Of a stretch of 64,000 bases of DNA, positions 1 through 64,000 are shown one piece after another. Under the pieces are notes generated by a model. The model saw only the letters and a program-made list of their open reading frames with translations. It was not told where the DNA came from and ran no database searches. How positions within the stretch are numbered: position 1 is the first letter of the stretch; each line of letters starts with the position of its first letter. This stretch comes from Clostridiaceae bacterium (GTDB lineage Bacteria > Bacillota > Clostridia > Saccharofermentanales > DTU023). Made by a program: the position numbers and the translations under genes. Location of the stretch: contig DUPV01000024.1 in the NCBI GenBank assembly GCA_012838135.1, forward strand, positions 1 to 64,000. The letters are read 5' to 3'.

Positions 1-12
1 AAGTCAAAATGT

Positions 13-2142
13 CTACAGGACAATCAATTCTTCTTGCGACGGGTATGGGAAAACATCATAAGGAGTGTATAATTCTATTTCGCGCAGGATAGTGGCGAGT
101 TCCGCCATGGCAGGACGCAATTTGTCAACCATAGCACGAATTACTTGATTAGAATCTTCCGGCTCAATAATCTCACCAATCATTTTATCAATTTCTTTTG
201 TTTTAGCATCAAGTCGGTCTAATAAATCGGCATTAAACTTTGCTCGTTCTACAGCAGACTTGCTATAGCCGGTACCGGCTACTTTTTCTAGTTTTGCTTG
301 ATAATCAAGTAATGCCGGATAGACGCCTTCCTGACCCATTCTGGTAATAATTCTGGCTTGAGTTTTGACAGAATGAATAAAATCTTTGACCAAAACCTGA
401 TAACGAGCCTCAAGTTCTTGAGCATTTAAGACATCAAATCTCTCCAATAATTTGATTGTTGAAGGTTCGCGCAAAATTTCCACGGTTTCAATATAGTTTT
501 CATAATGTTTCAGACCGCGTTTTTCAGCCTCTGTTTTCCAGCTTTGATCATAACCATTACCGGTAAATAAAATCGCATGATGTTTTTTCAAAATGTCATG
601 CGTAATTTGCATTACTGTTTTATGCAAATTTTCCGGTTCCGGTTTTTGCAAATTTTCAACTTCTGATTTATTAAAATCATCTGATTTTAAGCTTACTTCT
701 AAACGGTCAGCAATATCTTTGAGACTTTCCGCCATGCCAGCAAAGAGGAATGTATTGAGCGGAGACGCGTTCAAAGAAGCACCCAAAGTTCTGATTTCAA
801 ATTTGTTGCCGCTGAAACTGATCGGAGCTGTGCGGTTACGATCCGTAGCATCAATACTTTGCGCCGACAGACTTACCAGCGGAGCTGTTAAGCGAGTCAG
901 TTCAACCGGAGTTATCTCGGTTGTTTCTGCTAATTGAACAAACAAATCATGCAATTTATCTCCGAGATAAATTGAAAGCACACTGGGTGGTGCTTCTTGT
1001 CTGCCCAAACGATGATCGTTACCTTCATTCGAGGATGCCATACGCAATAAAACCTGATATTTATCAACGGTTTGAATAAATGCCGACAAAAATACTATGA
1101 ATTGCAAGTCTTCCGGAGCACGATCACCCGGATCAAATAAATTATCTCCGTTTGATGCTTGCAGAGAAATATTGTTGTGTTTACCGGAACCGTTTAAACC
1201 GCTAAATGGTTTTTCGGTTAATAAACATTCAAAACCGTGACGACGAGCAACTTTTTTCAAAATATCCATAATTAACATGTTTTGGTCAATAGTTGTCGTT
1301 ACATCGGCAAAAGAAGATACCAATTCATATTGACCGGGAGCCACTTCATTATGTTCAATTTCCGCATAAATACCCAAAGCCCAGCATTCACGATTTACTT
1401 CTTCCATAAAATCCTGAACATTTTCACTCATTGAACTGAAGTACGGATCTTCATAATCTCCGCCACGCGGCATCTCGGCTGAGAACAATGCCTTTTCACA
1501 AAATCTTAAATCCGGTCTTTGCATCGCTTTGTCTTTGTAAACCAAGAAATATTCTTGTTCCAAACCAACCATCGGACGCACAAATTCAACCTCTGTTTTG
1601 CCTAAAAGGTTCAAAACTCTGGTAGCTTGTTCACTCAAAGCCTCACGTGCATTGATTAAAGGCATTTTCATATCAAGTTTGGCACCGGTATAGCTGATAA
1701 ATACACTCGGAATATAAAGAACATTTTTTCTGACAAAAGCCGACGAAGAAACATCCCAATAAGTATAACCGCGAGCTTCAAAGGTGTCACGTAAACCGCC
1801 ATGCGGGAAAGCTGACCCGTCGGTTTCACCGCGCATTAAAGATTTGCCGGATAACCTTGAGATCGGTGAGCCGTCTTTACCTTCTTGGAGAAATGAAACA
1901 TGTTTTTCCGCAGTTTTACCGGTTAAAGGTTGAAACCAATGACAAAAATGAGTTGCTCCTCTTTCCATTGCCCAAACTTTCATTGCATGGGCAATCGCAT
2001 CGGCAACTTCCCGATCAATCGGCTGATTTTGGAAAACTGCTTGCTCCCAAGCATAATATACGGGTTTAGGTAAGCGATCTTTCATCACTGACTTGCCGAA
2101 TAGATTTTTACCAAATTCCTTGACCAATTCAAATCGAGTCAT
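13..2142 (-). CDS. glnN: Type III glutamine synthetase
   Basis: This enzyme makes glutamine from glutamate, ammonia and ATP in the cytoplasm. The 709-residue length is that of the GSIII class, far longer than the roughly 450 residues of GSI. The N-terminal GSIII-specific region is present, followed by the catalytic blocks GLEQEYFL, EVAPGQYE and NGSGKHNNIS (about residues 195-330), which carry the glutamate and ATP-binding residues. The start is well placed behind GGAGG seven bases upstream. The gene stands alone, with lysine genes upstream on the same strand. GSIII is common in Bacteroides, cyanobacteria and Clostridia. The assignment is secure from motifs and length; regulation is not visible. 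Confidence 0.96.
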   Translation of the reverse strand: MTRFELVKEFGKNLFGKSVMKDRLPKPVYYAWEQAVFQNQPIDREVADAIAHAMKVWAMERGATHFCHWFQPLTGKTAEKHVSFLQEGKDGSPISRLSGKSLMRGETDGSAFPHGGLRDTFEARGYTYWDVSSSAFVRKNVLYIPSVFISYTGAKLDMKMPLINAREALSEQATRVLNLLGKTEVEFVRPMVGLEQEYFLVYKDKAMQRPDLRFCEKALFSAEMPRGGDYEDPYFSSMSENVQDFMEEVNRECWALGIYAEIEHNEVAPGQYELVSSFADVTTTIDQNMLIMDILKKVARRHGFECLLTEKPFSGLNGSGKHNNISLQASNGDNLFDPGDRAPEDLQFIVFLSAFIQTVDKYQVLLRMASSNEGNDHRLGRQEAPPSVLSIYLGDKLHDLFVQLAETTEITPVELTRLTAPLVSLSAQSIDATDRNRTAPISFSGNKFEIRTLGASLNASPLNTFLFAGMAESLKDIADRLEVSLKSDDFNKSEVENLQKPEPENLHKTVMQITHDILKKHHAILFTGNGYDQSWKTEAEKRGLKHYENYIETVEILREPSTIKLLERFDVLNAQELEARYQVLVKDFIHSVKTQARIITRMGQEGVYPALLDYQAKLEKVAGTGYSKSAVERAKFNADLLDRLDAKTKEIDKMIGEIIEPEDSNQVIRAMVDKLRPAMAELATILREIELYTPYDVFPYPSQEELIVL

Positions 2143-2240
2143 AGCGGTTCCTCCTATACATGCTTTTCTGCACGACCGACGTTTATTGTAATATATTCTT
2201 CTATTATGAATATTTAATAATAATATGCAATTTACGGCAA

Positions 2241-3215
2241 TTAAATAATATTATGTAACAAGTCTTCTGAATCTCTATTTGACAATAAGCCGAGCGGAAT
2301 GTCAAAAATTGTTTTCGCGCCATACTGTTCCGCTTTGTATAATCTATAGGTCGCTCTGGCGAAAGCCACGCTAATTGCAGCAGTATATTGCGGATTGCTG
2401 TCAAGTTTTAAATTAAATTCAAAAACCGCTTTAGTTTCAGGAGAAGTTTCACCTTGTCTGATAACTGTACCACCATGTGGCATTCCCTGATGATTTTGTA
2501 AAAATTCAGCTTGTGAAATAAAGTTTACTTCAGTCTGGTAAGGTGCAAAATAATCCGGCATATTTTTGATTTCATTTGCAATTATTTCTTGATCAGCATC
2601 CGGTTCTGCCACAACATAAACAACCCTTTGATGAGCTTTGGCAGAAGTATATTCAACAGCTTTACCTTCTTTAATTTGAGAAATCATTGTTTGATCAGGA
2701 ATTGTATATTGTACACCGTTTTTCACACCGGGGACTCTGCGAACAGCATCACTATGCCCTTGGCTGAGCCCTTTCCCCCAAAATGTATAAGTTTTGCCGA
2801 CCGGTAAAATTGCTTCAGAAAGCATTCTTTGCAAAGAAAAAAGTCCCGGATCCCAACCAATAGCAATTGTTGAAACATATTTATGTTTTAATGCTATGCG
2901 ATTCATTTCAGCAAAATAATCGGCAATTGCCGAATGTGTATCAAAACAGTCAACCGTATTGAAATTAGCTGCCAACTCCGGTCCTTGCTCCGGAATATCT
3001 TTTTGTGAACCACCGGCTAAAATCAAAACATCAATTTCATTTTGAAAATTAATCAGACTATCGTAGGATTCTACCCTCGAGTCTGACATTATAGTTTGCG
3101 GATCACGCCGCGTAAAAATAGCAAACAGCTCCATATCGGAACTGTTTGTTAAAGCCGTTTCAATACCCCGACCTAAATTACCATAACCTACAATACCTAT
3201 TTTAATTTTCGTCAT
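2241..3215 (-). CDS. ddh: meso-diaminopimelate dehydrogenase
   Basis: This NADPH-dependent enzyme aminates tetrahydrodipicolinate directly to meso-diaminopimelate, bypassing the acylated intermediates of the dapD/dapE route. The N-terminus IGIVGYGNLGRGIE is a Rossmann dinucleotide-binding motif. The sequence GWDPGLFSLQRML and the downstream HSDAVRRVPGVKN block are typical of the Ddh family, and 324 residues is the usual length. The start follows AAGGAAAA. It sits with dapB, dapA, an aspartate kinase and lysA on one strand. No dapD, dapE, dapF or dapL gene is seen nearby, so this is probably the working route to DAP, though genes outside the window cannot be excluded. Confidence 0.93.
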   Translation of the reverse strand: MTKIKIGIVGYGNLGRGIETALTNSSDMELFAIFTRRDPQTIMSDSRVESYDSLINFQNEIDVLILAGGSQKDIPEQGPELAANFNTVDCFDTHSAIADYFAEMNRIALKHKYVSTIAIGWDPGLFSLQRMLSEAILPVGKTYTFWGKGLSQGHSDAVRRVPGVKNGVQYTIPDQTMISQIKEGKAVEYTSAKAHQRVVYVVAEPDADQEIIANEIKNMPDYFAPYQTEVNFISQAEFLQNHQGMPHGGTVIRQGETSPETKAVFEFNLKLDSNPQYTAAISVAFARATYRLYKAEQYGAKTIFDIPLGLLSNRDSEDLLHNII

Positions 3216-3289
3216 TAATTTTCCTTGCCATAATCATATTATATAAATACTTTTGTAATATTAAACAATTGATTTGGTCATAAAAATGT

Positions 3290-4048
3290 TTATTTCTTTT
3301 GTAAAACATCGTCCATATCATAAAAACCGGCAGGTTGCTCAACGACAAATTCAGCAGCCTGAATTGCTCCGTTCGCAAAGACTTTACGTGAATTTGCATT
3401 ATGTTTGATTTCAATAATTTCATCTTCACCGGCAAAGATTACGGAATGCTCACCGACAATCGTACCACCTCTGATAGCCGCAATTCCAATTTCGTTTTTA
3501 TTCCGACCATCATAAATGCCGGCACGACCGTTCAATGCATGCAGCGAATCAGCTCGACCTTTATTCGCAGCATCAAACAGCATTTTTGCTGTTCCGCTTG
3601 GTGAGTCTACTTTATAGCGATGATGTTTTTCAATAATCTCAATATCAAAGTTTTTCAGCATGGAAGCCAGTTGTTCAACCATGATTTGCATGACATTCAC
3701 ACCAAGACTCATGTTTTTTGCATGGAGAATCGCGACTTTCTCAGATGCCGCCTTTATTGCGGCTTCTTGTTCATCGGAATAACCGGTTGAGGCAATCACC
3801 ATCGGCAAATTGTTTTTAATTCCAAAATCCAGCAAAGCATTTAAGCTTGCCGGATTGGAAAAATCAATAATCACATCAATTTGCTCGGGATTATCAATAT
3901 CTGCTAAATCAAGATAAACCGGGTATGGTAAATCAGGGCCCAATTCAGCTGCAAAACCGGCAACAATCTGATGTTGCTCGGAACTTTTCAATAAATCGGT
4001 AATCATATGACCCATTTTTCCAGTAGCACCGGATAACAAAATTTTCAT
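3290..4048 (-). CDS. dapB: 4-hydroxy-tetrahydrodipicolinate reductase
   Basis: DapB reduces the DapA product to tetrahydrodipicolinate with NAD(P)H, the second committed step toward lysine and peptidoglycan DAP. The N-terminal GATGKMGHM is the nucleotide-binding loop, and EKHHRYKVDSPSGTA (about residues 140-155) is the DapB substrate-binding and catalytic signature. The 252-residue length fits the family. A GGAAGG site precedes the ATG. The gene lies between dapA and ddh, in the biochemical order dapA-dapB-ddh as read on the minus strand. Confidence 0.96.
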   Translation of the reverse strand: MKILLSGATGKMGHMITDLLKSSEQHQIVAGFAAELGPDLPYPVYLDLADIDNPEQIDVIIDFSNPASLNALLDFGIKNNLPMVIASTGYSDEQEAAIKAASEKVAILHAKNMSLGVNVMQIMVEQLASMLKNFDIEIIEKHHRYKVDSPSGTAKMLFDAANKGRADSLHALNGRAGIYDGRNKNEIGIAAIRGGTIVGEHSVIFAGEDEIIEIKHNANSRKVFANGAIQAAEFVVEQPAGFYDMDDVLQKK

Positions 4049-4210
4049 TGGCTAATCCTTCCTTATTGTTTCTTACTGTTTCTCATTTGTTTACTGATGC
4101 AATTTGCATTGCTAAATCATTTATCCAATTCACCTGCGTTTGATGTGTCCTTGTCCGATACACTTTTGTTTCTTTATTCAATTTACCCGATTTGAAGCAT
4201 GTAAAAATAA

Positions 4211-5089
4211 TTATAATAAATTCAGGGCAGTCAATTCTTTACGCAATAATTCAACAGTTGCTTCTGAAGCTCTGGTTAGCGGCAGACGCAAGCCGCCGGC
4301 GGGTAAACCTAGTAATTCCATTGCACTTTTAATCGGTACGGGATTTACTTCGGCGAACATTGCTTTAATTAACGGCAAATATTTGACCTGCATCTCACCG
4401 GCCGTTTTAAAATCACCGTCCAAGCAAGCTTGAACCATATTGTGCATTTCGAGCGGTAAAGCATTGGCAAACACTGAAATAACTCCGTTGCCACCAAGCG
4501 ACATCAAAGGTACTACAACATCATCATTACCTGAATACACAGCAAAATCTTTTGGTACTGCGTGTTTAATAGCAGCTGTATAAGCTAAATTACCGGTTGC
4601 ATCTTTAATCCCGACAATATTGTCAATTTCAGCCAACTCTTTAACCACGTCAACCGGAATTTCAACAGCGGTACGACCGGGAACTGTATAAAGAATTAAA
4701 GGAATTTTTACATTATTTGCTATGGTTTTATAATGTTCATATAAACCGCGTTTTGTGGCTTTATTGTAGTAAGGGGTAACAATTAACAAAGCATCGGCAC
4801 CTGTTTTTTCCGCTTCAACACTAAGTTCAACAGCATGATCCGTATGATTGATACCGGTACCTGCAATAACCGGAATCTTTCCGCCGACTCTTTTTACTAC
4901 ATAACTAATGGCTTCAATTTGCTCCGGATCGGAAGCAGTTGAAGCTTCACCTGTTGTGCCCATTACGATAATAGCATCGGTTTTGTTTTTCAAATGAAAA
5001 TCGACCAATTTATCGAAACCCGGATAATCAATTTCTCCATTTTCTTTAAAGGGTGTGACAATAGCAACACCGGAACCAGTAAATAACAT
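4211..5089 (-). CDS. dapA: 4-hydroxy-tetrahydrodipicolinate synthase
   Basis: DapA condenses pyruvate with aspartate semialdehyde and opens the lysine/DAP branch. Seen in the sequence are the pyruvate-binding motif MGTTGEAST (about residues 43-51), the tyrosine-bearing ILYTVPGRT (near 135), and VGIKDATG (near 160) with the Schiff-base lysine. At 292 residues it is a normal TIM-barrel family member. AGGAGG lies just upstream of the start. About 160 bases separate it from dapB and about 300 from the upstream aspartate kinase gene, so these genes may not all be on one transcript. Confidence 0.96.
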   Translation of the reverse strand: MLFTGSGVAIVTPFKENGEIDYPGFDKLVDFHLKNKTDAIIVMGTTGEASTASDPEQIEAISYVVKRVGGKIPVIAGTGINHTDHAVELSVEAEKTGADALLIVTPYYNKATKRGLYEHYKTIANNVKIPLILYTVPGRTAVEIPVDVVKELAEIDNIVGIKDATGNLAYTAAIKHAVPKDFAVYSGNDDVVVPLMSLGGNGVISVFANALPLEMHNMVQACLDGDFKTAGEMQVKYLPLIKAMFAEVNPVPIKSAMELLGLPAGGLRLPLTRASEATVELLRKELTALNLL

Positions 5090-5388
5090 AGAAAATCCTC
5101 CTTATTATTTATGCTATTTTATTTTGCCGATTAACCTAACCAAAGCCTAAATCTCTTATTGCAGAATTCAATACTTACCTAAACTCTCATCAAATTATCT
5201 GACACTAATTCAATTCCATAGCAGTTTGATTATAAATCCATATCCTGCTTAATTATATACCAATTATTATACACCAATCTGATTGTTTATGAATCAATTC
5301 TATAAAAGTCACCGATAATAAATTTAAAATAGAGCAACAGAAAATCTTTTTATCTATAAAGCAATTCAAAATTTCTTAAAGCAACTGT
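5090..5388. other. AT-rich gap between dapA and aspartate kinase
   Basis: This stretch of about 300 bases has no open reading frame of note. I looked for a lysine riboswitch, which often controls dapA or lysC in Firmicutes, and saw none of its conserved blocks on the minus strand. It probably holds a dapA promoter, but none stands out. Confidence 0.5.
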
Positions 5389-6594
5389 TTATAAACCGAA
5401 AGCATCAGCTAAAGCATTGATAATTTTGTTTTTATCTTCAGCTTTTACTACATATGAAATACTGATATCAGAAGTTGAAACCATATAAAACAGGACATTT
5501 TGTTCAATAAAAACATTGAATGCTTTTGCTGCAACACCGACTTGATTACGCATTGCACTGCCGATAATTGAAATTTTATTCAGATTTTCAACAAAAGTAT
5601 ATTCCAGTTCCATGCGATTCAAAACTTCAATTATTTCTTGCTTCGAATCCATATCCGAAGTAAAAGAAAATGCTGAATTATTTTGGTCAATAATAACTTG
5701 ATTCAAAATATCCACATTAACATCGGCCGCTGCTAATTCCGTAAAACATTTTGATGATTCAAAGCTTAAATTCGGCAAACCTTGAATGCTGACCAACAAA
5801 ATATTTTCAATTGCCGAAACATTAGTTAACTTGAAATCTTCCATTTTTTTCCCTCCGGTTTGTTCTGTAAAATCTGAAATATAAGTACCTTCAACTTCTC
5901 CGGTATTCAATGCAATATAGAGAGGAACATGATATTTGGCTGCCAACTCAACACTGCGTGCTTCGATAACTCGCGCACCCTGATGAGCCATCTCTACAAC
6001 TTCTTCGTAATTGATGCGATCAATTTTTTTAGCTTGCGGCCGAATTCTCGGATCAGCACTATAAATACCATCTACGTCAGTATAAATTTCACATTTTGCA
6101 CCTAATTTTGCAGCTAAGGCAACTGCCGAAGTATCAGAACCGCCGCGGCCTAAAGTCGTAATATCTCCCGCTTTATTCATGCCTTGAAATCCTGCAACTA
6201 CAGCTATTTCACCACGTTTTAAGGCAGATTCGATCAACTTCGGATCCAAGTCTTCAATTTTGCTTTTACGATGTGAACCTTTAGTTCTGAATCCTGCTTG
6301 AAATCCGGTAAAACTCTCTGCCGGGTAACCTAAATCATTTAAGCATAATGCCAAAAGTGATGCAGATATCAATTCGCCGCTTGATAATAAAACATCAACT
6401 TCTCTGGCAATCGGACGTGCACTCACTTCATATGCTAAATTCAGCAGATTATCTGTAGTTTTACCCATTGCGGATACAACAACTACAAGATCATCATATT
6501 TTTCTTTTTGGCGTAAAATCAACTGACATACTTGTTTAATCTTATCTGTGGTAGCAACTGATGTACCACCGAATTTCATAACTAATCTCTTCAT
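5389..6594 (-). CDS. lysC: Aspartate kinase (lysine-branch copy)
   Basis: It phosphorylates aspartate, the first step of the lysine, threonine and methionine pathway. The N-terminus MKFGGTSVA is the kinase nucleotide-binding motif, and GRGGSDTSA (about residue 150) is the substrate-binding block. The C-terminal region carries two ACT-type regulatory folds (ALNTGEVEG through the end), where feedback by lysine and/or threonine normally acts. The 401-residue length matches the monofunctional LysC class. It is clustered with dapA, dapB, ddh and lysA, so it is probably the lysine-pathway isozyme. A second, longer aspartate kinase lies with the threonine genes. The ribosome site is weak. Confidence 0.93.
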   Translation of the reverse strand: MKRLVMKFGGTSVATTDKIKQVCQLILRQKEKYDDLVVVVSAMGKTTDNLLNLAYEVSARPIAREVDVLLSSGELISASLLALCLNDLGYPAESFTGFQAGFRTKGSHRKSKIEDLDPKLIESALKRGEIAVVAGFQGMNKAGDITTLGRGGSDTSAVALAAKLGAKCEIYTDVDGIYSADPRIRPQAKKIDRINYEEVVEMAHQGARVIEARSVELAAKYHVPLYIALNTGEVEGTYISDFTEQTGGKKMEDFKLTNVSAIENILLVSIQGLPNLSFESSKCFTELAAADVNVDILNQVIIDQNNSAFSFTSDMDSKQEIIEVLNRMELEYTFVENLNKISIIGSAMRNQVGVAAKAFNVFIEQNVLFYMVSTSDISISYVVKAEDKNKIINALADAFGL

Positions 6595-6672
6595 TTCTTT
6601 ACCATCACAATATTTTTATCTTAATAATCTATTTTGCCACCATAGTATTTAGCCACTGCATATATTTTTAGC

Positions 6673-6710
6673 ATTCGTAATGATCACAAGTACTTTTGAT
6701 CATTACGAAT
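6673..6710. repeat. Perfect 14-bp inverted repeat over the lysA stop codon
   Basis: The arms ATTCGTAATGATCA and TGATCATTACGAAT are exact reverse complements separated by 10 bases, and the lysA stop codon lies inside the structure. It could end lysA transcription or protect the 3' end, but no T-run follows on either strand, so it is not a classical intrinsic terminator. Confidence 0.8.
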
Positions 6711-7985
6711 CAAATCTTCATAGGTTTCCCGTTTCACCGCAAGATGACTTCGTCCGTTTTCGACGAAAACAACTGCCGGTCTGGGAATACGATTATAGTT
6801 TGAACTCATTGCATAATTATATGCTCCGGTTCCCGGAATTAACAACAAATCACCCGGATCAGCCTGCGGCAAAGCTACATCCTCAATTAAAATGTCACCG
6901 GTCTCACAACATTTACCTGCAATTCGGTAATTCTCGGTCGGTTCTTCCTGCATCCGATTTGCCAAACAAGCCTCGTACTCCGCCTGATAAAGTGCCGGTC
7001 TCGGATTATCGGTCATGCCGCCATCGACAAAAATAAACGGTTTTCCCTGATAAGGCTGTTTGACTGCTCCTACCGTATAGAGTGTGCTGCCGCTTGCATT
7101 AATCAATGAACGCCCCGGCTCAATACTGACAATCTCGATTATCAAATTAAGTTCAGCTATAATCCGTTCAATTTTAACTATATATTCCGTCAAAAATTCA
7201 GCATAGTCAAATGGCTTATCCTCTTTTGTATAGTATACTCCGAAACCTCCACCCAGATTAATTTCTCTGACTTTAATCGAATAATCATCCGATAGTTTAC
7301 GGGCAAAAGAAAACATTGCAGCTGCTTCCTGAAAAAAGAAATCTTTGTTCAAAATCTGAGAACCGATATGACAATGAATACCTTCCAGTTCAAGCCAAGG
7401 ATCCGAATTCATCTCTTGCAATAATAAGCAGGTTGCGGGATCAGCAATACTCATCCCGAATTTTGAATCTTCCTTGGTGGTTTGAATATACTTATGTGTA
7501 TCCGCTTCAATACCCGGATTAACCCGCAACAACACTTTGACCTTTTTTTGTTTTTGCGCAGCCAATGCTGATAAAACCAAGAATTCCGTATGATGATCAA
7601 CAATAATTCTGCCAACATTGTTTTTCAAAGCCATTTCCAATTCTTCCGGCAATTTATTATTACCATGCAATGAAATTTTTGCCGGATCATAACCTGCGGC
7701 AAGTGCCGTATAGAGTTCTCCCCCACTGACAACATCCAAATATAAGCCGGTCTCTTTTGCCAAGCCCAAGATATACAAATTACTGAAAGCTTTTGAAGCA
7801 TAAGAAATATGCGTTTGAAATTTTTCCGAATGAAAATTATCTAAAAAAATATTTGCCTGATCCTTAAAATGTTTTTGATCAATTATATAGAGAGGAGTGC
7901 CATGTTCCGCACGCAATTGTTCAACTGAAACATCGCCGATCAGCAATTGATTATTCTCAATTTTCATTGTGCCATGTAATTTCAT
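6684..7985 (-). CDS. lysA: Diaminopimelate decarboxylase
   Basis: LysA decarboxylates meso-DAP to lysine with PLP. The sequence shows SYASKAFSN with the PLP lysine (about residue 60), SLHGNNKLPEEL, EGIHCHIGSQ, INLGGGFGVYY, EPGRSLI and the C-terminal GKCCETGDIL and GAYNYAMSSNYNR blocks, all LysA hallmarks. I place the start at the second ATG of the ORF (MKLHGTM), because GAGGT sits five bases before it; the first ATG has no such site. It lies about 60 bases downstream of the oligopeptide transporter genes and could be co-transcribed with them. Confidence 0.95.
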   Translation of the reverse strand: MKLHGTMKIENNQLLIGDVSVEQLRAEHGTPLYIIDQKHFKDQANIFLDNFHSEKFQTHISYASKAFSNLYILGLAKETGLYLDVVSGGELYTALAAGYDPAKISLHGNNKLPEELEMALKNNVGRIIVDHHTEFLVLSALAAQKQKKVKVLLRVNPGIEADTHKYIQTTKEDSKFGMSIADPATCLLLQEMNSDPWLELEGIHCHIGSQILNKDFFFQEAAAMFSFARKLSDDYSIKVREINLGGGFGVYYTKEDKPFDYAEFLTEYIVKIERIIAELNLIIEIVSIEPGRSLINASGSTLYTVGAVKQPYQGKPFIFVDGGMTDNPRPALYQAEYEACLANRMQEEPTENYRIAGKCCETGDILIEDVALPQADPGDLLLIPGTGAYNYAMSSNYNRIPRPAVVFVENGRSHLAVKRETYEDLIRNDQKYL

Positions 7986-8045
7986 TTTTAACCTCATTTC
8001 AAATGCGATACTCGTAAATTGTATAACATAAGCCTCTCTTTATAA

Positions 8046-8837
8046 TTATTTTGAAAAACTATATCCGGCATCGGAAATTAATTGTTTAGTATACAGATTT
8101 TGCGGATTTCGAAAAACCTTTTCAACATTCCCTTGTTCAACTATACTACCTTGGTTCAAAACAGCTATCGTATCACATAGATGATATATTACAGCTAAAT
8201 CATGAGAAATAAACAAACACGAGAATTTAAATTCTTTTCGCAAATCGATAATTAAATCAAGAACTTGGGCTTGTACTGAAACATCCAGTGAAGAAACCGG
8301 TTCATCAGCAATTAAAAGACAAGGTTCAACAATCAAAGCACAGCCCAGAGCAACTCTCTGTAATTGACCGCCCGATAATTGATGCGGATACCTTAAAAAA
8401 TAATCAGCTGACAGACCAACTTGTTCCAACATATGACGTGCTTTTGTTTCAATTTCAGACTCACTGAGAGATTTTCGGATTAAAAGAGGTTCCATCAATT
8501 GTTTACCGATTGTCATTTTCGGATTAAAAGAACTGTAGGGATCCTGAAAAACCATTTGAATGCCACAATTAAATTGTCTGATTCTTTGTCGTAAAGACAA
8601 ATCTTGAACTTCTTGCCCGCGAAAAAGAATTTTGCCTGAAATCGGTTTAATAAAACCGGTAATTAAATTTGCCAAAGTAGTTTTGCCGGAACCAGATTTG
8701 CCAACCAAACCCAAACACTCACCGGGTTTCATTGTCAAAGATAAATCCTTTAAAACATACTCCAATTTATGTAAAGAAGCAGAATAACTGGCATATATAT
8801 TATTTATTTCTAGGATATTGTGAAATTTTTCTGACAT
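8046..8837 (-). CDS. Oligopeptide/nickel-type ABC transporter ATPase (OppF-like)
   Basis: This is one of two ATPases of a five-gene importer. Walker A GKSGSGKTTLA (about residues 47-57), the Q-loop QMVFQDPYSSF, the signature LSGGQLQRVALG and Walker B LLIADEPVSSLD are all intact. QDPYSSFNP is the typical OppF/DppF form. At 263 residues it is shorter than OppF proteins of about 320 residues and lacks the usual cysteine-bearing C-terminal tail. It is separated from the OppD-like gene by about 120 bases. The substrate (peptide, nickel or other) cannot be told from the ATPase. Confidence 0.9.
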   Translation of the reverse strand: MSEKFHNILEINNIYASYSASLHKLEYVLKDLSLTMKPGECLGLVGKSGSGKTTLANLITGFIKPISGKILFRGQEVQDLSLRQRIRQFNCGIQMVFQDPYSSFNPKMTIGKQLMEPLLIRKSLSESEIETKARHMLEQVGLSADYFLRYPHQLSGGQLQRVALGCALIVEPCLLIADEPVSSLDVSVQAQVLDLIIDLRKEFKFSCLFISHDLAVIYHLCDTIAVLNQGSIVEQGNVEKVFRNPQNLYTKQLISDAGYSFSK

Positions 8838-8960
8838 TTGACTTCTTTATATATTCTTTCTTTTGATAATTTGATAATTATTGACTTAATTTAATATACG
8901 CTTCGTTAACATCACTTTGCTTAATCGGCTTGTAAAAATATCTTTCTTCTATTTAGCTTT

Positions 8961-9938
8961 CTATTTATCAAGCAAAAAGCAGGCTGCTTGATGACCGTCG
9001 CACATTTCATACATATCCGGTAATTCTTGTCGGCAACGCTCAAATACTTTGGGACAACGTTCGGCAAACAGACAATTTGTAGCAGATCCGCGATAATCTT
9101 TTGTTCGCGCTCTCATTATCATTAAATGCTGCCCTCTTTTTTCCGGTGTAGGAATCGACTCCAATAAGAGTTTAGTGTACATGTGTTGAGGTTGCATAAT
9201 AATTTGCGTAGTTGCACCAACCTCAACCGGAATGCCCTGATACAAAACATAAACTCGATCACATAACTTTTTAACCGTTGAAAAATCATGAGAAATATAT
9301 AACACTGATGTTTTTCTGCTGAAATTAATCAATTTAATTAATTCAATAATCTGAGCTTGAACCGAAACATCAAGTGCAGTTGTCGGTTCATCGGCAATTA
9401 ATAATTCAGGATTATTGATAATAGCCATAGCTATCAGTACTCTTTGTCTTTGTCCACCGGACAATTCATGTGGATAACGCTTCGCTAATTTTTCAACATC
9501 CGATAAATTAACCGCCCGCATTGTACCGTAAACTCTATTTCGACGCTCTTTCGGGTTCAAGTTAGTGTGAATCTTTAAGACTTCATCAATTTGTTTACCG
9601 ATACGAATCAAAGGATTCAAAGATTGACTTGCATCCTGATAAATTATCCCAAGTTGATTGCCGTTGATTTTACATCTGTCTTGAGCGGTAATCCGGGTAA
9701 TATCCTGACCTTTAAAAAATATATTACCTTGAGCTATAGAAATTCCCTCAGGTAAAATACCGGCAATTGCCATTGTACTGATGCTCTTACCGCTGCCGGA
9801 CTCACCGACTAAACCGACAATTTCACCGGGTTTTATCTTCAAGGAAACGTCTCGCACTAATTCTGCACCTTGGGCAGATACAACTTTCAGATGTTCAACT
9901 TTTAAGATATATTCAGATTTTGTCAGATCATTTTGCAT
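8961..9938 (-). CDS. Oligopeptide/nickel-type ABC transporter ATPase (OppD-like)
   Basis: This is the second ATPase of the importer. It has Walker A GESGSGKSIST (about residues 40-50), signature LSGGQRQRVLIA and Walker B LLIADEPTTALD. It also has the C-terminal oligopeptide-transporter extension with spaced cysteines (CLFAERCPKVFERC and later CDGHQAAC), which is characteristic of OppD/DppD. The start ATG overlaps the stop of the OppC-like gene (TGATG) and has AAAGGAG upstream, indicating translational coupling. The ORF-track start is a TTG one codon earlier, which I do not favour. Confidence 0.92.
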   Translation of the reverse strand: MQNDLTKSEYILKVEHLKVVSAQGAELVRDVSLKIKPGEIVGLVGESGSGKSISTMAIAGILPEGISIAQGNIFFKGQDITRITAQDRCKINGNQLGIIYQDASQSLNPLIRIGKQIDEVLKIHTNLNPKERRNRVYGTMRAVNLSDVEKLAKRYPHELSGGQRQRVLIAMAIINNPELLIADEPTTALDVSVQAQIIELIKLINFSRKTSVLYISHDFSTVKKLCDRVYVLYQGIPVEVGATTQIIMQPQHMYTKLLLESIPTPEKRGQHLMIMRARTKDYRGSATNCLFAERCPKVFERCRQELPDMYEMCDGHQAACFLLDK

Positions 9939-10834
9939 CAAGCCAAACTCCTTTGTTGAGAAATTTGCTTCAAACCGTTACTGATAAAAAAACTGCCTAA
10001 AACTAATGTCACAATCATTAAGCCGGGAGCAATTGCCGACCACGGTGCTTGAAAAAGAAAGCCTTGAGCATCCTTGAGCATTCTGCCCCAAGTAATCTGT
10101 GACGGCGGAACACCAAGTCCTAAAAAACTTAATGATGATTCTGCCAAAATAGCATTGGCAAAACCTAAAGCAATTGCCGACATTAAGCGAGTTCTGATTT
10201 GAGGAAATAAATGTCGCCAAATTATTCTGCCGGACGAAGCTCCAAGTAATTGTAATCGTTTGACAAAATTTCGCTGACGATATTCTAAAAAGCCGCTGCG
10301 GATGACTCGCATATAGGATGGAATAAACATAATACCCAAAGCAACAATGACTTGCCAAATGCCATTGCCGAAAGTAGCAACAAACAGCATTCCCATTAAA
10401 ATTGCCGGGATTGATAACAATGCATCACTGATCCGATTGCCCCAATAATCAACCGTACCACCATAATAACCGCTCAATGCACCAATTAACAAACCGCTTG
10501 AACAACCGATTAAATTAATTCCAATTGAAATAATAATCGTTAATGGTAAACCGCTCATTACACGGGTAAAAATATCGCGTCCATAATTATCCGTACCGAA
10601 CCAATGCTTGGAATCAGGAGTTACAAAACGTTCTGACATATTCATTGATGTAGTATCGTAAGGTCTGTAAAATATATTAATCAAGAATAATACAAGTGGA
10701 ATTGCTAACAACACAAAACCGATTCGGAACTGAATTTTGGCACCCTTATTGATTGAACTCGCTCTGTAATAAGCACGTTGCACATCAGGTGCGAAAGAAA
10801 TTTGATTGTTTTTATCTTTACGCTTAAATCTCAT
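9938..10834 (-). CDS. Oligopeptide/nickel-type ABC permease (OppC-like)
   Basis: This is an inner-membrane permease subunit. It has a short cytoplasmic N-terminus, a first membrane segment (FRIGFVLLAIPLVLFLINIF), then the periplasmic SKHWFGTDNYGRDIF motif characteristic of the DppC/OppC family and about five further membrane segments. The cytoplasmic EAA-type loop (FVKRLQLLGASSGRIIWRHL) docks the ATPases. The 298-residue length is normal. Its start overlaps the end of the OppB-like gene by ATGA, so the permeases are translated together. Confidence 0.93.
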   Translation of the reverse strand: MRFKRKDKNNQISFAPDVQRAYYRASSINKGAKIQFRIGFVLLAIPLVLFLINIFYRPYDTTSMNMSERFVTPDSKHWFGTDNYGRDIFTRVMSGLPLTIIISIGINLIGCSSGLLIGALSGYYGGTVDYWGNRISDALLSIPAILMGMLFVATFGNGIWQVIVALGIMFIPSYMRVIRSGFLEYRQRNFVKRLQLLGASSGRIIWRHLFPQIRTRLMSAIALGFANAILAESSLSFLGLGVPPSQITWGRMLKDAQGFLFQAPWSAIAPGLMIVTLVLGSFFISNGLKQISQQRSLA

Positions 10835-11841
10835 CGTTTGATATCCTTCCGAAATTTAAGCTTATAGCTAAGTTGTGTCCATAAATTTGATTTTTCGGAT
10901 TTGACATCAGATAATCTGATTCGCGGGTCAATGAACTGATTGATCAAATCGACTAAAAAATTCACAACAATAACAACAATTGCAATTAAAATAATTATTC
11001 CTTGAGTTAACGGAAAATCACGTGCTTCAACCGCAGTCACCAACAATCTGCCTAAACCCGGTAAAAGAAAAACCTGCTCGATAATAATACTGCCGCCGAA
11101 AACTTCCGCTAAAATCAAGCCCAAAACAGTTACAAACGGAACGAGACTATTTCTGAAAATATGAAAGAACAAGATGCGGGATTTGGTCGCGCCTTTACCG
11201 ACTGCGGCTCTGGTATAAAACATTCGCTTTTGCTCAATGATCGCATCCCGCAAGAATTCCATTGCCATTGCAACTCTGGATAATGCAATTGCCAGAGCCG
11301 GCATCAAGAATTGTCTTAAAAAACCGGGTGATGCTAAATTGCCTTGTCCGGAACTCAAGCCTAACTGTGTCGTTCGAAAAATTAACATCAAGATTATGGC
11401 CATAAAAAACGGCGGAATTGCCAAAGTCGTTTCGGTAACAAAGCGTATCGAATTATCGAAGAAAGAACCTTGCTTTCTTGCAGCTAACAATGCTAAAGGT
11501 ACCGACAAAACAATAATTAAAATAAAAGCGTAAATCGCCAAAGAAAAAGTTGTCGGAGCAGCTGCACCGATCAATTCACCAACCGGCTTATCAAAACGAA
11601 TTGAACGGCCCAGATCTCCTTGTATCAAGCCGGCAAAATAGTTTTTTATTTTAAGTGGCAATGGTTCATTAATTCCTAATTCTAATTCCAAAGCAGTAAT
11701 TTGCTCTTGACTTGCATTCATACCGAGCATAATTCTCGCCGGATTACCCGGAATCAATTCGAACATGATAAAGACTATAAAAACAATTAACAGCAAAGTA
11801 ATCAACATTTGACCGGCTTTTTGCAATATGTATCGTGCCAT
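10831..11841 (-). CDS. Oligopeptide/nickel-type ABC permease (OppB-like)
   Basis: This is the partner permease of the OppC-like subunit. The N-terminus (MARYILQKAGQMLITLLLIVFIVFIMFELIPGNPA) has the first membrane segment followed by the PG(D/N)P block usual for OppB/DppB. DLGRSI follows near residue 75, and the EAA-type loop (YTRAAVGKGATKSRILFFHIFRNSL) lies near residue 200. The C-terminal tail of about 30 charged residues beyond the last membrane segment is a little longer than usual. It overlaps the OppC-like gene by four bases. The binding-protein gene lies upstream across a gap of about 220 bases that holds a hairpin. Confidence 0.92.
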   Translation of the reverse strand: MARYILQKAGQMLITLLLIVFIVFIMFELIPGNPARIMLGMNASQEQITALELELGINEPLPLKIKNYFAGLIQGDLGRSIRFDKPVGELIGAAAPTTFSLAIYAFILIIVLSVPLALLAARKQGSFFDNSIRFVTETTLAIPPFFMAIILMLIFRTTQLGLSSGQGNLASPGFLRQFLMPALAIALSRVAMAMEFLRDAIIEQKRMFYTRAAVGKGATKSRILFFHIFRNSLVPFVTVLGLILAEVFGGSIIIEQVFLLPGLGRLLVTAVEARDFPLTQGIIILIAIVVIVVNFLVDLINQFIDPRIRLSDVKSEKSNLWTQLSYKLKFRKDIKR

Positions 11842-11962
11842 AACAGTCCTTATCTAATAACAGTTCTCTTTTTAAAAATTGGAATAATATTTTAATATAA
11901 TACCATTCAGACAAATTAATTGATAATTTATATTCAAAACTTGTAGAAATTTTTTAGTAATA

Positions 11963-12019
11963 TTAAACAGCCCTTGCAAGTCGGCTGATAAAGAGCAAAC
12001 ACATTCAAGGACTGTTTAA
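11963..12019 (-). terminator. Long-loop hairpin after the binding-protein gene
   Basis: Arms TTAAACAGCCCTTG and CAAGGACTGTTTAA pair over 14 positions with one mismatch (a wobble on one strand) around a loop of about 29 bases. The position is just after the binding-protein gene and before the permeases. It could lower downstream expression or stabilise the binding-protein message. There is no clear T-run, so full termination is uncertain. Confidence 0.45.
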
Positions 12020-12063
12020 GTGTCGATTCAATTCATTCAATGAATGCCGCCAATGTCCAAAGT

Positions 12064-13665
12064 TTATTTGTAATACACGGTATACATGTCTTGGACATAT
12101 TGCGGATAGGTTGTGTAGCCACCAAGTGTTTTGATTACTGCTGTCTGAGTTCCGGGATTTTGTAAAAATACTGATGCCGCATCATCTTGCAATATTTTTT
12201 GCATTTGATGATAGAGTTCAACTCGCTTAGCATGATCGGTTTCACTTAATGCCGATTCGTATAATTCATCAAATTCCGTATTGACGAAATTAATAAAGTT
12301 ATTATCGGATTTTGAATAATAATGTCTTAAAACTGTGGCAGGAGCTACATAATCAAAAGTTAAAGCTATTACGGTCGAATCATAATTCCGTCCCATATAA
12401 ACATCTGAAAGCCAGGTACCCCAATCAACAGTTTTCACTTCAGCAGTAACACCGATTTGTTCTAATTGAGCAGCTAATACTTCCGCTGTCTGAACATGTA
12501 TCACATAATCGCCGGGAACAGTAATCTCAATTTTCAGATCTTGATAACCTGCTTCTTCCAGCATTTTTTTCGCTTCTTCCGGATTGTATTGGCTTGCCAA
12601 ATCTGCATTATAGTAATCTTGCATCGGCGGGGCCATGCCCGATTCCAAAGCTCTGCCTTCACCAAAAGTTACCGCATCAATCAGCATTTGTTTGTCTACC
12701 GCCATATTCAAAGCTTTGCGTACGACAGGATCATCGAAAGGTGCTCTTTGGTTATTTAAGCCCCAGATTTGGACCATATTTGAATCAGCTGCAATAAAAT
12801 CATACTTATCTTTCAATAATTCAGCTTTGTCCATTGTCAAATACGGAAATATATCAAAGTTACCTTCTTGTAAATCCATAATTGCAGCATCTGCATCTGA
12901 AACAATCATAAATGTTACTTCATCCAAGTATGCAGTGCGATCGCGCCAATAATCAGCGTTGCGTTTCATTTTCAGATGTTGTTGTGTCTTGTATTCCGTA
13001 AATATAAAAGGTCCGGTGCCGATTGGCTTTTGTGCTTGTTCCGTATAGTCTTGCGGAATAATCGCCAAAGTCATATAAGTGATAAAGTCAGCATCGGATT
13101 CTTTCAATTTTACAGTTACCGTACCGGCTTCTGCATCTCCTGAAACCGATTCAATTATAGCCAATTGAGGAATCAAAGCTGCTTTGCTGTCCGGCAACAT
13201 ACCGGCAGCTCTTTGCAAAGAATAAACCACGTCATCAATCGTTAATTCTGTATCATTATGAAATTTGACACCGGTCCGAATTTTAAAGGTAAATTCAGTT
13301 GCATCATCCGAAAAATTAAAAGATTCAGCTAAAGCAGGTTCGAAAGTACCGTCAGGCATTAATTTGACTAAACCGTCAAAGAAATTATATATTACTTCTT
13401 TTGTTCCGGCTGCTGCAGCCAAATATGGATCCAGAGAATCTAACTCTTGTGTGATACCCACGATCACCGAACCGCCTTGTTGTGGCTCTGCTTGCTCCTC
13501 AAGTGATCCGTCATCTTTCTTTGCATCGTCTTCACTTACAATCTGATCGGTTTGTTCGGTATTTTTAGTATCTTTTTCAGCATCTTTTTTACCACATGCT
13601 GTTAAAAACAAAACCAATGATAGAATTATCAAAACCTTCTGCATTATTTTTTTATGTTTAGCCAT
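12064..13665 (-). CDS. ABC transporter substrate-binding lipoprotein (OppA/DppA family)
   Basis: This is an extracellular solute-binding protein of family 5, the receptor of the importer encoded downstream. The start at MAKHKKIMQ is chosen because AGGAGG lies just upstream; the longer ORF start has no such site. A signal peptide ending LFLTACGKK is a lipobox, so the mature protein is anchored at the cysteine. An acidic linker (about residues 20-60) precedes the family-5 domain, which shows FKIRTGVKFHND, PIGTGPFIF and the WGLNNQRAPFDDPVVRKALNMAVD block. Ligand specificity cannot be read; peptide, nickel and other substrates are possible. Confidence 0.92.
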   Translation of the reverse strand: MAKHKKIMQKVLIILSLVLFLTACGKKDAEKDTKNTEQTDQIVSEDDAKKDDGSLEEQAEPQQGGSVIVGITQELDSLDPYLAAAAGTKEVIYNFFDGLVKLMPDGTFEPALAESFNFSDDATEFTFKIRTGVKFHNDTELTIDDVVYSLQRAAGMLPDSKAALIPQLAIIESVSGDAEAGTVTVKLKESDADFITYMTLAIIPQDYTEQAQKPIGTGPFIFTEYKTQQHLKMKRNADYWRDRTAYLDEVTFMIVSDADAAIMDLQEGNFDIFPYLTMDKAELLKDKYDFIAADSNMVQIWGLNNQRAPFDDPVVRKALNMAVDKQMLIDAVTFGEGRALESGMAPPMQDYYNADLASQYNPEEAKKMLEEAGYQDLKIEITVPGDYVIHVQTAEVLAAQLEQIGVTAEVKTVDWGTWLSDVYMGRNYDSTVIALTFDYVAPATVLRHYYSKSDNNFINFVNTEFDELYESALSETDHAKRVELYHQMQKILQDDAASVFLQNPGTQTAVIKTLGGYTTYPQYVQDMYTVYYK

Positions 13666-13684
13666 GTAATCCTCCTGAAATGTT

Positions 13685-13713
13685 AATTTATTCATCTTAC
13701 ATCATTTTCACAA
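13685..13713 (-). promoter_or_regulatory. Possible promoter of the binding-protein operon
   Basis: On the minus strand TTGTGA and TAAATT are separated by 17 bases, a fair sigma-A match. It lies about 20 bases from the chosen start codon, which would give a very short leader. Confidence 0.35.
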
Positions 13714-14024
13714 CATTCTAAACCAATTATTCATTAAACAGTATTCAGTGCGAATTGCAATTTAAATTGAAATTAAATTGTAATTCATTTTACAACTTGC
13801 TTAAATCAGTATCAATTGATAATTGTTCTATAAAACAAACTGCAAATGCTTCCTTTGATAATCATAATCCCTGGTTGCAATCTATTGCATACACTCAATG
13901 TATAAATATGAGATTACAGTTTACACAATTTCACACAATTCAATGTTGGTTCATTGTTCTTTGCATATTTATTCGCAGAACAGCATTATTTAATTATTCT
14001 ATTTTAACAATTAAGTATTATTTT
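13714..14024. other. Intergenic region between divergent opp-type and arg genes
   Basis: This is an AT-rich region upstream of the argG promoter. TGTATAAATAT near 13900 and TGCATATTTATTCGCA near 13965 loosely resemble ArgR operator half-sites (TGAAT/ATTCA), but neither is a strong match. No gene is visible. Confidence 0.3.
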
Positions 14025-14053
14025 TTGACAATTAAAAAGCCTATAAATATAAT
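14025..14053 (+). promoter_or_regulatory. Consensus promoter of argGH
   Basis: A perfect TTGACA, a 17-base spacer and a perfect TATAAT lie about 145 bases before argG. Transcription would start near 14060, giving a leader of about 135 bases that contains the hairpin at 14127. Confidence 0.85.
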
Positions 14054-14126
14054 ATGAAACATGCATTAAAGAAGAATTTTTATTGTTTTAAATTATTATT
14101 TAAATTGTTAAAAGTATTTAAGGGGA

Positions 14127-14156
14127 CTTCTGAAATTGTTTCAGAAGATTTTTTGT
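14127..14156 (+). terminator. Intrinsic terminator in the argG leader
   Basis: CTTCTGAAA and TTTCAGAAG form a perfect 9-bp stem with a 3-base loop, followed by ATTTTTTG. It lies between the consensus promoter and the argG ribosome site, where a terminator normally means attenuation. No T-box or known riboswitch motif was seen in the short leader. Confidence 0.8.
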
Positions 14157-14196
14157 TCTCATAAGCTACATATTTATTAATATCTTTGGAGGTTTT

Positions 14197-15429
14197 ATGC
14201 AAAATCCATATGAATTGTTAAAGAATACACCAAAAGTTATTCTCGCATATTCCGGTGGCTTGGATACTTCAGTCTTGGTTGCCTGGTTAAAAGAGCAAGG
14301 TGTTGCAGAGGTTATTTGTGTTGCCGGTAATGTCGGTCAAATATCCGACCCGCAAGCTTTGGAAGCAAGAGCTTTCAATACAGGTGCCGACAAGTTTTAT
14401 TGTCTGGATTTAACTGAAGAGTTTTTAGATGACTACATCTTTCCCACAATGCAAGCCGGAGCAAAATACGAAAATGTCTATTTACTCGGAACTGCAGTTG
14501 CCAGACCAATTCTTGCTAAAGGATTGGTCGAAATTGCCAAAAAAGAAAATACCGATGTAATCGTGCATGGTTGTACAGGTAAAGGCAATGACCAGGTCAG
14601 ATTTGAATTAACGATCAATGCTTTAGCCCCTGAAATAAAAGTTGTCGCTCCTTGGAGATTTTGGGATATCAAGGGTCGCTCCGAAGAAATTGACTATGCG
14701 GAAGCTCATAATATCCAATTGGAATTTTCCAGAGAAGAAGATTATTCAATGGATGAAAATATCTGGCACCTTTCACATGAAGGTTTGGATTTGGAAGATC
14801 CTGCCAACGCTGCAAATTTAGACAAAATTCTGCATTGGGTTACTCCGCCTGAAAAGGCTCCGGATCAAGCGGAAATTGTCGAAATTGAATTTGTGCAAGG
14901 TAAACCGGTCGGGCTCAACGGTAAAAAAATGAATTCGGTTGATTTAGTTTATGCATTAAATGAAATCGGCGGAAAACACGGAATCGGTATTGACGATATC
15001 GTTGAAAGCCGTTTGGTCGGAATGAAGAGCCGCGGTGTCTACGAAAATCCGGCAGGTTCAATTCTCTATTTTGCCCATCACAAATTGGAAACTTTAACAG
15101 TTGAAGCAAATACTTTGCATTTCAAATTATCAATCGCTCATAAATATGCTGAACTGGTTTACAACGGCAAATGGGAAAGCTCTTTACGTAAAGCTCTGGC
15201 AGCTTTTGTTGCGGAAACTCAAAAATTTGTAACAGGAACCGTAAAGGTAAAATTATATAAAGGCAGCATGCAACCGGCAGGTCTGACTTCTCCTTATTCA
15301 CTATTCGATGAAGGTTATGCAACATTCGAACATGATGAAGTATATGACCATGGTGATGCCGGCGGCTTTATCAAATTATTCGGTTTATCAAATAAACTTC
15401 AGGCTATGTTGCAAAACCCTGAAAAATGA
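14197..15429 (+). CDS. argG: Argininosuccinate synthase
   Basis: ArgG joins citrulline and aspartate with ATP, the penultimate step of arginine synthesis. The N-terminal AYSGGLDTSVLVAWL is the PP-loop ATP site, and VHGCTGKGNDQVRFE (about residues 125-140) is the substrate-binding block. SPYSLFDEGYATFE marks the C-terminal region. The 410-residue length is normal. GGAGG lies before the start. argH follows after about 85 bases and is probably co-transcribed from the 14025 promoter. Confidence 0.97.
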   Translation: MQNPYELLKNTPKVILAYSGGLDTSVLVAWLKEQGVAEVICVAGNVGQISDPQALEARAFNTGADKFYCLDLTEEFLDDYIFPTMQAGAKYENVYLLGTAVARPILAKGLVEIAKKENTDVIVHGCTGKGNDQVRFELTINALAPEIKVVAPWRFWDIKGRSEEIDYAEAHNIQLEFSREEDYSMDENIWHLSHEGLDLEDPANAANLDKILHWVTPPEKAPDQAEIVEIEFVQGKPVGLNGKKMNSVDLVYALNEIGGKHGIGIDDIVESRLVGMKSRGVYENPAGSILYFAHHKLETLTVEANTLHFKLSIAHKYAELVYNGKWESSLRKALAAFVAETQKFVTGTVKVKLYKGSMQPAGLTSPYSLFDEGYATFEHDEVYDHGDAGGFIKLFGLSNKLQAMLQNPEK

Positions 15430-15515
15430 TTAAGCTTCAGTAATTATGAAAGATATTACGTAGAATATCCGAAAATCAATTGCGGAAATTAATAAAGCAA
15501 AGCAAGAGGACTAAA

Positions 15516-16898
15516 ATGAAATTGTGGCACGGCATGTTATCAGGCGAGCTAAATCAAAAGGCAGAAGAATTCAATGCTTCTTTTGCAATTGATCAAAGAA
15601 TGATCTATCAAGATATTGACGGATCTGTTGCTCATGCCACCATGCTCGGACAAACCGGCATTTTGCCGCAAAATGATGTTGAACGAATTATTAAAGGTCT
15701 TAAGGAAATTAAAGGCGATTTAGAAAATAATCTGTTACAACTTGATCCGCAAGCTGAAGATGTTCACACTTTTATTGAGAATGAATTAACTAAACGTATC
15801 GGTGATGCAGGAAAAAAACTTCATACCGCCCGTTCCAGAAATGATCAGGTCGCAACAGATATCAGACTTAATTTGCGTTCCGAAATTGTACAAATCACAG
15901 AACTTTTACAAAACTATATTATGGCAATGTGCAGTTTGGCTGAGCAAAATCTGACAACTATTATGCCGGGATATACTCACCTGCAGGCAGCTCAACCGAT
16001 TACATTTGCTCATCATCTATCCGCATATTGCATGATGGCCTTACGTGATATAGAAAGACTTGCTGACTGCAGTAAAAGGCTCAATCAATCACCTTTAGGT
16101 GCATGTGCCTTAGCCGGTACAAGTTATCCGATTGATCGTCAATTAACTGCCGAAATGCTGGATTTTGAATCCGTAATGCAAAACAGTATGGACGCGGTAA
16201 GCGATCGGGATTTCATTCTTGAATTAAACGGTGTTTTGGCTATTATTGCCATCCACCTTTCCCGCCAAGCTGAAGAACTGATTATTTGGAGTTCACAACC
16301 ATACAGCTTCATCAAAATCGCCGATGAATTTTCAACCGGTTCTTCGATTATGCCCCAGAAAAAAAATCCGGATATGGCTGAGTTAATCCGTGGTAAATCC
16401 GGCAGAATCTTAGGTAATTTAATTCAGAGTTTAACCATGATCAAGGGTTTGCCGCTTGCCTATGCCAAAGATATGCAAGAAGATAAGGAATCAATTTTTG
16501 ATTCTGTTGATACAGTTAAAATTTGTCTGGATATAATGGCAAATATGCTATCATCTTTAACCGTTAATCAGGATAAAATGTTACGTGCAACTGAACTCGG
16601 TTATCTGGCAGCTACTGATTTAGCAGATTATTTGGTCAAAAAAGATATTCCGTTCAGGGATGCACATCATATGATTGCAATGCTGGTAGCAATAGCTGAT
16701 AAGGAGGGAAAAACTTTCGCCGAGCTTCCGTTGGAAGTTTATCGCAGGGTATCACGTTCTTTTGAGGCTGATCTTTTTGAGGTAATTGATATGAAAAATA
16801 TTGTTAACTCCAAAAAATCTTTCGGCGGGCCCGCTCCGGCAGAAGTCGAGCGTCAAATCGCTTGGATTAAACAAAAACTACAAACTTATTCTTCATAA
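15516..16898 (+). CDS. argH: Argininosuccinate lyase
   Basis: ArgH splits argininosuccinate into arginine and fumarate. The start at MKLWHG is preferred over the upstream TTG, because AGAGGA lies just before it and because ArgH proteins begin with a WGGRF-like block here. The sequence shows HTARSRNDQVATD (about residue 107), PGYTHLQAAQP and the superfamily signature GSSIMPQKKNPD (about residue 275) with the catalytic serine loop. The 460-residue length is standard. It is the second gene of the argGH unit and precedes an amino-acid transporter. Confidence 0.96.
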   Translation: MKLWHGMLSGELNQKAEEFNASFAIDQRMIYQDIDGSVAHATMLGQTGILPQNDVERIIKGLKEIKGDLENNLLQLDPQAEDVHTFIENELTKRIGDAGKKLHTARSRNDQVATDIRLNLRSEIVQITELLQNYIMAMCSLAEQNLTTIMPGYTHLQAAQPITFAHHLSAYCMMALRDIERLADCSKRLNQSPLGACALAGTSYPIDRQLTAEMLDFESVMQNSMDAVSDRDFILELNGVLAIIAIHLSRQAEELIIWSSQPYSFIKIADEFSTGSSIMPQKKNPDMAELIRGKSGRILGNLIQSLTMIKGLPLAYAKDMQEDKESIFDSVDTVKICLDIMANMLSSLTVNQDKMLRATELGYLAATDLADYLVKKDIPFRDAHHMIAMLVAIADKEGKTFAELPLEVYRRVSRSFEADLFEVIDMKNIVNSKKSFGGPAPAEVERQIAWIKQKLQTYSS

Positions 16899-17080
16899 AA
16901 GTTATATAAATTTTATGAAAATTAATGAAAAAATATAAAAATTAACAAAATTTTATAAAAAAGAATTATAAATTTGTAAAATTAAAAGCAGTAATAAAAA
17001 ATTGCATATAGTTTAAAAAACATAATAAAAACATTGAACTTAATTTAAACAGAAAAATCAAAACATTGAAGGAGAAAATA

Positions 17081-17971
17081 ATGAAAAAAACAATTAACAA
17101 AAAATCAATCTTAACTGTGCTTTTAGCGGTTATGCTCATGTTGAGCGTTGTTGCTTGCGGTAGCAAAAAAGAAGATACAGCAAAAGAAAAAGAAACTGAA
17201 GCTAAAAAAGAGACTGAAGAAAAAACAGAAAAAGAGACTGAAGAAAAAACAGAAAAAGAAGCTGAAACAGAAAAATCCGCTGATGCCACAACCGGCAAGG
17301 CACTGGAAGACGGAGTACTCGACCTTGGTACGAATGCCGCATTCCCGCCATATGAATTTTATGAAGGTGAAAAAATTGTCGGTATCGACCCGGAAATCGC
17401 TCAAGCAGTTGCCGATCATTTAGGCTATAAATTGAAAATTCACGACATGGAATTTGCTAATATCATCGCTTCAATTGAAAGCGGAAAAGTTGACGGCGGA
17501 ATCGCCGGTATGACCGTTACGGAAGAACGTTTAGAAAGCGTTAACTTTTCAAATTCATATGCTACCGGTATTCAATCAATTATTGTAACTCTGGATTCCG
17601 ACATTGAAGGTCCGGATGATCTCGCAGGAAAGAAAATCGGCACTCAATTCGGTACAACCGGTGACTTTTATGCTCAAGATGATTTCGGTGAAGATAATGT
17701 TCAATCTTTTGATAAAGGTGCTGATGCCGTTGTTGCACTCAACGCAGGCAAAGTTGATGCAGTTATCATTGACAATGAGCCGGCAAAAAGTTTTGCAGCA
17801 GCAAATGATAATTTGAAAGTCCTCGAGACTAACTATGCAGTCGAAGATTATGCTATCGCTTTAACTAAAACCAATGATGCCCTTTTAACAGAAGTCAACG
17901 AAGCTTTAACAGCTCTCAGAGAAAATGGAAAGTTACAAGAAATCATTGATAAATATATCAAAGCTGAATAA
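17081..17971 (+). CDS. Polar amino-acid ABC transporter binding lipoprotein
   Basis: This is a family-3 extracellular solute-binding protein that captures an amino acid for the adjacent permease and ATPase. The ATG at MKKTINKK follows GAAGGAG, so I reject the upstream TTG. The signal peptide ends in MLSVVACGSKK, a lipobox. A lysine/glutamate-rich linker with repeats of KETEEKTE (about residues 30-65) spaces the domain from the membrane. The binding domain follows with DLGTNAAFPPYEF, GIDPEIAQAVA and GKVDAVIIDNEPA. Being next to argGH suggests arginine or a related amino acid, but that is inference. Confidence 0.92.
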   Translation: MKKTINKKSILTVLLAVMLMLSVVACGSKKEDTAKEKETEAKKETEEKTEKETEEKTEKEAETEKSADATTGKALEDGVLDLGTNAAFPPYEFYEGEKIVGIDPEIAQAVADHLGYKLKIHDMEFANIIASIESGKVDGGIAGMTVTEERLESVNFSNSYATGIQSIIVTLDSDIEGPDDLAGKKIGTQFGTTGDFYAQDDFGEDNVQSFDKGADAVVALNAGKVDAVIIDNEPAKSFAAANDNLKVLETNYAVEDYAIALTKTNDALLTEVNEALTALRENGKLQEIIDKYIKAE

Positions 17972-17993
17972 GCTCAAATTGCACTTTAGATAT

Positions 17994-18034
17994 TTTGCCG
18001 ATTTTTCTATAATAAGAGAATCGGCAAATTTTTT
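17994..18034 (+). terminator. Intrinsic terminator inside the amino-acid transporter operon
   Basis: TTTGCCGATT and AATCGGCAAA form a perfect 10-bp stem followed by TTTTTTA. It follows the binding-protein gene, so read-through would give excess binding protein over the membrane parts. This arrangement is common in ABC importers. Confidence 0.88.
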
Positions 18035-18129
18035 ATTATCTTTATTAGCAATTTGAACCAGCAAAAAAGCGAAACAAAAACCGCCGACTTAGCCGGTGGT
18101 TATGATTTAAATAATATCAGGAGACTTTC

Positions 18130-18849
18130 ATGGTAGTATCCTTGCAAGTAATAGTAGATTTTATTCAAAATAACTTTCTCAAAGATGATAATTGGAGGTA
18201 TCTGGCTAACGGTTTCTCCATCACTCTTCAGGTCACATTTTTTGCATTTTTACTCGGTTTTACTTTAGGAATTTTCTTAGCAATCATCAGAGTAGCTTGT
18301 AAAGATTTAAAACCGAGCTGGAAAACTCCTTCCGGTCTTTTAATCAATCTATTAAGCAAAATATCTAATCTTTACATCACGATTATTCGAGGAACTCCGA
18401 CTACTGTTCAACTTTTAATCATGTTTAACGTAATTCTGGTTAATCTGCATAATCTGAAAATTGTTGCAATTCTAACTTTCGGCTTAAACTCTGCAGCTTA
18501 TATGGCTGAAATATTCCGCAGCGGTATCCAGGCAGTCAGCCCCGGTGAAATAGAAGCGGCAAGATCACTTGGTTTAAGTTATATGCAAACTATGTCAAGA
18601 ATTGTAATGCCACAAGCTTTTCGCAATTGTTTGCCCTCTTTCGGCAATGAAGTCATCACTTTATTCAAAGAAACTTCGATCAGCGGTTTCATTGGCTTAG
18701 TCGACCTGACGCGCGGCGCAGGAATCTTGATCAGCAAAACCTTTCGGGCAGCACCGCCTTACTTTGCTTCAGCGTTGATTTATTTGATTGTAGTATTAAT
18801 TCTTGAACAGATTTTTCACGCTTTAGAAAGAAGAATAACCCATGATTAA
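18130..18849 (+). CDS. Polar amino-acid ABC transporter permease
   Basis: This is a membrane subunit of the HisM/GlnP type. It has about five membrane segments. The N-terminal [21 protein letters not shown] is the usual start of this family's membrane core. The EAA loop is clear ([25 protein letters not shown], about residues 137-160). [14 protein letters not shown] further supports the His/Glu/Gln family. At 239 residues it has the normal length. AGGAG precedes the start. It overlaps the ATPase gene by 8 bases. Only one permease is encoded, so the membrane part is probably a homodimer. Confidence 0.93.
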
Positions 18850-19597
18850 AAGCTTTAATTTATATCAAAATATGATTGAAATCCGAAATTTATATAAAAA
18901 TTTTGATGATCTGGAAGTATTACGGGGTGTCAATTTAAAAATTAAACCCAGTGAGAAAGTTGTTATCATCGGACCATCCGGCTCCGGTAAATCAACTATG
19001 CTTCGCTGCATGAATTTATTGGAAAAACCGACTTCCGGTGAAATAATATTCAAAGATCAGGTTATTAATCACGGCCACCTTGACATTAACAAAGTCAGAG
19101 AAAATATGGGCATGGTATTTCAACAATTCAATCTTTTTTCTAATCTGAATGTTTTGGAAAATTTAACTCTGGCTCCGATTATACGGCACCGTTTAAATAA
19201 AGATGAAGCTGAAGCTAAAGCCTTGGAATTGTTGAAACGCATCGGTTTGCCTGAAAAAGTAAACAATTATCCCAATCAATTATCCGGCGGTCAACAGCAA
19301 AGAATCGCCATTGCCCGAGCTTTAATGATGGATCCGGATCTATTATTATTCGATGAACCAACCTCTGCTCTTGATCCTGAAATGGTTGGTGAAGTATTGG
19401 AATTGATGACTGAATTAGCCGAAGCAGGTATGACCATGGCTGTCGTAACTCATGAAATGGGATTCGCTCGCCAAGTTGCAAATCGTATTCTATTTATCGA
19501 CGAAGGTCTGATTGTTGAAGAAAGTAATGATCCGAATGACTTTTTTAACAATCCACGAGAAGAGCGCACCCAACAATTCTTATCCAAAATTCTTTAA
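18842..19597 (+). CDS. Polar amino-acid ABC transporter ATPase (GlnQ/ArtP type)
   Basis: This is the ATPase of the amino-acid importer. Walker [14 protein letters not shown] (about residues 43-55), Q-loop [18 protein letters not shown], signature [12 protein letters not shown], Walker [15 protein letters not shown] and switch [10 protein letters not shown] are all present and match the GlnQ/HisP family. The ORF overlaps the permease by 8 bases. Family members usually begin near the internal MIEIRN (18872), so the first ten residues may not be translated. It ends the operon, followed by a hairpin. Confidence 0.94.
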
Positions 19598-19628
19598 AGC
19601 AAACTTCTCATCAATGATTTGTCATTAT

Positions 19629-19658
19629 TCGTATTCAAATGTTAACAGTCGAATACGA
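19629..19658. terminator. Hairpin between convergent genes
   Basis: TCGTATTC and GAATACGA pair over 8 bases around a 14-base loop, between the plus-strand transporter operon and the minus-strand thioesterase. It may act on both strands. No strong T-run follows. Confidence 0.45.
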
Positions 19659-19694
19659 TCAGACTTCTCGTTACTTATCATGTGATTTTGCTGA

Positions 19695-20354
19695 TTATTC
19701 TGACTTTTTTGCAATATAATCTCGAATAAACTGGTCAGCAAGATCAAAAATCTCCGGTGGCAATTCCGGAAGATGGCGGTCACGGCGAAAGAATGAAGCT
19801 GTCGCGGCACCGATCAGTTTTTTATCAAGATTCTCTGCGGAAATGTTTTGATCAAGATTTTCCGCGGAAATATTAGTCAGATCAATGATATTATCATATT
19901 CAGGCTGATTGATAATATATAAATGAATCTCGACTACAATAACTGTTTTTCCTGATTGAATAACTCTTGCTTTTGCCATTAACAAATCACCGGAAAAAAC
20001 AGGCTTCAAAAATCGATAACTGAGATCAATTGTTGCCGTAGGTTGACCGAGGTAAACCATGCTGGCACCGGCTGCCGTATCCGCTAAAGTCATCAATACA
20101 CCGCCATGCACTGCACCGTTGGGATTTAAATGTTGTTCGGAAACCAGCAGTGACACAATTGATTTCTGATGCTTGATTGTTTCAATTTTTGCACCTAATG
20201 TATTGGCAAAATGATTTCGTTCCAAACGATCAACAATCATTTGATTTAGCAATGTATAAAATTCCCGGTCAGATACTTTTGTAGCTTTTTCTTTTCGCTC
20301 TTGCAAATTAGATTTTGAATCATTTAAGTTTTCAGAATTTTGTTTTTCCCTCAT
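19695..20354 (-). CDS. PaaI-family hotdog thioesterase
   Basis: This is a predicted acyl-CoA thioesterase of the hotdog fold. The signature LNPNGAVHGGVLMTLADTAAG (about residues 75-95) is the HGG substrate loop of the PaaI family, and PTATIDLSYRFLKPVFSGDLL is the following core strand. The natural substrate is unknown. The N-terminal 30 residues are lysine- and glutamate-rich, and the ORF begins inside the end of thrB (23-base overlap); a shorter start (about MIVDRLERN) is possible. A nine-residue tandem duplication (NISAENLDQ-NISAENLDK) near residue 170 is unusual. Confidence 0.82.
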   Translation of the reverse strand: MREKQNSENLNDSKSNLQERKEKATKVSDREFYTLLNQMIVDRLERNHFANTLGAKIETIKHQKSIVSLLVSEQHLNPNGAVHGGVLMTLADTAAGASMVYLGQPTATIDLSYRFLKPVFSGDLLMAKARVIQSGKTVIVVEIHLYIINQPEYDNIIDLTNISAENLDQNISAENLDKKLIGAATASFFRRDRHLPELPPEIFDLADQFIRDYIAKKSE

Positions 20355-21321
20355 ATCCTACCATACCTTCATAATCAAGTTCGAGAATTTTAACTTTCCA
20401 GGCATTGCCTAAGCTGGTTTGAATATTGTTCTTTATTTTCTGTGTATTAACTTGTGAGTTGCAGGTAACAGTTAAAATGGATGGTCCTGCACCCGAGAGA
20501 ACACTGCCGCAAGCTCCGGATTGTATTCCGACATTCAGTATTTCATAAAAATCAGGAATTAAGCCTGCTCGATAAGGCTGATGCAATCTGTCTTGCAAAC
20601 CTAAACTTAATAAATCATGATTCGCATCGGACATACCCTTGAGCAAATAACCCAAGGATCTGATATTAAAAATTGCATCGGCACGTGCTACTTCAGCAGG
20701 TAAAACACCTCTGGCTTTGGCCGTCTTCAAACTGAAACTTGGAATACTGATAATAAAATTAACATCTGAACTTACATTTAGCTCTTGAGTAACAACCTGT
20801 GGCAATTTATCCGAATCCAAGATCGCAGCCAATTGTAAACCGCCAAAAACAGCCGGACTCAAATTGTCCGGGTGCTGTTCAATTGTTGAAGCAATCGCTA
20901 AAATTGCACCCTTCGAAAAAGGATCTACATTGTGTATATTATAGTACGATTCAATTTGATCGGCGGAATAAAGCTGTTTGGCAATCCATTGTGCAGCTCC
21001 CGCACCTGCAACATAACAAGTTGCTGAAGATCCCAGACCTTTGGCTACCGGAACATCACTCCGGATACATTCAACCTTGGTCGGAATCGGTAATTTAACA
21101 TTGAACAGACGACAATATTGAACATAAGCCTCCAACATTGGCATTTGAGATGCGGTTCTTGTAGCAAGCCACTTGATCTGCTCTTCATAGCTAACCGGTT
21201 GTTCCGGATTATCCCAAGTAAAAGTAAACCAATTATATAGCTTAAATGCTATGCCTAAACAATCGAAGCCGGGACCTATATTCGCACTGGTGGCAGGAAC
21301 TCTTACTGTATACTGTTTCAT
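20332..21321 (-). CDS. thrB: Homoserine kinase
   Basis: ThrB phosphorylates homoserine for threonine synthase. It is a GHMP-family kinase: RVPATSANIGPGFDCLGIAF at the N-terminus, PVAKGLGSSATCYVAGAGA as the ATP loop (about residues 82-100) and GSVLSGAGPSILTV near the C-terminus. The start at MKQYTVR is preferred, since AGGAAAC precedes it; the ORF-track start eight codons upstream is not supported. It is next to thrC and an aspartate kinase. No homoserine dehydrogenase gene is in the window. Confidence 0.95.
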   Translation of the reverse strand: MKQYTVRVPATSANIGPGFDCLGIAFKLYNWFTFTWDNPEQPVSYEEQIKWLATRTASQMPMLEAYVQYCRLFNVKLPIPTKVECIRSDVPVAKGLGSSATCYVAGAGAAQWIAKQLYSADQIESYYNIHNVDPFSKGAILAIASTIEQHPDNLSPAVFGGLQLAAILDSDKLPQVVTQELNVSSDVNFIISIPSFSLKTAKARGVLPAEVARADAIFNIRSLGYLLKGMSDANHDLLSLGLQDRLHQPYRAGLIPDFYEILNVGIQSGACGSVLSGAGPSILTVTCNSQVNTQKIKNNIQTSLGNAWKVKILELDYEGMVGYEGKTKF

Positions 21322-21460
21322 GCTGTTTCCTTTTAATATATTCACATTTTTTCAAAAGTGTTAATTTCTTTACAATCATATCACTATACCGGTGATATTA
21401 AACAATACTTTTTGACAAAAGCAGTTCTATGTTTATCCATTAATGCTTTATTAAATAATT

Positions 21461-22903
21461 CTATATGTTATCAAATACTGCTTTTGACATTTGATCCGCT
21501 GAAATCAATATTTCTTGATCTTGAGGTAATTGCCATAATTTACTGACTGTTTGTGGAATTTCCTGCCCTGATAATGCGGCAATGACTTCAATTGATTGCC
21601 AATCGTCTGTCGGAATTTCCTTGCCTAAAGCCGCCAATGTTTTTTCTATAAACTTATAGGGACTGGCGGTACTGGCCACTAAAGTTAAATCGGTTAATCC
21701 GGCTTTAGCTATTGCTGAATAGCCAACAGCAGTGTGCGGATCAATCAAATAGTCATATGTATTATATACATGATTAATCGCAGTTGAAGTTTCGTTTTCA
21801 TCTGTCCAGGAAGCAGTTAAATCTAATAGCTCAGTATCAATTTGGAATTTACCGGAAACATTCAGCTCCTGCATTAAAGATTTAAGCCATTCACTATCCG
21901 GATTTTTTAAATACAAATAACGTTCCAAATTGCTGGCAACTAAAATATCCATCGAAGGTGATGAAGTTTTTACTAAGGTGCGATTACTGTCATAAATTCC
22001 TGTTTGCAAAAAATCCGACAAAACATTGTTTTCATTGGCTGCTAAATGAATTCTGCCCAAAGGTAATCCCATTGTTTTAGCATAACAAGCAGCTAAAATA
22101 TTACCGAAATTACCGGTTGGAACTATGATTGATATCGTTTCGCCGTACGACAAATCATTCGCTGCAACCGCTTGTAAATAGCTATTGATATAATAAATCG
22201 TCTGAGGAATCAGACGTCCGATATTAATCGAATTGGCAGAAGATAAAGCATATCCGCATGTTGCCACTTCAGCGGCAAACTTCTGATCGGAAAATAATTG
22301 TTTTACCCCACGCTGACAATCATCAAAATCACCTTGCAAAGCAATAGCTCGCACATTATCGTATTCACGACATAACATCTGTCTTTTTTGAAAAGAGCTG
22401 ACACCGTTATGCGGATAAAAAACGATAACTTTAAAATGCTCAACATCGGCAAAGCCTTCCATTGCAGCCTTGCCCGTATCACCCGAAGTTGCGGTTAGAA
22501 TCAAAATATCTTGTTGAAAGTCAAGCTGTTTCTTCGCAGCTTGCATCAAGTGCGGCAAAAATTGGAGAGCTAAATCTTTAAAAGCAAGAGTCGGTCCATG
22601 CCATAATTCTAAAAAACCGGTTTGTTTATTTATTCGGTGAACAGGAACAATTCGCGGATCATCAAAATTTTCACCATATGCGGTACTAACTATTTCCGCA
22701 ATAACTTGATCGGATAAATCAGAAAAGAATATTTTGAAAATTCTTTTGGCTATAGTCTGATAATCTGAACCGATCCATGCGGCAAAATCGATTTCAGGTA
22801 ATTCTTGCGGTACAAAAAGTCCACCGTCCGGAGCTAATCCCTGTAAGACAGCCTCGGAAGGTGAAAATAAATCATTTTTATTTCTGGTACTGTGATATTG
22901 CAT
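21461..22903 (-). CDS. thrC: Threonine synthase
   Basis: ThrC converts O-phosphohomoserine to threonine with PLP. The N-terminal YHSTRNK, SPSEAVLQGLAPDGGLFVP block is typical of the longer bacterial/fungal ThrC class. HGPTLAFKDLALQF (lysine near residue 109) is the PLP site, followed by LTATSGDTGKAAMEGF and VPTGNFGNILAA for phosphate binding. The 480-residue length fits this class. A GAGG site precedes the start. thrB lies about 140 bases downstream. Confidence 0.96.
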   Translation of the reverse strand: MQYHSTRNKNDLFSPSEAVLQGLAPDGGLFVPQELPEIDFAAWIGSDYQTIAKRIFKIFFSDLSDQVIAEIVSTAYGENFDDPRIVPVHRINKQTGFLELWHGPTLAFKDLALQFLPHLMQAAKKQLDFQQDILILTATSGDTGKAAMEGFADVEHFKVIVFYPHNGVSSFQKRQMLCREYDNVRAIALQGDFDDCQRGVKQLFSDQKFAAEVATCGYALSSANSINIGRLIPQTIYYINSYLQAVAANDLSYGETISIIVPTGNFGNILAACYAKTMGLPLGRIHLAANENNVLSDFLQTGIYDSNRTLVKTSSPSMDILVASNLERYLYLKNPDSEWLKSLMQELNVSGKFQIDTELLDLTASWTDENETSTAINHVYNTYDYLIDPHTAVGYSAIAKAGLTDLTLVASTASPYKFIEKTLAALGKEIPTDDWQSIEVIAALSGQEIPQTVSKLWQLPQDQEILISADQMSKAVFDNI

Positions 22904-22999
22904 TTTATCCTCGTCTATTAGTTAATTTACATTCTTGTCAGTAAAGTGTACATATTCGTTAGCGCTCGCACTCTCCACGCAGCTCTTGCGTCTGAAACT

Positions 23000-24334
23000 C
23001 TAACTTTTTGTAAGCTCGTTGGAAGTTTTCTGGAAGAATTCATTATAAATTGTTGATACGGCGTTTTCAAAATCATTATTTGCAATACCTACTATAATGT
23101 TAAATTCACTTGAACCTTGAGAAATCATGCGAATGTTAATTCCTGCTTCGGCTAAAGCTCCGAATACTCTTGCCGATACACCGGCTCGCATCGCCATATT
23201 CTCACCCACAACTGCCAACAATGCCAATCCGGGCATTATCTCGATACGATCCGGTGAACAATATATATCAATCTCTTCCAGTATCTTTCTTTCTTTGCCC
23301 TGCATACTTTCTTCTCGCACAATTAATGATACGGTATCTATTGAAGAGGGCATATGGTGGATTTGAATTCCGTTAGTTTCAAACACCGAGCACAATTTAC
23401 GAAAGAAGCTTAAATCTTCGGTCATCCGATATTTTTCAACATCTATAATCATAAAATCTTTCACGCCGGCAACTCCGGTCAGAATCGGATCCTCTTTTGT
23501 TCTTTTGGCTCTCGGTAAAATCAGCGTGCCCGGCTCATTGGGTGCATTGGTATTTAAAATATGAATCGGAATGCCTCTTTGTCTGGCGGGGAAAATAGCC
23601 TCATGATGCAAAACTGCAGCGCCCATATAACTCAACTCGCGCAATTCATCATAAGTTATAACGTGTAAAGGCATCGGATTCTCCACAATTCTCGGATCAG
23701 CTGCCAAGAAGCCTGAAACATCTGTCCAGTTTTCATATTTTTCAACAGAAAGTGCGGATGCTACAATCGAACCGGTAATATCCGAACCGCCTCTGGAAAA
23801 AGTAACAATTGAACCATTTTCTTGTGCACCATAGAATCCCGGAATTACGAAGCAAGCATCTTTAATATGTTCTTTAATCAAAATACGGGTCATATTCTCA
23901 TCATATTTACCATTTTGGTCAAAACGAATTATATCAGCTGCATCAAAAAATTTATAACCGAGATATGCTGCCATTAATTTTGCCGAAAAATATTCACCGC
24001 GACTGGCAGCATAATCTCTGGATGCTCCCGTAATCAGCTTTTGCTCAACTTCATTCAATTCAGGTTCAAGATCAATTGCCAAATTCAAATCATTTTGAAT
24101 TTTCAAAAAACGTTCTTTAATTGAAGCAAAAACTTCTTCACCACCAATTCCTATTTCCATTAATTGATGGCATAAATACAGCATATCGGTAATTTTATGG
24201 TCTTCGGTAAAACGCTTGCCGGGAGCAGACACAATTACAATCTTTCTTTCACTATCTGCCTTAATAATCGACTTTACTTTTTTGAATTGGGAAGCATCAG
24301 CACACGATGTTCCGCCAAATTTTGTCACTTTCAT
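23000..24334 (-). CDS. Aspartate kinase (threonine-cluster copy)
   Basis: This is a second aspartate kinase, 444 residues, with a longer insert than the LysC copy. MKVTKFGGTSCADASQFKKV is the nucleotide site and TFSRGGSDITGS (about residue 187) the aspartate site; RGEYFSAKLMAAYL is also conserved. ACT domains occupy roughly residues 305-440 (IDVEKYRMTEDLSFFRKL; LLAVVGENMAMRAGVSARVF). Its place beside thrC and thrB suggests threonine or methionine demand controls it, but the effector cannot be read. GGAGATG precedes the start. Confidence 0.93.
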   Translation of the reverse strand: MKVTKFGGTSCADASQFKKVKSIIKADSERKIVIVSAPGKRFTEDHKITDMLYLCHQLMEIGIGGEEVFASIKERFLKIQNDLNLAIDLEPELNEVEQKLITGASRDYAASRGEYFSAKLMAAYLGYKFFDAADIIRFDQNGKYDENMTRILIKEHIKDACFVIPGFYGAQENGSIVTFSRGGSDITGSIVASALSVEKYENWTDVSGFLAADPRIVENPMPLHVITYDELRELSYMGAAVLHHEAIFPARQRGIPIHILNTNAPNEPGTLILPRAKRTKEDPILTGVAGVKDFMIIDVEKYRMTEDLSFFRKLCSVFETNGIQIHHMPSSIDTVSLIVREESMQGKERKILEEIDIYCSPDRIEIMPGLALLAVVGENMAMRAGVSARVFGALAEAGINIRMISQGSSEFNIIVGIANNDFENAVSTIYNEFFQKTSNELTKS

Positions 24335-24372
24335 TTTTCATCTCCACTTTTATCTATTGAAATTAATCTAAT

Positions 24373-25398
24373 TTAAATATCTTCAACTTGGTTGTTGTTA
24401 CCATTAATCTGTTTATTATAATTTACTAATCCAATTCCTGCCATCACTAAAATTAAGGCAGCTATTAAGTTGCTTTGCAAAATGTTTTCTTTCAAGACAA
24501 TTGCTGAGCCTATTGTTCCGACTACAGGAATTAAACTTTTAAACACACCTAATTTTGAAACAGGATGATATTTTAACATTGTTGTCCATAATGCAAAAGC
24601 GACTGCACTTAAAGCACTCAAATAAATCAAAATCAGCCAAGCTGTATAATTACGCGGACTCAACGAACCGCCAAGGCTCAATCCGGTAATAATCAAAACC
24701 AAGCCGCCCAAAATAAAATTCCATCCGCTCAGTAAGCGTGGATGATTACGTTTGACAAACAATTTGTTGATCAATGTTCCGATTGATGTTGAAAGTGCCG
24801 AAAGCAACATCAGGCCATCACCTAACCAGTTGAAGTCCAGAGTAGTGCCTCCGCTGATATTCAAAACAATCACACCGATGAAACCGATAATGCAACCGAT
24901 TGTTTTTGAAAAATTAAGTTTTTCATTAACAAAAATAAAACTTGCCAAAATTACTTCCATAAATGCAGCTGTTGAAGATATAATCGAACCGATTGCTCCT
25001 GAAGTATTGGCAAGTCCGACAAAGAAAAAACCGTATTGAAAAATTGTTTGCGGTATAGCAAGAATTAAAGAATCACGCCATTGTGCTGTGTTTTGCGGGA
25101 ACGGGTTGATTTTTTCAGTAATTGCCGTGAACAAAATCATCAATAAACCGGCAAGAAAAAATCTGATACCGGCAAATAAAAGTAAGGACGGTACGGCATC
25201 CGGCGCAGCATTGTCGATTTGAAACAAGCTATAGCCGGTCTTTACCGCCGGAAAAGCACTGCCCCAAAGGGCGATGCATAAAAGTGTCGCTGTTAGCCAA
25301 ACAATAGGCTTAAGCCAAAACTCTGCTTTGGTTTTTTCCGTCTGATTTTGCTCTTGTATCATGATTTTTTGTGCTCTGCCGACATTTTTATTTTTCAC
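24373..25398 (-). CDS. EamA-family (DMT) exporter
   Basis: This is a ten-segment membrane protein of the drug/metabolite transporter superfamily with two EamA repeats. The first repeat starts with ALWGSAFPAVKTGYSLF; the second with FNWLGDGLMLLSALSTSIGTLINKLF and the closing LKENILQSNLIAALILVMAGIGLV. The start appears to be GTG, nine bases after AAGAGG. Members export amino acids or other metabolites. Lying just downstream of threonine genes suggests amino-acid efflux, but this is only context. Confidence 0.85.
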   Translation of the reverse strand: MKNKNVGRAQKIMIQEQNQTEKTKAEFWLKPIVWLTATLLCIALWGSAFPAVKTGYSLFQIDNAAPDAVPSLLLFAGIRFFLAGLLMILFTAITEKINPFPQNTAQWRDSLILAIPQTIFQYGFFFVGLANTSGAIGSIISSTAAFMEVILASFIFVNEKLNFSKTIGCIIGFIGVIVLNISGGTTLDFNWLGDGLMLLSALSTSIGTLINKLFVKRNHPRLLSGWNFILGGLVLIITGLSLGGSLSPRNYTAWLILIYLSALSAVAFALWTTMLKYHPVSKLGVFKSLIPVVGTIGSAIVLKENILQSNLIAALILVMAGIGLVNYNKQINGNNNQVEDI

Positions 25399-25467
25399 GC
25401 ATTACATCCTCTTAAAATAAAAACATCAAACAGACAATCGTTTTGCATTGATTTCACCATATTATTA

Positions 25468-27363
25468 CTAACTGTTAACCTCATTTTTCCCAATTACATT
25501 GTCAGTAGTTTGAAACACATTTTCATTAGCGGTAAGTCCGTATGAATCAATTACAGGTAACGCAAAAATTGAAACAATATGGCTATTCTGTTTGTCTAAA
25601 GCATCTAATAATGTTTGACTAACTGCTAACGTAATATTGGCGTCAACTAAAAACCAAATTACTTCTTTTTCCGGCTGAAGTTGCATCGACTTGCTGAGCC
25701 ATGTTCCAGCCCTTGCATCACGACCATGTAAGATTGTCGCACCGGTTGAACCGGCAGACCTTGCCAAAGCGATAACATCTTCCGTATAGCCACGTTCTAC
25801 CACACAAAAAATCAAATCTTTTTGTTCACCTGAAATTTGATCCGAGGCAATCGCACAAATTTCTTTTCGATCGACAGGAGCAACATCTTCCGAAATATGC
25901 TTTGAACGCATGGTTTGAATTTTATTTATCGAACCCAAAATCATAATACTTAAAACCGGCGTCATCGCAATCATCGCAATAATACCGAATCCGTCACGCA
26001 AAACATCAGCTGTAGGTATACTGTCGGCTACACCTTGGGCAAATGCCAAAACAAATGTTGCACTCATCGGACCTGATGCAACTCCGCCGGCATCAAACGC
26101 TATGCCCACAAAGATCGGATCAACAAAATAAGATAATATAATTGCTATAACAAAACCGGGTAACAAAAAGAACCATAACTGAACTTGAGGTGTCATAATC
26201 TTAACCATTGACAAAGCAATTGCAATTCCGACACCGATTGAAAGAGTCCCTTTCAAAACCGTAATCGGTATATTACCCGCAGTCACATCTTCAACCTGTT
26301 CACCCAGAACATGAACCGCCGGTTCAGCCAGCACAACCATCATACCTAATAAAAGCCCGAAGACAGGAAGCATCTCTAAATATCTGTCCGCCAATCCCAT
26401 GCCCAGAATACGGCCCATATCCATAAATCCTTCATTTGCTCCAACCAAGAACAAAGTCAAACCGATAATTGTATAGACCAAACCGCGAACAATTCTGACT
26501 AATTCCTTACGTTTAACTTTAAATTTGAAAAAGTTGAAAACAAAGAATAAAGCTGCGATCGGAGCTAAAGCCTTAAGCGATTCGATTAAAGTATATTGCA
26601 TGGCTGAGAAAATCGGAGACCACACCTCAGTTGAAGTAACAAATTCAACTGTTTCACCATGAATGTTTTGTTGTCCGGTAAGAACTGAAATTAACATTAC
26701 AGCCAAAATCGGTCCGGCACTCATTGCACCAACCATACCAAAAGAGTCTTCTTCCGCTGTTTTACCGCCTTTAGTCCGCGACAAACCGACTGAAATTGCG
26801 AGCACAAACGGGGTAGTCAAAGCACCGGTTGTCGCACCGGAGGCATCAAACGAAATCGCTAAAAATTCTTCTGAAACTTGAGTGCCTAAGACCAAGATTA
26901 CCAGATAGACCAAAGTCATCATTACATTATATTTAAAATTACTGAGAATTCTGATTGAAGCAATTGAAATAAGTACGCCGACACCGACAGAAATCATAGT
27001 GACTAAAAAACCTGCATCTAGCGTTCCGCCGGAAGCACTCTCTACTTGATCTCCGAGAATTAATATATCCGGTTCGGCAATCGTAATTAAAAAGCCGAGT
27101 ATAAAGCTAAGCAAAATTGTTTTAATCAAACTCTTACTTGTTGCTATTTCACGTGCCATATGATAGCCAATCGGTTCCATACTCTGATCCACACCCCAGA
27201 GAAAAATCGAAAGTCCGGCAAATACCAGAAATGCCCCGACAAAAAATCTTTGCATAACCGGAATATCTATCGGAATAAATGTCAAGCCTAAGATCGCTAC
27301 AAAGATTACGATCGGGATTAAAGATTGAGAAACTTCTTTGGTTTTTGATTGTAATATATTCAT
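25468..27363 (-). CDS. Duplicated DUF1538 membrane protein with C-terminal PII-like domain
   Basis: This is a 631-residue polytopic membrane protein made of two similar DUF1538 halves. The halves match in blocks such as IAEPDILILGDQVE / LAEPAVHVLGEQVE and ISFDASGATTGALTTPFVLA / IAFDAGGVASGPMSATFVLA. After the second half comes a soluble tail (about residues 510-631), with DLIFCVVERGYTEDV and TILHGRDARAGTW resembling a PII-like fold. DUF1538 pairs have been reported, as I recall, to act as cation/proton antiporters (UmpAB of Halomonas). Here the two would be fused into one chain. A double PII-like protein is encoded 9 bases upstream, so nucleotide- or ligand-controlled ion transport is a fair inference. 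Confidence 0.82.
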   Translation of the reverse strand: MNILQSKTKEVSQSLIPIVIFVAILGLTFIPIDIPVMQRFFVGAFLVFAGLSIFLWGVDQSMEPIGYHMAREIATSKSLIKTILLSFILGFLITIAEPDILILGDQVESASGGTLDAGFLVTMISVGVGVLISIASIRILSNFKYNVMMTLVYLVILVLGTQVSEEFLAISFDASGATTGALTTPFVLAISVGLSRTKGGKTAEEDSFGMVGAMSAGPILAVMLISVLTGQQNIHGETVEFVTSTEVWSPIFSAMQYTLIESLKALAPIAALFFVFNFFKFKVKRKELVRIVRGLVYTIIGLTLFLVGANEGFMDMGRILGMGLADRYLEMLPVFGLLLGMMVVLAEPAVHVLGEQVEDVTAGNIPITVLKGTLSIGVGIAIALSMVKIMTPQVQLWFFLLPGFVIAIILSYFVDPIFVGIAFDAGGVASGPMSATFVLAFAQGVADSIPTADVLRDGFGIIAMIAMTPVLSIMILGSINKIQTMRSKHISEDVAPVDRKEICAIASDQISGEQKDLIFCVVERGYTEDVIALARSAGSTGATILHGRDARAGTWLSKSMQLQPEKEVIWFLVDANITLAVSQTLLDALDKQNSHIVSIFALPVIDSYGLTANENVFQTTDNVIGKNEVNS

Positions 27364-27372
27364 GTAATCCCC

Positions 27373-28014
27373 CTACGCTTGATAACTGCCCGTAATACGC
27401 GAAACAGGTAACACAAAAATGATTCCTTTGCTGGGTTTATCTAAATCCATTTCAGTTATTAAACATTCTTTAATCGGTTTGACCGATTCACTTTTGACCA
27501 AAAGCATTACAATGTCTTTTTGCGGCTCAATAATCATCGGGAAAAATGTTTCAGCCGGAACACCCGCACCACGACCATGGATAATCGTACCGCCAACTTC
27601 TCCGATTTGGCGAACATGGCGCATAACTTCTCTGCCTTGTCCTTCATTTACTACTACAAAAATACATTGATAATCAAAGCATTGCGGATCAAATCTTTCA
27701 TTTTCTGAAAGATTGCTCAAATGACCGAAACGACTGATCGGAATCGAAAAGGCAATCCCATGTCTTTTTCGCTGAATATTGAAACTCTCAAGCATCATCT
27801 CATGAATAGCATCTTCAAATCTTGACTCTATCGGTAAAAATATTATTTCTTTTTGAGTTTCCTCAAGACCGAGAATTTCTAAAAATTTGTTGGAAACAGT
27901 TCCCTCACCGAGCATAACAACTCCGCCCGTTAAACCCAATATCCTTATTTCGCTTAAAACTTGTTTAGCCTTGCCGCGATTGAGCACACTCAAGAATAAA
28001 GATTGATTATTCAT
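27373..28014 (-). CDS. Tandem PII-like signalling protein
   Basis: This is a 213-residue soluble protein with two PII-like units. Unit one runs from LFLSVLNRGKAKQVLSEIRILGLTGG to ISRFGHL, and unit two from YQCIFVVVNEGQGREVMRHVRQIG to VSRITG. Both show the beta-alpha-beta order and the GG(T/V)I(I/V)xGxG-type loop (VGGTIIHGRGAG) of PII relatives, and both end in a hydrophobic strand followed by VSR/ISR. It lacks the GlnB T-loop tyrosine context, so I call it PII-like rather than GlnB/GlnK. AAGGAG precedes the start. It is encoded immediately before the DUF1538 protein, whose tail is of the same kind, so the two very likely form a complex. Confidence 0.75.
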   Translation of the reverse strand: MNNQSLFLSVLNRGKAKQVLSEIRILGLTGGVVMLGEGTVSNKFLEILGLEETQKEIIFLPIESRFEDAIHEMMLESFNIQRKRHGIAFSIPISRFGHLSNLSENERFDPQCFDYQCIFVVVNEGQGREVMRHVRQIGEVGGTIIHGRGAGVPAETFFPMIIEPQKDIVMLLVKSESVKPIKECLITEMDLDKPSKGIIFVLPVSRITGSYQA

Positions 28015-28109
28015 GATTTTCTCCTTTTATTGTCTATTCAAAAATATTACTTCCTATATTGCGGTTGTTTAATTACACGAAATATCTGTTTTGATTTCAG
28101 ATTCTCTTT

Positions 28110-28736
28110 TTACCATTGTTCAATTTCTTTACGTTGCTTGTACTTTTGTTTAAGCCCATGCCGCTCACTCAAATTATCTTTTATATCCGCTAAGGTCACA
28201 CCGCTTTGATTAAGCAACAAAGTTAAATGATAGAGTAAATCACTGGCTTCATTAATAATTTCCGTCTTATTATTATTTTTGACGGCGATTATCGTTTCGG
28301 TCATTTCTTCACCGGTTTTCTTGAGGATTTTATCAATACCCTGTTCGATTAAATATTTAGTATAAGAACCATCTTGCGGATTGTTGATCCGATCTTGAAT
28401 CGTTTTTTCCAAAATTTCCAAAGTAAAATAATAATCGTCAAAACAGCTGACATTTCCTAAATGACAAGTCGGTCCGTCAGGTTTAACCCGTATTAATAAA
28501 GCATCCTGATCACAGTCAAGGCACATACTGATTACATGCTGGAAATTCCCGCTGGTTTCACCTTTCTTCCATAACTCTTGTCGTGATCTGGAAAAAAACC
28601 AAACCACTTGATCTCGTACCGTTAAGTTATAGGCCTCCTCATTCATAAAACCGTTCATTAAGACTTGACCGGTATCATAATCTTGTAAAATAACCGAAAG
28701 TAAGCCGTTGTTTTTTGAAAAATCAGGTTGCATCAT
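28110..28736 (-). CDS. hisIE: Bifunctional phosphoribosyl-AMP cyclohydrolase / phosphoribosyl-ATP pyrophosphatase
   Basis: This protein performs steps two and three of histidine synthesis. The N-terminal HisI domain shows VLMNGFMNEEAY, WFFSRSRQELWKKGETSGN and the zinc-site stretch CLDCDQDALLIRV...GPTCH. The HisE domain (about residue 115 on) shows SYTKYLIEQGIDKILKKTGEEMTETIIA and EASDLLYHLTLLL. I choose the start MMQPDFSK; the ORF extends 56 codons further upstream, but that part looks like leader sequence and has no homology to HisI. It is the last gene of the histidine operon. The ribosome site is weak (GAGATCCTA before ATG). Confidence 0.94.
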   Translation of the reverse strand: MMQPDFSKNNGLLSVILQDYDTGQVLMNGFMNEEAYNLTVRDQVVWFFSRSRQELWKKGETSGNFQHVISMCLDCDQDALLIRVKPDGPTCHLGNVSCFDDYYFTLEILEKTIQDRINNPQDGSYTKYLIEQGIDKILKKTGEEMTETIIAVKNNNKTEIINEASDLLYHLTLLLNQSGVTLADIKDNLSERHGLKQKYKQRKEIEQW

Positions 28737-28793
28737 TAGGATCTCATTTCTTTCTTTGTTTTGCTTTAATTGTCTTTGTATATGATATATAAA

Positions 28794-28901
28794 GGTGGTA
28801 ATGTTGCAACTCTTGCCATAATTTTTCGACATTAGTTGTTTTATTGCCACCTTTTCAAGGAATTTAAGATTAATTAGTGACAATCTCGCAACTTTTGCCA
28901 C
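28794..28901 (-). repeat. Two adjacent inverted repeats in the hisIE leader
   Basis: GGTGGTAAT (28794) and ATTGCCACC (28843) are complementary apart from one position, with a second inner pair CAACT/AGTTG. GTGACAA (28877) and TTGCCAC (28895) form another 7-bp stem with one wobble. Both lie between hisF and hisIE, and the motif GGTGGCAA recurs in them. They could be a processing or attenuation element. I could not match them to a named RNA class. Confidence 0.35.
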
Positions 28902-28954
28902 CATTTTTTATTATTAAATTGTTTTAATGTCACTTTCTAAAATACCTCTCATTT

Positions 28955-29728
28955 CTATAGCCGTACTTCAATTCCGGCTTCCGCAAGAGACTTTTTCAAT
29001 TCTGATATTTCAACTTCATTTTGATGAAAGATTGAAGCAGCCAAACCGGATTTTACAGATGTCTGTTTAAATAATTCAACAAAATCTTCTATCTTACCGG
29101 CACCGCCACTGGCAATTAACGGTTTGTCCGTATATTTTACTGCTTCTTTGAAAAACTCCAAATCAAAACCTTGTTTGGCACCATCGAAATCAATTCCCGT
29201 AATTAAGAATTCACCTGCTCCCAGCTTGGTAAATTTCTCCAACGCACTGAAAACTTCCCAATCCGATTTTTTTGTGCCGCCATGGGTATAAACATAATGC
29301 TTACCGGATTCAGAATCTTGTTGAATGTCAAAAGCAACAATTATTTTTTCCGAACCGAATTTCGAGGCGGCTTCTTCGATAAAAAGCGGATTATTCAGAG
29401 CTGCACTGGCAATGCTCACTTTATCTGCACCAGCTTGAAGAATTCTGGCAACATCTGCCAAAGAAGCAATGCCACCGCCAACAATCAATTCGATATCAAT
29501 TGCAGAAGAAATCGCGTAAATCAAATCAATATTGAAATCTGCACCGGTTTGAGTTTTTGAAATATCCAATATTGCCAATTCATCGGCACCGGTTACACAA
29601 TAATGTTTTGCCATTGTCAAAGGATCACCCATTTCTCTCAGACCGACAAAATTTGTACCTTTGACTACTTTTCCGTCTTTTAAATCCAAACATGGAATTA
29701 TTTTGCGAAGATTATTTTCTGTTTTCAT
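28955..29728 (-). CDS. hisF: Imidazole glycerol phosphate synthase cyclase subunit
   Basis: HisF joins PRFAR with ammonia to form imidazole glycerol phosphate and AICAR. The TIM barrel shows KIIPCLDLKDGKVVKGTNF at the N-terminus (catalytic aspartate near residue 16), VGGGIASL and ADKVSIASAA phosphate loops, and TGIDFDGAKQGFD (second catalytic aspartate). The 257-residue length is normal. The ammonia-supplying partner HisH, usually encoded between hisB and hisA, is absent from this operon. The upstream gap to hisA is about 120 bases. Confidence 0.96.
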   Translation of the reverse strand: MKTENNLRKIIPCLDLKDGKVVKGTNFVGLREMGDPLTMAKHYCVTGADELAILDISKTQTGADFNIDLIYAISSAIDIELIVGGGIASLADVARILQAGADKVSIASAALNNPLFIEEAASKFGSEKIIVAFDIQQDSESGKHYVYTHGGTKKSDWEVFSALEKFTKLGAGEFLITGIDFDGAKQGFDLEFFKEAVKYTDKPLIASGGAGKIEDFVELFKQTSVKSGLAASIFHQNEVEISELKKSLAEAGIEVRL

Positions 29729-29846
29729 ACTATATTCTTTATGACTTTCTATTACCCTCTATCGCTCAGGGCTATCTATAACAAGTTTTTATCATTTGTT
29801 GCCATTAATGGTCTGCACAATCACTATCTAAATTGCCGGATTTATA

Positions 29847-30551
29847 CTAAATAATATTATCCCAAAAATTCGGTTTATGACCGGCTTTTCCAACTATAGC
29901 CTCTGTTATACCAAGTTCAAATAAATGGTCGAGATCATCCTTGTTGCGCACACCGCCGCTTGCAATGACTTTGTGCCGCGTCAAGTTATTAATTCTCGCC
30001 GTATTTGTAAAATTAGGACCTTGATCCATGCCATCCTTATTAATATCCGTATAAATAATACCGGCTAACGGAAGATTCTCAACTAAAGGCAAATATTGAT
30101 CTACAGTCATTCCGCTATCTTCTGTCCAGCCGTTGATAAATATTTGATCAACTCTCGCATCTAAACCGACAAAAATCCTTTCAGGATAAAGACCGGTCAT
30201 TTCTTTAAGCCATTCTATATCCGTAATCGCTCCGGTTCCGAGAATAAAATAATCGATACCTTGTTTTGCATAATTTGCAATAGATTCTGCATTACGCAAA
30301 CCACCGCCGATTTGCAAAGGCAAATCGGTCAAAGTTTTTAACTCTGAAATCAATTGTATTTCTTTGGCTTCTTGTGCTTTTGCTCCGATTAAATCAATTA
30401 TATGAATTCTTGCAACTTGTTGAAATTTACTGTAGAACTTAATTGCTTCTTGAGGTGTACGTTGCATCAAAGATTTTTGTTGATAATCACCTTGCCTCAG
30501 ACGCACATTTTGACCGTCAATTAAATCAATAGCCGGAATAATCTTTATCAT
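29847..30551 (-). CDS. hisA: ProFAR isomerase
   Basis: HisA carries out the Amadori rearrangement of ProFAR to PRFAR. The half-barrel repeats give IIPAIDLIDGQNVRLRQGDY at the N-terminus with the catalytic aspartate, LQIGGGLRN, YFILGTGAITD and YTDINKDGMDQGPN with the second aspartate, then VIASGGVRNKDDL. The length (234) is usual. AAAGGATT precedes the start. hisB lies about 40 bases upstream and hisF downstream. The acidic residues and order in the operon make this secure. Confidence 0.95.
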   Translation of the reverse strand: MIKIIPAIDLIDGQNVRLRQGDYQQKSLMQRTPQEAIKFYSKFQQVARIHIIDLIGAKAQEAKEIQLISELKTLTDLPLQIGGGLRNAESIANYAKQGIDYFILGTGAITDIEWLKEMTGLYPERIFVGLDARVDQIFINGWTEDSGMTVDQYLPLVENLPLAGIIYTDINKDGMDQGPNFTNTARINNLTRHKVIASGGVRNKDDLDHLFELGITEAIVGKAGHKPNFWDNII

Positions 30552-30593
30552 TAAATAATCCTTTCGTATTCTACAAACTGACGCAAACCAAAA

Positions 30594-31172
30594 TCATTCA
30601 ATAACCCCTTTGGACGATGGCACTCCGCCATCAGTCTCACTTAGAGCAATTCTTAAACTCCGGGCAAAAGCTTTGAAAACAGCTTCGATTTCATGATGTG
30701 TATTGCCCTTTTTCAGCAAATCGATATGCAAAGTCATTCGGCTATTCATCGCGACGGCATTGAAAAACTCCTCAACCAATTCAACATCAAAATCACCGAC
30801 TTTCGCCTTGGAAAAATCTGCCTGAAAATTCAGATGCGGTCTGCCGGATAAATCCAGAACAACTCTTGCCAATGACTCATCCATCGGTAAATAAAAGAAA
30901 CCGTATCTTTGATAAGATTTTTTTGCAGTATACAGTTCGCGAATCAATTGACCAAGAACAATTCCGATATCTTCCACCGTATGATGAAAATCGACTTCCA
31001 AATCTCCATCAGCAATCACTTCCAAATATAAACCCGAATGAAAACTGAACAAAGTAAGCATATGATCAAAAAATCCGATTCCGGTATTGATTTTCGATTC
31101 AGCGGCCAATCGATCTTCTGTTAAACTGACTTCTATTGTGGTTTCTAAAGTCGAGCGTTTTTTTGTTAACAT
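30594..31172 (-). CDS. hisB: Imidazoleglycerol-phosphate dehydratase
   Basis: HisB dehydrates imidazole glycerol phosphate. It is the monofunctional form of 192 residues, without the fused phosphatase seen in enterics. Metal-binding blocks are clear: GIGFFDHMLTLFSFHSG (about residues 32-48), DFHHTVEDIGI (residues 65-75), DLSGRPHL and GNTHHEIEAVFKAFARSLR (near 150-170). GGAG lies 12 bases before the ATG, a long spacing. The lack of a fused phosphatase means another protein must dephosphorylate histidinol phosphate. Confidence 0.96.
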   Translation of the reverse strand: MLTKKRSTLETTIEVSLTEDRLAAESKINTGIGFFDHMLTLFSFHSGLYLEVIADGDLEVDFHHTVEDIGIVLGQLIRELYTAKKSYQRYGFFYLPMDESLARVVLDLSGRPHLNFQADFSKAKVGDFDVELVEEFFNAVAMNSRMTLHIDLLKKGNTHHEIEAVFKAFARSLRIALSETDGGVPSSKGVIE

Positions 31173-31204
31173 AGTACATCACATCTCCATTTATATTATA
31201 AATA

Positions 31205-32188
31205 TCAATATTTTTGTTTCCATTCCATAATAGCTTGATTTAATGCCGGATAGTCATCAAGTTTGATAATTGAATAACGTGCTGCATTTTTCAAAATCGG
31301 GGTGTCATATGTCCGAGGCAAAAATCCTTTGCTTATTAAAAATTCTGCTAAATCTACGGCTAAATCGCCAAAAGTAAAAATATAATTAGCAAGTGACGGC
31401 TTAATTGTTATCAGATCATTAACTTGAGCCAAAGCCTTCGTTAATTGTTTTTTGCTTTCAAATTGATAATTTTTAAATTCAGCTAATTTTTCTTTGTTTG
31501 AAAATAATTCACTTGCCAAATTTAAAGACAATGAGTTTAAAGTATACGGGTGATTTATACTATTAATTTTAGTAAAGGTTTCGCCCTGTGCAATTGCCAA
31601 GCCGATTCTTAAACCTGCCATGCCGTATAATTTGCTTAAGGTTCGCAAAAATACGATATTCTGACCTTGTGGTCTTTCATAGTCTACTGCAAAATCTATA
31701 TAGCATTCATCCAGAACCAAATAGCCATCAACTTCCGCCATTGTATCTGCCAAGAGTTGCAATTCCTCTGTTTTGAACATTACTCCTGTCGGATTATGCG
31801 GATTGGAAATCATAAACAAAGACGGTTTACGTTCTTGAATAGCCTGCACTGCTTTAGCAAAGTCAAAAGAAAAATCCGGTTCACAATCAACAGTTAACAG
31901 CTCCGGCAAAACTTGTTCCGTATATATTTTATACATTACAAAATCAGGATTAAAAGCCATGACACCGTTTTGACCGAGAGTCATTACTGCTTTCTGAATC
32001 CATTCGTCTGAACCGTTTGCTACTTCAATTTCAGACGGATTCAAATCATAAGCCTTGGCATAAATATTGATAAAGCGTTGTCTTTCTTGATCAGGATACT
32101 GATTATAATCAGTATTTTGAACAACTTTAATAATTTGTTCATTACTTAATGGTTTCAGCGGACAGGTATTGCGATTCATTATGATCAT
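31205..32188 (-). CDS. hisC: Histidinol-phosphate aminotransferase
   Basis: HisC transfers an amino group to imidazole acetol phosphate with PLP. It is a fold-I aminotransferase of 327 residues, with NGSDEWIQKAVMTLG, SNPHNPTGVMF, VLDECYIDF and FLRTLSKLYGMAGLRIG, in which the lysine of LSKLYG holds PLP. The start at MIIMNRN is preferred: GGAG lies seven bases before this ATG, while the ORF-track TTG lies on the ribosome site itself. It is slightly shorter than the usual 350-residue HisC but contains all core motifs. Confidence 0.93.
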   Translation of the reverse strand: MIIMNRNTCPLKPLSNEQIIKVVQNTDYNQYPDQERQRFINIYAKAYDLNPSEIEVANGSDEWIQKAVMTLGQNGVMAFNPDFVMYKIYTEQVLPELLTVDCEPDFSFDFAKAVQAIQERKPSLFMISNPHNPTGVMFKTEELQLLADTMAEVDGYLVLDECYIDFAVDYERPQGQNIVFLRTLSKLYGMAGLRIGLAIAQGETFTKINSINHPYTLNSLSLNLASELFSNKEKLAEFKNYQFESKKQLTKALAQVNDLITIKPSLANYIFTFGDLAVDLAEFLISKGFLPRTYDTPILKNAARYSIIKLDDYPALNQAIMEWKQKY

Positions 32189-32309
32189 ATTTTTCTCCAA
32201 TGTTCAGTTATCTTAAACCTATAATATTTGATTATAGGCAAATCAAAACACATGTTTTCGAACTAATTTATATTAAGATAATTAAAATGATTAAACCAAT
32301 ATTTTAATC

Positions 32310-32339
32310 ATTTACGAATTATTAATTTTAATCGTAAAT
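32310..32339. repeat. Inverted repeat between hisD and hisC
   Basis: ATTTACGA and TCGTAAAT pair perfectly over 8 bases around a 14-base AT-rich loop in the 180-base gap between hisD and hisC. It may modulate expression of the distal his genes. No T-run follows, so I do not call it a terminator. Confidence 0.4.
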
Positions 32340-32367
32340 TAAACTCCAATTGAAATCACATTTTATT

Positions 32368-33627
32368 TTATAACTCGTCTTTACGAATTTTCAAGCTCTC
32401 TGCATGACAGAATAAACCTTCTGCCTCAGCTACTTCTATCGCCGGATCAACAATCCTCTCAAAAGTATCTTGTTCGATATTAATAATCGCATGGCTCGTC
32501 AAAAAATCATTGACATTCAAACCGTGACTGAATCTCGCACTTTGATTTGTCGGCAAAACATGGGACGGACCTGCTACATAATCACCCACAGCTTCCGGTG
32601 AATAATTACCTTGGAAAACTGCTCCGGCATATTTTATTTGCGGAATAATCTCTGCCGCAGCTTGATGCTGAATCGACACATGTTCCGGTGCAATATAGTT
32701 GATAGTACTAATCAAATCTTCTCTATTTCCGACAATTGAATAATGATTGTTTTGCAAAGATTCAGCAATTATTTCAACTCTTACTTGTGAAGCCAAAGCT
32801 TCTAAAGCTTTCAAACGCACTGTTTCCAACAAGTCAGACGACTCTGCTGCCAAGAAAGTCCTGGCTTCCGGATCGTGTTCGGCTTGAGCAAATAAATCAA
32901 AAACCACTGCATCCGGATTAGCAGACTCATCGATATAAACCAAAATTTCACTTGGTCCGGCTATCATATCAATACCAACTTCACCGAAAACCAAACGTTT
33001 GGCATTAGCCACAAAACTGTTGCCCGGACCGACAATTTTATCCACTTTAGGAATTGTTTCCGTACCGTACGCCAAGGCGGCAATTGCCTGTGCTCCTCCG
33101 ACTGTATATACATTTTCGACACCGCAAACATATAAAGTTGCAAAGGTAATATTGTTCTCAGTGTAAGTCGGAGTAACGACATGAATTTCCGAAACACCGG
33201 CAACTTTGGCACCGATAATACTCATCAAAACTGAAGACGGATATAAAGCTTGCCCACCCGGAACATAAAAACCTACTTTTTCTAAAGGATGGTAAACATA
33301 TTGGAATTCACCCAAATCAAGATTTTGGTATTTAATCTGAATTTCATAGGATTCAATTCTCTGTTTAATAAATTGTAAAGCATCTTGGAGATTCGGTTCC
33401 AAAGCGTCGTAACTAGCCTTCAAATACTCGATCGGAACTTTGAAGTCTGCAATCTCTTGTTGATCAAACTTAGCTGTATATTCACGTAAAGCCTGATCTT
33501 TATTCTTGCGGACAGTCTGTAAAATTTGCATTACTTGTTCGGTTTGTTCAAAATTAGTTTCAGACGTAGCCTCACTGAATACTGATTTAAAATCTTGACA
33601 ACTGTACATTGGTTTTAATTCAATCAT
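32368..33627 (-). CDS. hisD: Histidinol dehydrogenase
   Basis: HisD oxidises histidinol to histidine in two NAD-dependent steps with a zinc ion. The sequence contains YVPGGQALYPSSVLM (about residue 118), VGPGNSFVANAKRLVFGEVGIDMIAGPSE (near 220-245), DLFAQAEHDPEA and GPSHVLPT near residue 360, all in family order. The start at MIELKP is favoured because GGAG lies nine bases before it; the ORF-track ATG sits on that site. The length of 419 residues is typical. Confidence 0.96.
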   Translation of the reverse strand: MIELKPMYSCQDFKSVFSEATSETNFEQTEQVMQILQTVRKNKDQALREYTAKFDQQEIADFKVPIEYLKASYDALEPNLQDALQFIKQRIESYEIQIKYQNLDLGEFQYVYHPLEKVGFYVPGGQALYPSSVLMSIIGAKVAGVSEIHVVTPTYTENNITFATLYVCGVENVYTVGGAQAIAALAYGTETIPKVDKIVGPGNSFVANAKRLVFGEVGIDMIAGPSEILVYIDESANPDAVVFDLFAQAEHDPEARTFLAAESSDLLETVRLKALEALASQVRVEIIAESLQNNHYSIVGNREDLISTINYIAPEHVSIQHQAAAEIIPQIKYAGAVFQGNYSPEAVGDYVAGPSHVLPTNQSARFSHGLNVNDFLTSHAIINIEQDTFERIVDPAIEVAEAEGLFCHAESLKIRKDEL

Positions 33628-33738
33628 TATGTAAAACTCCATTTTTCATTACTTGGAAATCTTTTATGAATTCCCTTACGGCATTGAAATATTATTAAAA
33701 AAACTCCTTCAAAAGCTTCTCTTTAAGTTATTCCAAAA

Positions 33739-34344
33739 TTAATCGAAAACCCCGATCTCTTTCAAGAAAGGATAAATTTTATCCTCTTTTGTATAAAAGG
33801 TTTGGCGATTGGCAATCAAACGTGCATGCACATCCATTATTTTCTCATATTCTATCAAACCGTTGGCACGCAATGTATTGCCGGTTTCAACAATATCAAC
33901 AATACCATCTGCCAAACCGAGTAATGGCGCTAATTCTACAGAACCGTTGAGATGAATCAACGAAACCTGCTGGCGTTTTTCCTTGAAATATTGAAAAGCA
34001 ATATTCTTAAATGTTGTCGCAATCGTTTGAAAACGCTCAACCCCCGGCAAACCGCAAATCGAAAAATGACATTCACCGAATGGCAGGCGAGAAACATTCA
34101 TAATATCAAATTCATTTTCCGTAATAATATCCAAGCCGATGATGCCGATATCGGCACTGCCGTTTTCAACATAAATCGGCACATCTCTGCCTTTGGCATA
34201 AATAAATTTTACATCATTAACAATCGTATACAAAGAGCGCGATTTAGCATCTAAAACTGTAGAATACTGCTCTAAGCCCTGCTTCTCCAAATAATCCATA
34301 AAATCGTTTAATAAACGACCTTTCGGTAATGCAACCGTAATCAT
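33739..34344 (-). CDS. hisG: ATP phosphoribosyltransferase, short catalytic form
   Basis: HisG starts histidine synthesis by joining ATP and PRPP. At 201 residues it is the short form, lacking the C-terminal regulatory domain and needing HisZ. ALPKGRLLNDFM, YVENGSADIGIIGLDII and GIVDIVETGNTLRANGL (the PRPP loop) are clear. The start overlaps the hisZ stop (ATGA) and has GGAGG upstream, so HisG and HisZ are translationally coupled, which suits a fixed-ratio complex. Confidence 0.96.
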   Translation of the reverse strand: MITVALPKGRLLNDFMDYLEKQGLEQYSTVLDAKSRSLYTIVNDVKFIYAKGRDVPIYVENGSADIGIIGLDIITENEFDIMNVSRLPFGECHFSICGLPGVERFQTIATTFKNIAFQYFKEKRQQVSLIHLNGSVELAPLLGLADGIVDIVETGNTLRANGLIEYEKIMDVHARLIANRQTFYTKEDKIYPFLKEIGVFD

Positions 34345-35153
34345 ACTAAGCCTCCGTCTTCAAGATTGAGAGCAATGCCGAATGCACCGTCATTATATTC
34401 ACCGCCACTTAAAAGAGGCGTGTCATAATTCAAAAAAACTTGAAAATATAAACCGTTGTAATAGCTTTGAGGTGATCTGAACGACAGATCCAACATGAAC
34501 TTAATCTGATCTTGTTCTGCTATATTTTTAATCTGATTGATTAATTTCATTCGAGCGTCATCAGAAAATTCTTGCTGAATCAAATTAAACTGTTGACTGA
34601 CTCTGGTTGACAATAATTTATATAATGGATGATCTGCACCAAGTTTTTCTTTTAACTCACTCAAATTTTTATCGTAAATCAAAAATCTGATTTCATTATT
34701 CAAATCATATTTTTCTAAATATAAATCAATTAAATAATCATTATTGGCAACCAATGATCGTAAAACTCGATTTTGTTGTTCTGCCTGTTTTTTAATAAAA
34801 TCCAAATGCAGCTTAATGCTGTTGACAATTTCATCTGTACTTGGTTGATATAATTCAACTCCGGCTTGATAAAATGAGCGATAATTTCTAATTACCGGAC
34901 CATAATAACAAAATAAACGATCTTCCAAAAAATAAGCTTCATTGAAATTCAATAGTGATCTGGTCCAGTCACTGCGAATTGCATACATCCGTTCATCACG
35001 TTCAAAAACAATACTACTCGGTTGAAATTTTTTGTCTTCAATTCTGAAAGGCTCAATCATATTCAAATCAATCAATTTATAGCCTTGATCAGCCATGAGT
35101 TTAGTATATTGATAACCCAGCGACATTCTCTTTAGAAGTTCTTGATTAGACAT
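34341..35153 (-). CDS. hisZ: ATP phosphoribosyltransferase regulatory subunit
   Basis: HisZ is a HisRS-like protein without aminoacylation activity that activates and feedback-regulates short HisG. At 270 residues it is a truncated HisZ: it has the class II synthetase-like core (VFERDERMYAIRSDWTRSLLN, YYGPVIRNY) and the closing YYNGLYFQVF and LLSGGEYNDGAFGIAL blocks, but lacks the full C-terminal part of HisZ proteins of about 390 residues. It is first in the his operon, with AGAGGT before the ATG. Confidence 0.9.
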   Translation of the reverse strand: MSNQELLKRMSLGYQYTKLMADQGYKLIDLNMIEPFRIEDKKFQPSSIVFERDERMYAIRSDWTRSLLNFNEAYFLEDRLFCYYGPVIRNYRSFYQAGVELYQPSTDEIVNSIKLHLDFIKKQAEQQNRVLRSLVANNDYLIDLYLEKYDLNNEIRFLIYDKNLSELKEKLGADHPLYKLLSTRVSQQFNLIQQEFSDDARMKLINQIKNIAEQDQIKFMLDLSFRSPQSYYNGLYFQVFLNYDTPLLSGGEYNDGAFGIALNLEDGGLV

Positions 35154-35294
35154 TTTATTACCTCTTTAACAGCGTTCATTTTAGCATGAACAATTCTTAT
35201 AACTCCAAATTAAATAATATTAAAATAACTTTTATTTCAATAAAAATCTATATAAATTGAAATTATTTCAAATATGGTATATGCTTTATATGCT

Positions 35295-35322
35295 TCATCG
35301 CTTTATCGCACTAAAGCAATGA
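35295..35322. promoter_or_regulatory. Candidate operator between his operon and TrpR-like gene
   Basis: TCATCGCTTTA and TAAAGCAATGA are reverse complements at 10 of 11 positions and are separated by TCGCAC. The palindrome lies in the divergent intergenic region, about 140 bases from hisZ and 75 from the regulator gene. Its size and position suit a dimeric repressor acting on either promoter; the TrpR-like protein next to it is the obvious candidate. Confidence 0.6.
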
Positions 35323-35396
35323 TGTCAAAGATGATAACAAACTTTTTCATCGGTAGCAAGCAAAAATAATCAGCTTAAAGAATTTAGGAGAAAATA

Positions 35397-35690
35397 ATGC
35401 ATATAGATAATTTAAAAGACAATTCTTTGGACAATTTGTTTAAAGGCATACTTGCTCTAAAGACAATTGAAGAATGTTATCAGTTCTTCGATGATCTCTG
35501 TACGGCGAGTGAGATTATTGCATTAAAACAAAGATTTCAAGTTGCAACCCTGATCAAACAAGGTAAAACCTATTCCGAAATCGAACAGATCACCGGCACT
35601 TCCAGCGCTACCATCTCCCGTGTCAGACGTGCCTTAGAATATGGCAGCAATGGCTATAATACGATTATTGATCGATTAAATAATAATTAA
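35397..35690 (+). CDS. TrpR-like (YerC/YecD family) regulator, probable histidine repressor
   Basis: This is a 97-residue all-helical DNA-binding protein of the TrpR superfamily. TASEIIALKQRFQVATLIKQGKTYSEIEQITGTSSATISRVRRALEYG contains the typical TrpR/YerC helix-turn-helix (roughly residues 55-80). It is divergent from hisZ with a strong palindrome in between. Members of this family have been proposed in comparative genomics as histidine-responsive regulators (HisR) in Firmicutes. The neighbourhood supports that role, but ligand binding is not shown by sequence. AGGAG precedes the start. Confidence 0.85.
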   Translation: MHIDNLKDNSLDNLFKGILALKTIEECYQFFDDLCTASEIIALKQRFQVATLIKQGKTYSEIEQITGTSSATISRVRRALEYGSNGYNTIIDRLNNN

Positions 35691-35763
35691 TTATTTGCAT
35701 TTAATAAGATTTCAATGCTAGAGTTGATTGTTGATAAGTCATGAAATTAAAAAGGTGGTTGTT

Positions 35764-36438
35764 ATGAATAATAAAATTGAAGCTGTGATTTTTGATGTCG
35801 ATGGGGTTTTACTTGACAGCATGCCAAGCCTGAATGCTATGCCGTCAATTGTCCTGCAAAAATTAGGCATTGAACCGGATCCGAATTTAGGTCAACGTTT
35901 ATTTGCTGAAACTTTTGAAACTGCAAGCGAATATATGGTTAAACAATATAATTTGAAACATTCTCCGGAGCAGTTGTATCAGGCACTGATGGATCAGCAA
36001 ACGGATATTTATATTAATGAAATCAAGCCCAAAAAACATGCCAAGGAAACCTTGGAATATTTGAAACAATCCGGCATTCCTATGGTAATTGCTACTTCAA
36101 ATGAGCGTTATCTTTGCGAAGGAGCGATGAAAAAACATGGTTTTTATGATTATTTTTCCGGTATCATCACTTCACCTGAAGTCGGGAATACCAAGGAAGA
36201 ACCGGATATTTTTTATGCCGCCTTAGAATTACTAGGTAAGCCAAAAGAAAATACCGTTTTATTTGAAGATGGTCTGCATGCAATCATAACTGCAAACAAA
36301 ATCGGACTACCTGTAATCGGTGTTTTTGATCAAGAAAGCTCACATCTGCAAGCTGAAATCCGAAAACGGACAAATCAATACATAACGGGCTTAGACGAAT
36401 GGTTGGATTCACCTGTCGCAAAGAATTTGGCTTTTTAA
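35764..36438 (+). CDS. HAD-family phosphatase (beta-PGM/GS1-like)
   Basis: This is a 224-residue HAD hydrolase. The nucleophile motif is FDVDGVLLDS at the N-terminus. The cap domain follows. Motif II is VIATSNE, and motif III/IV are the lysine of NTKEEPDIF and the acidic pair of VLFEDGLHA. It resembles GS1-like/beta-phosphoglucomutase phosphatases. The start at MNNKIEAV is chosen because AAGGTGG lies before it, rather than the upstream TTG. It follows the TrpR-like regulator by about 75 bases, and no known histidinol phosphatase (HisJ, HisN) is seen here. A role as histidinol-phosphate phosphatase is possible but unproven. Confidence 0.85.
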   Translation: MNNKIEAVIFDVDGVLLDSMPSLNAMPSIVLQKLGIEPDPNLGQRLFAETFETASEYMVKQYNLKHSPEQLYQALMDQQTDIYINEIKPKKHAKETLEYLKQSGIPMVIATSNERYLCEGAMKKHGFYDYFSGIITSPEVGNTKEEPDIFYAALELLGKPKENTVLFEDGLHAIITANKIGLPVIGVFDQESSHLQAEIRKRTNQYITGLDEWLDSPVAKNLAF

Positions 36439-36504
36439 TTAATATTCATTTTAGAATTTTTAGCCGGATGTACCGGTTTTTAAGAACAGCATCATTTAAG
36501 AACT

Positions 36505-36535
36505 TGAGAAATTTGCTGAATAATTTCTCATTTTT
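36505..36535 (+). terminator. Intrinsic terminator after the HAD gene
   Basis: TGAGAAATT and AATTTCTCA form a 9-bp perfect stem around an 8-base loop, followed by TTTTT. It ends the plus-strand regulator-phosphatase unit before the convergent lipoprotein gene. Confidence 0.82.
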
Positions 36536-36542
36536 CCCTGTT

Positions 36543-37976
36543 TCACGTTGATGCTTGATCATAAACTGCACGAATAATAATTCTGACAATTTTGGAATTT
36601 TCAGTTTGGACAATCAATTCCATTTTTGTACCTTGTTGATTACCCGAGATAACAAAATTTGACTCCGGAGAAAACGGATAATTCATACAAAAATCATTCA
36701 AATCCATACCATAATACAAGGAATCAGTTTTGCCTTTAGCTGATCCTAAACTTAATTTATCGGATTTTTCGTTCAATTCCAGTTGCTCGACAATTCCTGA
36801 CCACACATTGCTTTTCGGATCACCCAACCCCTTAATAATCAGAGTCAATTGATCATATTGAATTTGCCAAAAAACTGCACCGGTTTGTAAAGGATCTTCC
36901 ATTTCTATCTTTTCAATTTTGGGTTCTCCTAAGAGGGAATTAAATTTATCACTATAATATAATTCTCTGACACCGTTGCTTGACCAAGACAATAAAAAAT
37001 CATCTTCATAGTACAGATTCAAATGCTGATTTTTAATTTTCTCCGGATAAGGATCGGATACGGAAATCAAATTATTATTTTGCTTAAATGTACAGGTACG
37101 AATGTTTTTTTGATCATTTGTTATAGTTGTTAACTCTTGACGATATTCTATAGAATTAGGCATCAAGAGATGCACTACACTATTGAGCGGTTCAGTTTCA
37201 ATGCTCAAACGGTAATAATCAATCAAAAGTTGTGCTTTGTTATTTTCTATTTGAGAAATTTTATCTTCAACTTGTTCCGGATATGCTTGCAATAACAACC
37301 ATGCCAACATTTCCTTGTCTCGATCACTTAAAGCTCTGAAATAGAATCGGGAAAATTCATATATTTGATTAACTTCTTCTATCCAGTGAGCAGATAAATA
37401 GGGTCTGCCTTCCGCATCATGCTGAATTCCAATGATTGTCGAAACAGTTTTCTCCGCCTGATCAGTTTCGCTGCTTACTGCCTGATCACCTTTTGAAAAA
37501 ATCAATTCATAATATTCCGTGCTCTCCGCTTCCAGTGCCAAACCGGACAAAGTTGTACTGATGCCAACTGTAATCTGACGTTTTAAATCATCAGGCACCC
37601 GACGATATTCGATGATTTCTTTTTTCTCCGGATGTGACATCGCTTCAATATAAAGTGAAAAATCATTCAGCGAAAGATCTGTTTTACTCACTTCAGGTAT
37701 TGCTGCATAAACTTCCGGGACACTGACAATGTGATTAATCGAATCAATCATTGCCGACAGAAGTGAAATATCTGTAATTTCACCATCAGCATTAGTGTTT
37801 ATTTTATAGGGAAGCTTCGCTTTATTCTCAGTTCTGTTATTTGAATTTAAATTCAAACTTAAACAACCGGACAGCATTGAAAGCATAATTAATAAACCGC
37901 AAAAAACAGCTGAAATTCTTAAAACAATTCGCTCAGTTTGTCCGTTTTTATGTGTTTTTATTGTTCGCAGTTTCAT
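36543..37976 (-). CDS. Uncharacterised lipoprotein coupled to sigma factor
   Basis: I do not recognise a family. The N-terminus has positive residues, a hydrophobic stretch (VFCGLLIMLSMLSGC) and a lipobox LSGC, so it is probably a surface lipoprotein. The mature part, about 440 residues, is soluble and mixed in composition, with no repeats or obvious catalytic motifs. Its ATG overlaps the sigma-factor stop codon (ATGA), so the two are translationally coupled. A link to envelope monitoring or to sigma factor activity is imaginable, but nothing in the sequence proves it. It ends just before a convergent terminator. Confidence 0.75.
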   Translation of the reverse strand: MKLRTIKTHKNGQTERIVLRISAVFCGLLIMLSMLSGCLSLNLNSNNRTENKAKLPYKINTNADGEITDISLLSAMIDSINHIVSVPEVYAAIPEVSKTDLSLNDFSLYIEAMSHPEKKEIIEYRRVPDDLKRQITVGISTTLSGLALEAESTEYYELIFSKGDQAVSSETDQAEKTVSTIIGIQHDAEGRPYLSAHWIEEVNQIYEFSRFYFRALSDRDKEMLAWLLLQAYPEQVEDKISQIENNKAQLLIDYYRLSIETEPLNSVVHLLMPNSIEYRQELTTITNDQKNIRTCTFKQNNNLISVSDPYPEKIKNQHLNLYYEDDFLLSWSSNGVRELYYSDKFNSLLGEPKIEKIEMEDPLQTGAVFWQIQYDQLTLIIKGLGDPKSNVWSGIVEQLELNEKSDKLSLGSAKGKTDSLYYGMDLNDFCMNYPFSPESNFVISGNQQGTKMELIVQTENSKIVRIIIRAVYDQAST

Positions 37977-38602
37977 AAATCCAGTTTGTTTCGATATTCA
38001 CTCAATTTTTTACGGACTCTTTGCAGGGCACCATCCACACTTTTAGTTGAAACCTTTAATTTATCAGCAATTTCCCGATATGTTTTGCCTTGCAAATATA
38101 AACTCGCAACCTGATCTTCATACTTACTTAAATAATTTTGTAAAAAGTTCTCTAAGTTAATTTTAATTTCTTTGTTCAACAACAAACTTTCCGGTGAAAG
38201 AGCCGATTCATCAGATAAAATCTCAAATAAAGATATCGGTTCATCTTCTGAGCTATTATCATAAGAATAATCCAAAGACAGACTTTCATTCAACGGTTGA
38301 TGTTTTTTTCTGGTAGCAGTTCTGATTGCATCATACAATCTTGAATCTACAACAGCTGAAGCATAATTTTTGAATGGTACATTTTGCGTAGCATCAAAAC
38401 TGAAAATTGCTTGATACAAACCGATCATGCCTTCTTGAATTAAATCTTCCTGATCGCCACCTTGTAAAAACAAACGCCTTGTTTTACCGGTAACCATGTT
38501 TTTATATTTTTTCAATAAAACTTCAGTTGCCTGCTCATCATGATTTTTTATTAAATAAATTAATTCTTGATCTGTCAATTTATCATATATTATATTCGGC
38601 AT
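37973..38602 (-). CDS. sigH: RNA polymerase sigma factor, SigH (Spo0H)-like
   Basis: This is a sigma-70 family factor of 209 residues. Region 2 is visible as DLIQEGMIGLYQAIFSFDATQNVPFKNYASAVVDSRLYDAIR, and region 4 as VASLYLQGKTYREIADKLKVSTKSVDGALQRVRKKL with the helix-turn-helix. Length and sequence fit SigH, the early stationary-phase/competence factor. The neighbours rlmB, mrnC and cysS are those found beside sigH in Bacillus and many Clostridia, although yacP is missing. No clear ribosome site precedes the ATG, so expression may be low. Confidence 0.88.
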   Translation of the reverse strand: MPNIIYDKLTDQELIYLIKNHDEQATEVLLKKYKNMVTGKTRRLFLQGGDQEDLIQEGMIGLYQAIFSFDATQNVPFKNYASAVVDSRLYDAIRTATRKKHQPLNESLSLDYSYDNSSEDEPISLFEILSDESALSPESLLLNKEIKINLENFLQNYLSKYEDQVASLYLQGKTYREIADKLKVSTKSVDGALQRVRKKLSEYRNKLDL

Positions 38603-38709
38603 CGGATCGTAATTTTTCTATATATGCGAATTAACTATTGTGTTATTTATTCAAGTCAATTATTCCCTTATCTGTTGCGAGTTAATCTTCCCTTCACGTC
38701 TGTTGTAAA

Positions 38710-39519
38710 TTAATTATTACGTTGTTCTACAGCTTGAAAAACGATAATTCCGGTGGCGACAGCTGCATTCAATGAATTGATCTGACCGTGCATCGGAATA
38801 GTGACTAAAAAGTCACAACGTTTTTTTATATTATCACTCATGCCTTTTGCTTCATTACCGATTATCAAAGCAATAGACCCTTTATAATCAACCTTTTGAT
38901 AATTCTCTGCACAATCTACTTCCGTACCGTAGATCCAAAAATTTTGTTCTTTTATTCTGTCAATGAAAGTTGCAAGATTGGTCACTCTGGCAATTGGTAC
39001 AAATTCAATTGCACCGGCGGAAGCTTTTGCCACATGAGCATCAGCGGTAACTGAACGCCGTTCCGGAATCACAATCAAATCAATGCCTGCCGCTTCGGAA
39101 ATGCGCAAAATCGAACCGAAATTATACCCATCTTGTAAATTGTCCAAAATCAAGATAAAAGGTTGTTTGCCTTTTGCTTTGAGTTCTTCAAGCAATACAA
39201 AAGGATCTACATAGTTTTTCGGAGAAACTTGAGCAATAATACCTTGATGTCTGGGAGTTTCTGCCATCTCTTCGAGAACATTTTTTTCTACTTCAACGAT
39301 AATCGCACCTTGCTCTTTACATTCAAGAATTAATTCATGCAATCTTTGCTCACGACGTTGATCGGTTTTTGCAACCCAAACCTTATTGATCGTACGTCCT
39401 GCACGTAACGCCTCACTAATCGGATTACGACCCTCTATCCGGTCAAGATATTTTTCAGTGTTATTTTCAAATTTATCATTTTTAGCTCTGTTATTTTTTG
39501 TTTTACTGTTTTTAGCCAA
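38710..39519 (-). CDS. rlmB: 23S rRNA 2'-O-ribose methyltransferase (RlmB/TrmH family)
   Basis: This is a SpoU-class methyltransferase expected to modify a guanosine of 23S rRNA. A basic N-terminal tail of about 25 residues precedes the substrate-binding domain (RIEGRNPISEALRAGRTINKVWV). The knotted catalytic domain follows, with LILDNLQDGYNFGSILRISEAAG, IALIIGNEAKGMSD and IPMHGQINSLNAAVATGI, the three SpoU motifs. The start appears to be TTG, with CGGAG upstream. It sits between mrnC and sigH in the conserved Firmicute order. Confidence 0.93.
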   Translation of the reverse strand: MAKNSKTKNNRAKNDKFENNTEKYLDRIEGRNPISEALRAGRTINKVWVAKTDQRREQRLHELILECKEQGAIIVEVEKNVLEEMAETPRHQGIIAQVSPKNYVDPFVLLEELKAKGKQPFILILDNLQDGYNFGSILRISEAAGIDLIVIPERRSVTADAHVAKASAGAIEFVPIARVTNLATFIDRIKEQNFWIYGTEVDCAENYQKVDYKGSIALIIGNEAKGMSDNIKKRCDFLVTIPMHGQINSLNAAVATGIIVFQAVEQRNN

Positions 39520-39539
39520 AATATACTCCGATGCATTGT

Positions 39540-39923
39540 CTATAATGTATCAAATTCTAAATCCGGATTAGCTTTGCTTAACAGATCAAGCAATCTTTCG
39601 GCATCACCTTCAAGATAAATAGATCCGATCAAAGTTTCAAATGCGGTTGCTTGACGATAGTCTGCCGGATCAACATTACGTGCAGCCGGCACCGATTGGT
39701 TGCCGGCTCTTTTGACTACTTGGATCTCAGATTCTGACAAATGCGGCAACACCAATTGTAAAGCTTCAGCTTGAGCTTCTGCATTGACCCGTTTAATCAC
39801 TTCTCCATGTAAAGTACCGGCTTTTGCCGAATGCAATTTTAATAATGACAAACGAATTTGCAATTCATAAACCGCATCTCCGATATATGCCAAAGTTGAA
39901 ATCGGCAAATCCAAAGTCTTCAC
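39540..39923 (-). CDS. mrnC: Mini-ribonuclease III
   Basis: Mini-RNase III lacks the double-stranded RNA-binding domain and matures 23S rRNA in Firmicutes. The 127 residues hold only the RNase III catalytic fold. LAYIGDAVYELQIR (about residues 10-24) carries the first acidic cluster, VNAEAQAEAL the middle helix and ATAFETLIGSIYLEGD the second acidic cluster. The start seems to be GTG and lies two bases after the cysS stop, so translation is likely coupled to cysS. The order cysS-mrnC-rlmB is the conserved one. Confidence 0.94.
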   Translation of the reverse strand: MKTLDLPISTLAYIGDAVYELQIRLSLLKLHSAKAGTLHGEVIKRVNAEAQAEALQLVLPHLSESEIQVVKRAGNQSVPAARNVDPADYRQATAFETLIGSIYLEGDAERLLDLLSKANPDLEFDTL

Positions 39924-39925
39924 TA

Positions 39926-41344
39926 TTAATTCTCTACTTCCCGACTGACTTTAGGTCCTTGAGGAGTGTCCTCAATTTTATAACCCAAAGCATTCAACTC
40001 GTCTCTTATTCTGTCAGCTGTAACAAAATCACGTTCCGCTTTGGCCTGATCTCTCAATTTTACCTGTTCGAGAATATCCGCCGGAATTTCAGCTTCTGCT
40101 TTCTTTTCAGCATCTAAGCCCAAGACAGCACATAATTCAACAATACAATTACGGGCCTTTTCTAAAGAATCAGCACTTAATGCATAATCTGTAGATACGA
40201 TATTGACATGACGCACTAAATTAAAAATTGCGGCAAATGCATCAGGCGTGTTCAGATCATCATCCATTGCACGTTCAAATTCTTTTATTGTAGTGATAAT
40301 ATAATCCGACAATTCCGCAGATTGAGTTTGATCAAATTCAGGATTTGCATTTGCTATCAAAAATTCTATATTCTCAACACTTCGCAGAATTCGCTGCCAA
40401 CCATGCGTAGCTGCCATTAAAGGTTCTTCTTCAAAATTTAACGGCATCCGATAATGAGCTTGCAAGATAAAAAAACGCAGAACATCATAACCATATTCAC
40501 CGGCTAATTCACGTACCAAGAAAAAATTACCACCAGATTTTGCCATTTTCACATTATCGACATTAATAAATCCGTTATGCATCCAATAATTCACAAAAGG
40601 TTTGCCATTAGCAGCTTCGCTCTGAGCAATTTCATTCTCATGATGTGGAAACATCAAGTCCATTCCACCGGCGTGAATATCGATCGTATCACCTAAATAC
40701 TTTTTGCTCATTGCCGAACATTCAATATGCCAACCAGGCCTGCCTTCACCCCAAGGTGATTCCCAAGCAGGTTCGCCTTCTTTTTTTAATTTCCAAAGTA
40801 CAAAATCACTTAAATTGCGTTTATCGTCAAGCAATTCAACTCGCTCCGAAGCTCCGGCTTCCTGATCATCAAGATCACGTCTCGAGAGTTTGCCGTAATC
40901 TGCAAACTTAGATGTATCAAAATAAACTCCGTCATGTAAAATATAGGTATAACCTTTTTCTTCTAAAATAGAAATCATTTCAATAATTTCCGGAATTGTC
41001 TCAGTTGCTCTGGGATGGTAATCGGCTCGCATCACGTTGAGATTGTCTGCATCATGGTAATACTCTTTAATCATTTCATCTGCTAATTGTTTTACAGTTA
41101 TGTTGAGTGCCTGAGCTCGATTAATCATTTTATCGTCAATGTCAGTGAAGTTTTGCACATAGGTAACTTCAACATTTTTATAAAGCAAATAACGACGCAA
41201 TGTATCATAAACAACAAAAGGTCTGGCATTGCCCAAATGGAATAAATCATAGACTGTCGGACCACAAACATAAACTGTAACATGGTTTTCTTGTTGAGGT
41301 ATAAGTTCTTCTTTTCTTCTCGTTAAATCGTTATATATGCGCAT
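39926..41344 (-). CDS. cysS: Cysteinyl-tRNA synthetase
   Basis: CysS charges tRNA-Cys. It is a class I synthetase of 472 residues: YVCGPTVYDLFHLGNARPFV contains the zinc cysteine and the HIGH-type motif (HLGN), and DNVKMAKSGGN is the KMSKS motif, here KMAKS. WHIECSAMS and GGMDLMFPHHENE supply the other zinc ligands. GGAGG lies before the ATG. A structured RNA with its own promoter sits immediately upstream, so cysS may be read from that promoter. Confidence 0.97.
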   Translation of the reverse strand: MRIYNDLTRRKEELIPQQENHVTVYVCGPTVYDLFHLGNARPFVVYDTLRRYLLYKNVEVTYVQNFTDIDDKMINRAQALNITVKQLADEMIKEYYHDADNLNVMRADYHPRATETIPEIIEMISILEEKGYTYILHDGVYFDTSKFADYGKLSRRDLDDQEAGASERVELLDDKRNLSDFVLWKLKKEGEPAWESPWGEGRPGWHIECSAMSKKYLGDTIDIHAGGMDLMFPHHENEIAQSEAANGKPFVNYWMHNGFINVDNVKMAKSGGNFFLVRELAGEYGYDVLRFFILQAHYRMPLNFEEEPLMAATHGWQRILRSVENIEFLIANANPEFDQTQSAELSDYIITTIKEFERAMDDDLNTPDAFAAIFNLVRHVNIVSTDYALSADSLEKARNCIVELCAVLGLDAEKKAEAEIPADILEQVKLRDQAKAERDFVTADRIRDELNALGYKIEDTPQGPKVSREVEN

Positions 41345-41370
41345 TAAACGCCTCCAACCAATATTAATAA

Positions 41371-41537
41371 ACCCTTAAAAATGCACTTCTTTTGAAACCT
41401 AGCCTTCAAGACCAGGTGGGTGCCCTGCGGCGGTCTTTGACTTTACTGAAAAGCATAAGTCGTATTCCGCATCGACTCCGGACTCCCCTAAAAACGTTGC
41501 AGGTTCAAATACGAAGCGACTTACATTCTAAGGGTAC
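41371..41537 (-). ncRNA. Structured RNA upstream of cysS, 6S-like candidate
   Basis: Read on the minus strand from the promoter at 41542-41570, the transcript would start near ACCCTTAGAATGTA and end near TGCATTTTTAAGGGT. These ends pair over about 13 positions and form a closing stem. Inside are a long arm (CGTATT with AATACG, flanked by AAGT/ACTT) and a second hairpin (AGACC with GGTCT). The length of about 165 bases, the closing stem with one main arm and a 3'-side hairpin, and the stretch GGGCACCCACCT are consistent with a Firmicute 6S RNA. No T-box motif is present. The identity rests on my reading and should be searched against Rfam; it might instead be a cysS leader. Confidence 0.5.
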
Positions 41538-41541
41538 TTAT

Positions 41542-41570
41542 AATATACAAAATAATACCTAACAGTTCAA
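41542..41570 (-). promoter_or_regulatory. Promoter of the structured RNA/cysS
   Basis: On the minus strand TTGAAC, a 17-base spacer and TATATT form a good sigma-A promoter. The predicted start coincides with the 5' end of the long closing stem of the RNA, which supports both calls. Confidence 0.75.
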
Positions 41571-41601
41571 GAATTTCTCCTTTTATCAATTCTCGGCTTA
41601 C

Positions 41602-41679
41602 AAAAAACACAGAGAAAAAGTCAGATGATTTATTGCACAACTCAAGTTGCTGTGGAACTTTTTCTTAACAACTCTCTGT
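41602..41679 (-). terminator. Long hairpin terminator after the flavoprotein gene
   Basis: On the minus strand an arm containing ACAGAG...AGAAAAAGT pairs with ACTTTTTCTCTGT, with a bulge, around a loop that contains its own small hairpin (CAACT/AGTTG). The stem is followed by GTTTTTTG. It separates the flavoprotein gene from the RNA promoter. Confidence 0.6.
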
Positions 41680-41708
41680 CAGGTGAAAGCCTTGGAAGGT
41701 GAAATTCA

Positions 41709-42338
41709 TTATCTGATAAAATCCGTTCTAACCTTTTTCTCTTTAGCAGGTGCGTAGGCAAGTCCCTGCTCACGCATTTTCAGTTGCCACACCATGTTCT
41801 TTCCCAAAATTCGCATAATCTGCTTACCCTCTTCATCCTGTTGGACCTCACCGGCGCTACGACCATGTATTACACCCCAATAATTGGATGTTGCGACCAT
41901 CATTTCGCAATATTGCAGATACTTGTGCATGATATTCAGTGCGCTGCTTCCGCCTGTTCGCCTTACCGCAGTTACTGCAGCTCCCACTTTATGAAACAGC
42001 AAATCCTCTGCGTTCCCCGCAATATAAACTAAGCGATCACAAAACGACTTCATGGCACCCGTAATTCCTGAAAAATGAACCGGTGACCCGAGAAGTATGC
42101 CGTCTGCTTCTCGTATTTTTTCAATCGCCTCGTTCAGCCCATCGTCTTTGAATGCTGAGCAAAAGCCCGTATCCGTATAACATTTACCGCAACCTATACA
42201 ACTCCTGATGGGTTTGTTACCAATTTGAATTATTTCGGTTTCGATATTTTCCTTTTCCAGCTCTTCAAAAACCATACGCATGGCTTGATAAGTATTCCCT
42301 TTAGCATTAGGGCTCCCATTAATTCCGATAACTTTCAT
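41709..42338 (-). CDS. Flavodoxin-fold iron-sulfur flavoprotein (NADPH-dependent FMN reductase family)
   Basis: This is a 209-residue flavin protein. GINGSPNAKGNTYQAM is the FMN phosphate loop. SCIGCGKCYTDTGFC (about residues 46-60) has closely spaced cysteines, as in the iron-sulfur flavoproteins of anaerobes. GSPVHFSGITGAMKSFCDRL is the conserved flavin-contact region. A role in electron transfer or quinone/oxygen protection is likely, but the partner is unknown. Its base composition is visibly richer in G+C than the genes around it, and it ends in its own terminator, so recent acquisition is possible. AAGGAG precedes the start. Confidence 0.9.
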   Translation of the reverse strand: MKVIGINGSPNAKGNTYQAMRMVFEELEKENIETEIIQIGNKPIRSCIGCGKCYTDTGFCSAFKDDGLNEAIEKIREADGILLGSPVHFSGITGAMKSFCDRLVYIAGNAEDLLFHKVGAAVTAVRRTGGSSALNIMHKYLQYCEMMVATSNYWGVIHGRSAGEVQQDEEGKQIMRILGKNMVWQLKMREQGLAYAPAKEKKVRTDFIR

Positions 42339-42406
42339 TTCATTCTCTCCTTTTTGATTTCATTCCGATTTATTTGATACTTAGAATTATACGGAATCTT
42401 TCGTTC

Positions 42407-43198
42407 TTAGACAAAGTCTCCTCCATATGTGGACGATTCAAGTTGTTGTCGTGTTTTTACTTGATGTTCTGTCGCCACAACTGTTGCACTTACTTTTAAG
42501 CCCTTAGCTAACAGAGGTTTTGCCGCTTCCGAAAGAGTGATTCCGGTAGTTGTCACATCGTCAAACAATATTACGGTTAAGTTTTCTTGCTTGATTTTAC
42601 ATGCAAAACAATCTAATTCAGGATTAATCATGAATGCATCTTTCAGATTGGTTTTTCTGGCTGTTCTGTTTCGCATTTCAGTTTGTCTGGCTGTTTCACG
42701 TTGACGAATCAAAAAATCAGGCAAGAATGTTATTTCCGAAAATCCGGCTATTAATTCAGCTATTTTGGCAGCTTGATTAAATCCTCTTTGCCGTAATCTT
42801 TTTTTCCCTAAAGGAATCGGCACGATAACTGCCTGCTCTTTGTAATCAAACCAAAACTTCTGCCATAGCAAGAACATTATCTCCGCAAACCAATTTGCTA
42901 AATACAAGTTATGATAAAATTTATAACTTAAAAGCAGCTGATTGATCGGTTCTTTGTAAGCAAATAAAGCTCTGATCTCCAGATTCGATTGTTCAAAACT
43001 CCAAGTATTTTCCGGAAATAACAAGGGCAATTTGCTCAGACAATCTTTACATGTATGACGCATGAGAAATGATAAATGCGGATTAGTATTGCGATTTTCC
43101 AGCACACCTAAACGTAATAATTCACTTTGCCGAAAAAAATTATTCCCGGCAGAAAGATTGCAGATAAGGCAATTTTCCGCCCGCAAAAAATTTAACAT
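42407..43198 (-). CDS. comF: ComF-family phosphoribosyltransferase-like protein
   Basis: ComF proteins act in DNA uptake for natural transformation, at the cytoplasmic face with the ComFA helicase. The protein has an N-terminal zinc-finger region (CLICNLSAG and CKDCLSKL) and a C-terminal PRTase fold with VPIPLGKKRLRQRGFNQAAKIAELI and the PRPP motif VILFDDVTTTGITLSEA (about residues 210-226). At 263 residues it is of usual size. No comFA is next to it. It begins three bases after metK ends and may be co-transcribed with metK. Confidence 0.9.
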   Translation of the reverse strand: MLNFLRAENCLICNLSAGNNFFRQSELLRLGVLENRNTNPHLSFLMRHTCKDCLSKLPLLFPENTWSFEQSNLEIRALFAYKEPINQLLLSYKFYHNLYLANWFAEIMFLLWQKFWFDYKEQAVIVPIPLGKKRLRQRGFNQAAKIAELIAGFSEITFLPDFLIRQRETARQTEMRNRTARKTNLKDAFMINPELDCFACKIKQENLTVILFDDVTTTGITLSEAAKPLLAKGLKVSATVVATEHQVKTRQQLESSTYGGDFV

Positions 43199-43201
43199 CT
43201 G

Positions 43202-44392
43202 TCAAAGCTTTTGTACAGCGATTTTCAATTGATCTGCTTTATCAGTTTTTTCCCAAGGAAGTTCAATATCCGTACGCCCCAAATGGCCATATGCTGCTGT
43301 TTGTTTGTAGATCGGTTTTAACAAATCAAAATCTTTAATGATAGCTTGCGGTCTTAAATCAAAATTATCTCGCACAATTCTTTCCAAATCCTGTTCGGCA
43401 ATCTTATTTGTACCGAAAGTATCAACGAAAATCGAAACAGGTTTTGCAACGCCTATCGCATAAGCCAGCTGTACTTCGCAAGAATCAGCTAAATCTGCTG
43501 CAACAATGTTTTTAGCTACATAGCGGGCAGCATAAGTTGCAGATCTATCCACTTTTGTCGGATCTTTACCGGAAAGAGCTCCTCCGCCATGCCTGCCGAA
43601 TCCGCCATAAGTGTCAACCACAATTTTTCTGCCGGTTACACCGGTATCGCCTTCAGGACCGCCTATCACAAAACGTCCGGTCGGATTGATCAAAATTCTG
43701 GTTTTTTCATCGTACAAACCTGCCGGTAAAACAGGCTTCAAAACATACTCTAATACTTCCTGTTCAACTTCCTTTAGACTGCTTGATTCTCTATGTTGAG
43801 TTGAGATTACCACCGTATCAATGTGGACGGGCCGGTCATCTTCATATTCAATTGTAACTTGAGATTTGCCATCGGGTAAAAAGGTTTTTGCCTGTCCGGT
43901 TTTCCTTGCAACAGCTAATTGCTTTGCCAGTTTATGTGCTAAAGAAATCGGCAAAGGCATCAATTCTGGTGTATCTTTATTAGCAAAACCGAACATGATC
44001 CCCTGATCTCCGGCACCGCCTGATAATCCGTCATCCGCTTCGCCCATACGTTTTTCATATCCTTGAGCAACTCCTTGGGCAATATCCGGTGACTGTTCAT
44101 CAATTGAAGTCAATACGGCACATGAATCAGAATCAAAACCTAACCGATGGTCTGTATATCCGATTTCCTGAATTGTACTTCTTACTACTTGAGGAATGTC
44201 GATATATGAAGTAGTTGTAATTTCCCCTGCAACAAAGACTAAACCGGTACTGACCATTACCTCACACGCAACTCGCGCATTCGGATCATCAGTTAAAGCC
44301 GCATCTAAAATCGCATCAGAAATCTGATCACACACTTTATCCGGATGTCCTTCAGTAACTGACTCCGAAGAAAAAAACATTTTTCTGGCCAT
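43202..44392 (-). CDS. metK: S-adenosylmethionine synthetase
   Basis: MetK makes SAM from methionine and [27 protein letters not shown] (N-terminus), [12 protein letters not shown] (about residue 118) and [20 protein letters not shown] (near 270) are the MetK signatures, although the usual GGGAFSGKD has leucine in place of phenylalanine. The start at MARKMFF is chosen because GAAAGG precedes it, and the ORF-track TTG lies inside that spacing. A SAM-I riboswitch with terminator lies upstream, so the gene is shut off by its own product. Confidence 0.97.
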
Positions 44393-44422
44393 ATTAATCA
44401 ACCTTTCACATGCTTCTCATAA

Positions 44423-44453
44423 AAAAAGCCTCTCACCCGGAGAAGCTTTTTTG
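44423..44453 (-). terminator. SAM riboswitch expression-platform terminator
   Basis: On the minus strand AAAGCTTCTC and GAGAGGCTTT form a stem with CGGGT in the loop, followed by TTTTTTT. It lies directly after the aptamer and ahead of metK and would form when SAM is bound. Confidence 0.9.
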
Positions 44454-44456
44454 AAC

Positions 44457-44546
44457 TCATCTCTCAGGTATTACCTGCCGGAATTGGCACCGTCTTACGG
44501 TTGCCGGGTTTCACAGGGCCGTTCCCTCCGCCACTCTAGATAAGAT
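44457..44546 (-). promoter_or_regulatory. SAM-I (S-box) riboswitch
   Basis: On the minus strand the aptamer reads CTTATCTAGAGTGGCGGAGG, then ACGGCCCTGTGAAACCCGGC, then GGTGCCAATTCC and GAGAGATGAG. These are the four conserved S-box blocks in order. With the terminator that follows, binding of SAM would stop transcription of metK. Confidence 0.97.
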
Positions 44547-44569
44547 TAATTTATATTAACTTGTTTTTT

Positions 44570-44598
44570 AACCTAACATTAGATCGGATAACTGTCAA
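44570..44598 (-). promoter_or_regulatory. Probable metK promoter
   Basis: On the minus strand TTGACA and TAGGTT are 17 bases apart, placing a start site about 20 bases before the S-box. The -10 element is a partial match. Confidence 0.5.
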
Positions 44599-44760
44599 GC
44601 ATCGTGTATATCAACTTGAGGTAAATATCATAATCTATCAATATACATTTTGTTCTTCCGAACTCTGTTCGCATCATCCATCACCGTTTCATCAAGTTGA
44701 CATATACCGGATTCTTTACGTTAAAAATACTCACAGCATTTAATTTGTAACTCCAATAAT

Positions 44761-45612
44761 TCACTTAAATCTGCTTGAATTCCTCTCTATTGCTACAATT
44801 ATTTCCATAGCTTTTAAGTAATCAATCGAATTTTTAGCACAATCAAAAGATGTTGGTAACGGCACACATTCCATAGATATCCATCCCTTATATCCTATAT
44901 CTGATAAAGCATGCATATATCTTTTGAAATCAACGTTTCCTCCACCCGGATAAAGTCTGGCAGTATCAGAAAAATGAACATACCGAAGTCGATCCTTGCA
45001 ATAGACAATATTTTTTTCTATCTGATTATCTTCCATCATCATACTGTATGTATCTATATGAACACCAACATTCTCACAATTAAGATTGCTAACAAAATCT
45101 TGCACATCACGAACGGTATTTAAATAGTTGGTTATAAAACTCAAAACATTTTCAACTAATATAAAAACCCCTTTTGAATTTGCATATTCGGCGATTTCTT
45201 TGATGCATTTTTCATGATAATCTAAATAAACATGTTTCTTTGCGAGTTTTTTTATTTTTCCACGCATAGAAGCTATTACAACCATAGATCCTAAAAGTGA
45301 AGCACAATCTACGTATTCCTTCAATCTTTTTATAGCAGCCTTTCTTATTTCTTCATCATCGCTAACTATATGCAGACCATTTTCACCCAATTCTCTGCCT
45401 GTTCCTAACAGTGGAACTTTTAAATTATAATCTCTTGTTACTTGTTTTATTTCATCCCAATCATGCTTTTTGGGATTTTCCAGATGAATTTCAATACCAT
45501 CGTAGCCTAATTGGTTTGCAGTCTGACAAATATCACTTATACTTCCTCGTAAAGTAACAGGATAATCAACATTTAAATCTTCTAAAGCGCAACTAATACC
45601 ATATTTAAACAT
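44761..45612 (-). CDS. Sugar phosphate isomerase/epimerase (TIM-barrel)
   Basis: This is a 283-residue xylose-isomerase-like TIM barrel. GYDGIEIHLENP near the N-terminus, LVENVLSF with a metal-binding glutamate, VGVHIDTYSM, RYVHFSDTARLYPGGGNVDF and GWISMECVP are the usual metal-site strands. The specific sugar is not known. The start at MFKYG is preferred, because GGAAGG precedes it while the ORF-track GTG lies between. It is about 90 bases downstream of the zinc dehydrogenase gene, so the two probably act in one sugar or polyol pathway. Confidence 0.87.
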   Translation of the reverse strand: MFKYGISCALEDLNVDYPVTLRGSISDICQTANQLGYDGIEIHLENPKKHDWDEIKQVTRDYNLKVPLLGTGRELGENGLHIVSDDEEIRKAAIKRLKEYVDCASLLGSMVVIASMRGKIKKLAKKHVYLDYHEKCIKEIAEYANSKGVFILVENVLSFITNYLNTVRDVQDFVSNLNCENVGVHIDTYSMMMEDNQIEKNIVYCKDRLRYVHFSDTARLYPGGGNVDFKRYMHALSDIGYKGWISMECVPLPTSFDCAKNSIDYLKAMEIIVAIERNSSRFK

Positions 45613-45699
45613 TATAATCACCTTCCGTTAAGCTTTTTATATAATATCCGTATTGGGTAGGATATTTCCCGGAATGTTACCAAAAAACATTTTAAACCT

Positions 45700-46734
45700 T
45701 TATTTACCTGGATGAAAAAGCACTTTCATTCCCCTTGAACTACTGGCAATCTCAAAAGCTTTTTCCCAATCGGCAAGGCTGAATTGATCTGAAATCATGT
45801 CTTTTATGTTGATACGATTTAGAGACATTAATTTTAATGCTCTTTCCCAACATATCCAATTATGCCCGAAAGAACCCGTGATTGTGATTTCTCTTAGCGC
45901 TAACCATGAATAATCAAATTCCGGTTTTCCATCTATTAATCCTACTTGAACTATTGTGCCACCCTTTCTTACGATATCCATTGCCGTAGATACAACAGAT
46001 TTCGCTCCGGAAGCTTCAATAACAATATCACATCCTTTGCCTTCCGAAAGAGTCTTGACCAATTCAGGTAAATCTTGCTTTTGAGAATTAACACCATCAA
46101 TTCCAATTCTTTTTGCTAATTCCAGACGCGAGGTATCTTGATCTATTCCAACTATTATTACCTGAGCACCAAGCGCTTTTGCGACTTGTGCACACAAAAG
46201 CCCGATTGGCCCCGGTCCTATAACGACAACAAAATCACCCGGTTTCACCGATGTTCTATCACAGCAAGCATGTACAGCATTTGCCGTAGGTTCACATAAA
46301 GCAGCTTCTTCCAAACTAATATTTTCAGGGATTTTATGAACAATTGTATCTCTCATCACCAAATACTCAGCAAAAGCGCCGTCCACTCCATATCCTATAG
46401 ACAAACGCTGATCACACATTAAAGATTTATTCGTATTACAATAAAAACAGTTTCCACATATTTGCTTTCCCGTTTCAGCTACAACTCTGTCACCTATTTT
46501 TACATTTATAACTTTATCACCGATATCAGTCACGACACCGGAAAATTCATGACCGAGAATAACCGGTGCATTACACCAATGTTCTCCATTCAGTATTTTA
46601 ACATCTGTACCACAAATCCCGGCTGAATGGACTTTGATCTTAACACTGTGATCATCTGTAAGACTTGGCTCAGGAACCTCACGCAGACACAATTGTCCAT
46701 GGATATTTTTGTCAGTTTTCATCAATGCCTTCAT
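45700..46734 (-). CDS. Zinc-dependent medium-chain dehydrogenase (sorbitol/threonine dehydrogenase type)
   Basis: This is an MDR alcohol dehydrogenase of 344 residues. GICGTDVKIL and GHEFSGVV give catalytic-zinc ligands (cysteine and histidine), CGNCFYCNTNKSLMC the four structural-zinc cysteines, and VVIGPGPIGLLCAQVAKALGA (about residue 170) the NAD-binding loop. Threonine and sorbitol dehydrogenases look alike at this level, and the sugar isomerase next door favours a polyol or sugar acid. The start MKALM has AGAGGT upstream, whereas the ORF-track ATG overlaps that site. A palindrome lies just before the gene. Confidence 0.88.
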   Translation of the reverse strand: MKALMKTDKNIHGQLCLREVPEPSLTDDHSVKIKVHSAGICGTDVKILNGEHWCNAPVILGHEFSGVVTDIGDKVINVKIGDRVVAETGKQICGNCFYCNTNKSLMCDQRLSIGYGVDGAFAEYLVMRDTIVHKIPENISLEEAALCEPTANAVHACCDRTSVKPGDFVVVIGPGPIGLLCAQVAKALGAQVIIVGIDQDTSRLELAKRIGIDGVNSQKQDLPELVKTLSEGKGCDIVIEASGAKSVVSTAMDIVRKGGTIVQVGLIDGKPEFDYSWLALREITITGSFGHNWICWERALKLMSLNRINIKDMISDQFSLADWEKAFEIASSSRGMKVLFHPGK

Positions 46735-46765
46735 GTTATTTACCTCTTTCATGTTTATAGTATAT

Positions 46766-46777
46766 TGATGTTCATCA
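46766..46777. promoter_or_regulatory. Palindrome upstream of the zinc dehydrogenase
   Basis: TGATGTTCATCA is a perfect 12-base palindrome. On the minus strand it lies just upstream of TATACT, a possible -10 box for the dehydrogenase gene, where a repressor would block transcription. No regulator gene is beside it. Confidence 0.4.
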
Positions 46778-47323
46778 GAATCGTGAAAAACTCATGACTG
46801 TTTTCTGTTATTTTCTCAAACCACATAAGATAATAGAACCGTGCCGGTTAAAGGCAGGTTGTATTAGCCTGAGAGTTGGTCTCGTTAGAAAGAGTAATGC
46901 CCCGGCTTTGCGGGTAGGATTCAAAAATAGAAACCGGTATTATTCTAAAAATAATCACATTTGATCCATAAATAAAATATTTTATACAAATCAACCAAAA
47001 ATAATCGTAATTTTCTTTATTTTATAATACTTTTAATTGTAATTCAACGGCCGGGTATCAGTAACTCAGTCTAAAACATATATAACATCACAAATTCCTT
47101 AAACTTTATTTTTACCATTTTTATAAAATTTGTCTTTATTTCCCAAAAAAACTCACCTTCGGAACTTAAATTCAAAGGTACAATATCCTCAACTGAATTA
47201 TTAAATTACCTCACTTTATTAAAAATTGATCAATTAACAATCAGTAATAACCGTGAAAAACAGTTACTAAAATTAAATAATATTTTTCTAAGTTAATAAA
47301 AACAAAATAAGTGAGAAGCAATC
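46778..47323. other. Long intergenic region before the Tad locus
   Basis: About 550 bases without a gene separate the dehydrogenase from the pilus genes. The first half contains the folded element at 46830-46943. The second half is very AT-rich, with no convincing promoter. The start codon of the first Tad gene has only a weak AGTGAGAAG site. Confidence 0.5.
46830..46943. ncRNA. Unidentified G+C-richer folded element
   Basis: The outer bases ATAATA and CCGGTT at one end pair exactly with AACCGGTATTAT at the other end, around an 8-base bulge. The closed region contains three short hairpins (AGGC/GCCT, CTC/GAG and CCCG/CGGG). The sequence stands out from its AT-rich surroundings. I could not match it to riboswitches, 6S, SRP, RNase P or tmRNA on either strand. 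The transcribed strand is unknown. Confidence 0.4.
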
Positions 47324-48295
47324 ATGAGAAAAGTTTATCTTATCGATCCGAATCAAAAATATGCAGAAAAACTGCAAAAACAGCTCAATCCGAAATTAAA
47401 ACCGCTCGCAAAAATTGATCTGTTGATTTCACCGGCAGAATTAAAAGAAGATTTTGATCTGGTAATTATCCATGCAAGCTATTTTTCCGATTATCGCTAT
47501 GCACATAAATTGGATAAAATCGGAATCCTGAAAACAATTCAACTAAATGATGTAACAACTCGTTTTGAACAACTATCTTCAATTGCAGATTCTACTAAAT
47601 CCGATTTATTGGTTTTATCACGCAGAACCAAAATCACAGAATGGTTACATTGGATATTGTATAAACTTGATAAAATCAAACAAAGAATCGAAAGTAGACA
47701 GAATCAAATTCATTTGCTTTTTACTTTTAATCAACATGTCCGTCATCGGTTTTTGCAAAAATGGATAACGGAACAAAAGGCTGAAGGGAATAAAGTTTTT
47801 ATCTTACCGATCAAGCCTCTGTACTTATGGAATTATCAAGCTGATTTTCACGTTGGACCTGACTTATCCGATCTTGTTTTACAAATTGAACAGGATATTG
47901 AAATCAGTGAAAAAGATTTCGGTTTGATTTTTGAAAAACAAAAATCCGGCATTTTTATTTCTCGTAACAAATCAGCTTCAGATGACGTGTTTACTTATGA
48001 ACATAATTCTGTTCAAATAATCGGAAAATTATTTAAAAAATTTATTGCTCAACATGAAAAATCCAGTAGCGGTTTAATCGATGTTGAAGCTAAACCTTTT
48101 CATTTAATTAAAGATTTGGCATCAATTTGCGATGTATGTCATTTTGACTTAGGTGAAGAAGATAATTATGGAGTGCGTATTGCTAAAACAGAAATCGCGA
48201 CATTTTTGGCAGAAAAAAGTCCGACCGTCAAATTTGAACCTATTATCTTGAATAAATCGTTCGGACCGACTGTCTTAAATAAGCTGCAGACATAG
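47324..48295 (+). CDS. TadZ/CpaE-like protein of the pilus locus
   Basis: This is a 323-residue soluble protein in the first position of the Tad-type operon. The N-terminus (VYLIDPNQKYAEKLQKQLNP) looks like a receiver-fold domain and the C-terminal 180 residues resemble a MinD/ParA-like fold by order of elements. No intact Walker A (GKTT) is present, so it would not hydrolyse ATP. CpaE/TadZ proteins localise the pilus machine, and a degenerate member fits this place in the operon. The assignment leans on position as much as on sequence. Confidence 0.55.
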   Translation: MRKVYLIDPNQKYAEKLQKQLNPKLKPLAKIDLLISPAELKEDFDLVIIHASYFSDYRYAHKLDKIGILKTIQLNDVTTRFEQLSSIADSTKSDLLVLSRRTKITEWLHWILYKLDKIKQRIESRQNQIHLLFTFNQHVRHRFLQKWITEQKAEGNKVFILPIKPLYLWNYQADFHVGPDLSDLVLQIEQDIEISEKDFGLIFEKQKSGIFISRNKSASDDVFTYEHNSVQIIGKLFKKFIAQHEKSSSGLIDVEAKPFHLIKDLASICDVCHFDLGEEDNYGVRIAKTEIATFLAEKSPTVKFEPIILNKSFGPTVLNKLQT

Positions 48296-48333
48296 CATCG
48301 ATAACAGGTGCAGCAGATATAAGCAGGTATAAT

Positions 48334-49479
48334 ATGTTAAACCATCAAGCCCGACAGCAATTCATTGAGCATTTGGTTGCTAAACATACTGAAATCGATC
48401 GTCTGTCCGATATCGAATTAAAGCAGTTGTTGACTAAATTAGTAGCTGAATATCAGGATATGTCTCTGCTTAACTTGCCGGAAAGAAGAATGTTAATCAA
48501 TCAATTGTTTAATACAATGCGCGGTTTAGACTTATTACAACCGTTTGTTGATGACAATTCTGTTACTGAAATCATGGTCAACGGAGCGAACGCTATCTTT
48601 GTAGAAAGAGACGGTCGAATTTATCAGACATCAGTAAAATTTGATCATGCCGAGCACTTAACTCATGTCATAACCCGATTTTTCGGCAAAGCCAACCGTC
48701 TGATTAATGAACAAAATCCAATCAATGGTATGCGTTTAGCCGACGGTTCACGGATTCATGCTGTTCTGCCACCCGCAGCACCTGAAGGACCGGTTATGAG
48801 TATTAGAAGATTTACGGGAATCAAACCTCGTTTAGAAGCTTTAATCGAACATCAAACATTAACAGAACATGCGGCAAATACATTGATAAATTTTGTCCGA
48901 AGTAAGAAGAATATATTTATTTCCGGCGGTACCGGAACAGGTAAAACAACTTTTCTCAATGCACTTTCAGCCTATATCGGCAAAGAGGAACGAATCGTGA
49001 CAATTGAAGATAATCTCGAATTAGATTTACAGGGAATTGACAATCTTGTGCGTTTAGAAGCAAGAGAATCAGGACCGGACGGTCAGGGAGCTATTACACT
49101 CGACCAATTAATCCGTTCTTCATTAAGGTTAAGACCGGATCGGATTTTAGTAGGAGAAATCAGAGGAAGTGAAGCCTTTGAGATGATTCAGGCAATGAGC
49201 ACCGGGCATCCGGGCTCGATGTCAACCGGACATGGAAATAATAGTATGGAAATGTTGAATCGAATCAGTTTGATGATCTTGATGTCTTCAAGTTTACCCT
49301 GGGATGCTGTCCGTAGATTAGTTGCCTCGGCACTTGATGTAAATGTTCACTTAACCAGACTGCCCAGCGGAAAAAGAATTGTTCAAGAAATCAGTCACAT
49401 TACCGGATACGAAAATCAGCAGTTTCAAATTGAACCTTTATATATCAGGCAAGGAGATGATTTAATATGTCACATCTAA
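48334..49479 (+). CDS. CpaF/TadA secretion ATPase
   Basis: This is the motor ATPase of Tad/Flp pilus assembly, a member of the type II/IV secretion ATPase family. The N-terminal helical region is followed by FVDDNSVTEIMVNGANAIFVERDG. FISGGTGTGKTTFLNALSA is Walker A (about residues 198-212). IEDNLELDLQ and RPDRILVGEIRGSEAFEMIQAMSTGHPGSMSTGHGNN are the Asp/Glu, Walker B and His boxes typical of CpaF. The 381-residue length is near the family's usual size. It overlaps the TadBC gene by 13 bases. Confidence 0.94.
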   Translation: MLNHQARQQFIEHLVAKHTEIDRLSDIELKQLLTKLVAEYQDMSLLNLPERRMLINQLFNTMRGLDLLQPFVDDNSVTEIMVNGANAIFVERDGRIYQTSVKFDHAEHLTHVITRFFGKANRLINEQNPINGMRLADGSRIHAVLPPAAPEGPVMSIRRFTGIKPRLEALIEHQTLTEHAANTLINFVRSKKNIFISGGTGTGKTTFLNALSAYIGKEERIVTIEDNLELDLQGIDNLVRLEARESGPDGQGAITLDQLIRSSLRLRPDRILVGEIRGSEAFEMIQAMSTGHPGSMSTGHGNNSMEMLNRISLMILMSSSLPWDAVRRLVASALDVNVHLTRLPSGKRIVQEISHITGYENQQFQIEPLYIRQGDDLICHI

Positions 49480-50978
49480 AACAATTTTCAAAAATGATAT
49501 TACCTGCTTGGCTTTTTGTATATTTAGCATCTTTGACTTGGATAGATCTGCAAAATCAAAGTATCCTGATCATATTTCTCGCATCTCTGATTATCTGTTA
49601 CGGTCTAACCAAATTTGTTATGAGCAGAACAGCATCTGCCAAAATCGAGCAGTATAAAATTCTGCTTGAATATCTGAGCAGTCGACTGGCAGCAGGGCAT
49701 ACCTTGGAAATTACATTGTTGGAAGCATCAAGTCGTCTCCAAGAAGAATTGGGACGCAGAAGTATTTTGGCAAAATGTCTGAAACAGTTAAATCAAAGCA
49801 TGAAGGCTCAACTTGATCTGGATCGCAGTTTGCTTAATCTGAAAAATCAATTTAAATGTAAAACCTGTGATGCTTTTTTTGATGTTTTACCTTATCTCAA
49901 TCATTACGGAGGTCGTTTGGATATTTTCGTCAAACAAACTCATCGCACTTTAAATGCGGAAATCCAAATGCAAAAAGACATTCAATCAGAACAGAATGCC
50001 CAAAATAGTGAGGCAATTATTCTGATGTTTTTGCCTTTTTTCTTTTCACTAGTATTAATCAAAAACAGTTCTTCATATGCAAGTTCATTGTCTGAAGTTA
50101 AATGGAGCAGACCATTGCTGGCAGTTATTTTCTTGATCGCTCATTTGGCAATTTGTTGGACACTGATTGTTTTTGCACAAAACCCGGCTAATTTTAAAGA
50201 AAAAGATGTTTTTATTAATTTATCAGGCAAAAAACCGAAAGCAAAAATCATGATATTTACTGCTCAATTCATATTGTCTTATGCTCCTGCTAAACTCGGT
50301 TATAATTTAGCTGAAACTGTGAGGATTTTATCTCAAAACAAACCTCACGCTTGGCTGATTTATCTTAAAAGAAAAGTATTGCTCACCTTTGTTTTTACAC
50401 TGATTGCCGGTGTGTTTTTTTTATTGAAAATAATCTCCGGGTCTATTTTATTAATCATTCCGCTATTTTTTTGGTTCATTCAAGATTTTGATCTTTTACA
50501 AAGAGAAAATAAGTTGAAACAACAAATCAGGATTGAATATCCTACCTTTTTAAATTCAATGGTTGTTCTTTTACGTAGCGGAATCAGCCTAGACCGCAGT
50601 CTGAGGCTAATGATCAATTCATATCAAAGCAACATCAATTCTCAACTTAAATCTAATCTTGCCCAAATCAAACATGCTTTGAGTGTGGGAGAAAGTGCAT
50701 CTGTTGCAGTATTGCAAATAGCAGAAAAATTACCACAAGAAGAAATCGCCTCCGTTTTGCAATTAATGGCACGTTATGATCGAGACGGAGGACAAGAAAT
50801 ATTGGATATTCTGGATTTACAAGCTAATGCGAGTTGGCAATTATATCGAAATGCAATGCGCCGCCGTTTACAAACCAAAAACATGGCTTTGTTATTGCCG
50901 ATGGCAACAGATTTATTTGTTGTTATCATCATGGCAATGTTGCCTGCTGTTGCCAGTATGAGCAATTTGCAGCTTTAA
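49467..50978 (+). CDS. Fused TadB-TadC-like inner-membrane platform protein
   Basis: This 503-residue protein holds two T2SSF-type halves. The N-terminal half has YKILLEYLSSRLAAGHTLEITLLEASSRLQEELG and the C-terminal half IRIEYPTFLNSMVVLLRSGISLDRSLRLM, each followed by the family's helical segment and membrane spans (for example FLPFFFSLVLIKNSSSY and LLLPMATDLFVVIIMAMLPAVAS). In most Tad loci TadB and TadC are separate proteins of about 280-320 residues. Here they appear as one chain. GGAG lies before the start within the end of cpaF, so they are translated together. Confidence 0.82.
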   Translation: MSHLKQFSKMILPAWLFVYLASLTWIDLQNQSILIIFLASLIICYGLTKFVMSRTASAKIEQYKILLEYLSSRLAAGHTLEITLLEASSRLQEELGRRSILAKCLKQLNQSMKAQLDLDRSLLNLKNQFKCKTCDAFFDVLPYLNHYGGRLDIFVKQTHRTLNAEIQMQKDIQSEQNAQNSEAIILMFLPFFFSLVLIKNSSSYASSLSEVKWSRPLLAVIFLIAHLAICWTLIVFAQNPANFKEKDVFINLSGKKPKAKIMIFTAQFILSYAPAKLGYNLAETVRILSQNKPHAWLIYLKRKVLLTFVFTLIAGVFFLLKIISGSILLIIPLFFWFIQDFDLLQRENKLKQQIRIEYPTFLNSMVVLLRSGISLDRSLRLMINSYQSNINSQLKSNLAQIKHALSVGESASVAVLQIAEKLPQEEIASVLQLMARYDRDGGQEILDILDLQANASWQLYRNAMRRRLQTKNMALLLPMATDLFVVIIMAMLPAVASMSNLQL

Positions 50979-51058
50979 TTTTAATATTTGATTTTTGCCT
51001 TTACTTTTTCTCTTGAGTAGTTGTCCGACACATGTAATTTGTAAATTCAGTTTAAAGA

Positions 51059-51079
51059 AAACAGGGAAAAAACCTGTTT
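51059..51079 (+). repeat. Hairpin upstream of the pilin gene
   Basis: AAACAGG and CCTGTTT pair perfectly over 7 bases in the 190-base gap before the pilin gene. It may stabilise or raise the pilin message relative to the upstream machine genes. The following bases are not a clean T-run. Confidence 0.45.
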
Positions 51080-51169
51080 CTACTGATTGAATAAAACAGA
51101 AATAAACCGGAAAACAAATCATTTTTTTTATTAAAAAAATTACCATTTAACATTAAGAAAGGAAATGTC

Positions 51170-51358
51170 ATGTTAAAAATCAAAGAGTTTCAACAAAAAC
51201 TGCAAGACGAACAAGGCTTAGGTACCTTGGAAATTGTTTTAATAATTGCCGTATTGATTGCAGTTGCCTTAATTTTCAGAACTCAATTATCAAGCTTTGC
51301 CAAAAGTCTGATTAATAAAGTTTTCGATTATTCAATAATCGACGGTATCAGTTACTGA
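51170..51358 (+). CDS. Flp-type type IVb pilin
   Basis: This 62-residue protein has a short charged N-terminus and then EQGLGTLEIVLIIAVLIAVALIFR, a type IVb prepilin cleavage and hydrophobic region. The cleavage site would be after the G of QGLG, leaving a mature N-terminus with the glutamate that Flp pilins carry at position 5 (LGTLE). It matches the small Flp1-like pilins of Clostridia. AAGGAAA precedes the start. No prepilin peptidase gene is in the window. Confidence 0.88.
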   Translation: MLKIKEFQQKLQDEQGLGTLEIVLIIAVLIAVALIFRTQLSSFAKSLINKVFDYSIIDGISY

Positions 51359-51382
51359 TAGCAAAATGAATACAATGTCAAA

Positions 51383-52495
51383 ATGAACCAATACATTCGT
51401 TTAGATATAAAAAACATTGAACAAATGCAGGAGTCGGAACTTCTGCATTTGCTACAATTCAATTTTGATTTTTCTAATGAATTTATCAAAGTTTCCGACT
51501 CAAAAAATCAGCTGAATTATCTTTTATTCGACATACCGACAGATAAATATATATTATTTGATTGGTGTGAATCTGAAAATTTCAAAACCGCAGACTGCAG
51601 CCTGCAAAAAGCTTTTTATTTTACATTGTTAAAAATTATTACCGATAATTTATCTGAACTGCATCAACATTTACTAAAACCGAATCTCAATTTAATCCGA
51701 CCAGAATTAATTACATTTTGCCAAAATCATTCAATTATTACAGAAATTCAATGGTTTGTTTTACCCTCGGATTTGCATGTCGGAATACCCGGTTCTGCAA
51801 TCAGGCAAAAAGCCGGTAACCTTTGGAATTATATTGCATCTGACAAATCTGAATTGAAAAACATTGTTATGAGCCATTATCAATTGATCGCAGAAGATCG
51901 TCATAAAGAAGCCAGAGATTTATTAGATAATTATATTGAAAATGAAGCATTAATCAATCATTCGGCAAATTTTGAACAAAAATCTGAAAAAGCTAGCAGG
52001 GAAACAAGAGCTAAAAGAAAATCAGAAACAATGAAAAACTCAAAAACAATCAAAAATAAAAAATCATATAAAAACGGCTTAATTAAAAAAATCGTGTATC
52101 GACTGAAAAATGTAAATAAGTATAAAAAAACTGTTCCGAGTGAAACAACGGTTCCAATCAATCCTCAAGATGATCTGTTTCGTTTAGCCATGCTGTCAGA
52201 AGGACCTCCGGGCACACTGGCCGAGAGTGAAGGAATGAGAGCATTTGTTCTGGTAGATGAATTTTTGATCGGCAGAGATAAAATGATTTGTGATTTAGTT
52301 TTAACTCAATCAACTATCGGCAGAGTGCATGCCAGAATTTCTCGACATGGCAGCCATTATTTTTTAGAAGATCTCGGTTCTGCCAACGGAACAACTTTAG
52401 ATGAAAAAAAGCTTAACAAACATCAAACTTATCTGTTGCCGGATCAATGTCGTTTGAAGTTTGCTGAGCGAACTTTTTATTTTCATGTTGAATAG
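51383..52495 (+). CDS. FHA-domain protein of the Tad locus (DUF6382-like N-terminus)
   Basis: This is a 370-residue protein ending in an FHA domain: FLIGRDKMICDLVLTQSTIGRVHARISRHGSHYFLEDLGSANGTTLD (about residues 290-340) contains the GR, SxxHA-like and NGT motifs that bind phosphothreonine. The N-terminal 190 residues resemble the DUF6382 domain found with Tad/type VII loci in Firmicutes. A lysine-rich region (about 205-245) links the two. It is the last gene of the pilus operon. FHA proteins often couple such machines to Ser/Thr kinases, but no kinase is visible here. Confidence 0.85.
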   Translation: MNQYIRLDIKNIEQMQESELLHLLQFNFDFSNEFIKVSDSKNQLNYLLFDIPTDKYILFDWCESENFKTADCSLQKAFYFTLLKIITDNLSELHQHLLKPNLNLIRPELITFCQNHSIITEIQWFVLPSDLHVGIPGSAIRQKAGNLWNYIASDKSELKNIVMSHYQLIAEDRHKEARDLLDNYIENEALINHSANFEQKSEKASRETRAKRKSETMKNSKTIKNKKSYKNGLIKKIVYRLKNVNKYKKTVPSETTVPINPQDDLFRLAMLSEGPPGTLAESEGMRAFVLVDEFLIGRDKMICDLVLTQSTIGRVHARISRHGSHYFLEDLGSANGTTLDEKKLNKHQTYLLPDQCRLKFAERTFYFHVE

Positions 52496-52531
52496 ACTTA
52501 TCTAATTATGACAGAAAAAGTCTCATTGTTA

Positions 52532-53161
52532 TTACTTTGTACCGAACAATCTATCACCTGCATCTCCCAGGCCGGGAACAATATATGCATGTTCGTTTAA
52601 ACCTTCATCTAGTGCCGCACAGAAAATCGGCACATCGGGATGAGAGGAATGAAGATTGTGAATACCCTCGGGAGCAGCAATTATACAGACAAATTTTATT
52701 GAAGTAATATTGCGTTTTTTTAGTTGACTAACAGCATCTACTGCCGAAACACCGGTTGCCAGCATCGGATCTAAAAGAATTACATCTCTGCTTTCAACAT
52801 CTTCCGGTAATTTACAATAATATTCAACCGCTTCCAAAGTTTCAGGATCCCGGTAAAGTCCGATATGACCAACTTTAGCCATCGGAATCAAATCCAGCAT
52901 ACCATCAACCATACCAAGACCTGCTCTTAAAATCGGAACCAATGCAAGACTTTTTCCGGCAATTATTTTTGCTTTAGCAACAGCCACCGGAGTTTCAATT
53001 TCAACAGTTTTTAAAGGGAGATCCCGTGTAACTTCATACGCCATCAGGCGCGATACTTCGGTAGTCAATTCTCGAAACTCTTTAGTCGTAGTATTTTTAT
53101 CACGCATTAATGAGATTTTGTGTTGGATTAAGGGATGATCAAAAATAAAGACGTTTTCCAT
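52532..53161 (-). CDS. upp: Uracil phosphoribosyltransferase
   Basis: Upp salvages uracil to UMP using PRPP. It is 209 residues, the standard length. [15 protein letters not shown] (about residues 75-89), [16 protein letters not shown] (PRPP loop) and the C-terminal [12 protein letters not shown] are typical. AGGAGG precedes the ATG. It is convergent with the Tad operon and stands alone. Confidence 0.97.
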
Positions 53162-53279
53162 CTAAACCTCCTGGAAGATATTTATCTTTGGTTATTTTAA
53201 CGAATTTGGCAGGCATAAACAAGAATTTATTATATTTGAATAGCATCAATTTATAGCAAATATTTAATTGCAATTATTA

Positions 53280-53376
53280 TTGACATTTTAACTACTCTCG
53301 ATAACTAAATTCCAACTCCTTTACCGGAGCTTCTTAGACTGGAACTTAACTTTGCAATTAACTTGACATTTTAACT
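53280..53376 (+). repeat. Direct repeat TTGACATTTTAACT
   Basis: The 14-base sequence TTGACATTTTAACT occurs at 53280 and 53363, both upstream of the tRNA promoter. Each copy carries a -35-like TTGACA, but neither has a clear -10 at the right distance. Confidence 0.55.
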
Positions 53377-53388
53377 CAAATAAATTGC

Positions 53389-53417
53389 TTGACAGATTTA
53401 TTTTAATTGCCTACAAT
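53389..53417 (+). promoter_or_regulatory. Promoter of tRNA-Arg
   Basis: A perfect TTGACA, a 17-base spacer and TACAAT lie about 20 bases before the tRNA gene. This is a strong sigma-A type promoter. Confidence 0.85.
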
Positions 53418-53435
53418 TGCAAAGCAATTAAAAGT

Positions 53436-53512
<77 letters not shown>

Positions 53513-53516
53513 CACA

Positions 53517-53566
53517 GAATGGACTGTTTCAAAAGAAATCACTTTTTGAGATAGTCCATTCTTTTT
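53517..53566 (+). terminator. Terminator of tRNA-Arg
   Basis: GAATGGACT and AGTCCATTC form a perfect 9-bp stem with a 27-base loop, followed by TTTTT, a few bases after the tRNA. Confidence 0.9.
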
Positions 53567-53859
53567 CCTAAAAAAAGACAATCTATTGTTATTTGAAATT
53601 TTTATCCAATTTTTAAATTGTTCGGCTTAATGTTTAATCGATCAATGACCATTTACTAAGTTGTTTTATTGTCATAATTATCATTGGTTGAAAGAACTGC
53701 TGATTTATCCATTTGTTCAAATTAATTCAGATAATTAAAAACATTTTTCAAAACGACCCCGATTTTAAAAAACTTCCTACGAAACCTATAACTATAGACC
53801 AAAAACAATAACAAGGGTTTATAAAAATTAAATTCAAAATATTAAAGGAGAACAAAAAA

Positions 53860-54780
53860 ATGAATAAAAAATTAAGCTTGTTAGCAATCATTTCGCTGGT
53901 GTTGGCACTTTTCCTCACAAGTTGTGCAGGCCAAGCAAAATCAAATCCTAAAATGGAAGCAAAGGATACTGAAAGAGGTGTAATCGTACTTTCTGTAAAT
54001 CCTGAAATCGAAATTGAATACGATAAAGACGGTAAGGTAACCGATGTTCGCGGTTCAAACCAAGACGGTACAAAAATTGTAAAAGATTATGATAATTATA
54101 TTGGCAAGGATTCAACTGTCGTTCTTCAAGAATTAGTTGATAAAATCAATGATGCAGGATATTTTATTCAAGAAGTTGGTGAATCAGAAAAAGTGTTAAC
54201 TTTACAATTAAAAGAAGGTTCTTTCTTACCAAATGATAATTTTATTGCTAATATTGGAAAAGCCGTCGAAGAAAAAGTTGGCGAATTAAATGTTGATGTA
54301 GAAGTCGGTACTGACAGCAATGACAAAAACAAAGATAAGAAAGATGAGAAAAAAGACAATGTCTCCAACCAGGATGACAAAAATGACAACAAAGACAAAA
54401 ACGATAAAAAAGATAAAAACGATAAAAAGGATAAAAACGATAAAAACGATAAAAAGGATAATGTCTCCAATCAGGATGATAAAAAAGACAACAAGAACTC
54501 TATAACAATTCCGGTAGCACCTGCCAAAAATCATACAGACTATGATGACACCGATTATGGAACAACGCCTGCAACAACAGCTGCTCCGACAGTAGATGAC
54601 ACCGATTATGATGACACCGATTATGCTCCGACTGCAGCACCGACTGTTGCTCCGACAGTAGATGACACTGATTATGATGATACCGACTATGCTCCGACTG
54701 CAGCTCAAACTGCTGCTCCGACAGTAGATGATTCGGACTATGATGACTCAAACTACGACGATTCAGATTATGATGACTAG
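53860..54780 (+). CDS. Lipoprotein with RsgI-like domain and repeat tail
   Basis: This is a 306-residue secreted protein. The signal peptide ends in LALFLTSCAGQ, a lipobox. Residues about 38-150 (VIVLSVNPEIEIEYDKDGKVTDVRG, NEDG-like turn, TVVLQELVDKINDAGYF) resemble the extracytoplasmic middle domain of RsgI-type anti-sigma factors. A charged KDKND-rich segment (about 150-215) and three 22-residue repeats rich in DDTDYDDTDY and APT follow, giving a long acidic tail that might bind metal or cell-wall polymers. There is no membrane helix or cytoplasmic anti-sigma domain, so it is not a complete RsgI. It opens the VTC/DUF4956/CotH group. AAAGGAG precedes the start. Confidence 0.75.
   Translation: MNKKLSLLAIISLVLALFLTSCAGQAKSNPKMEAKDTERGVIVLSVNPEIEIEYDKDGKVTDVRGSNQDGTKIVKDYDNYIGKDSTVVLQELVDKINDAGYFIQEVGESEKVLTLQLKEGSFLPNDNFIANIGKAVEEKVGELNVDVEVGTDSNDKNKDKKDEKKDNVSNQDDKNDNKDKNDKKDKNDKKDKNDKNDKKDNVSNQDDKKDNKNSITIPVAPAKNHTDYDDTDYGTTPATTAAPTVDDTDYDDTDYAPTAAPTVAPTVDDTDYDDTDYAPTAAQTAAPTVDDSDYDDSNYDDSDYDD
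54583..54779 (+). repeat. 66-bp tandem repeats in the lipoprotein gene
   Basis: The sequence GCTCCGACAGTAGATGA recurs at 54583, 54649 and 54715, spacing 66 bases each time. The repeats encode 22-residue units APTVDD(T/S)DYDD. Synonymous changes between units show selection or age rather than a very recent slip. Confidence 0.9.
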
Positions 54781-54871
54781 AATTTTAATTAATGATCACT
54801 ATCTGAACAAAAACCGATCATAAAACACGCAAAACAAAAACTGTTTTGAACAATCCGGAAATGCTTTTTAT

Positions 54872-55564
54872 ATGATTAAGAAAAAAGGAATTTTAAAACT
54901 ACGTAACGAAAAAAAATATAATATCAATCATGCAGACGCTTTCATACTAAGCCAAACATTGAAAAGGGTTTTCCGGCATGATAATAATTCTGACTCACAC
55001 GGTAATTACCGTGTGAGTAGTTTATATTTTGACACCCTTTACGATAAAGCTTTAATTCAAAATATTTCCGGGATAAATCAACGAGAAAAATTTCGCATAC
55101 GTTATTATAACAACGATTTTTCCTTTATCCGTTTAGAACGTAAAATAAAAATCAACGGTAAATGTGCAAAACAAACAGCACTCCTGGCCCAATCTGAAGT
55201 TCAACAAATTCTCAACGGAGAAATTGATTTTCTTCTACAAAAAGAAGATGCCCTGACAATTGAATTTTATTCAAAATTAAAAGGACAATTATTAAAACCG
55301 AAAACTATCGTGACTTATGACCGGGAGGCGTTTATTTATCACCCCGGCAATGTCCGAATTACCATAGATCGCAACTTAAGAACAACAACCAAAACTGATG
55401 ATTTTTTACAAATAAATAAGCACATCAATGTTTCAGACGGACTTGCTGTTTTGGAAGTAAAATATGATGAATTTCTGCCGGATCTCGTAAAGATGGCAGT
55501 CTGCTTGAACAATCGCCCGCTCACGGCTTATTCCAAGTATACTATGTGCAGAAAATACGATTAA
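54872..55564 (+). CDS. VTC-domain protein
   Basis: This is a 230-residue protein of the VTC (CYTH-like triphosphate tunnel) family, related to the yeast polyphosphate polymerase core. Basic tunnel motifs are visible in NEKKYNINHADAFIL, NYRVSSLYFDTLYD, REKFRIRYY, LERKIKINGKCAKQTA and VLEVKYDEFLP. In bacteria the VTC domain often stands with DUF4956 and CotH, as here, and the activity in that setting is not well known. The 5' end has no strong ribosome site. Polyphosphate synthesis or phosphorylation of a polymer are both possible roles. Confidence 0.88.
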   Translation: MIKKKGILKLRNEKKYNINHADAFILSQTLKRVFRHDNNSDSHGNYRVSSLYFDTLYDKALIQNISGINQREKFRIRYYNNDFSFIRLERKIKINGKCAKQTALLAQSEVQQILNGEIDFLLQKEDALTIEFYSKLKGQLLKPKTIVTYDREAFIYHPGNVRITIDRNLRTTTKTDDFLQINKHINVSDGLAVLEVKYDEFLPDLVKMAVCLNNRPLTAYSKYTMCRKYD

Positions 55565-55656
55565 TAATTTATAAAGTATAAAACAGTAATCAGAAAATCA
55601 GACATAGAAATATAGAATCTAATAAATCTACAAATTAATAAACAGGAGACAGTTTC

Positions 55657-56340
55657 ATGTATATGACAATTACCTTTCAGGACATTTTCAAATCAAGTTT
55701 TTTAGAAAATATCAATGCAGTTCCGCTCATGGATATGTTAATTACATTGTTACTCTCATTCGTACTCGGTATATTCATCTTTTTTATTTATAAAAAAACA
55801 TATTCCGGTGTAATGTATTCTGCCAGCTTCGGAATCACCTTGATCGCTCTCAGCATGATTACCGCACTCTTGATTTTGGCTGTAACCAGTAATGTTGTTT
55901 TATCACTCGGTATGGTCGGTGCACTCTCAATCGTGCGTTTCCGAACCGCTATCAAAGAACCCTCCGACATCGCTTTTTTATTTTGGAGTATTGCTGTCGG
56001 TATCGTACTTGCTGCAGGCTTGATTCCTCTCGCCTTGTTCGGCAGTTTTTTCATCGGAATAATTATGCTGATTTTTGCCAATACAAAAACTCATGAACAA
56101 CCATATATACTGGTCGTACACTGCATTGATGAAGATGTTGAAAAAGAAATTCTCAGCCATATCAACGGTTCAGTCAAACGATTTTCTTTAAAGAGTAAAA
56201 CTATCATGCCCGAACAGATTGAGTTGAATTATGAGATTAGATTGAAATCTGCCGACAGTTCATTTATTAATGAATTAGCTGCCATTAAAGGTGTCAATCA
56301 TACCGTGATGGTTTCGTACAACGGCGATTATATGAGTTAA
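55657..56340 (+). CDS. DUF4956 membrane protein
   Basis: This is a 227-residue protein with three or four membrane segments (MLITLLLSFVLGIFIFFIY, ITLIALSMITALLILAVT, FLFWSIAVGIVLAAGLIPLALFG) followed by a soluble C-terminus. VVLSLGMVGALSIVRFRTAIKEPSDIAFLFW is the DUF4956 signature. It is coupled in many Firmicutes to VTC and CotH genes. CAGGAG precedes the start. The C-terminal domain (about residues 145-227) looks like a small alpha/beta fold with no clear active site. Function is unknown. Confidence 0.9.
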   Translation: MYMTITFQDIFKSSFLENINAVPLMDMLITLLLSFVLGIFIFFIYKKTYSGVMYSASFGITLIALSMITALLILAVTSNVVLSLGMVGALSIVRFRTAIKEPSDIAFLFWSIAVGIVLAAGLIPLALFGSFFIGIIMLIFANTKTHEQPYILVVHCIDEDVEKEILSHINGSVKRFSLKSKTIMPEQIELNYEIRLKSADSSFINELAAIKGVNHTVMVSYNGDYMS

Positions 56341-56416
56341 TCAGGTCGCAACAAAGAGTCTGCGTCATCACAACAAAATTTGTAAAATTTAAAAATAAAG
56401 TCACCGCCTAGTAAAA

Positions 56417-57820
56417 ATGTTAAAACACAAACACATTGACAAAATAATCATTGTAATTTTGCTTGTTGCTTCCCTCTTTACCATTCTATTCATGAACGGG
56501 AATCTGGGTGTTCTGCCTGCCGGACAAAATCCCGGCTATGAGCATCGTTTGTTCGATGATAGTCGCGTTCATGAGATAAATATTTATTGTGAACAATGGG
56601 ATGAAATTCTCACAGATCCGCGAGCAGAACAATATAAACATGCAGATATTGAAATCGACGGTGAGCGTTTTAATAATGTCGGTTTCAGAACAAAAGGCAA
56701 CAATTCTTTGCGTTTGACACATAAATACGGCTTAGAACGATATAGCTTTAAAATCGAATTTGACCATTATGCTGCCAACAGTTATTACGGCTTGGATAAA
56801 TTCTCTTTAGATTCTTCTTTCCAAGATAACAGTTACTTAAAATCTTACATTACCTATGACATGATGGCCTTTATGGGTGTTCCTTCTCCCCTGACCAGCT
56901 ATGTTTGGTTGACAATTAACGATCAGGCTTGGGGACTTTATTTAGCAATTGAAGAACCGGAACATGCTTTTGCCCGAAGAAATTTCGGTGTCAGTCATGG
57001 TCAACTCTATAAACCTGACTATAAAAATATTGATGCCGAAAATGCTGATGTTGCTTTAAGATATATTGACGATAATCCGGAAAATTATGACAATATTTTT
57101 CGTAAAGCAAAATTTGATCCGACCGAACAGGATAAAAAGAATTTAATCCGGGCCTTACAGATTTTATCCACCGGAGAAAATTTAACTGATGCCGTAAATA
57201 TTGATTCTGTCTTAAAATTCTTTCCGGTACAGGTTTTTGTCGTAAATCTGGACGGTTATTTAGGTAAAAACGGCCACAATTATTTTCTCTATGAAGAAAA
57301 CGGAATTATCAGTATGCTGCCGTGGGATTACAACCTGGCTTTCGGAACTTATTCACTCGGTATGCCGGAACCGATTAATGATGCCGAACTCTATATCAAT
57401 CATCCGATTGTTACGCCGGCTGCAGGTGAAATCATGTTCAAGCGTCCTCTATATCATCATCTGATGAAAAATCCGGATTGTTTTGCCCAATATAAAGAGA
57501 ACTTCGATTATCTGATTCGCGAATATTTTGAATCAGGCTACTTTTCACTGAAAGTTACTGAAACAATTGCCATGATCTCGCCCTATGTCAAAAAAGATCC
57601 GACTGCTTTTTGTTCCTTTGAAGATTATAAAATCGGTGTTCAAACATTTACCGACTTTTGTCTTTTACGAGCCGAAAGCATCCGCGGTCAACTTAACGGA
57701 ACCATACCCGCCACTATTGCCGGTCAAATTACTGCTCGGGAAGAAAATCCCGATGTATTTATTGATGCATCCAACGTTTGGCTGCCTGATCTCGGTGAAG
57801 TCGCCGATTTAAAAAAATGA
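56417..57820 (+). CDS. CotH-family kinase
   Basis: CotH proteins are atypical secreted protein kinases, first known from Bacillus spore coats. This 467-residue protein begins with a membrane anchor (IIIVILLVASLFTILFM) and shows FRTKGNNSLR, WGLYLAIEEPEHAFARRNFG, QVFVVNLDGYLGKNGHNYFLYEENG and MLPWDYNLAFG, matching the CotH fold's catalytic stretch. It closes the lipoprotein-VTC-DUF4956-CotH group. Its substrate could be the acidic repeat lipoprotein encoded upstream, but this is inference. The ribosome site is weak. Confidence 0.9.
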   Translation: MLKHKHIDKIIIVILLVASLFTILFMNGNLGVLPAGQNPGYEHRLFDDSRVHEINIYCEQWDEILTDPRAEQYKHADIEIDGERFNNVGFRTKGNNSLRLTHKYGLERYSFKIEFDHYAANSYYGLDKFSLDSSFQDNSYLKSYITYDMMAFMGVPSPLTSYVWLTINDQAWGLYLAIEEPEHAFARRNFGVSHGQLYKPDYKNIDAENADVALRYIDDNPENYDNIFRKAKFDPTEQDKKNLIRALQILSTGENLTDAVNIDSVLKFFPVQVFVVNLDGYLGKNGHNYFLYEENGIISMLPWDYNLAFGTYSLGMPEPINDAELYINHPIVTPAAGEIMFKRPLYHHLMKNPDCFAQYKENFDYLIREYFESGYFSLKVTETIAMISPYVKKDPTAFCSFEDYKIGVQTFTDFCLLRAESIRGQLNGTIPATIAGQITAREENPDVFIDASNVWLPDLGEVADLKK

Positions 57821-57983
57821 TAAAATAGTTTGTCAAAATCTGCATCTACTGACCATTTCTTAATATCAAAATTTATCTAATAAATTCAATAGTCGATGAA
57901 AAAAACAAGAACAACTATACATAAAACATAATAAGAATCACGTTTTTATGTGTAAAATATTATCGTTAAAGATATTCTCATGA

Positions 57984-58922
57984 TTAAAAGAAACCATAAG
58001 ACTTAAAAATGCTGATAAAAACAAAAAGCGTAAACGTTGAGAAAACTGTAGTATAAACTAACAATTGTGCTGCCAGCTGTTCATTGCCTCCCATTTGTTG
58101 AGCCATTGTATAAGAAGTAACCGCAACCGGTCCGCCAAACAAGACTAAGAACAAAGCTAAAGCTTCTCCCCTTATTCCCATCGGAATAATAATTAACATC
58201 ACAATCAGAGGAATCAGAATCAGCCTGAACAATAAACCTTCAAACAAAAGTTTGCGTGATTCCCGATCTGTCGTAAAAACAAATCTACCGCCTAAAGCAA
58301 ATAAAGCCAAAGGTGTTGCCATTTTTCCCAAAGGAAATAAAACGTTAAATAACCAATCAGACACTGAAACATTGAAGTAATTTAAAACAAGCGCAAGTAA
58401 GGATGAAATGATCAGGGGATTCTTCAAAATCCTTGCTAATACCTTGATGAAAGATACTTTTTCTTTAGCATAAAAAGAAAAAACCAGCACTGCCAAAACA
58501 TTGAACAAAGGGATAAACATTACTGTCATTACACCACCTAAAGCAGAGACTTCTGTTCCCATGATGCTTTCAGTTAATTCTATTCCCAAAAGAATGAAAT
58601 TCGAACGAAATGAATTCTGAATCATAACGGATTTATCTGCATTGGGAATATTTCTTTTTCCATAATAAATCATCGCCAACAGGAAAAAAACCAAAACACA
58701 GATTAAGCCGATTAATAACGGACGTGAAAGATTAACTGAAGCAAAATCCGAACGATAAATGTTAAAAAACAAATTTAAGGGTAAAAATATTCTAAACACA
58801 ATCGTATTTATATCCAAAAAAGTTGCCGAGCTGATTTTCAGAATTTTCTTACTTGTAAATCCCAAGAACAAATAAATAATAAAAGGAGCTACACAAGAAA
58901 ACGACAATAACAATATATCCAC
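57984..58922 (-). CDS. AEC-family transporter
   Basis: This is a ten-segment membrane carrier of the auxin-efflux-carrier family, which in bacteria moves organic acids such as malate. Characteristic are the N-terminal FIIYLFLGFTSKK, the middle MTVMFIPLFNVLAVLVFSFYAKEK and LARILKNPLIISSLLALVLNYF, and the C-terminal FGGPVAVTSYTMAQQMGGNEQLAAQLLVYTTVFS. I place the start at GTG (VDILLLSF), nine bases after GAGAG, not at the ORF-track TTG. Its substrate is unknown. It is convergent with cotH. Confidence 0.85.
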   Translation of the reverse strand: MDILLLSFSCVAPFIIYLFLGFTSKKILKISSATFLDINTIVFRIFLPLNLFFNIYRSDFASVNLSRPLLIGLICVLVFFLLAMIYYGKRNIPNADKSVMIQNSFRSNFILLGIELTESIMGTEVSALGGVMTVMFIPLFNVLAVLVFSFYAKEKVSFIKVLARILKNPLIISSLLALVLNYFNVSVSDWLFNVLFPLGKMATPLALFALGGRFVFTTDRESRKLLFEGLLFRLILIPLIVMLIIIPMGIRGEALALFLVLFGGPVAVTSYTMAQQMGGNEQLAAQLLVYTTVFSTFTLFVFISIFKSYGFF

Positions 58923-59019
58923 AATTCCACACTCTCTAATTAACAATTTCTATTTTCTTAATTATACAAAACTTATTATCTTAATTGTGGCAATATAATA
59001 ACTTTTATCATAATTGTTA

Positions 59020-59057
59020 AGCATAAGTGGAAAAATTGTTACTTTTCCACTTATGCT
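59020..59057. repeat. Perfect 15-bp inverted repeat
   Basis: AGCATAAGTGGAAAA and TTTTCCACTTATGCT are exact reverse complements around an 8-base loop. On the minus strand the repeat covers the stop codon of the small ORF at 59051. It may end that unit's transcript, but no T-run follows. Confidence 0.8.
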
Positions 59058-59209
59058 GCTGGCATATTCCATGTCAATTCAGGAGCAAATAAATATGTTG
59101 ATATATTTAATGTGTGATTTCCACCAGTAGTATGAGTTGTTGTTACTGGTGGTGCTTCTGCTTTTGTTATATTTATTATTGGTACTATTTCACACATTAA
59201 GCGTATCAT
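59051..59209 (-). CDS. Possible small ORF or gene remnant
   Basis: On the minus strand a 52-codon frame reads from MIRLMCEIVP to LTWNMPAA and stops inside the inverted repeat. Codon use (A/T third positions, several PPVTT and GGN codons) resembles the sugar genes upstream, and the frame remains open for about 15 further codons upstream of the ATG. No strong ribosome site is visible and I do not recognise the product. It may be the tail of a decayed gene of the sugar operon. It also holds nested inverted repeats (CCACCAGTA/TACTGGTGG). Confidence 0.3.
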   Translation of the reverse strand: MIRLMCEIVPIINITKAEAPPVTTTHTTGGNHTLNISTYLFAPELTWNMPAA

Positions 59210-59285
59210 CGTATGCCTGTATGTCAACAATCCGGGCTTTTTATTTTCTTAGATGCGGGGACTCTCTTCACTCTCAAAGAATCTT

Positions 59286-60275
59286 TTACTTTGTTGTAAG
59301 TGCTGAATCAAATGCAATTGAAGAAGGTTTATAATTTAGTTTATTGATATATTCATAAGATTCAGTTGCCCCATAAATACGATCCATACCACTATCTTCC
59401 CATTCTACAGATAATGGACCTTCGTATTGAAAATAGTTTAATTCTCGAACTATTCCATCAAAATCTACATCACCATGGCCTACTGATACAAAATTCCATT
59501 TTCGTCTTGGATCTCCAAATTCTAAATGAGAACCAAGTATTCCAGCTTTATCATTTTTATTGACTTTCACATCTTTTATATGAACATGATAAATACGATC
59601 AAAGAAGTCTCTTAAAAATGATAATTCATTAACTCCTTGCCAAACCAAATGACTAGGATCATAATTTAGTCCCAATGTTTGTCTATTGTCAAAAACTTCA
59701 AATAATGTTTTTGTTGAATAATAATCAAAAGCAATTTCAGCAGGATGCACTTCTAAAGCAAATTTAACATCATATTCATCAAAAACATCAAAAATAGGAG
59801 TCCAAAGATCATAGATTTTTTTAAATCCATCGTCAATCATTTTCGTTGTTGTTTGAGGATATGAATACCAATATTTCCAAATAGGCGATCCGGTAAAACC
59901 TGTTACAACTTTAACACCCATTTTTGCAGCAGCTTCTGCTGTTCTTTTCATTTCTTTAATAGCCCAATTCGTAATTTCAGTAGGTTTCCCTGCAATTTCC
60001 TTAGGGGCAAAATTATCTAATCGAGGATCCCAATCATCTCCTACACATTGTCCTGTTAAATGAGCTGAAATAGCATAGCATTTCAGCCCATTTTCCGATA
60101 ATAAGTTTTTAATATTATCTATATATCCCGGTTCATCAATTGCTTTTGAAACATTGAAATGCGCATGTGTTGCTAATTCCAAACCATCATAACCAATTTC
60201 TGAAACTAGTTTGCATAAATCAGCAAGATCTATGTCACCAAATTGTCCTGATGCCAATGTAATTGGTCTTGTCAT
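59286..60275 (-). CDS. Sugar phosphate isomerase/epimerase
   Basis: This is a 329-residue xylose-isomerase-like TIM barrel. GYDGLELATHAHF, ALEVHPAEIAFDYYST (metal-binding glutamate and neighbours), LNYDPSHLVWQGV, YHVHIKDVK and LSVEWEDSGMDRIYG are the metal-site blocks. The start MTRPITL is chosen, since AGGAGG lies nine bases before it; this also removes the apparent overlap with the dehydrogenase gene. It pairs with the Gfo/Idh dehydrogenase upstream, a common pairing in sugar or inositol-type catabolism. The specific sugar is unknown. Confidence 0.9.
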   Translation of the reverse strand: MTRPITLASGQFGDIDLADLCKLVSEIGYDGLELATHAHFNVSKAIDEPGYIDNIKNLLSENGLKCYAISAHLTGQCVGDDWDPRLDNFAPKEIAGKPTEITNWAIKEMKRTAEAAAKMGVKVVTGFTGSPIWKYWYSYPQTTTKMIDDGFKKIYDLWTPIFDVFDEYDVKFALEVHPAEIAFDYYSTKTLFEVFDNRQTLGLNYDPSHLVWQGVNELSFLRDFFDRIYHVHIKDVKVNKNDKAGILGSHLEFGDPRRKWNFVSVGHGDVDFDGIVRELNYFQYEGPLSVEWEDSGMDRIYGATESYEYINKLNYKPSSIAFDSALTTK

Positions 60276-60318
60276 TACCACATTCCTCCTAAATATCAAT
60301 CCAAAAGTAACAAAGAAA

Positions 60319-61488
60319 TTATACTTTTTCCCATTGATTGCTTTTTGAAGAACGTGCACAAGCTTCTGCTACCTTCTCAACTCTATACGCTGTATTAAAA
60401 CAAGTTGATGGTTGCTCACCAGTTGCTATTGCTTTAGCAAATTCCAACATTTCAATTGCTTTTAATTCTCCATAACCAATATTCATACCAGCAATATTCC
60501 ATGTTGCATCTCCATAAGGATGAGCAGGACTGGTATATATCGTTTTAAATCCCCTCTCGGTATCCGGATCATCAGCATAGCACACTCTTATTTCATTCAA
60601 ACGTTCATAGTTAAACAATATGCTCCCTTTTGTTCCATGTAATTCAACAGTAATAAAATTATGTCTTCCCCATGCATTTCTCGTTGCCTCTAAACTACCC
60701 ACAGCACCGCTTTTGAAACGTAATAGCATTGTTTCTTCATCATCTGTGTCAACTTTTTCTTTTTTGGCTCCAACATCACCCTTAACTGTTCCTAATGAAT
60801 CAACACCACTTTCTTGAACAGGTCTTTCATTAATATATGTTTGCATAATGGATACAACTTCATCAATATCACCAGCTAGATACTGAGCAATATCTATAAC
60901 ATGGGATGCGATATCACCTAATGCTCCATATCCAGCTATTTCTTTTTGGAAACGCCATGATAATGGAGAATTGGGATCAGCAGACCAAGATTGTAAATAT
61001 TGGCAACGAATATTCAAGATATTTCCTATCTTACCTTCGTCAATCAATTGTTTTGCAAAAACGATTGCCGGAACGCGTCTGTATTGATATGCGTTCATAC
61101 TAATAATCCCTTTTTTTGCTGCTTCAGTAGCAGCAATGGCCATTTTTTCAGCATCTTCTATTTTCGAAGCCATCGGTTTTTCACATATTACATGTTTACC
61201 AGCATTAAGAGCGGCTATTGATATTTCTGCATGACTATCATTTGGTGTACAAACATGCACTGCATCTATTTCTGGATCTGCAATAACATCACGCCAATCA
61301 GTACAGCTTTTTTCAAATCCAAATCTAATTTTTGCCTCAGAAGCTATTTCTGGGACAATATCACAAACTGTCTTAAAAACAGGCATTACAGGCGATGGCC
61401 AAAATAATTTGGGCATGTTAGACATTCCTACTACATGTGCTTTACACATAAATCCAGCACCTATTACTGCAATATTTAATTTTTTCAT
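60319..61488 (-). CDS. Gfo/Idh/MocA-family oxidoreductase
   Basis: This is a 389-residue NAD(P)-dependent sugar dehydrogenase. AVIGAGFMCKAHVVGM is the Rossmann loop, AVHVCTPNDSHAEISIAALNAGKHVICEKPMA contains the EKP motif with the catalytic lysine, and GDIASHVIDIAQYL gives the substrate-binding histidine region. The C-terminal beta domain is complete. GGAGG lies before the start. It lies 43 bases upstream of the epimerase and 52 bases downstream of the permease, so the operon runs ATPase-permease-dehydrogenase-epimerase. Confidence 0.93.
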   Translation of the reverse strand: MKKLNIAVIGAGFMCKAHVVGMSNMPKLFWPSPVMPVFKTVCDIVPEIASEAKIRFGFEKSCTDWRDVIADPEIDAVHVCTPNDSHAEISIAALNAGKHVICEKPMASKIEDAEKMAIAATEAAKKGIISMNAYQYRRVPAIVFAKQLIDEGKIGNILNIRCQYLQSWSADPNSPLSWRFQKEIAGYGALGDIASHVIDIAQYLAGDIDEVVSIMQTYINERPVQESGVDSLGTVKGDVGAKKEKVDTDDEETMLLRFKSGAVGSLEATRNAWGRHNFITVELHGTKGSILFNYERLNEIRVCYADDPDTERGFKTIYTSPAHPYGDATWNIAGMNIGYGELKAIEMLEFAKAIATGEQPSTCFNTAYRVEKVAEACARSSKSNQWEKV

Positions 61489-61540
61489 TATAGAACCTCC
61501 GCTTAAATTATTTATTATTATTCGATTTCTAATCTATTGT

Positions 61541-62518
61541 TTATGCTGCTTTTTGTATTTTTTGTGTTAAGTTGCTCACAGCTACTGAAACTACAATAAT
61601 GGCACCTCTTATCATCATTTGTTCTGCTGAACTCAGATTAGCCAGAATTAATGCATTGTTTATGATACCCATCAATAACGATCCAACTAAAGATCCCAAT
61701 ATTGCACCTGTACCACCGGACATTGCCGTACCGCCTAAAACAACTGCAGCAATTACTGACATTTCATCACCATCTCCATAGGAAAATCTACCTGCAGATA
61801 ATCTGCCTGCATATAATACTCCACCGAGACCGGCTAATAATCCAGAAATTATAAAACTAATAATTAACACTTTTTCGGTTTTGATCCCACTATACTCTGC
61901 CGACAATCTATTGCCGCCAGTCGCTAGAACATGCCTTCCGAAACTAGATTTATAAAAAATATATGCTCCGATTAAATAAATAAGCATTGTCCAAAAAACC
62001 AAAATCGGAATAGACCCAACTGAACCGGCACCGAAAATATATGTAAAAGTATCATTATCAATTGGTATTGCGCTTGTATCAGTTATTTTCATAGCTGATC
62101 CTCTTACTAACTGCATTACTCCGAGAGTTGCTAAGAAAGCAGGTAATCGTAATTTTGTAACTAATAATCCGTTTATTAATCCCACAAATGTTCCAAAACA
62201 AATTCCTGCCAGAACAGACAATATTATTGAACCATTTTTTTGTAGGACTAATGCCGAGAACACCGACGACATAGCTGCAACAGCACCCACGGTCAAATCT
62301 ATTTGACCAGATGCCATTACAAATGTACCTCCAACAGCCATAATAGAAATAACTGCCGTCTGGCGTAATATATTTAATAAATTGGTAATATTTAAAAAGC
62401 CTTTTGGCTCAAGAAGAATTGAAAAAAACACAAAAACTATAACAAATATTATATAGACCATCAATTTGTCAAAAGGGATGGGCTTAGCATGTTTTTTATT
62501 AACTAACTTGGATTGCAT
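61541..62518 (-). CDS. Ribose-type sugar ABC permease (RbsC family)
   Basis: This is a 325-residue membrane permease with about nine segments. VGGTFVMASGQIDLTVGAVAAMSS (about residues 62-85) and LATLGVMQLVRG are conserved in RbsC/XylH. YAGRLSAGRFSYGDGDEMSVIAAVVLGGTAMSGGTGAILGSLVG is the C-terminal family block. AGGAGG precedes the start, which overlaps the ATPase gene by 20 bases. Partner ATPase is directly upstream. A periplasmic-type binding protein should lie beyond the window edge. Confidence 0.94.
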   Translation of the reverse strand: MQSKLVNKKHAKPIPFDKLMVYIIFVIVFVFFSILLEPKGFLNITNLLNILRQTAVISIMAVGGTFVMASGQIDLTVGAVAAMSSVFSALVLQKNGSIILSVLAGICFGTFVGLINGLLVTKLRLPAFLATLGVMQLVRGSAMKITDTSAIPIDNDTFTYIFGAGSVGSIPILVFWTMLIYLIGAYIFYKSSFGRHVLATGGNRLSAEYSGIKTEKVLIISFIISGLLAGLGGVLYAGRLSAGRFSYGDGDEMSVIAAVVLGGTAMSGGTGAILGSLVGSLLMGIINNALILANLSSAEQMMIRGAIIVVSVAVSNLTQKIQKAA

Positions 62519-63992
62519 ATTGCAATTCCTCCTCTTTTAAAATTTCTTTTCGCAAAATATTCTCGCTTATCACACCATCATGCAACACAAGAATCCTATC
62601 ACAGATAGCTAAAAGCTCACTTAGTTCTGAAGAAATGAAAATGACGCTATTACCTTGATCTGCATAATTTCGGACAATATTAATTATTTCTTCTTTTGCA
62701 CCTATATCAATACCTGCCGTCGGCTCATCCAACATTAATACTTTAGGATTTATATCCATCCATTTTGCAATTACTGCCTTTTGCTGATTTCCACCGGAGA
62801 GCAGATTTATTGGGTAAAACATTGATTTTGCAATAATGTTAAATTCATCTATTTTTGCTTGAGTTGCGTTAACAGCTTGATTTTCGTTAATCCAACCATT
62901 ATGTTCATAGGCCTTTATATTAGGTAATAAGATATTATCTTTTAAAGTATGGATTAACACTAAACCTTGACGTCTTCTATCTTCAGGTATAAGAGCTATG
63001 CCTGCTTTTACCGCATCTGCAGAACAATTGATTTCCAAATTTTCCCCGTTCAAAAGGACAGTTCCATTTAGTTTTTTACGAATCCCAAAAATAGTTTCTA
63101 CTATTTCTGTTCTCCCACTGCCCATTAAACCAGCTAATCCTAAAATCTCTCCTTTTTTAACATCAAAATTTATATTAGTAATCTGATCATTAATACTTAA
63201 ATCAATTACTTGTAACATAACTTCATCAGAAGAATACGATCTCTCTTGCCAATTTAATAGATTTACGTCTGAAGTACTTCCTAACATATGTAAAATAATT
63301 TCTTCTATACTTGTTTCCTGAATAATACTTTCAAATACTAACTTGCCATCTCTCAACACAGACACACTATCTGCAATTTTAAAAATCTCATTCATTCTGT
63401 GAGAGATGTAAATCATCGAAACCCCTTCAGTCTTAAGAGAGTGCATTATTTCAAATAGTTTTTGTGTTTCATTATCTGTCAGAGATGCAGTTGGCTCATC
63501 TAAAACAAGAATTTTTGCATTTTTTGATAAAGCTTTTGCTATTTCAACCATTTGCTGATTACCAACACTTAAATGCTCAACAGTTATTTCCGGATTTAAA
63601 TCCAAACCCATTTTATTTAAAATAAAACTCGTTTCTTCATTCATTTTTTTGGTATTCCGAAATCCATTCTTCATTATTTCTCTACCTAAAAAAATATTTT
63701 CGGAAATAGTCATTGTTTGAATGAGAGATAATTCTTGAAAAATCATAGCAATTCCATGATTTTGAGCATTTTCTACATTATGTATATCAACTTCATGTCC
63801 GTTTACTTCAATTGTTCCGCTATCTTTCGAATATACTCCTGTCATTATTTTCATAAGGGTTGATTTACCAGCCCCATTACCCCCGACAAGAGCATGAATT
63901 TCGCCTTTTCTAAGAGCAAAGTCGATATCATCTAAAACTTTAACACCAAAAGACTTTGATATTTTATTCAATTTTAAACAATAATTATCCAT
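62499..63992 (-). CDS. Ribose-type sugar ABC ATPase (RbsA family), start near window edge
   Basis: This protein has two fused ABC domains. The first has Walker A VGGNGAGKSTLMKIM (about residues 37-51), signature LSVGNQQMVEIAKAL and Walker B ILVLDEPTASL. The second has the degenerate GLMGSGRTEIVETI in place of Walker A, LLSGGNQQKAVIAKWM and VLMLDEPTAGIDIG, as is normal for RbsA/MglA. The 498-residue frame appears complete, but only a few bases precede the start, so the ribosome site cannot be judged. The ORF-track TTG is one codon earlier; I prefer the ATG. Confidence 0.93.
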   Translation of the reverse strand: MDNYCLKLNKISKSFGVKVLDDIDFALRKGEIHALVGGNGAGKSTLMKIMTGVYSKDSGTIEVNGHEVDIHNVENAQNHGIAMIFQELSLIQTMTISENIFLGREIMKNGFRNTKKMNEETSFILNKMGLDLNPEITVEHLSVGNQQMVEIAKALSKNAKILVLDEPTASLTDNETQKLFEIMHSLKTEGVSMIYISHRMNEIFKIADSVSVLRDGKLVFESIIQETSIEEIILHMLGSTSDVNLLNWQERSYSSDEVMLQVIDLSINDQITNINFDVKKGEILGLAGLMGSGRTEIVETIFGIRKKLNGTVLLNGENLEINCSADAVKAGIALIPEDRRRQGLVLIHTLKDNILLPNIKAYEHNGWINENQAVNATQAKIDEFNIIAKSMFYPINLLSGGNQQKAVIAKWMDINPKVLMLDEPTAGIDIGAKEEIINIVRNYADQGNSVIFISSELSELLAICDRILVLHDGVISENILRKEILKEEELQYAIQVS

Positions 63993-64000
63993 CAAACCCA

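Follow-up and report, generated by a model that had tools for sequence, protein, structure and literature searches.

The locus described here raises the question of why a membrane protein of the DUF1538 family should end in a PII-like unit and lie next to a gene for two further PII-like units, and whether the three units act as one regulator of one transporter. It is found in a 64,000-nucleotide stretch of clostridial DNA, referred to below as the window. A sequence-only reading of the window had described the two proteins as a possible ligand-gated ion exchanger whose PII-like units might close into a three-unit ring.

The gene pair and its PII-like units

An ORF check of the window recovered both genes on the minus strand. 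The upstream gene of the pair (27373..28014) encodes a 213-aa double PII-like protein, pp, and the downstream gene (25468..27363) encodes DDp, a membrane protein of 631 aa in which two fused DUF1538 halves are followed by a PII-like unit at the C terminus; the assignments draw on the ORFs, Pfam, profiles and fold models. The sequence read directly places a 9-base spacer between them (27364..27372, minus strand), with an AGGGGG ribosome-binding-like run that overlaps the TAG stop of pp, and this overlap suggests that pp and DDp are translationally coupled. Scans for promoters and terminators gave matches at chance level only. Within positions 21461-32200 of the window, the module is flanked by a histidine-biosynthesis run on one side and by genes for an EamA-type permease, an aspartate kinase and a threonine synthase on the other. 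In one relative (L007), a 1238-aa ORF on the opposite strand is inserted directly behind the module.

The pp protein consists of PII-like unit 1 (residues 5-97; 27724..28002, minus strand) and PII-like unit 2 (residues 115-209; 27388..27672, minus strand), both delimited by profiles and alignment. Its second half scores 28.8 bits against the Pfam P-II family (PF00543), for which the cut-off is 25, and P-II is matched by 62 of the 63 aligned pp homologues. A profile of pp homologues retrieves solved PII proteins with a best E-value of 2.9e-7. The AlphaFold2 model of pp (pLDDT 81, pTM 0.80) contains two beta-alpha-beta-beta-alpha-beta units, and the top PDB matches of this model in Foldseek are GlnK/PII proteins. 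Thus, the sequence-only reading was right to place a double PII-like gene 9 bases from the transporter gene.

The tail of DDp forms unit 3 (residues about 514-612; 25528..25824, minus strand). BLASTP aligns it with both halves of pp (E=8e-9 and 8e-14), just as the halves of pp align with one another (E=1e-13), and none of 2000 shuffled controls reached the scores of either the tail-pp or the half-half alignments. Compared with Pfam by itself, the tail gives no match. Its assignment as PII-like follows instead from its homology to the pp units, from unit-profile matches at 1e-23, from the ferredoxin-like order of strands and helices that it shows in an 848-aa model, and from the PII matches that this model, which contains the tail, gives in Foldseek. 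The soluble C-terminal PII-like unit that had been read from the sequence is therefore upheld, and the units belong to the PII superfamily by fold and by homology to PF00543.

The 848-aa model is of a read-through chain of pp and DDp in which the TAG stop is read as Q, folded with transporter alignment rows. Its membrane part has a pLDDT mostly >90, and the upstream PII units are poorly modelled. An alignment that combined transporter-only with PII-only rows, meant for folding a pseudo-complex, was dropped when MAFFT set the PII rows on membrane and tail columns.

The DUF1538 transporter part

That one chain holds two DUF1538 halves, as the sequence-only reading had it, is borne out by two stretches of PF07556 in DDp (E=1.1e-122), with a score of 407.6 bits against a gathering score of 22.6 and matches in both halves. 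Half 1 covers residues 9-237 (26653..27339, minus strand) and carries the acids E97, within an AEP motif, and D173; half 2 covers residues 259-490 (25894..26589, minus strand) and carries E347 and D424. Among 229 DUF1538 halves, the membrane Glu (E97 and E347 of DDp) is 99% conserved and the Asp (D173 and D424) 97%. The DUF1538 pair UmpAB of Halomonas zhaodongensis is a Na+(Li+,K+)/H+ antiporter for which both halves are required, and in the literature searched we found no second experimentally tested DUF1538 pair (PMC5484666). DDp misses the cut-offs of the UmpA and UmpB equivalogs NF041627 and NF041628 by far (150.7 of 490 and 140.5 of 500 bits, respectively), so cation antiport can be assigned to DDp only at the level of the family; the conservation of the Glu and Asp residues supports cation/proton exchange without proving it. 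Foldseek against the PDB gave no convincing match between the membrane part of DDp and a solved structure, and a PDB profile search with this part returned chance hits only.

DUF1538 and PII-like genes are coupled across Clostridia and allied Bacillota

We searched 245 genomes of the class, 86 of which have DUF1538, and 300 genomes of the phylum, 101 of which have it. PII-like units are adjacent or fused to DUF1538 in 119 of the 121 distinct loci from the same class and phylum, a count of loci that were fetched mainly from strong DUF1538 matches and classified by unit and DUF1538 profiles, with weak matches outside it. The two loci that lack a PII-like unit lie 27 and 87 bp away from the end of a contig. 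This is the genetic linkage of PII gene and transporter that characterises PII-regulated transporters. Together with the retention of three units across different layouts, it strengthens the functional link between the PII-like units and the transporter that the sequence-only reading had drawn. It also corrects the impression that the pairing is a local oddity: almost all loci of these bacteria show the coupling, and what is truly odd about the window is its third unit.

Most DUF1538 loci combine two DUF1538 halves with two PII units. The commonest layout (60 loci) is a fused DUF1538 pair with two single PII proteins or one double PII protein, and the series of layouts also includes split UmpA/UmpB-like pairs accompanied by a single PII unit, by two, or by a fused double one. 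A minimal form, seen in L067, L072, L075, L081, L088, L090 and L127, consists of an unfused DUF1538 protein of about 231-265 aa and, after it, a single PII-like unit of about 105 aa.

Clustering of neighbouring genes revealed no other conserved neighbour of DUF1538 loci beyond close relatives, and Rfam scans of 80 loci revealed no recurrent riboswitch ahead of DUF1538 operons. At one split DUF1538 locus (L102:2913-3085), a c-di-AMP riboswitch starts about 60 bases past the last PII-like gene, the one instance of this kind among the 80.

Three PII units per transporter in the family of the window

DUF1538 is present in 31 of the 38 genomes of the window's family. In this family, 29 loci could be evaluated because no contig end truncates them, and 28 of these carry exactly three PII units per fused transporter. 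The three-unit loci occur in three layouts: 8 have the arrangement of the window (pp+DDp), 15 have a single chain of three units beside the fused transporter gene (DD+ppp), and 5 have a double unit and a separate third one (DD+pp+p). The single chains are mostly about 335-420 aa long, belong to two genera of the family (codes g365 and g366) and were seen in L147-L152 (L147, L148, L149, L150, L151, L152), L154 and L196-L203. The one exception, L205, has two PII units and belongs to another transporter lineage. Sister families of the order have two PII units in four loci, and the pp+DDp layout was seen in three further families of the class (codes f9, f23 and f25).

In the transporter tree, the pp+DDp loci form a single clade with 100% support, next to sister loci of the ordinary two-unit kind. 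To account for the three-unit state, every bootstrap tree requires two changes, and one suffices in 0% of them. Forcing a single three-unit clade costs 23 log-likelihood units, and by the AU test (p=0.085) a single origin is not rejected. Two origins of the third PII unit are thus favoured, not proven. In the unit tree, which has long branches and few columns, DDp tails group with most third units of ppp chains at 93 support, a grouping that may or may not reflect a common origin of all third units. One locus, L126 (G318:C152), has an apparent tandem DD-pp DD-pp array, and after a duplication of this kind, fusion of the second copy's units could yield the inverted pp+DDp order.

A residue pattern that suggests two usable clefts and one dead junction

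In GlnK, the nucleotide lies between subunits, with residues 38, 39, 87, 88, 90 and Phe92 of one subunit forming face A and Thr29', 64', Arg101' and Arg103' of the next subunit forming face B (PMC8395244). We aligned all units to E. coli GlnB, whose sequence served as a numbering ruler only, and took Gly35 and Gly89 as the markers of face A, and Gly27 and Thr/Ser29 as those of face B. In the window, unit 1 keeps face A and has Val at the T29 position, unit 2 keeps both faces, and unit 3 keeps the G27/T29-type face B and has lost the G35/G37/G89-type face A. The pp+DDp and DD+ppp loci as a group show the same distribution: face A of unit 1 is retained in 26 of 27 and its face B in 3 of 27, unit 2 keeps both faces in 27 of 27, and unit 3 keeps face B in all 28 and face A in none.

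When the units are placed in the ring order 1-2-3, clefts 1A.2B and 2A.3B are intact and cleft 3A.1B is without one or both of its sides, an exact pattern found in 27 of 32 loci of all layouts. Such a distribution of residues is compatible with a single ordered ring in which two clefts are usable and the third is dead. The reverse ring order is less parsimonious, as the losses would then spoil two clefts while the partner faces stay fully conserved. The three-unit ring of the sequence-only reading thus gains indirect support, namely the count of three across three layouts and the loss of complementary faces at one junction. The dead-cleft pattern is not shared by all layouts: in the DD+pp+p loci, units 1 and 2 retain both faces, as unit 3 mostly does. 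Moreover, face B is already weaker in the first units of ordinary two-unit systems (0.58 kept), which indicates that part of the pattern is older than the third unit.

The ligand of the PII-like units

Canonical PII proteins (GlnB/GlnK) have Lys90, Arg101, Arg103 and a full-length T-loop. In the units studied here, these three residues are replaced almost everywhere, usually by Ile at position 90 and by Gly at position 101, and the T-loop, at 14-15 residues, is shorter than the canonical 20. Given the changes at positions 90 and 101 and the short T-loop, canonical sensing of ATP and 2-oxoglutarate is unlikely. Second units and single-unit systems conserve the positions of Gly35, Lys58, Gly89, Phe92 and Thr29 to about 80-100%. 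Because the Phe92 and Thr29 positions persist and Lys90, Arg101 and Arg103 are gone, an adenine ligand without triphosphate contacts, of the AMP, cAMP or c-di-AMP type, appears more likely than ATP with 2-oxoglutarate. By analogy, SbtB binds AMP and cAMP (PMC8352866). The genome of the window encodes a diadenylate cyclase. In this genome, which is 93.8% complete, we found neither a Pfam P-II match besides the module nor a match to the AmtB/ammonium transporter family.

A proposed module and its alternatives

We propose, with a probability of about 0.5, that pp and DDp form a cation/proton antiporter of the UmpAB kind that is gated by an asymmetric pseudo-trimer of PII units; we infer the transport itself, the direction in which it is controlled, the class of ligand and the ring. 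The two proteins would act as one module composed of an UmpAB-type antiporter with fused DUF1538 halves and a cytosolic PII-like sensor. The sensor would have three non-equivalent units, two contributed by pp and the third by the transporter tail, which would close into an ordered PII-type ring 1-2-3 that the tail holds to the transporter. A small molecule would occupy two of the three clefts, 1A with 2B and 2A with 3B, leaving 3A/1B vestigial, and its binding would shift the short T-loops and so switch antiport. The narrower proposal, that a single asymmetric ring of three different PII units with two clefts and a dead junction sits on one antiporter and evolved perhaps twice, is put forward tentatively.

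A serious alternative to the ring, although we consider it rather unlikely, is that the units regulate the transporter without making one ring each: the tail would be a tether, and homotrimers or stacked rings would span several transporters, as in GlnK-AmtB and SbtB-SbtA. The PII-regulated transporters in a 2023 review all appear to act as trimers (PMC10710835), SbtA-SbtB being one such case (PMC8352866); most DUF1538 loci have two rather than three units per DUF1538 pair; and the separate third unit of the DD+pp+p loci, which mostly keeps both faces, could self-trimerise. However, a constant count of three over three layouts in one family would not be expected if units paired only with their own kind, and the face losses in units 1 and 3 are complementary, so that every cleft in a tail homotrimer would be defective. 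It is improbable that the PII-like units have ceased to bind a ligand and serve a structural purpose, stabilising the transporter or helping it to assemble. The replaced effector residues, the shortened T-loop and the three cleft positions missing from the tail agree with such a role, but the conservation of Gly35, Lys58, Gly89, Phe92 and Thr29, and of both faces of unit 2 in 27 of 27 pp+DDp and DD+ppp loci, suggests that binding has been retained.

Two further alternatives concern what is carried and what pp does. The fused clostridial DUF1538 proteins might carry another solute rather than exchange Na+ or K+ against H+, a possibility that we regard as unlikely though quite conceivable. As far as we found, a single DUF1538 pair has been tested (PMC5484666), DDp lies far under the UmpA/UmpB equivalog cut-offs and its membrane part matches no solved structure; against these points stand the acidic residues and glycine motifs conserved across the family. 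That pp is a general nitrogen regulator lying beside the transporter by chance is very improbable. Annotation pipelines do label such neighbours P-II family nitrogen regulator, but the link to DUF1538 is nearly universal, the canonical effector residues and T-loop are gone and the genome is without AmtB. With no other Pfam P-II match in the genome either, canonical nitrogen regulation was rejected.

Comparison with known systems

In principle, by analogy, the proposed module may work like GlnK-AmtB or SbtB-SbtA. It shares with GlnK-AmtB the genetic linkage of a PII-fold protein to a membrane transporter (PMC10710835), but its transporter is of another family, its T-loop is short and lacks the canonical effector residues, its PII units come in multi-unit chains with a third one attached covalently, and the genome has no AmtB. 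SbtB is likewise a PII-like protein encoded with a secondary transporter, and its clefts hold an adenine nucleotide rather than being under 2-oxoglutarate control, as we infer for the ligand here; however, SbtB assembles from three identical single units and sits on a trimeric SbtA, compared with three non-identical units per transporter in the present case (PMC8352866), and the DUF1538 part has no detected match to a solved transporter. UmpAB has the same Pfam domain in both halves, conserved membrane acids and two homologous halves that are needed together, whereas UmpA and UmpB are separate proteins for which no PII is described and DDp has fused halves, a PII tail and a double PII-like neighbour (PMC5484666). 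The lactose transporter LacS also has a regulatory domain fused covalently to a secondary transporter, but its EIIA-like domain is unrelated and acts through phosphorylation control rather than a PII-type cleft (PMC10710835).

According to the 2023 review, the use of PII on transporters seems restricted to those able to act as trimers (PMC10710835). If correct, the proposed module would replace the textbook picture of a homotrimeric PII on a trimeric transporter and would show PII control of cation/proton exchange. None of the papers on DUF1538 or UmpAB that we read connects the family with PII, although subscription papers or preprints may do so, and an asymmetric three-part PII ring on a DUF1538 transporter is not described in the literature searched. 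Few signalling proteins are as widespread as PII. Almost all the DUF1538 transporters that we examined in Clostridia and allied Bacillota come with a PII-like partner, which provides a concrete hypothesis of regulation for a large and unstudied class of antiporters that are probably under ligand control. The three-unit lineages offer a natural experiment, with single-chain and split pseudo-trimers whose clefts could be switched off separately and in which the signal-transmitting cleft could be identified.

Outside Bacillota, the order DUF1538-DUF1538-P-II occurs on alphaproteobacterial plasmids of Methylocystis rosea and Chelativorans. The plasmid operons lie at L128:4270-6061 and L129:4729-6067, and the Chelativorans plasmid is typed as conjugative.
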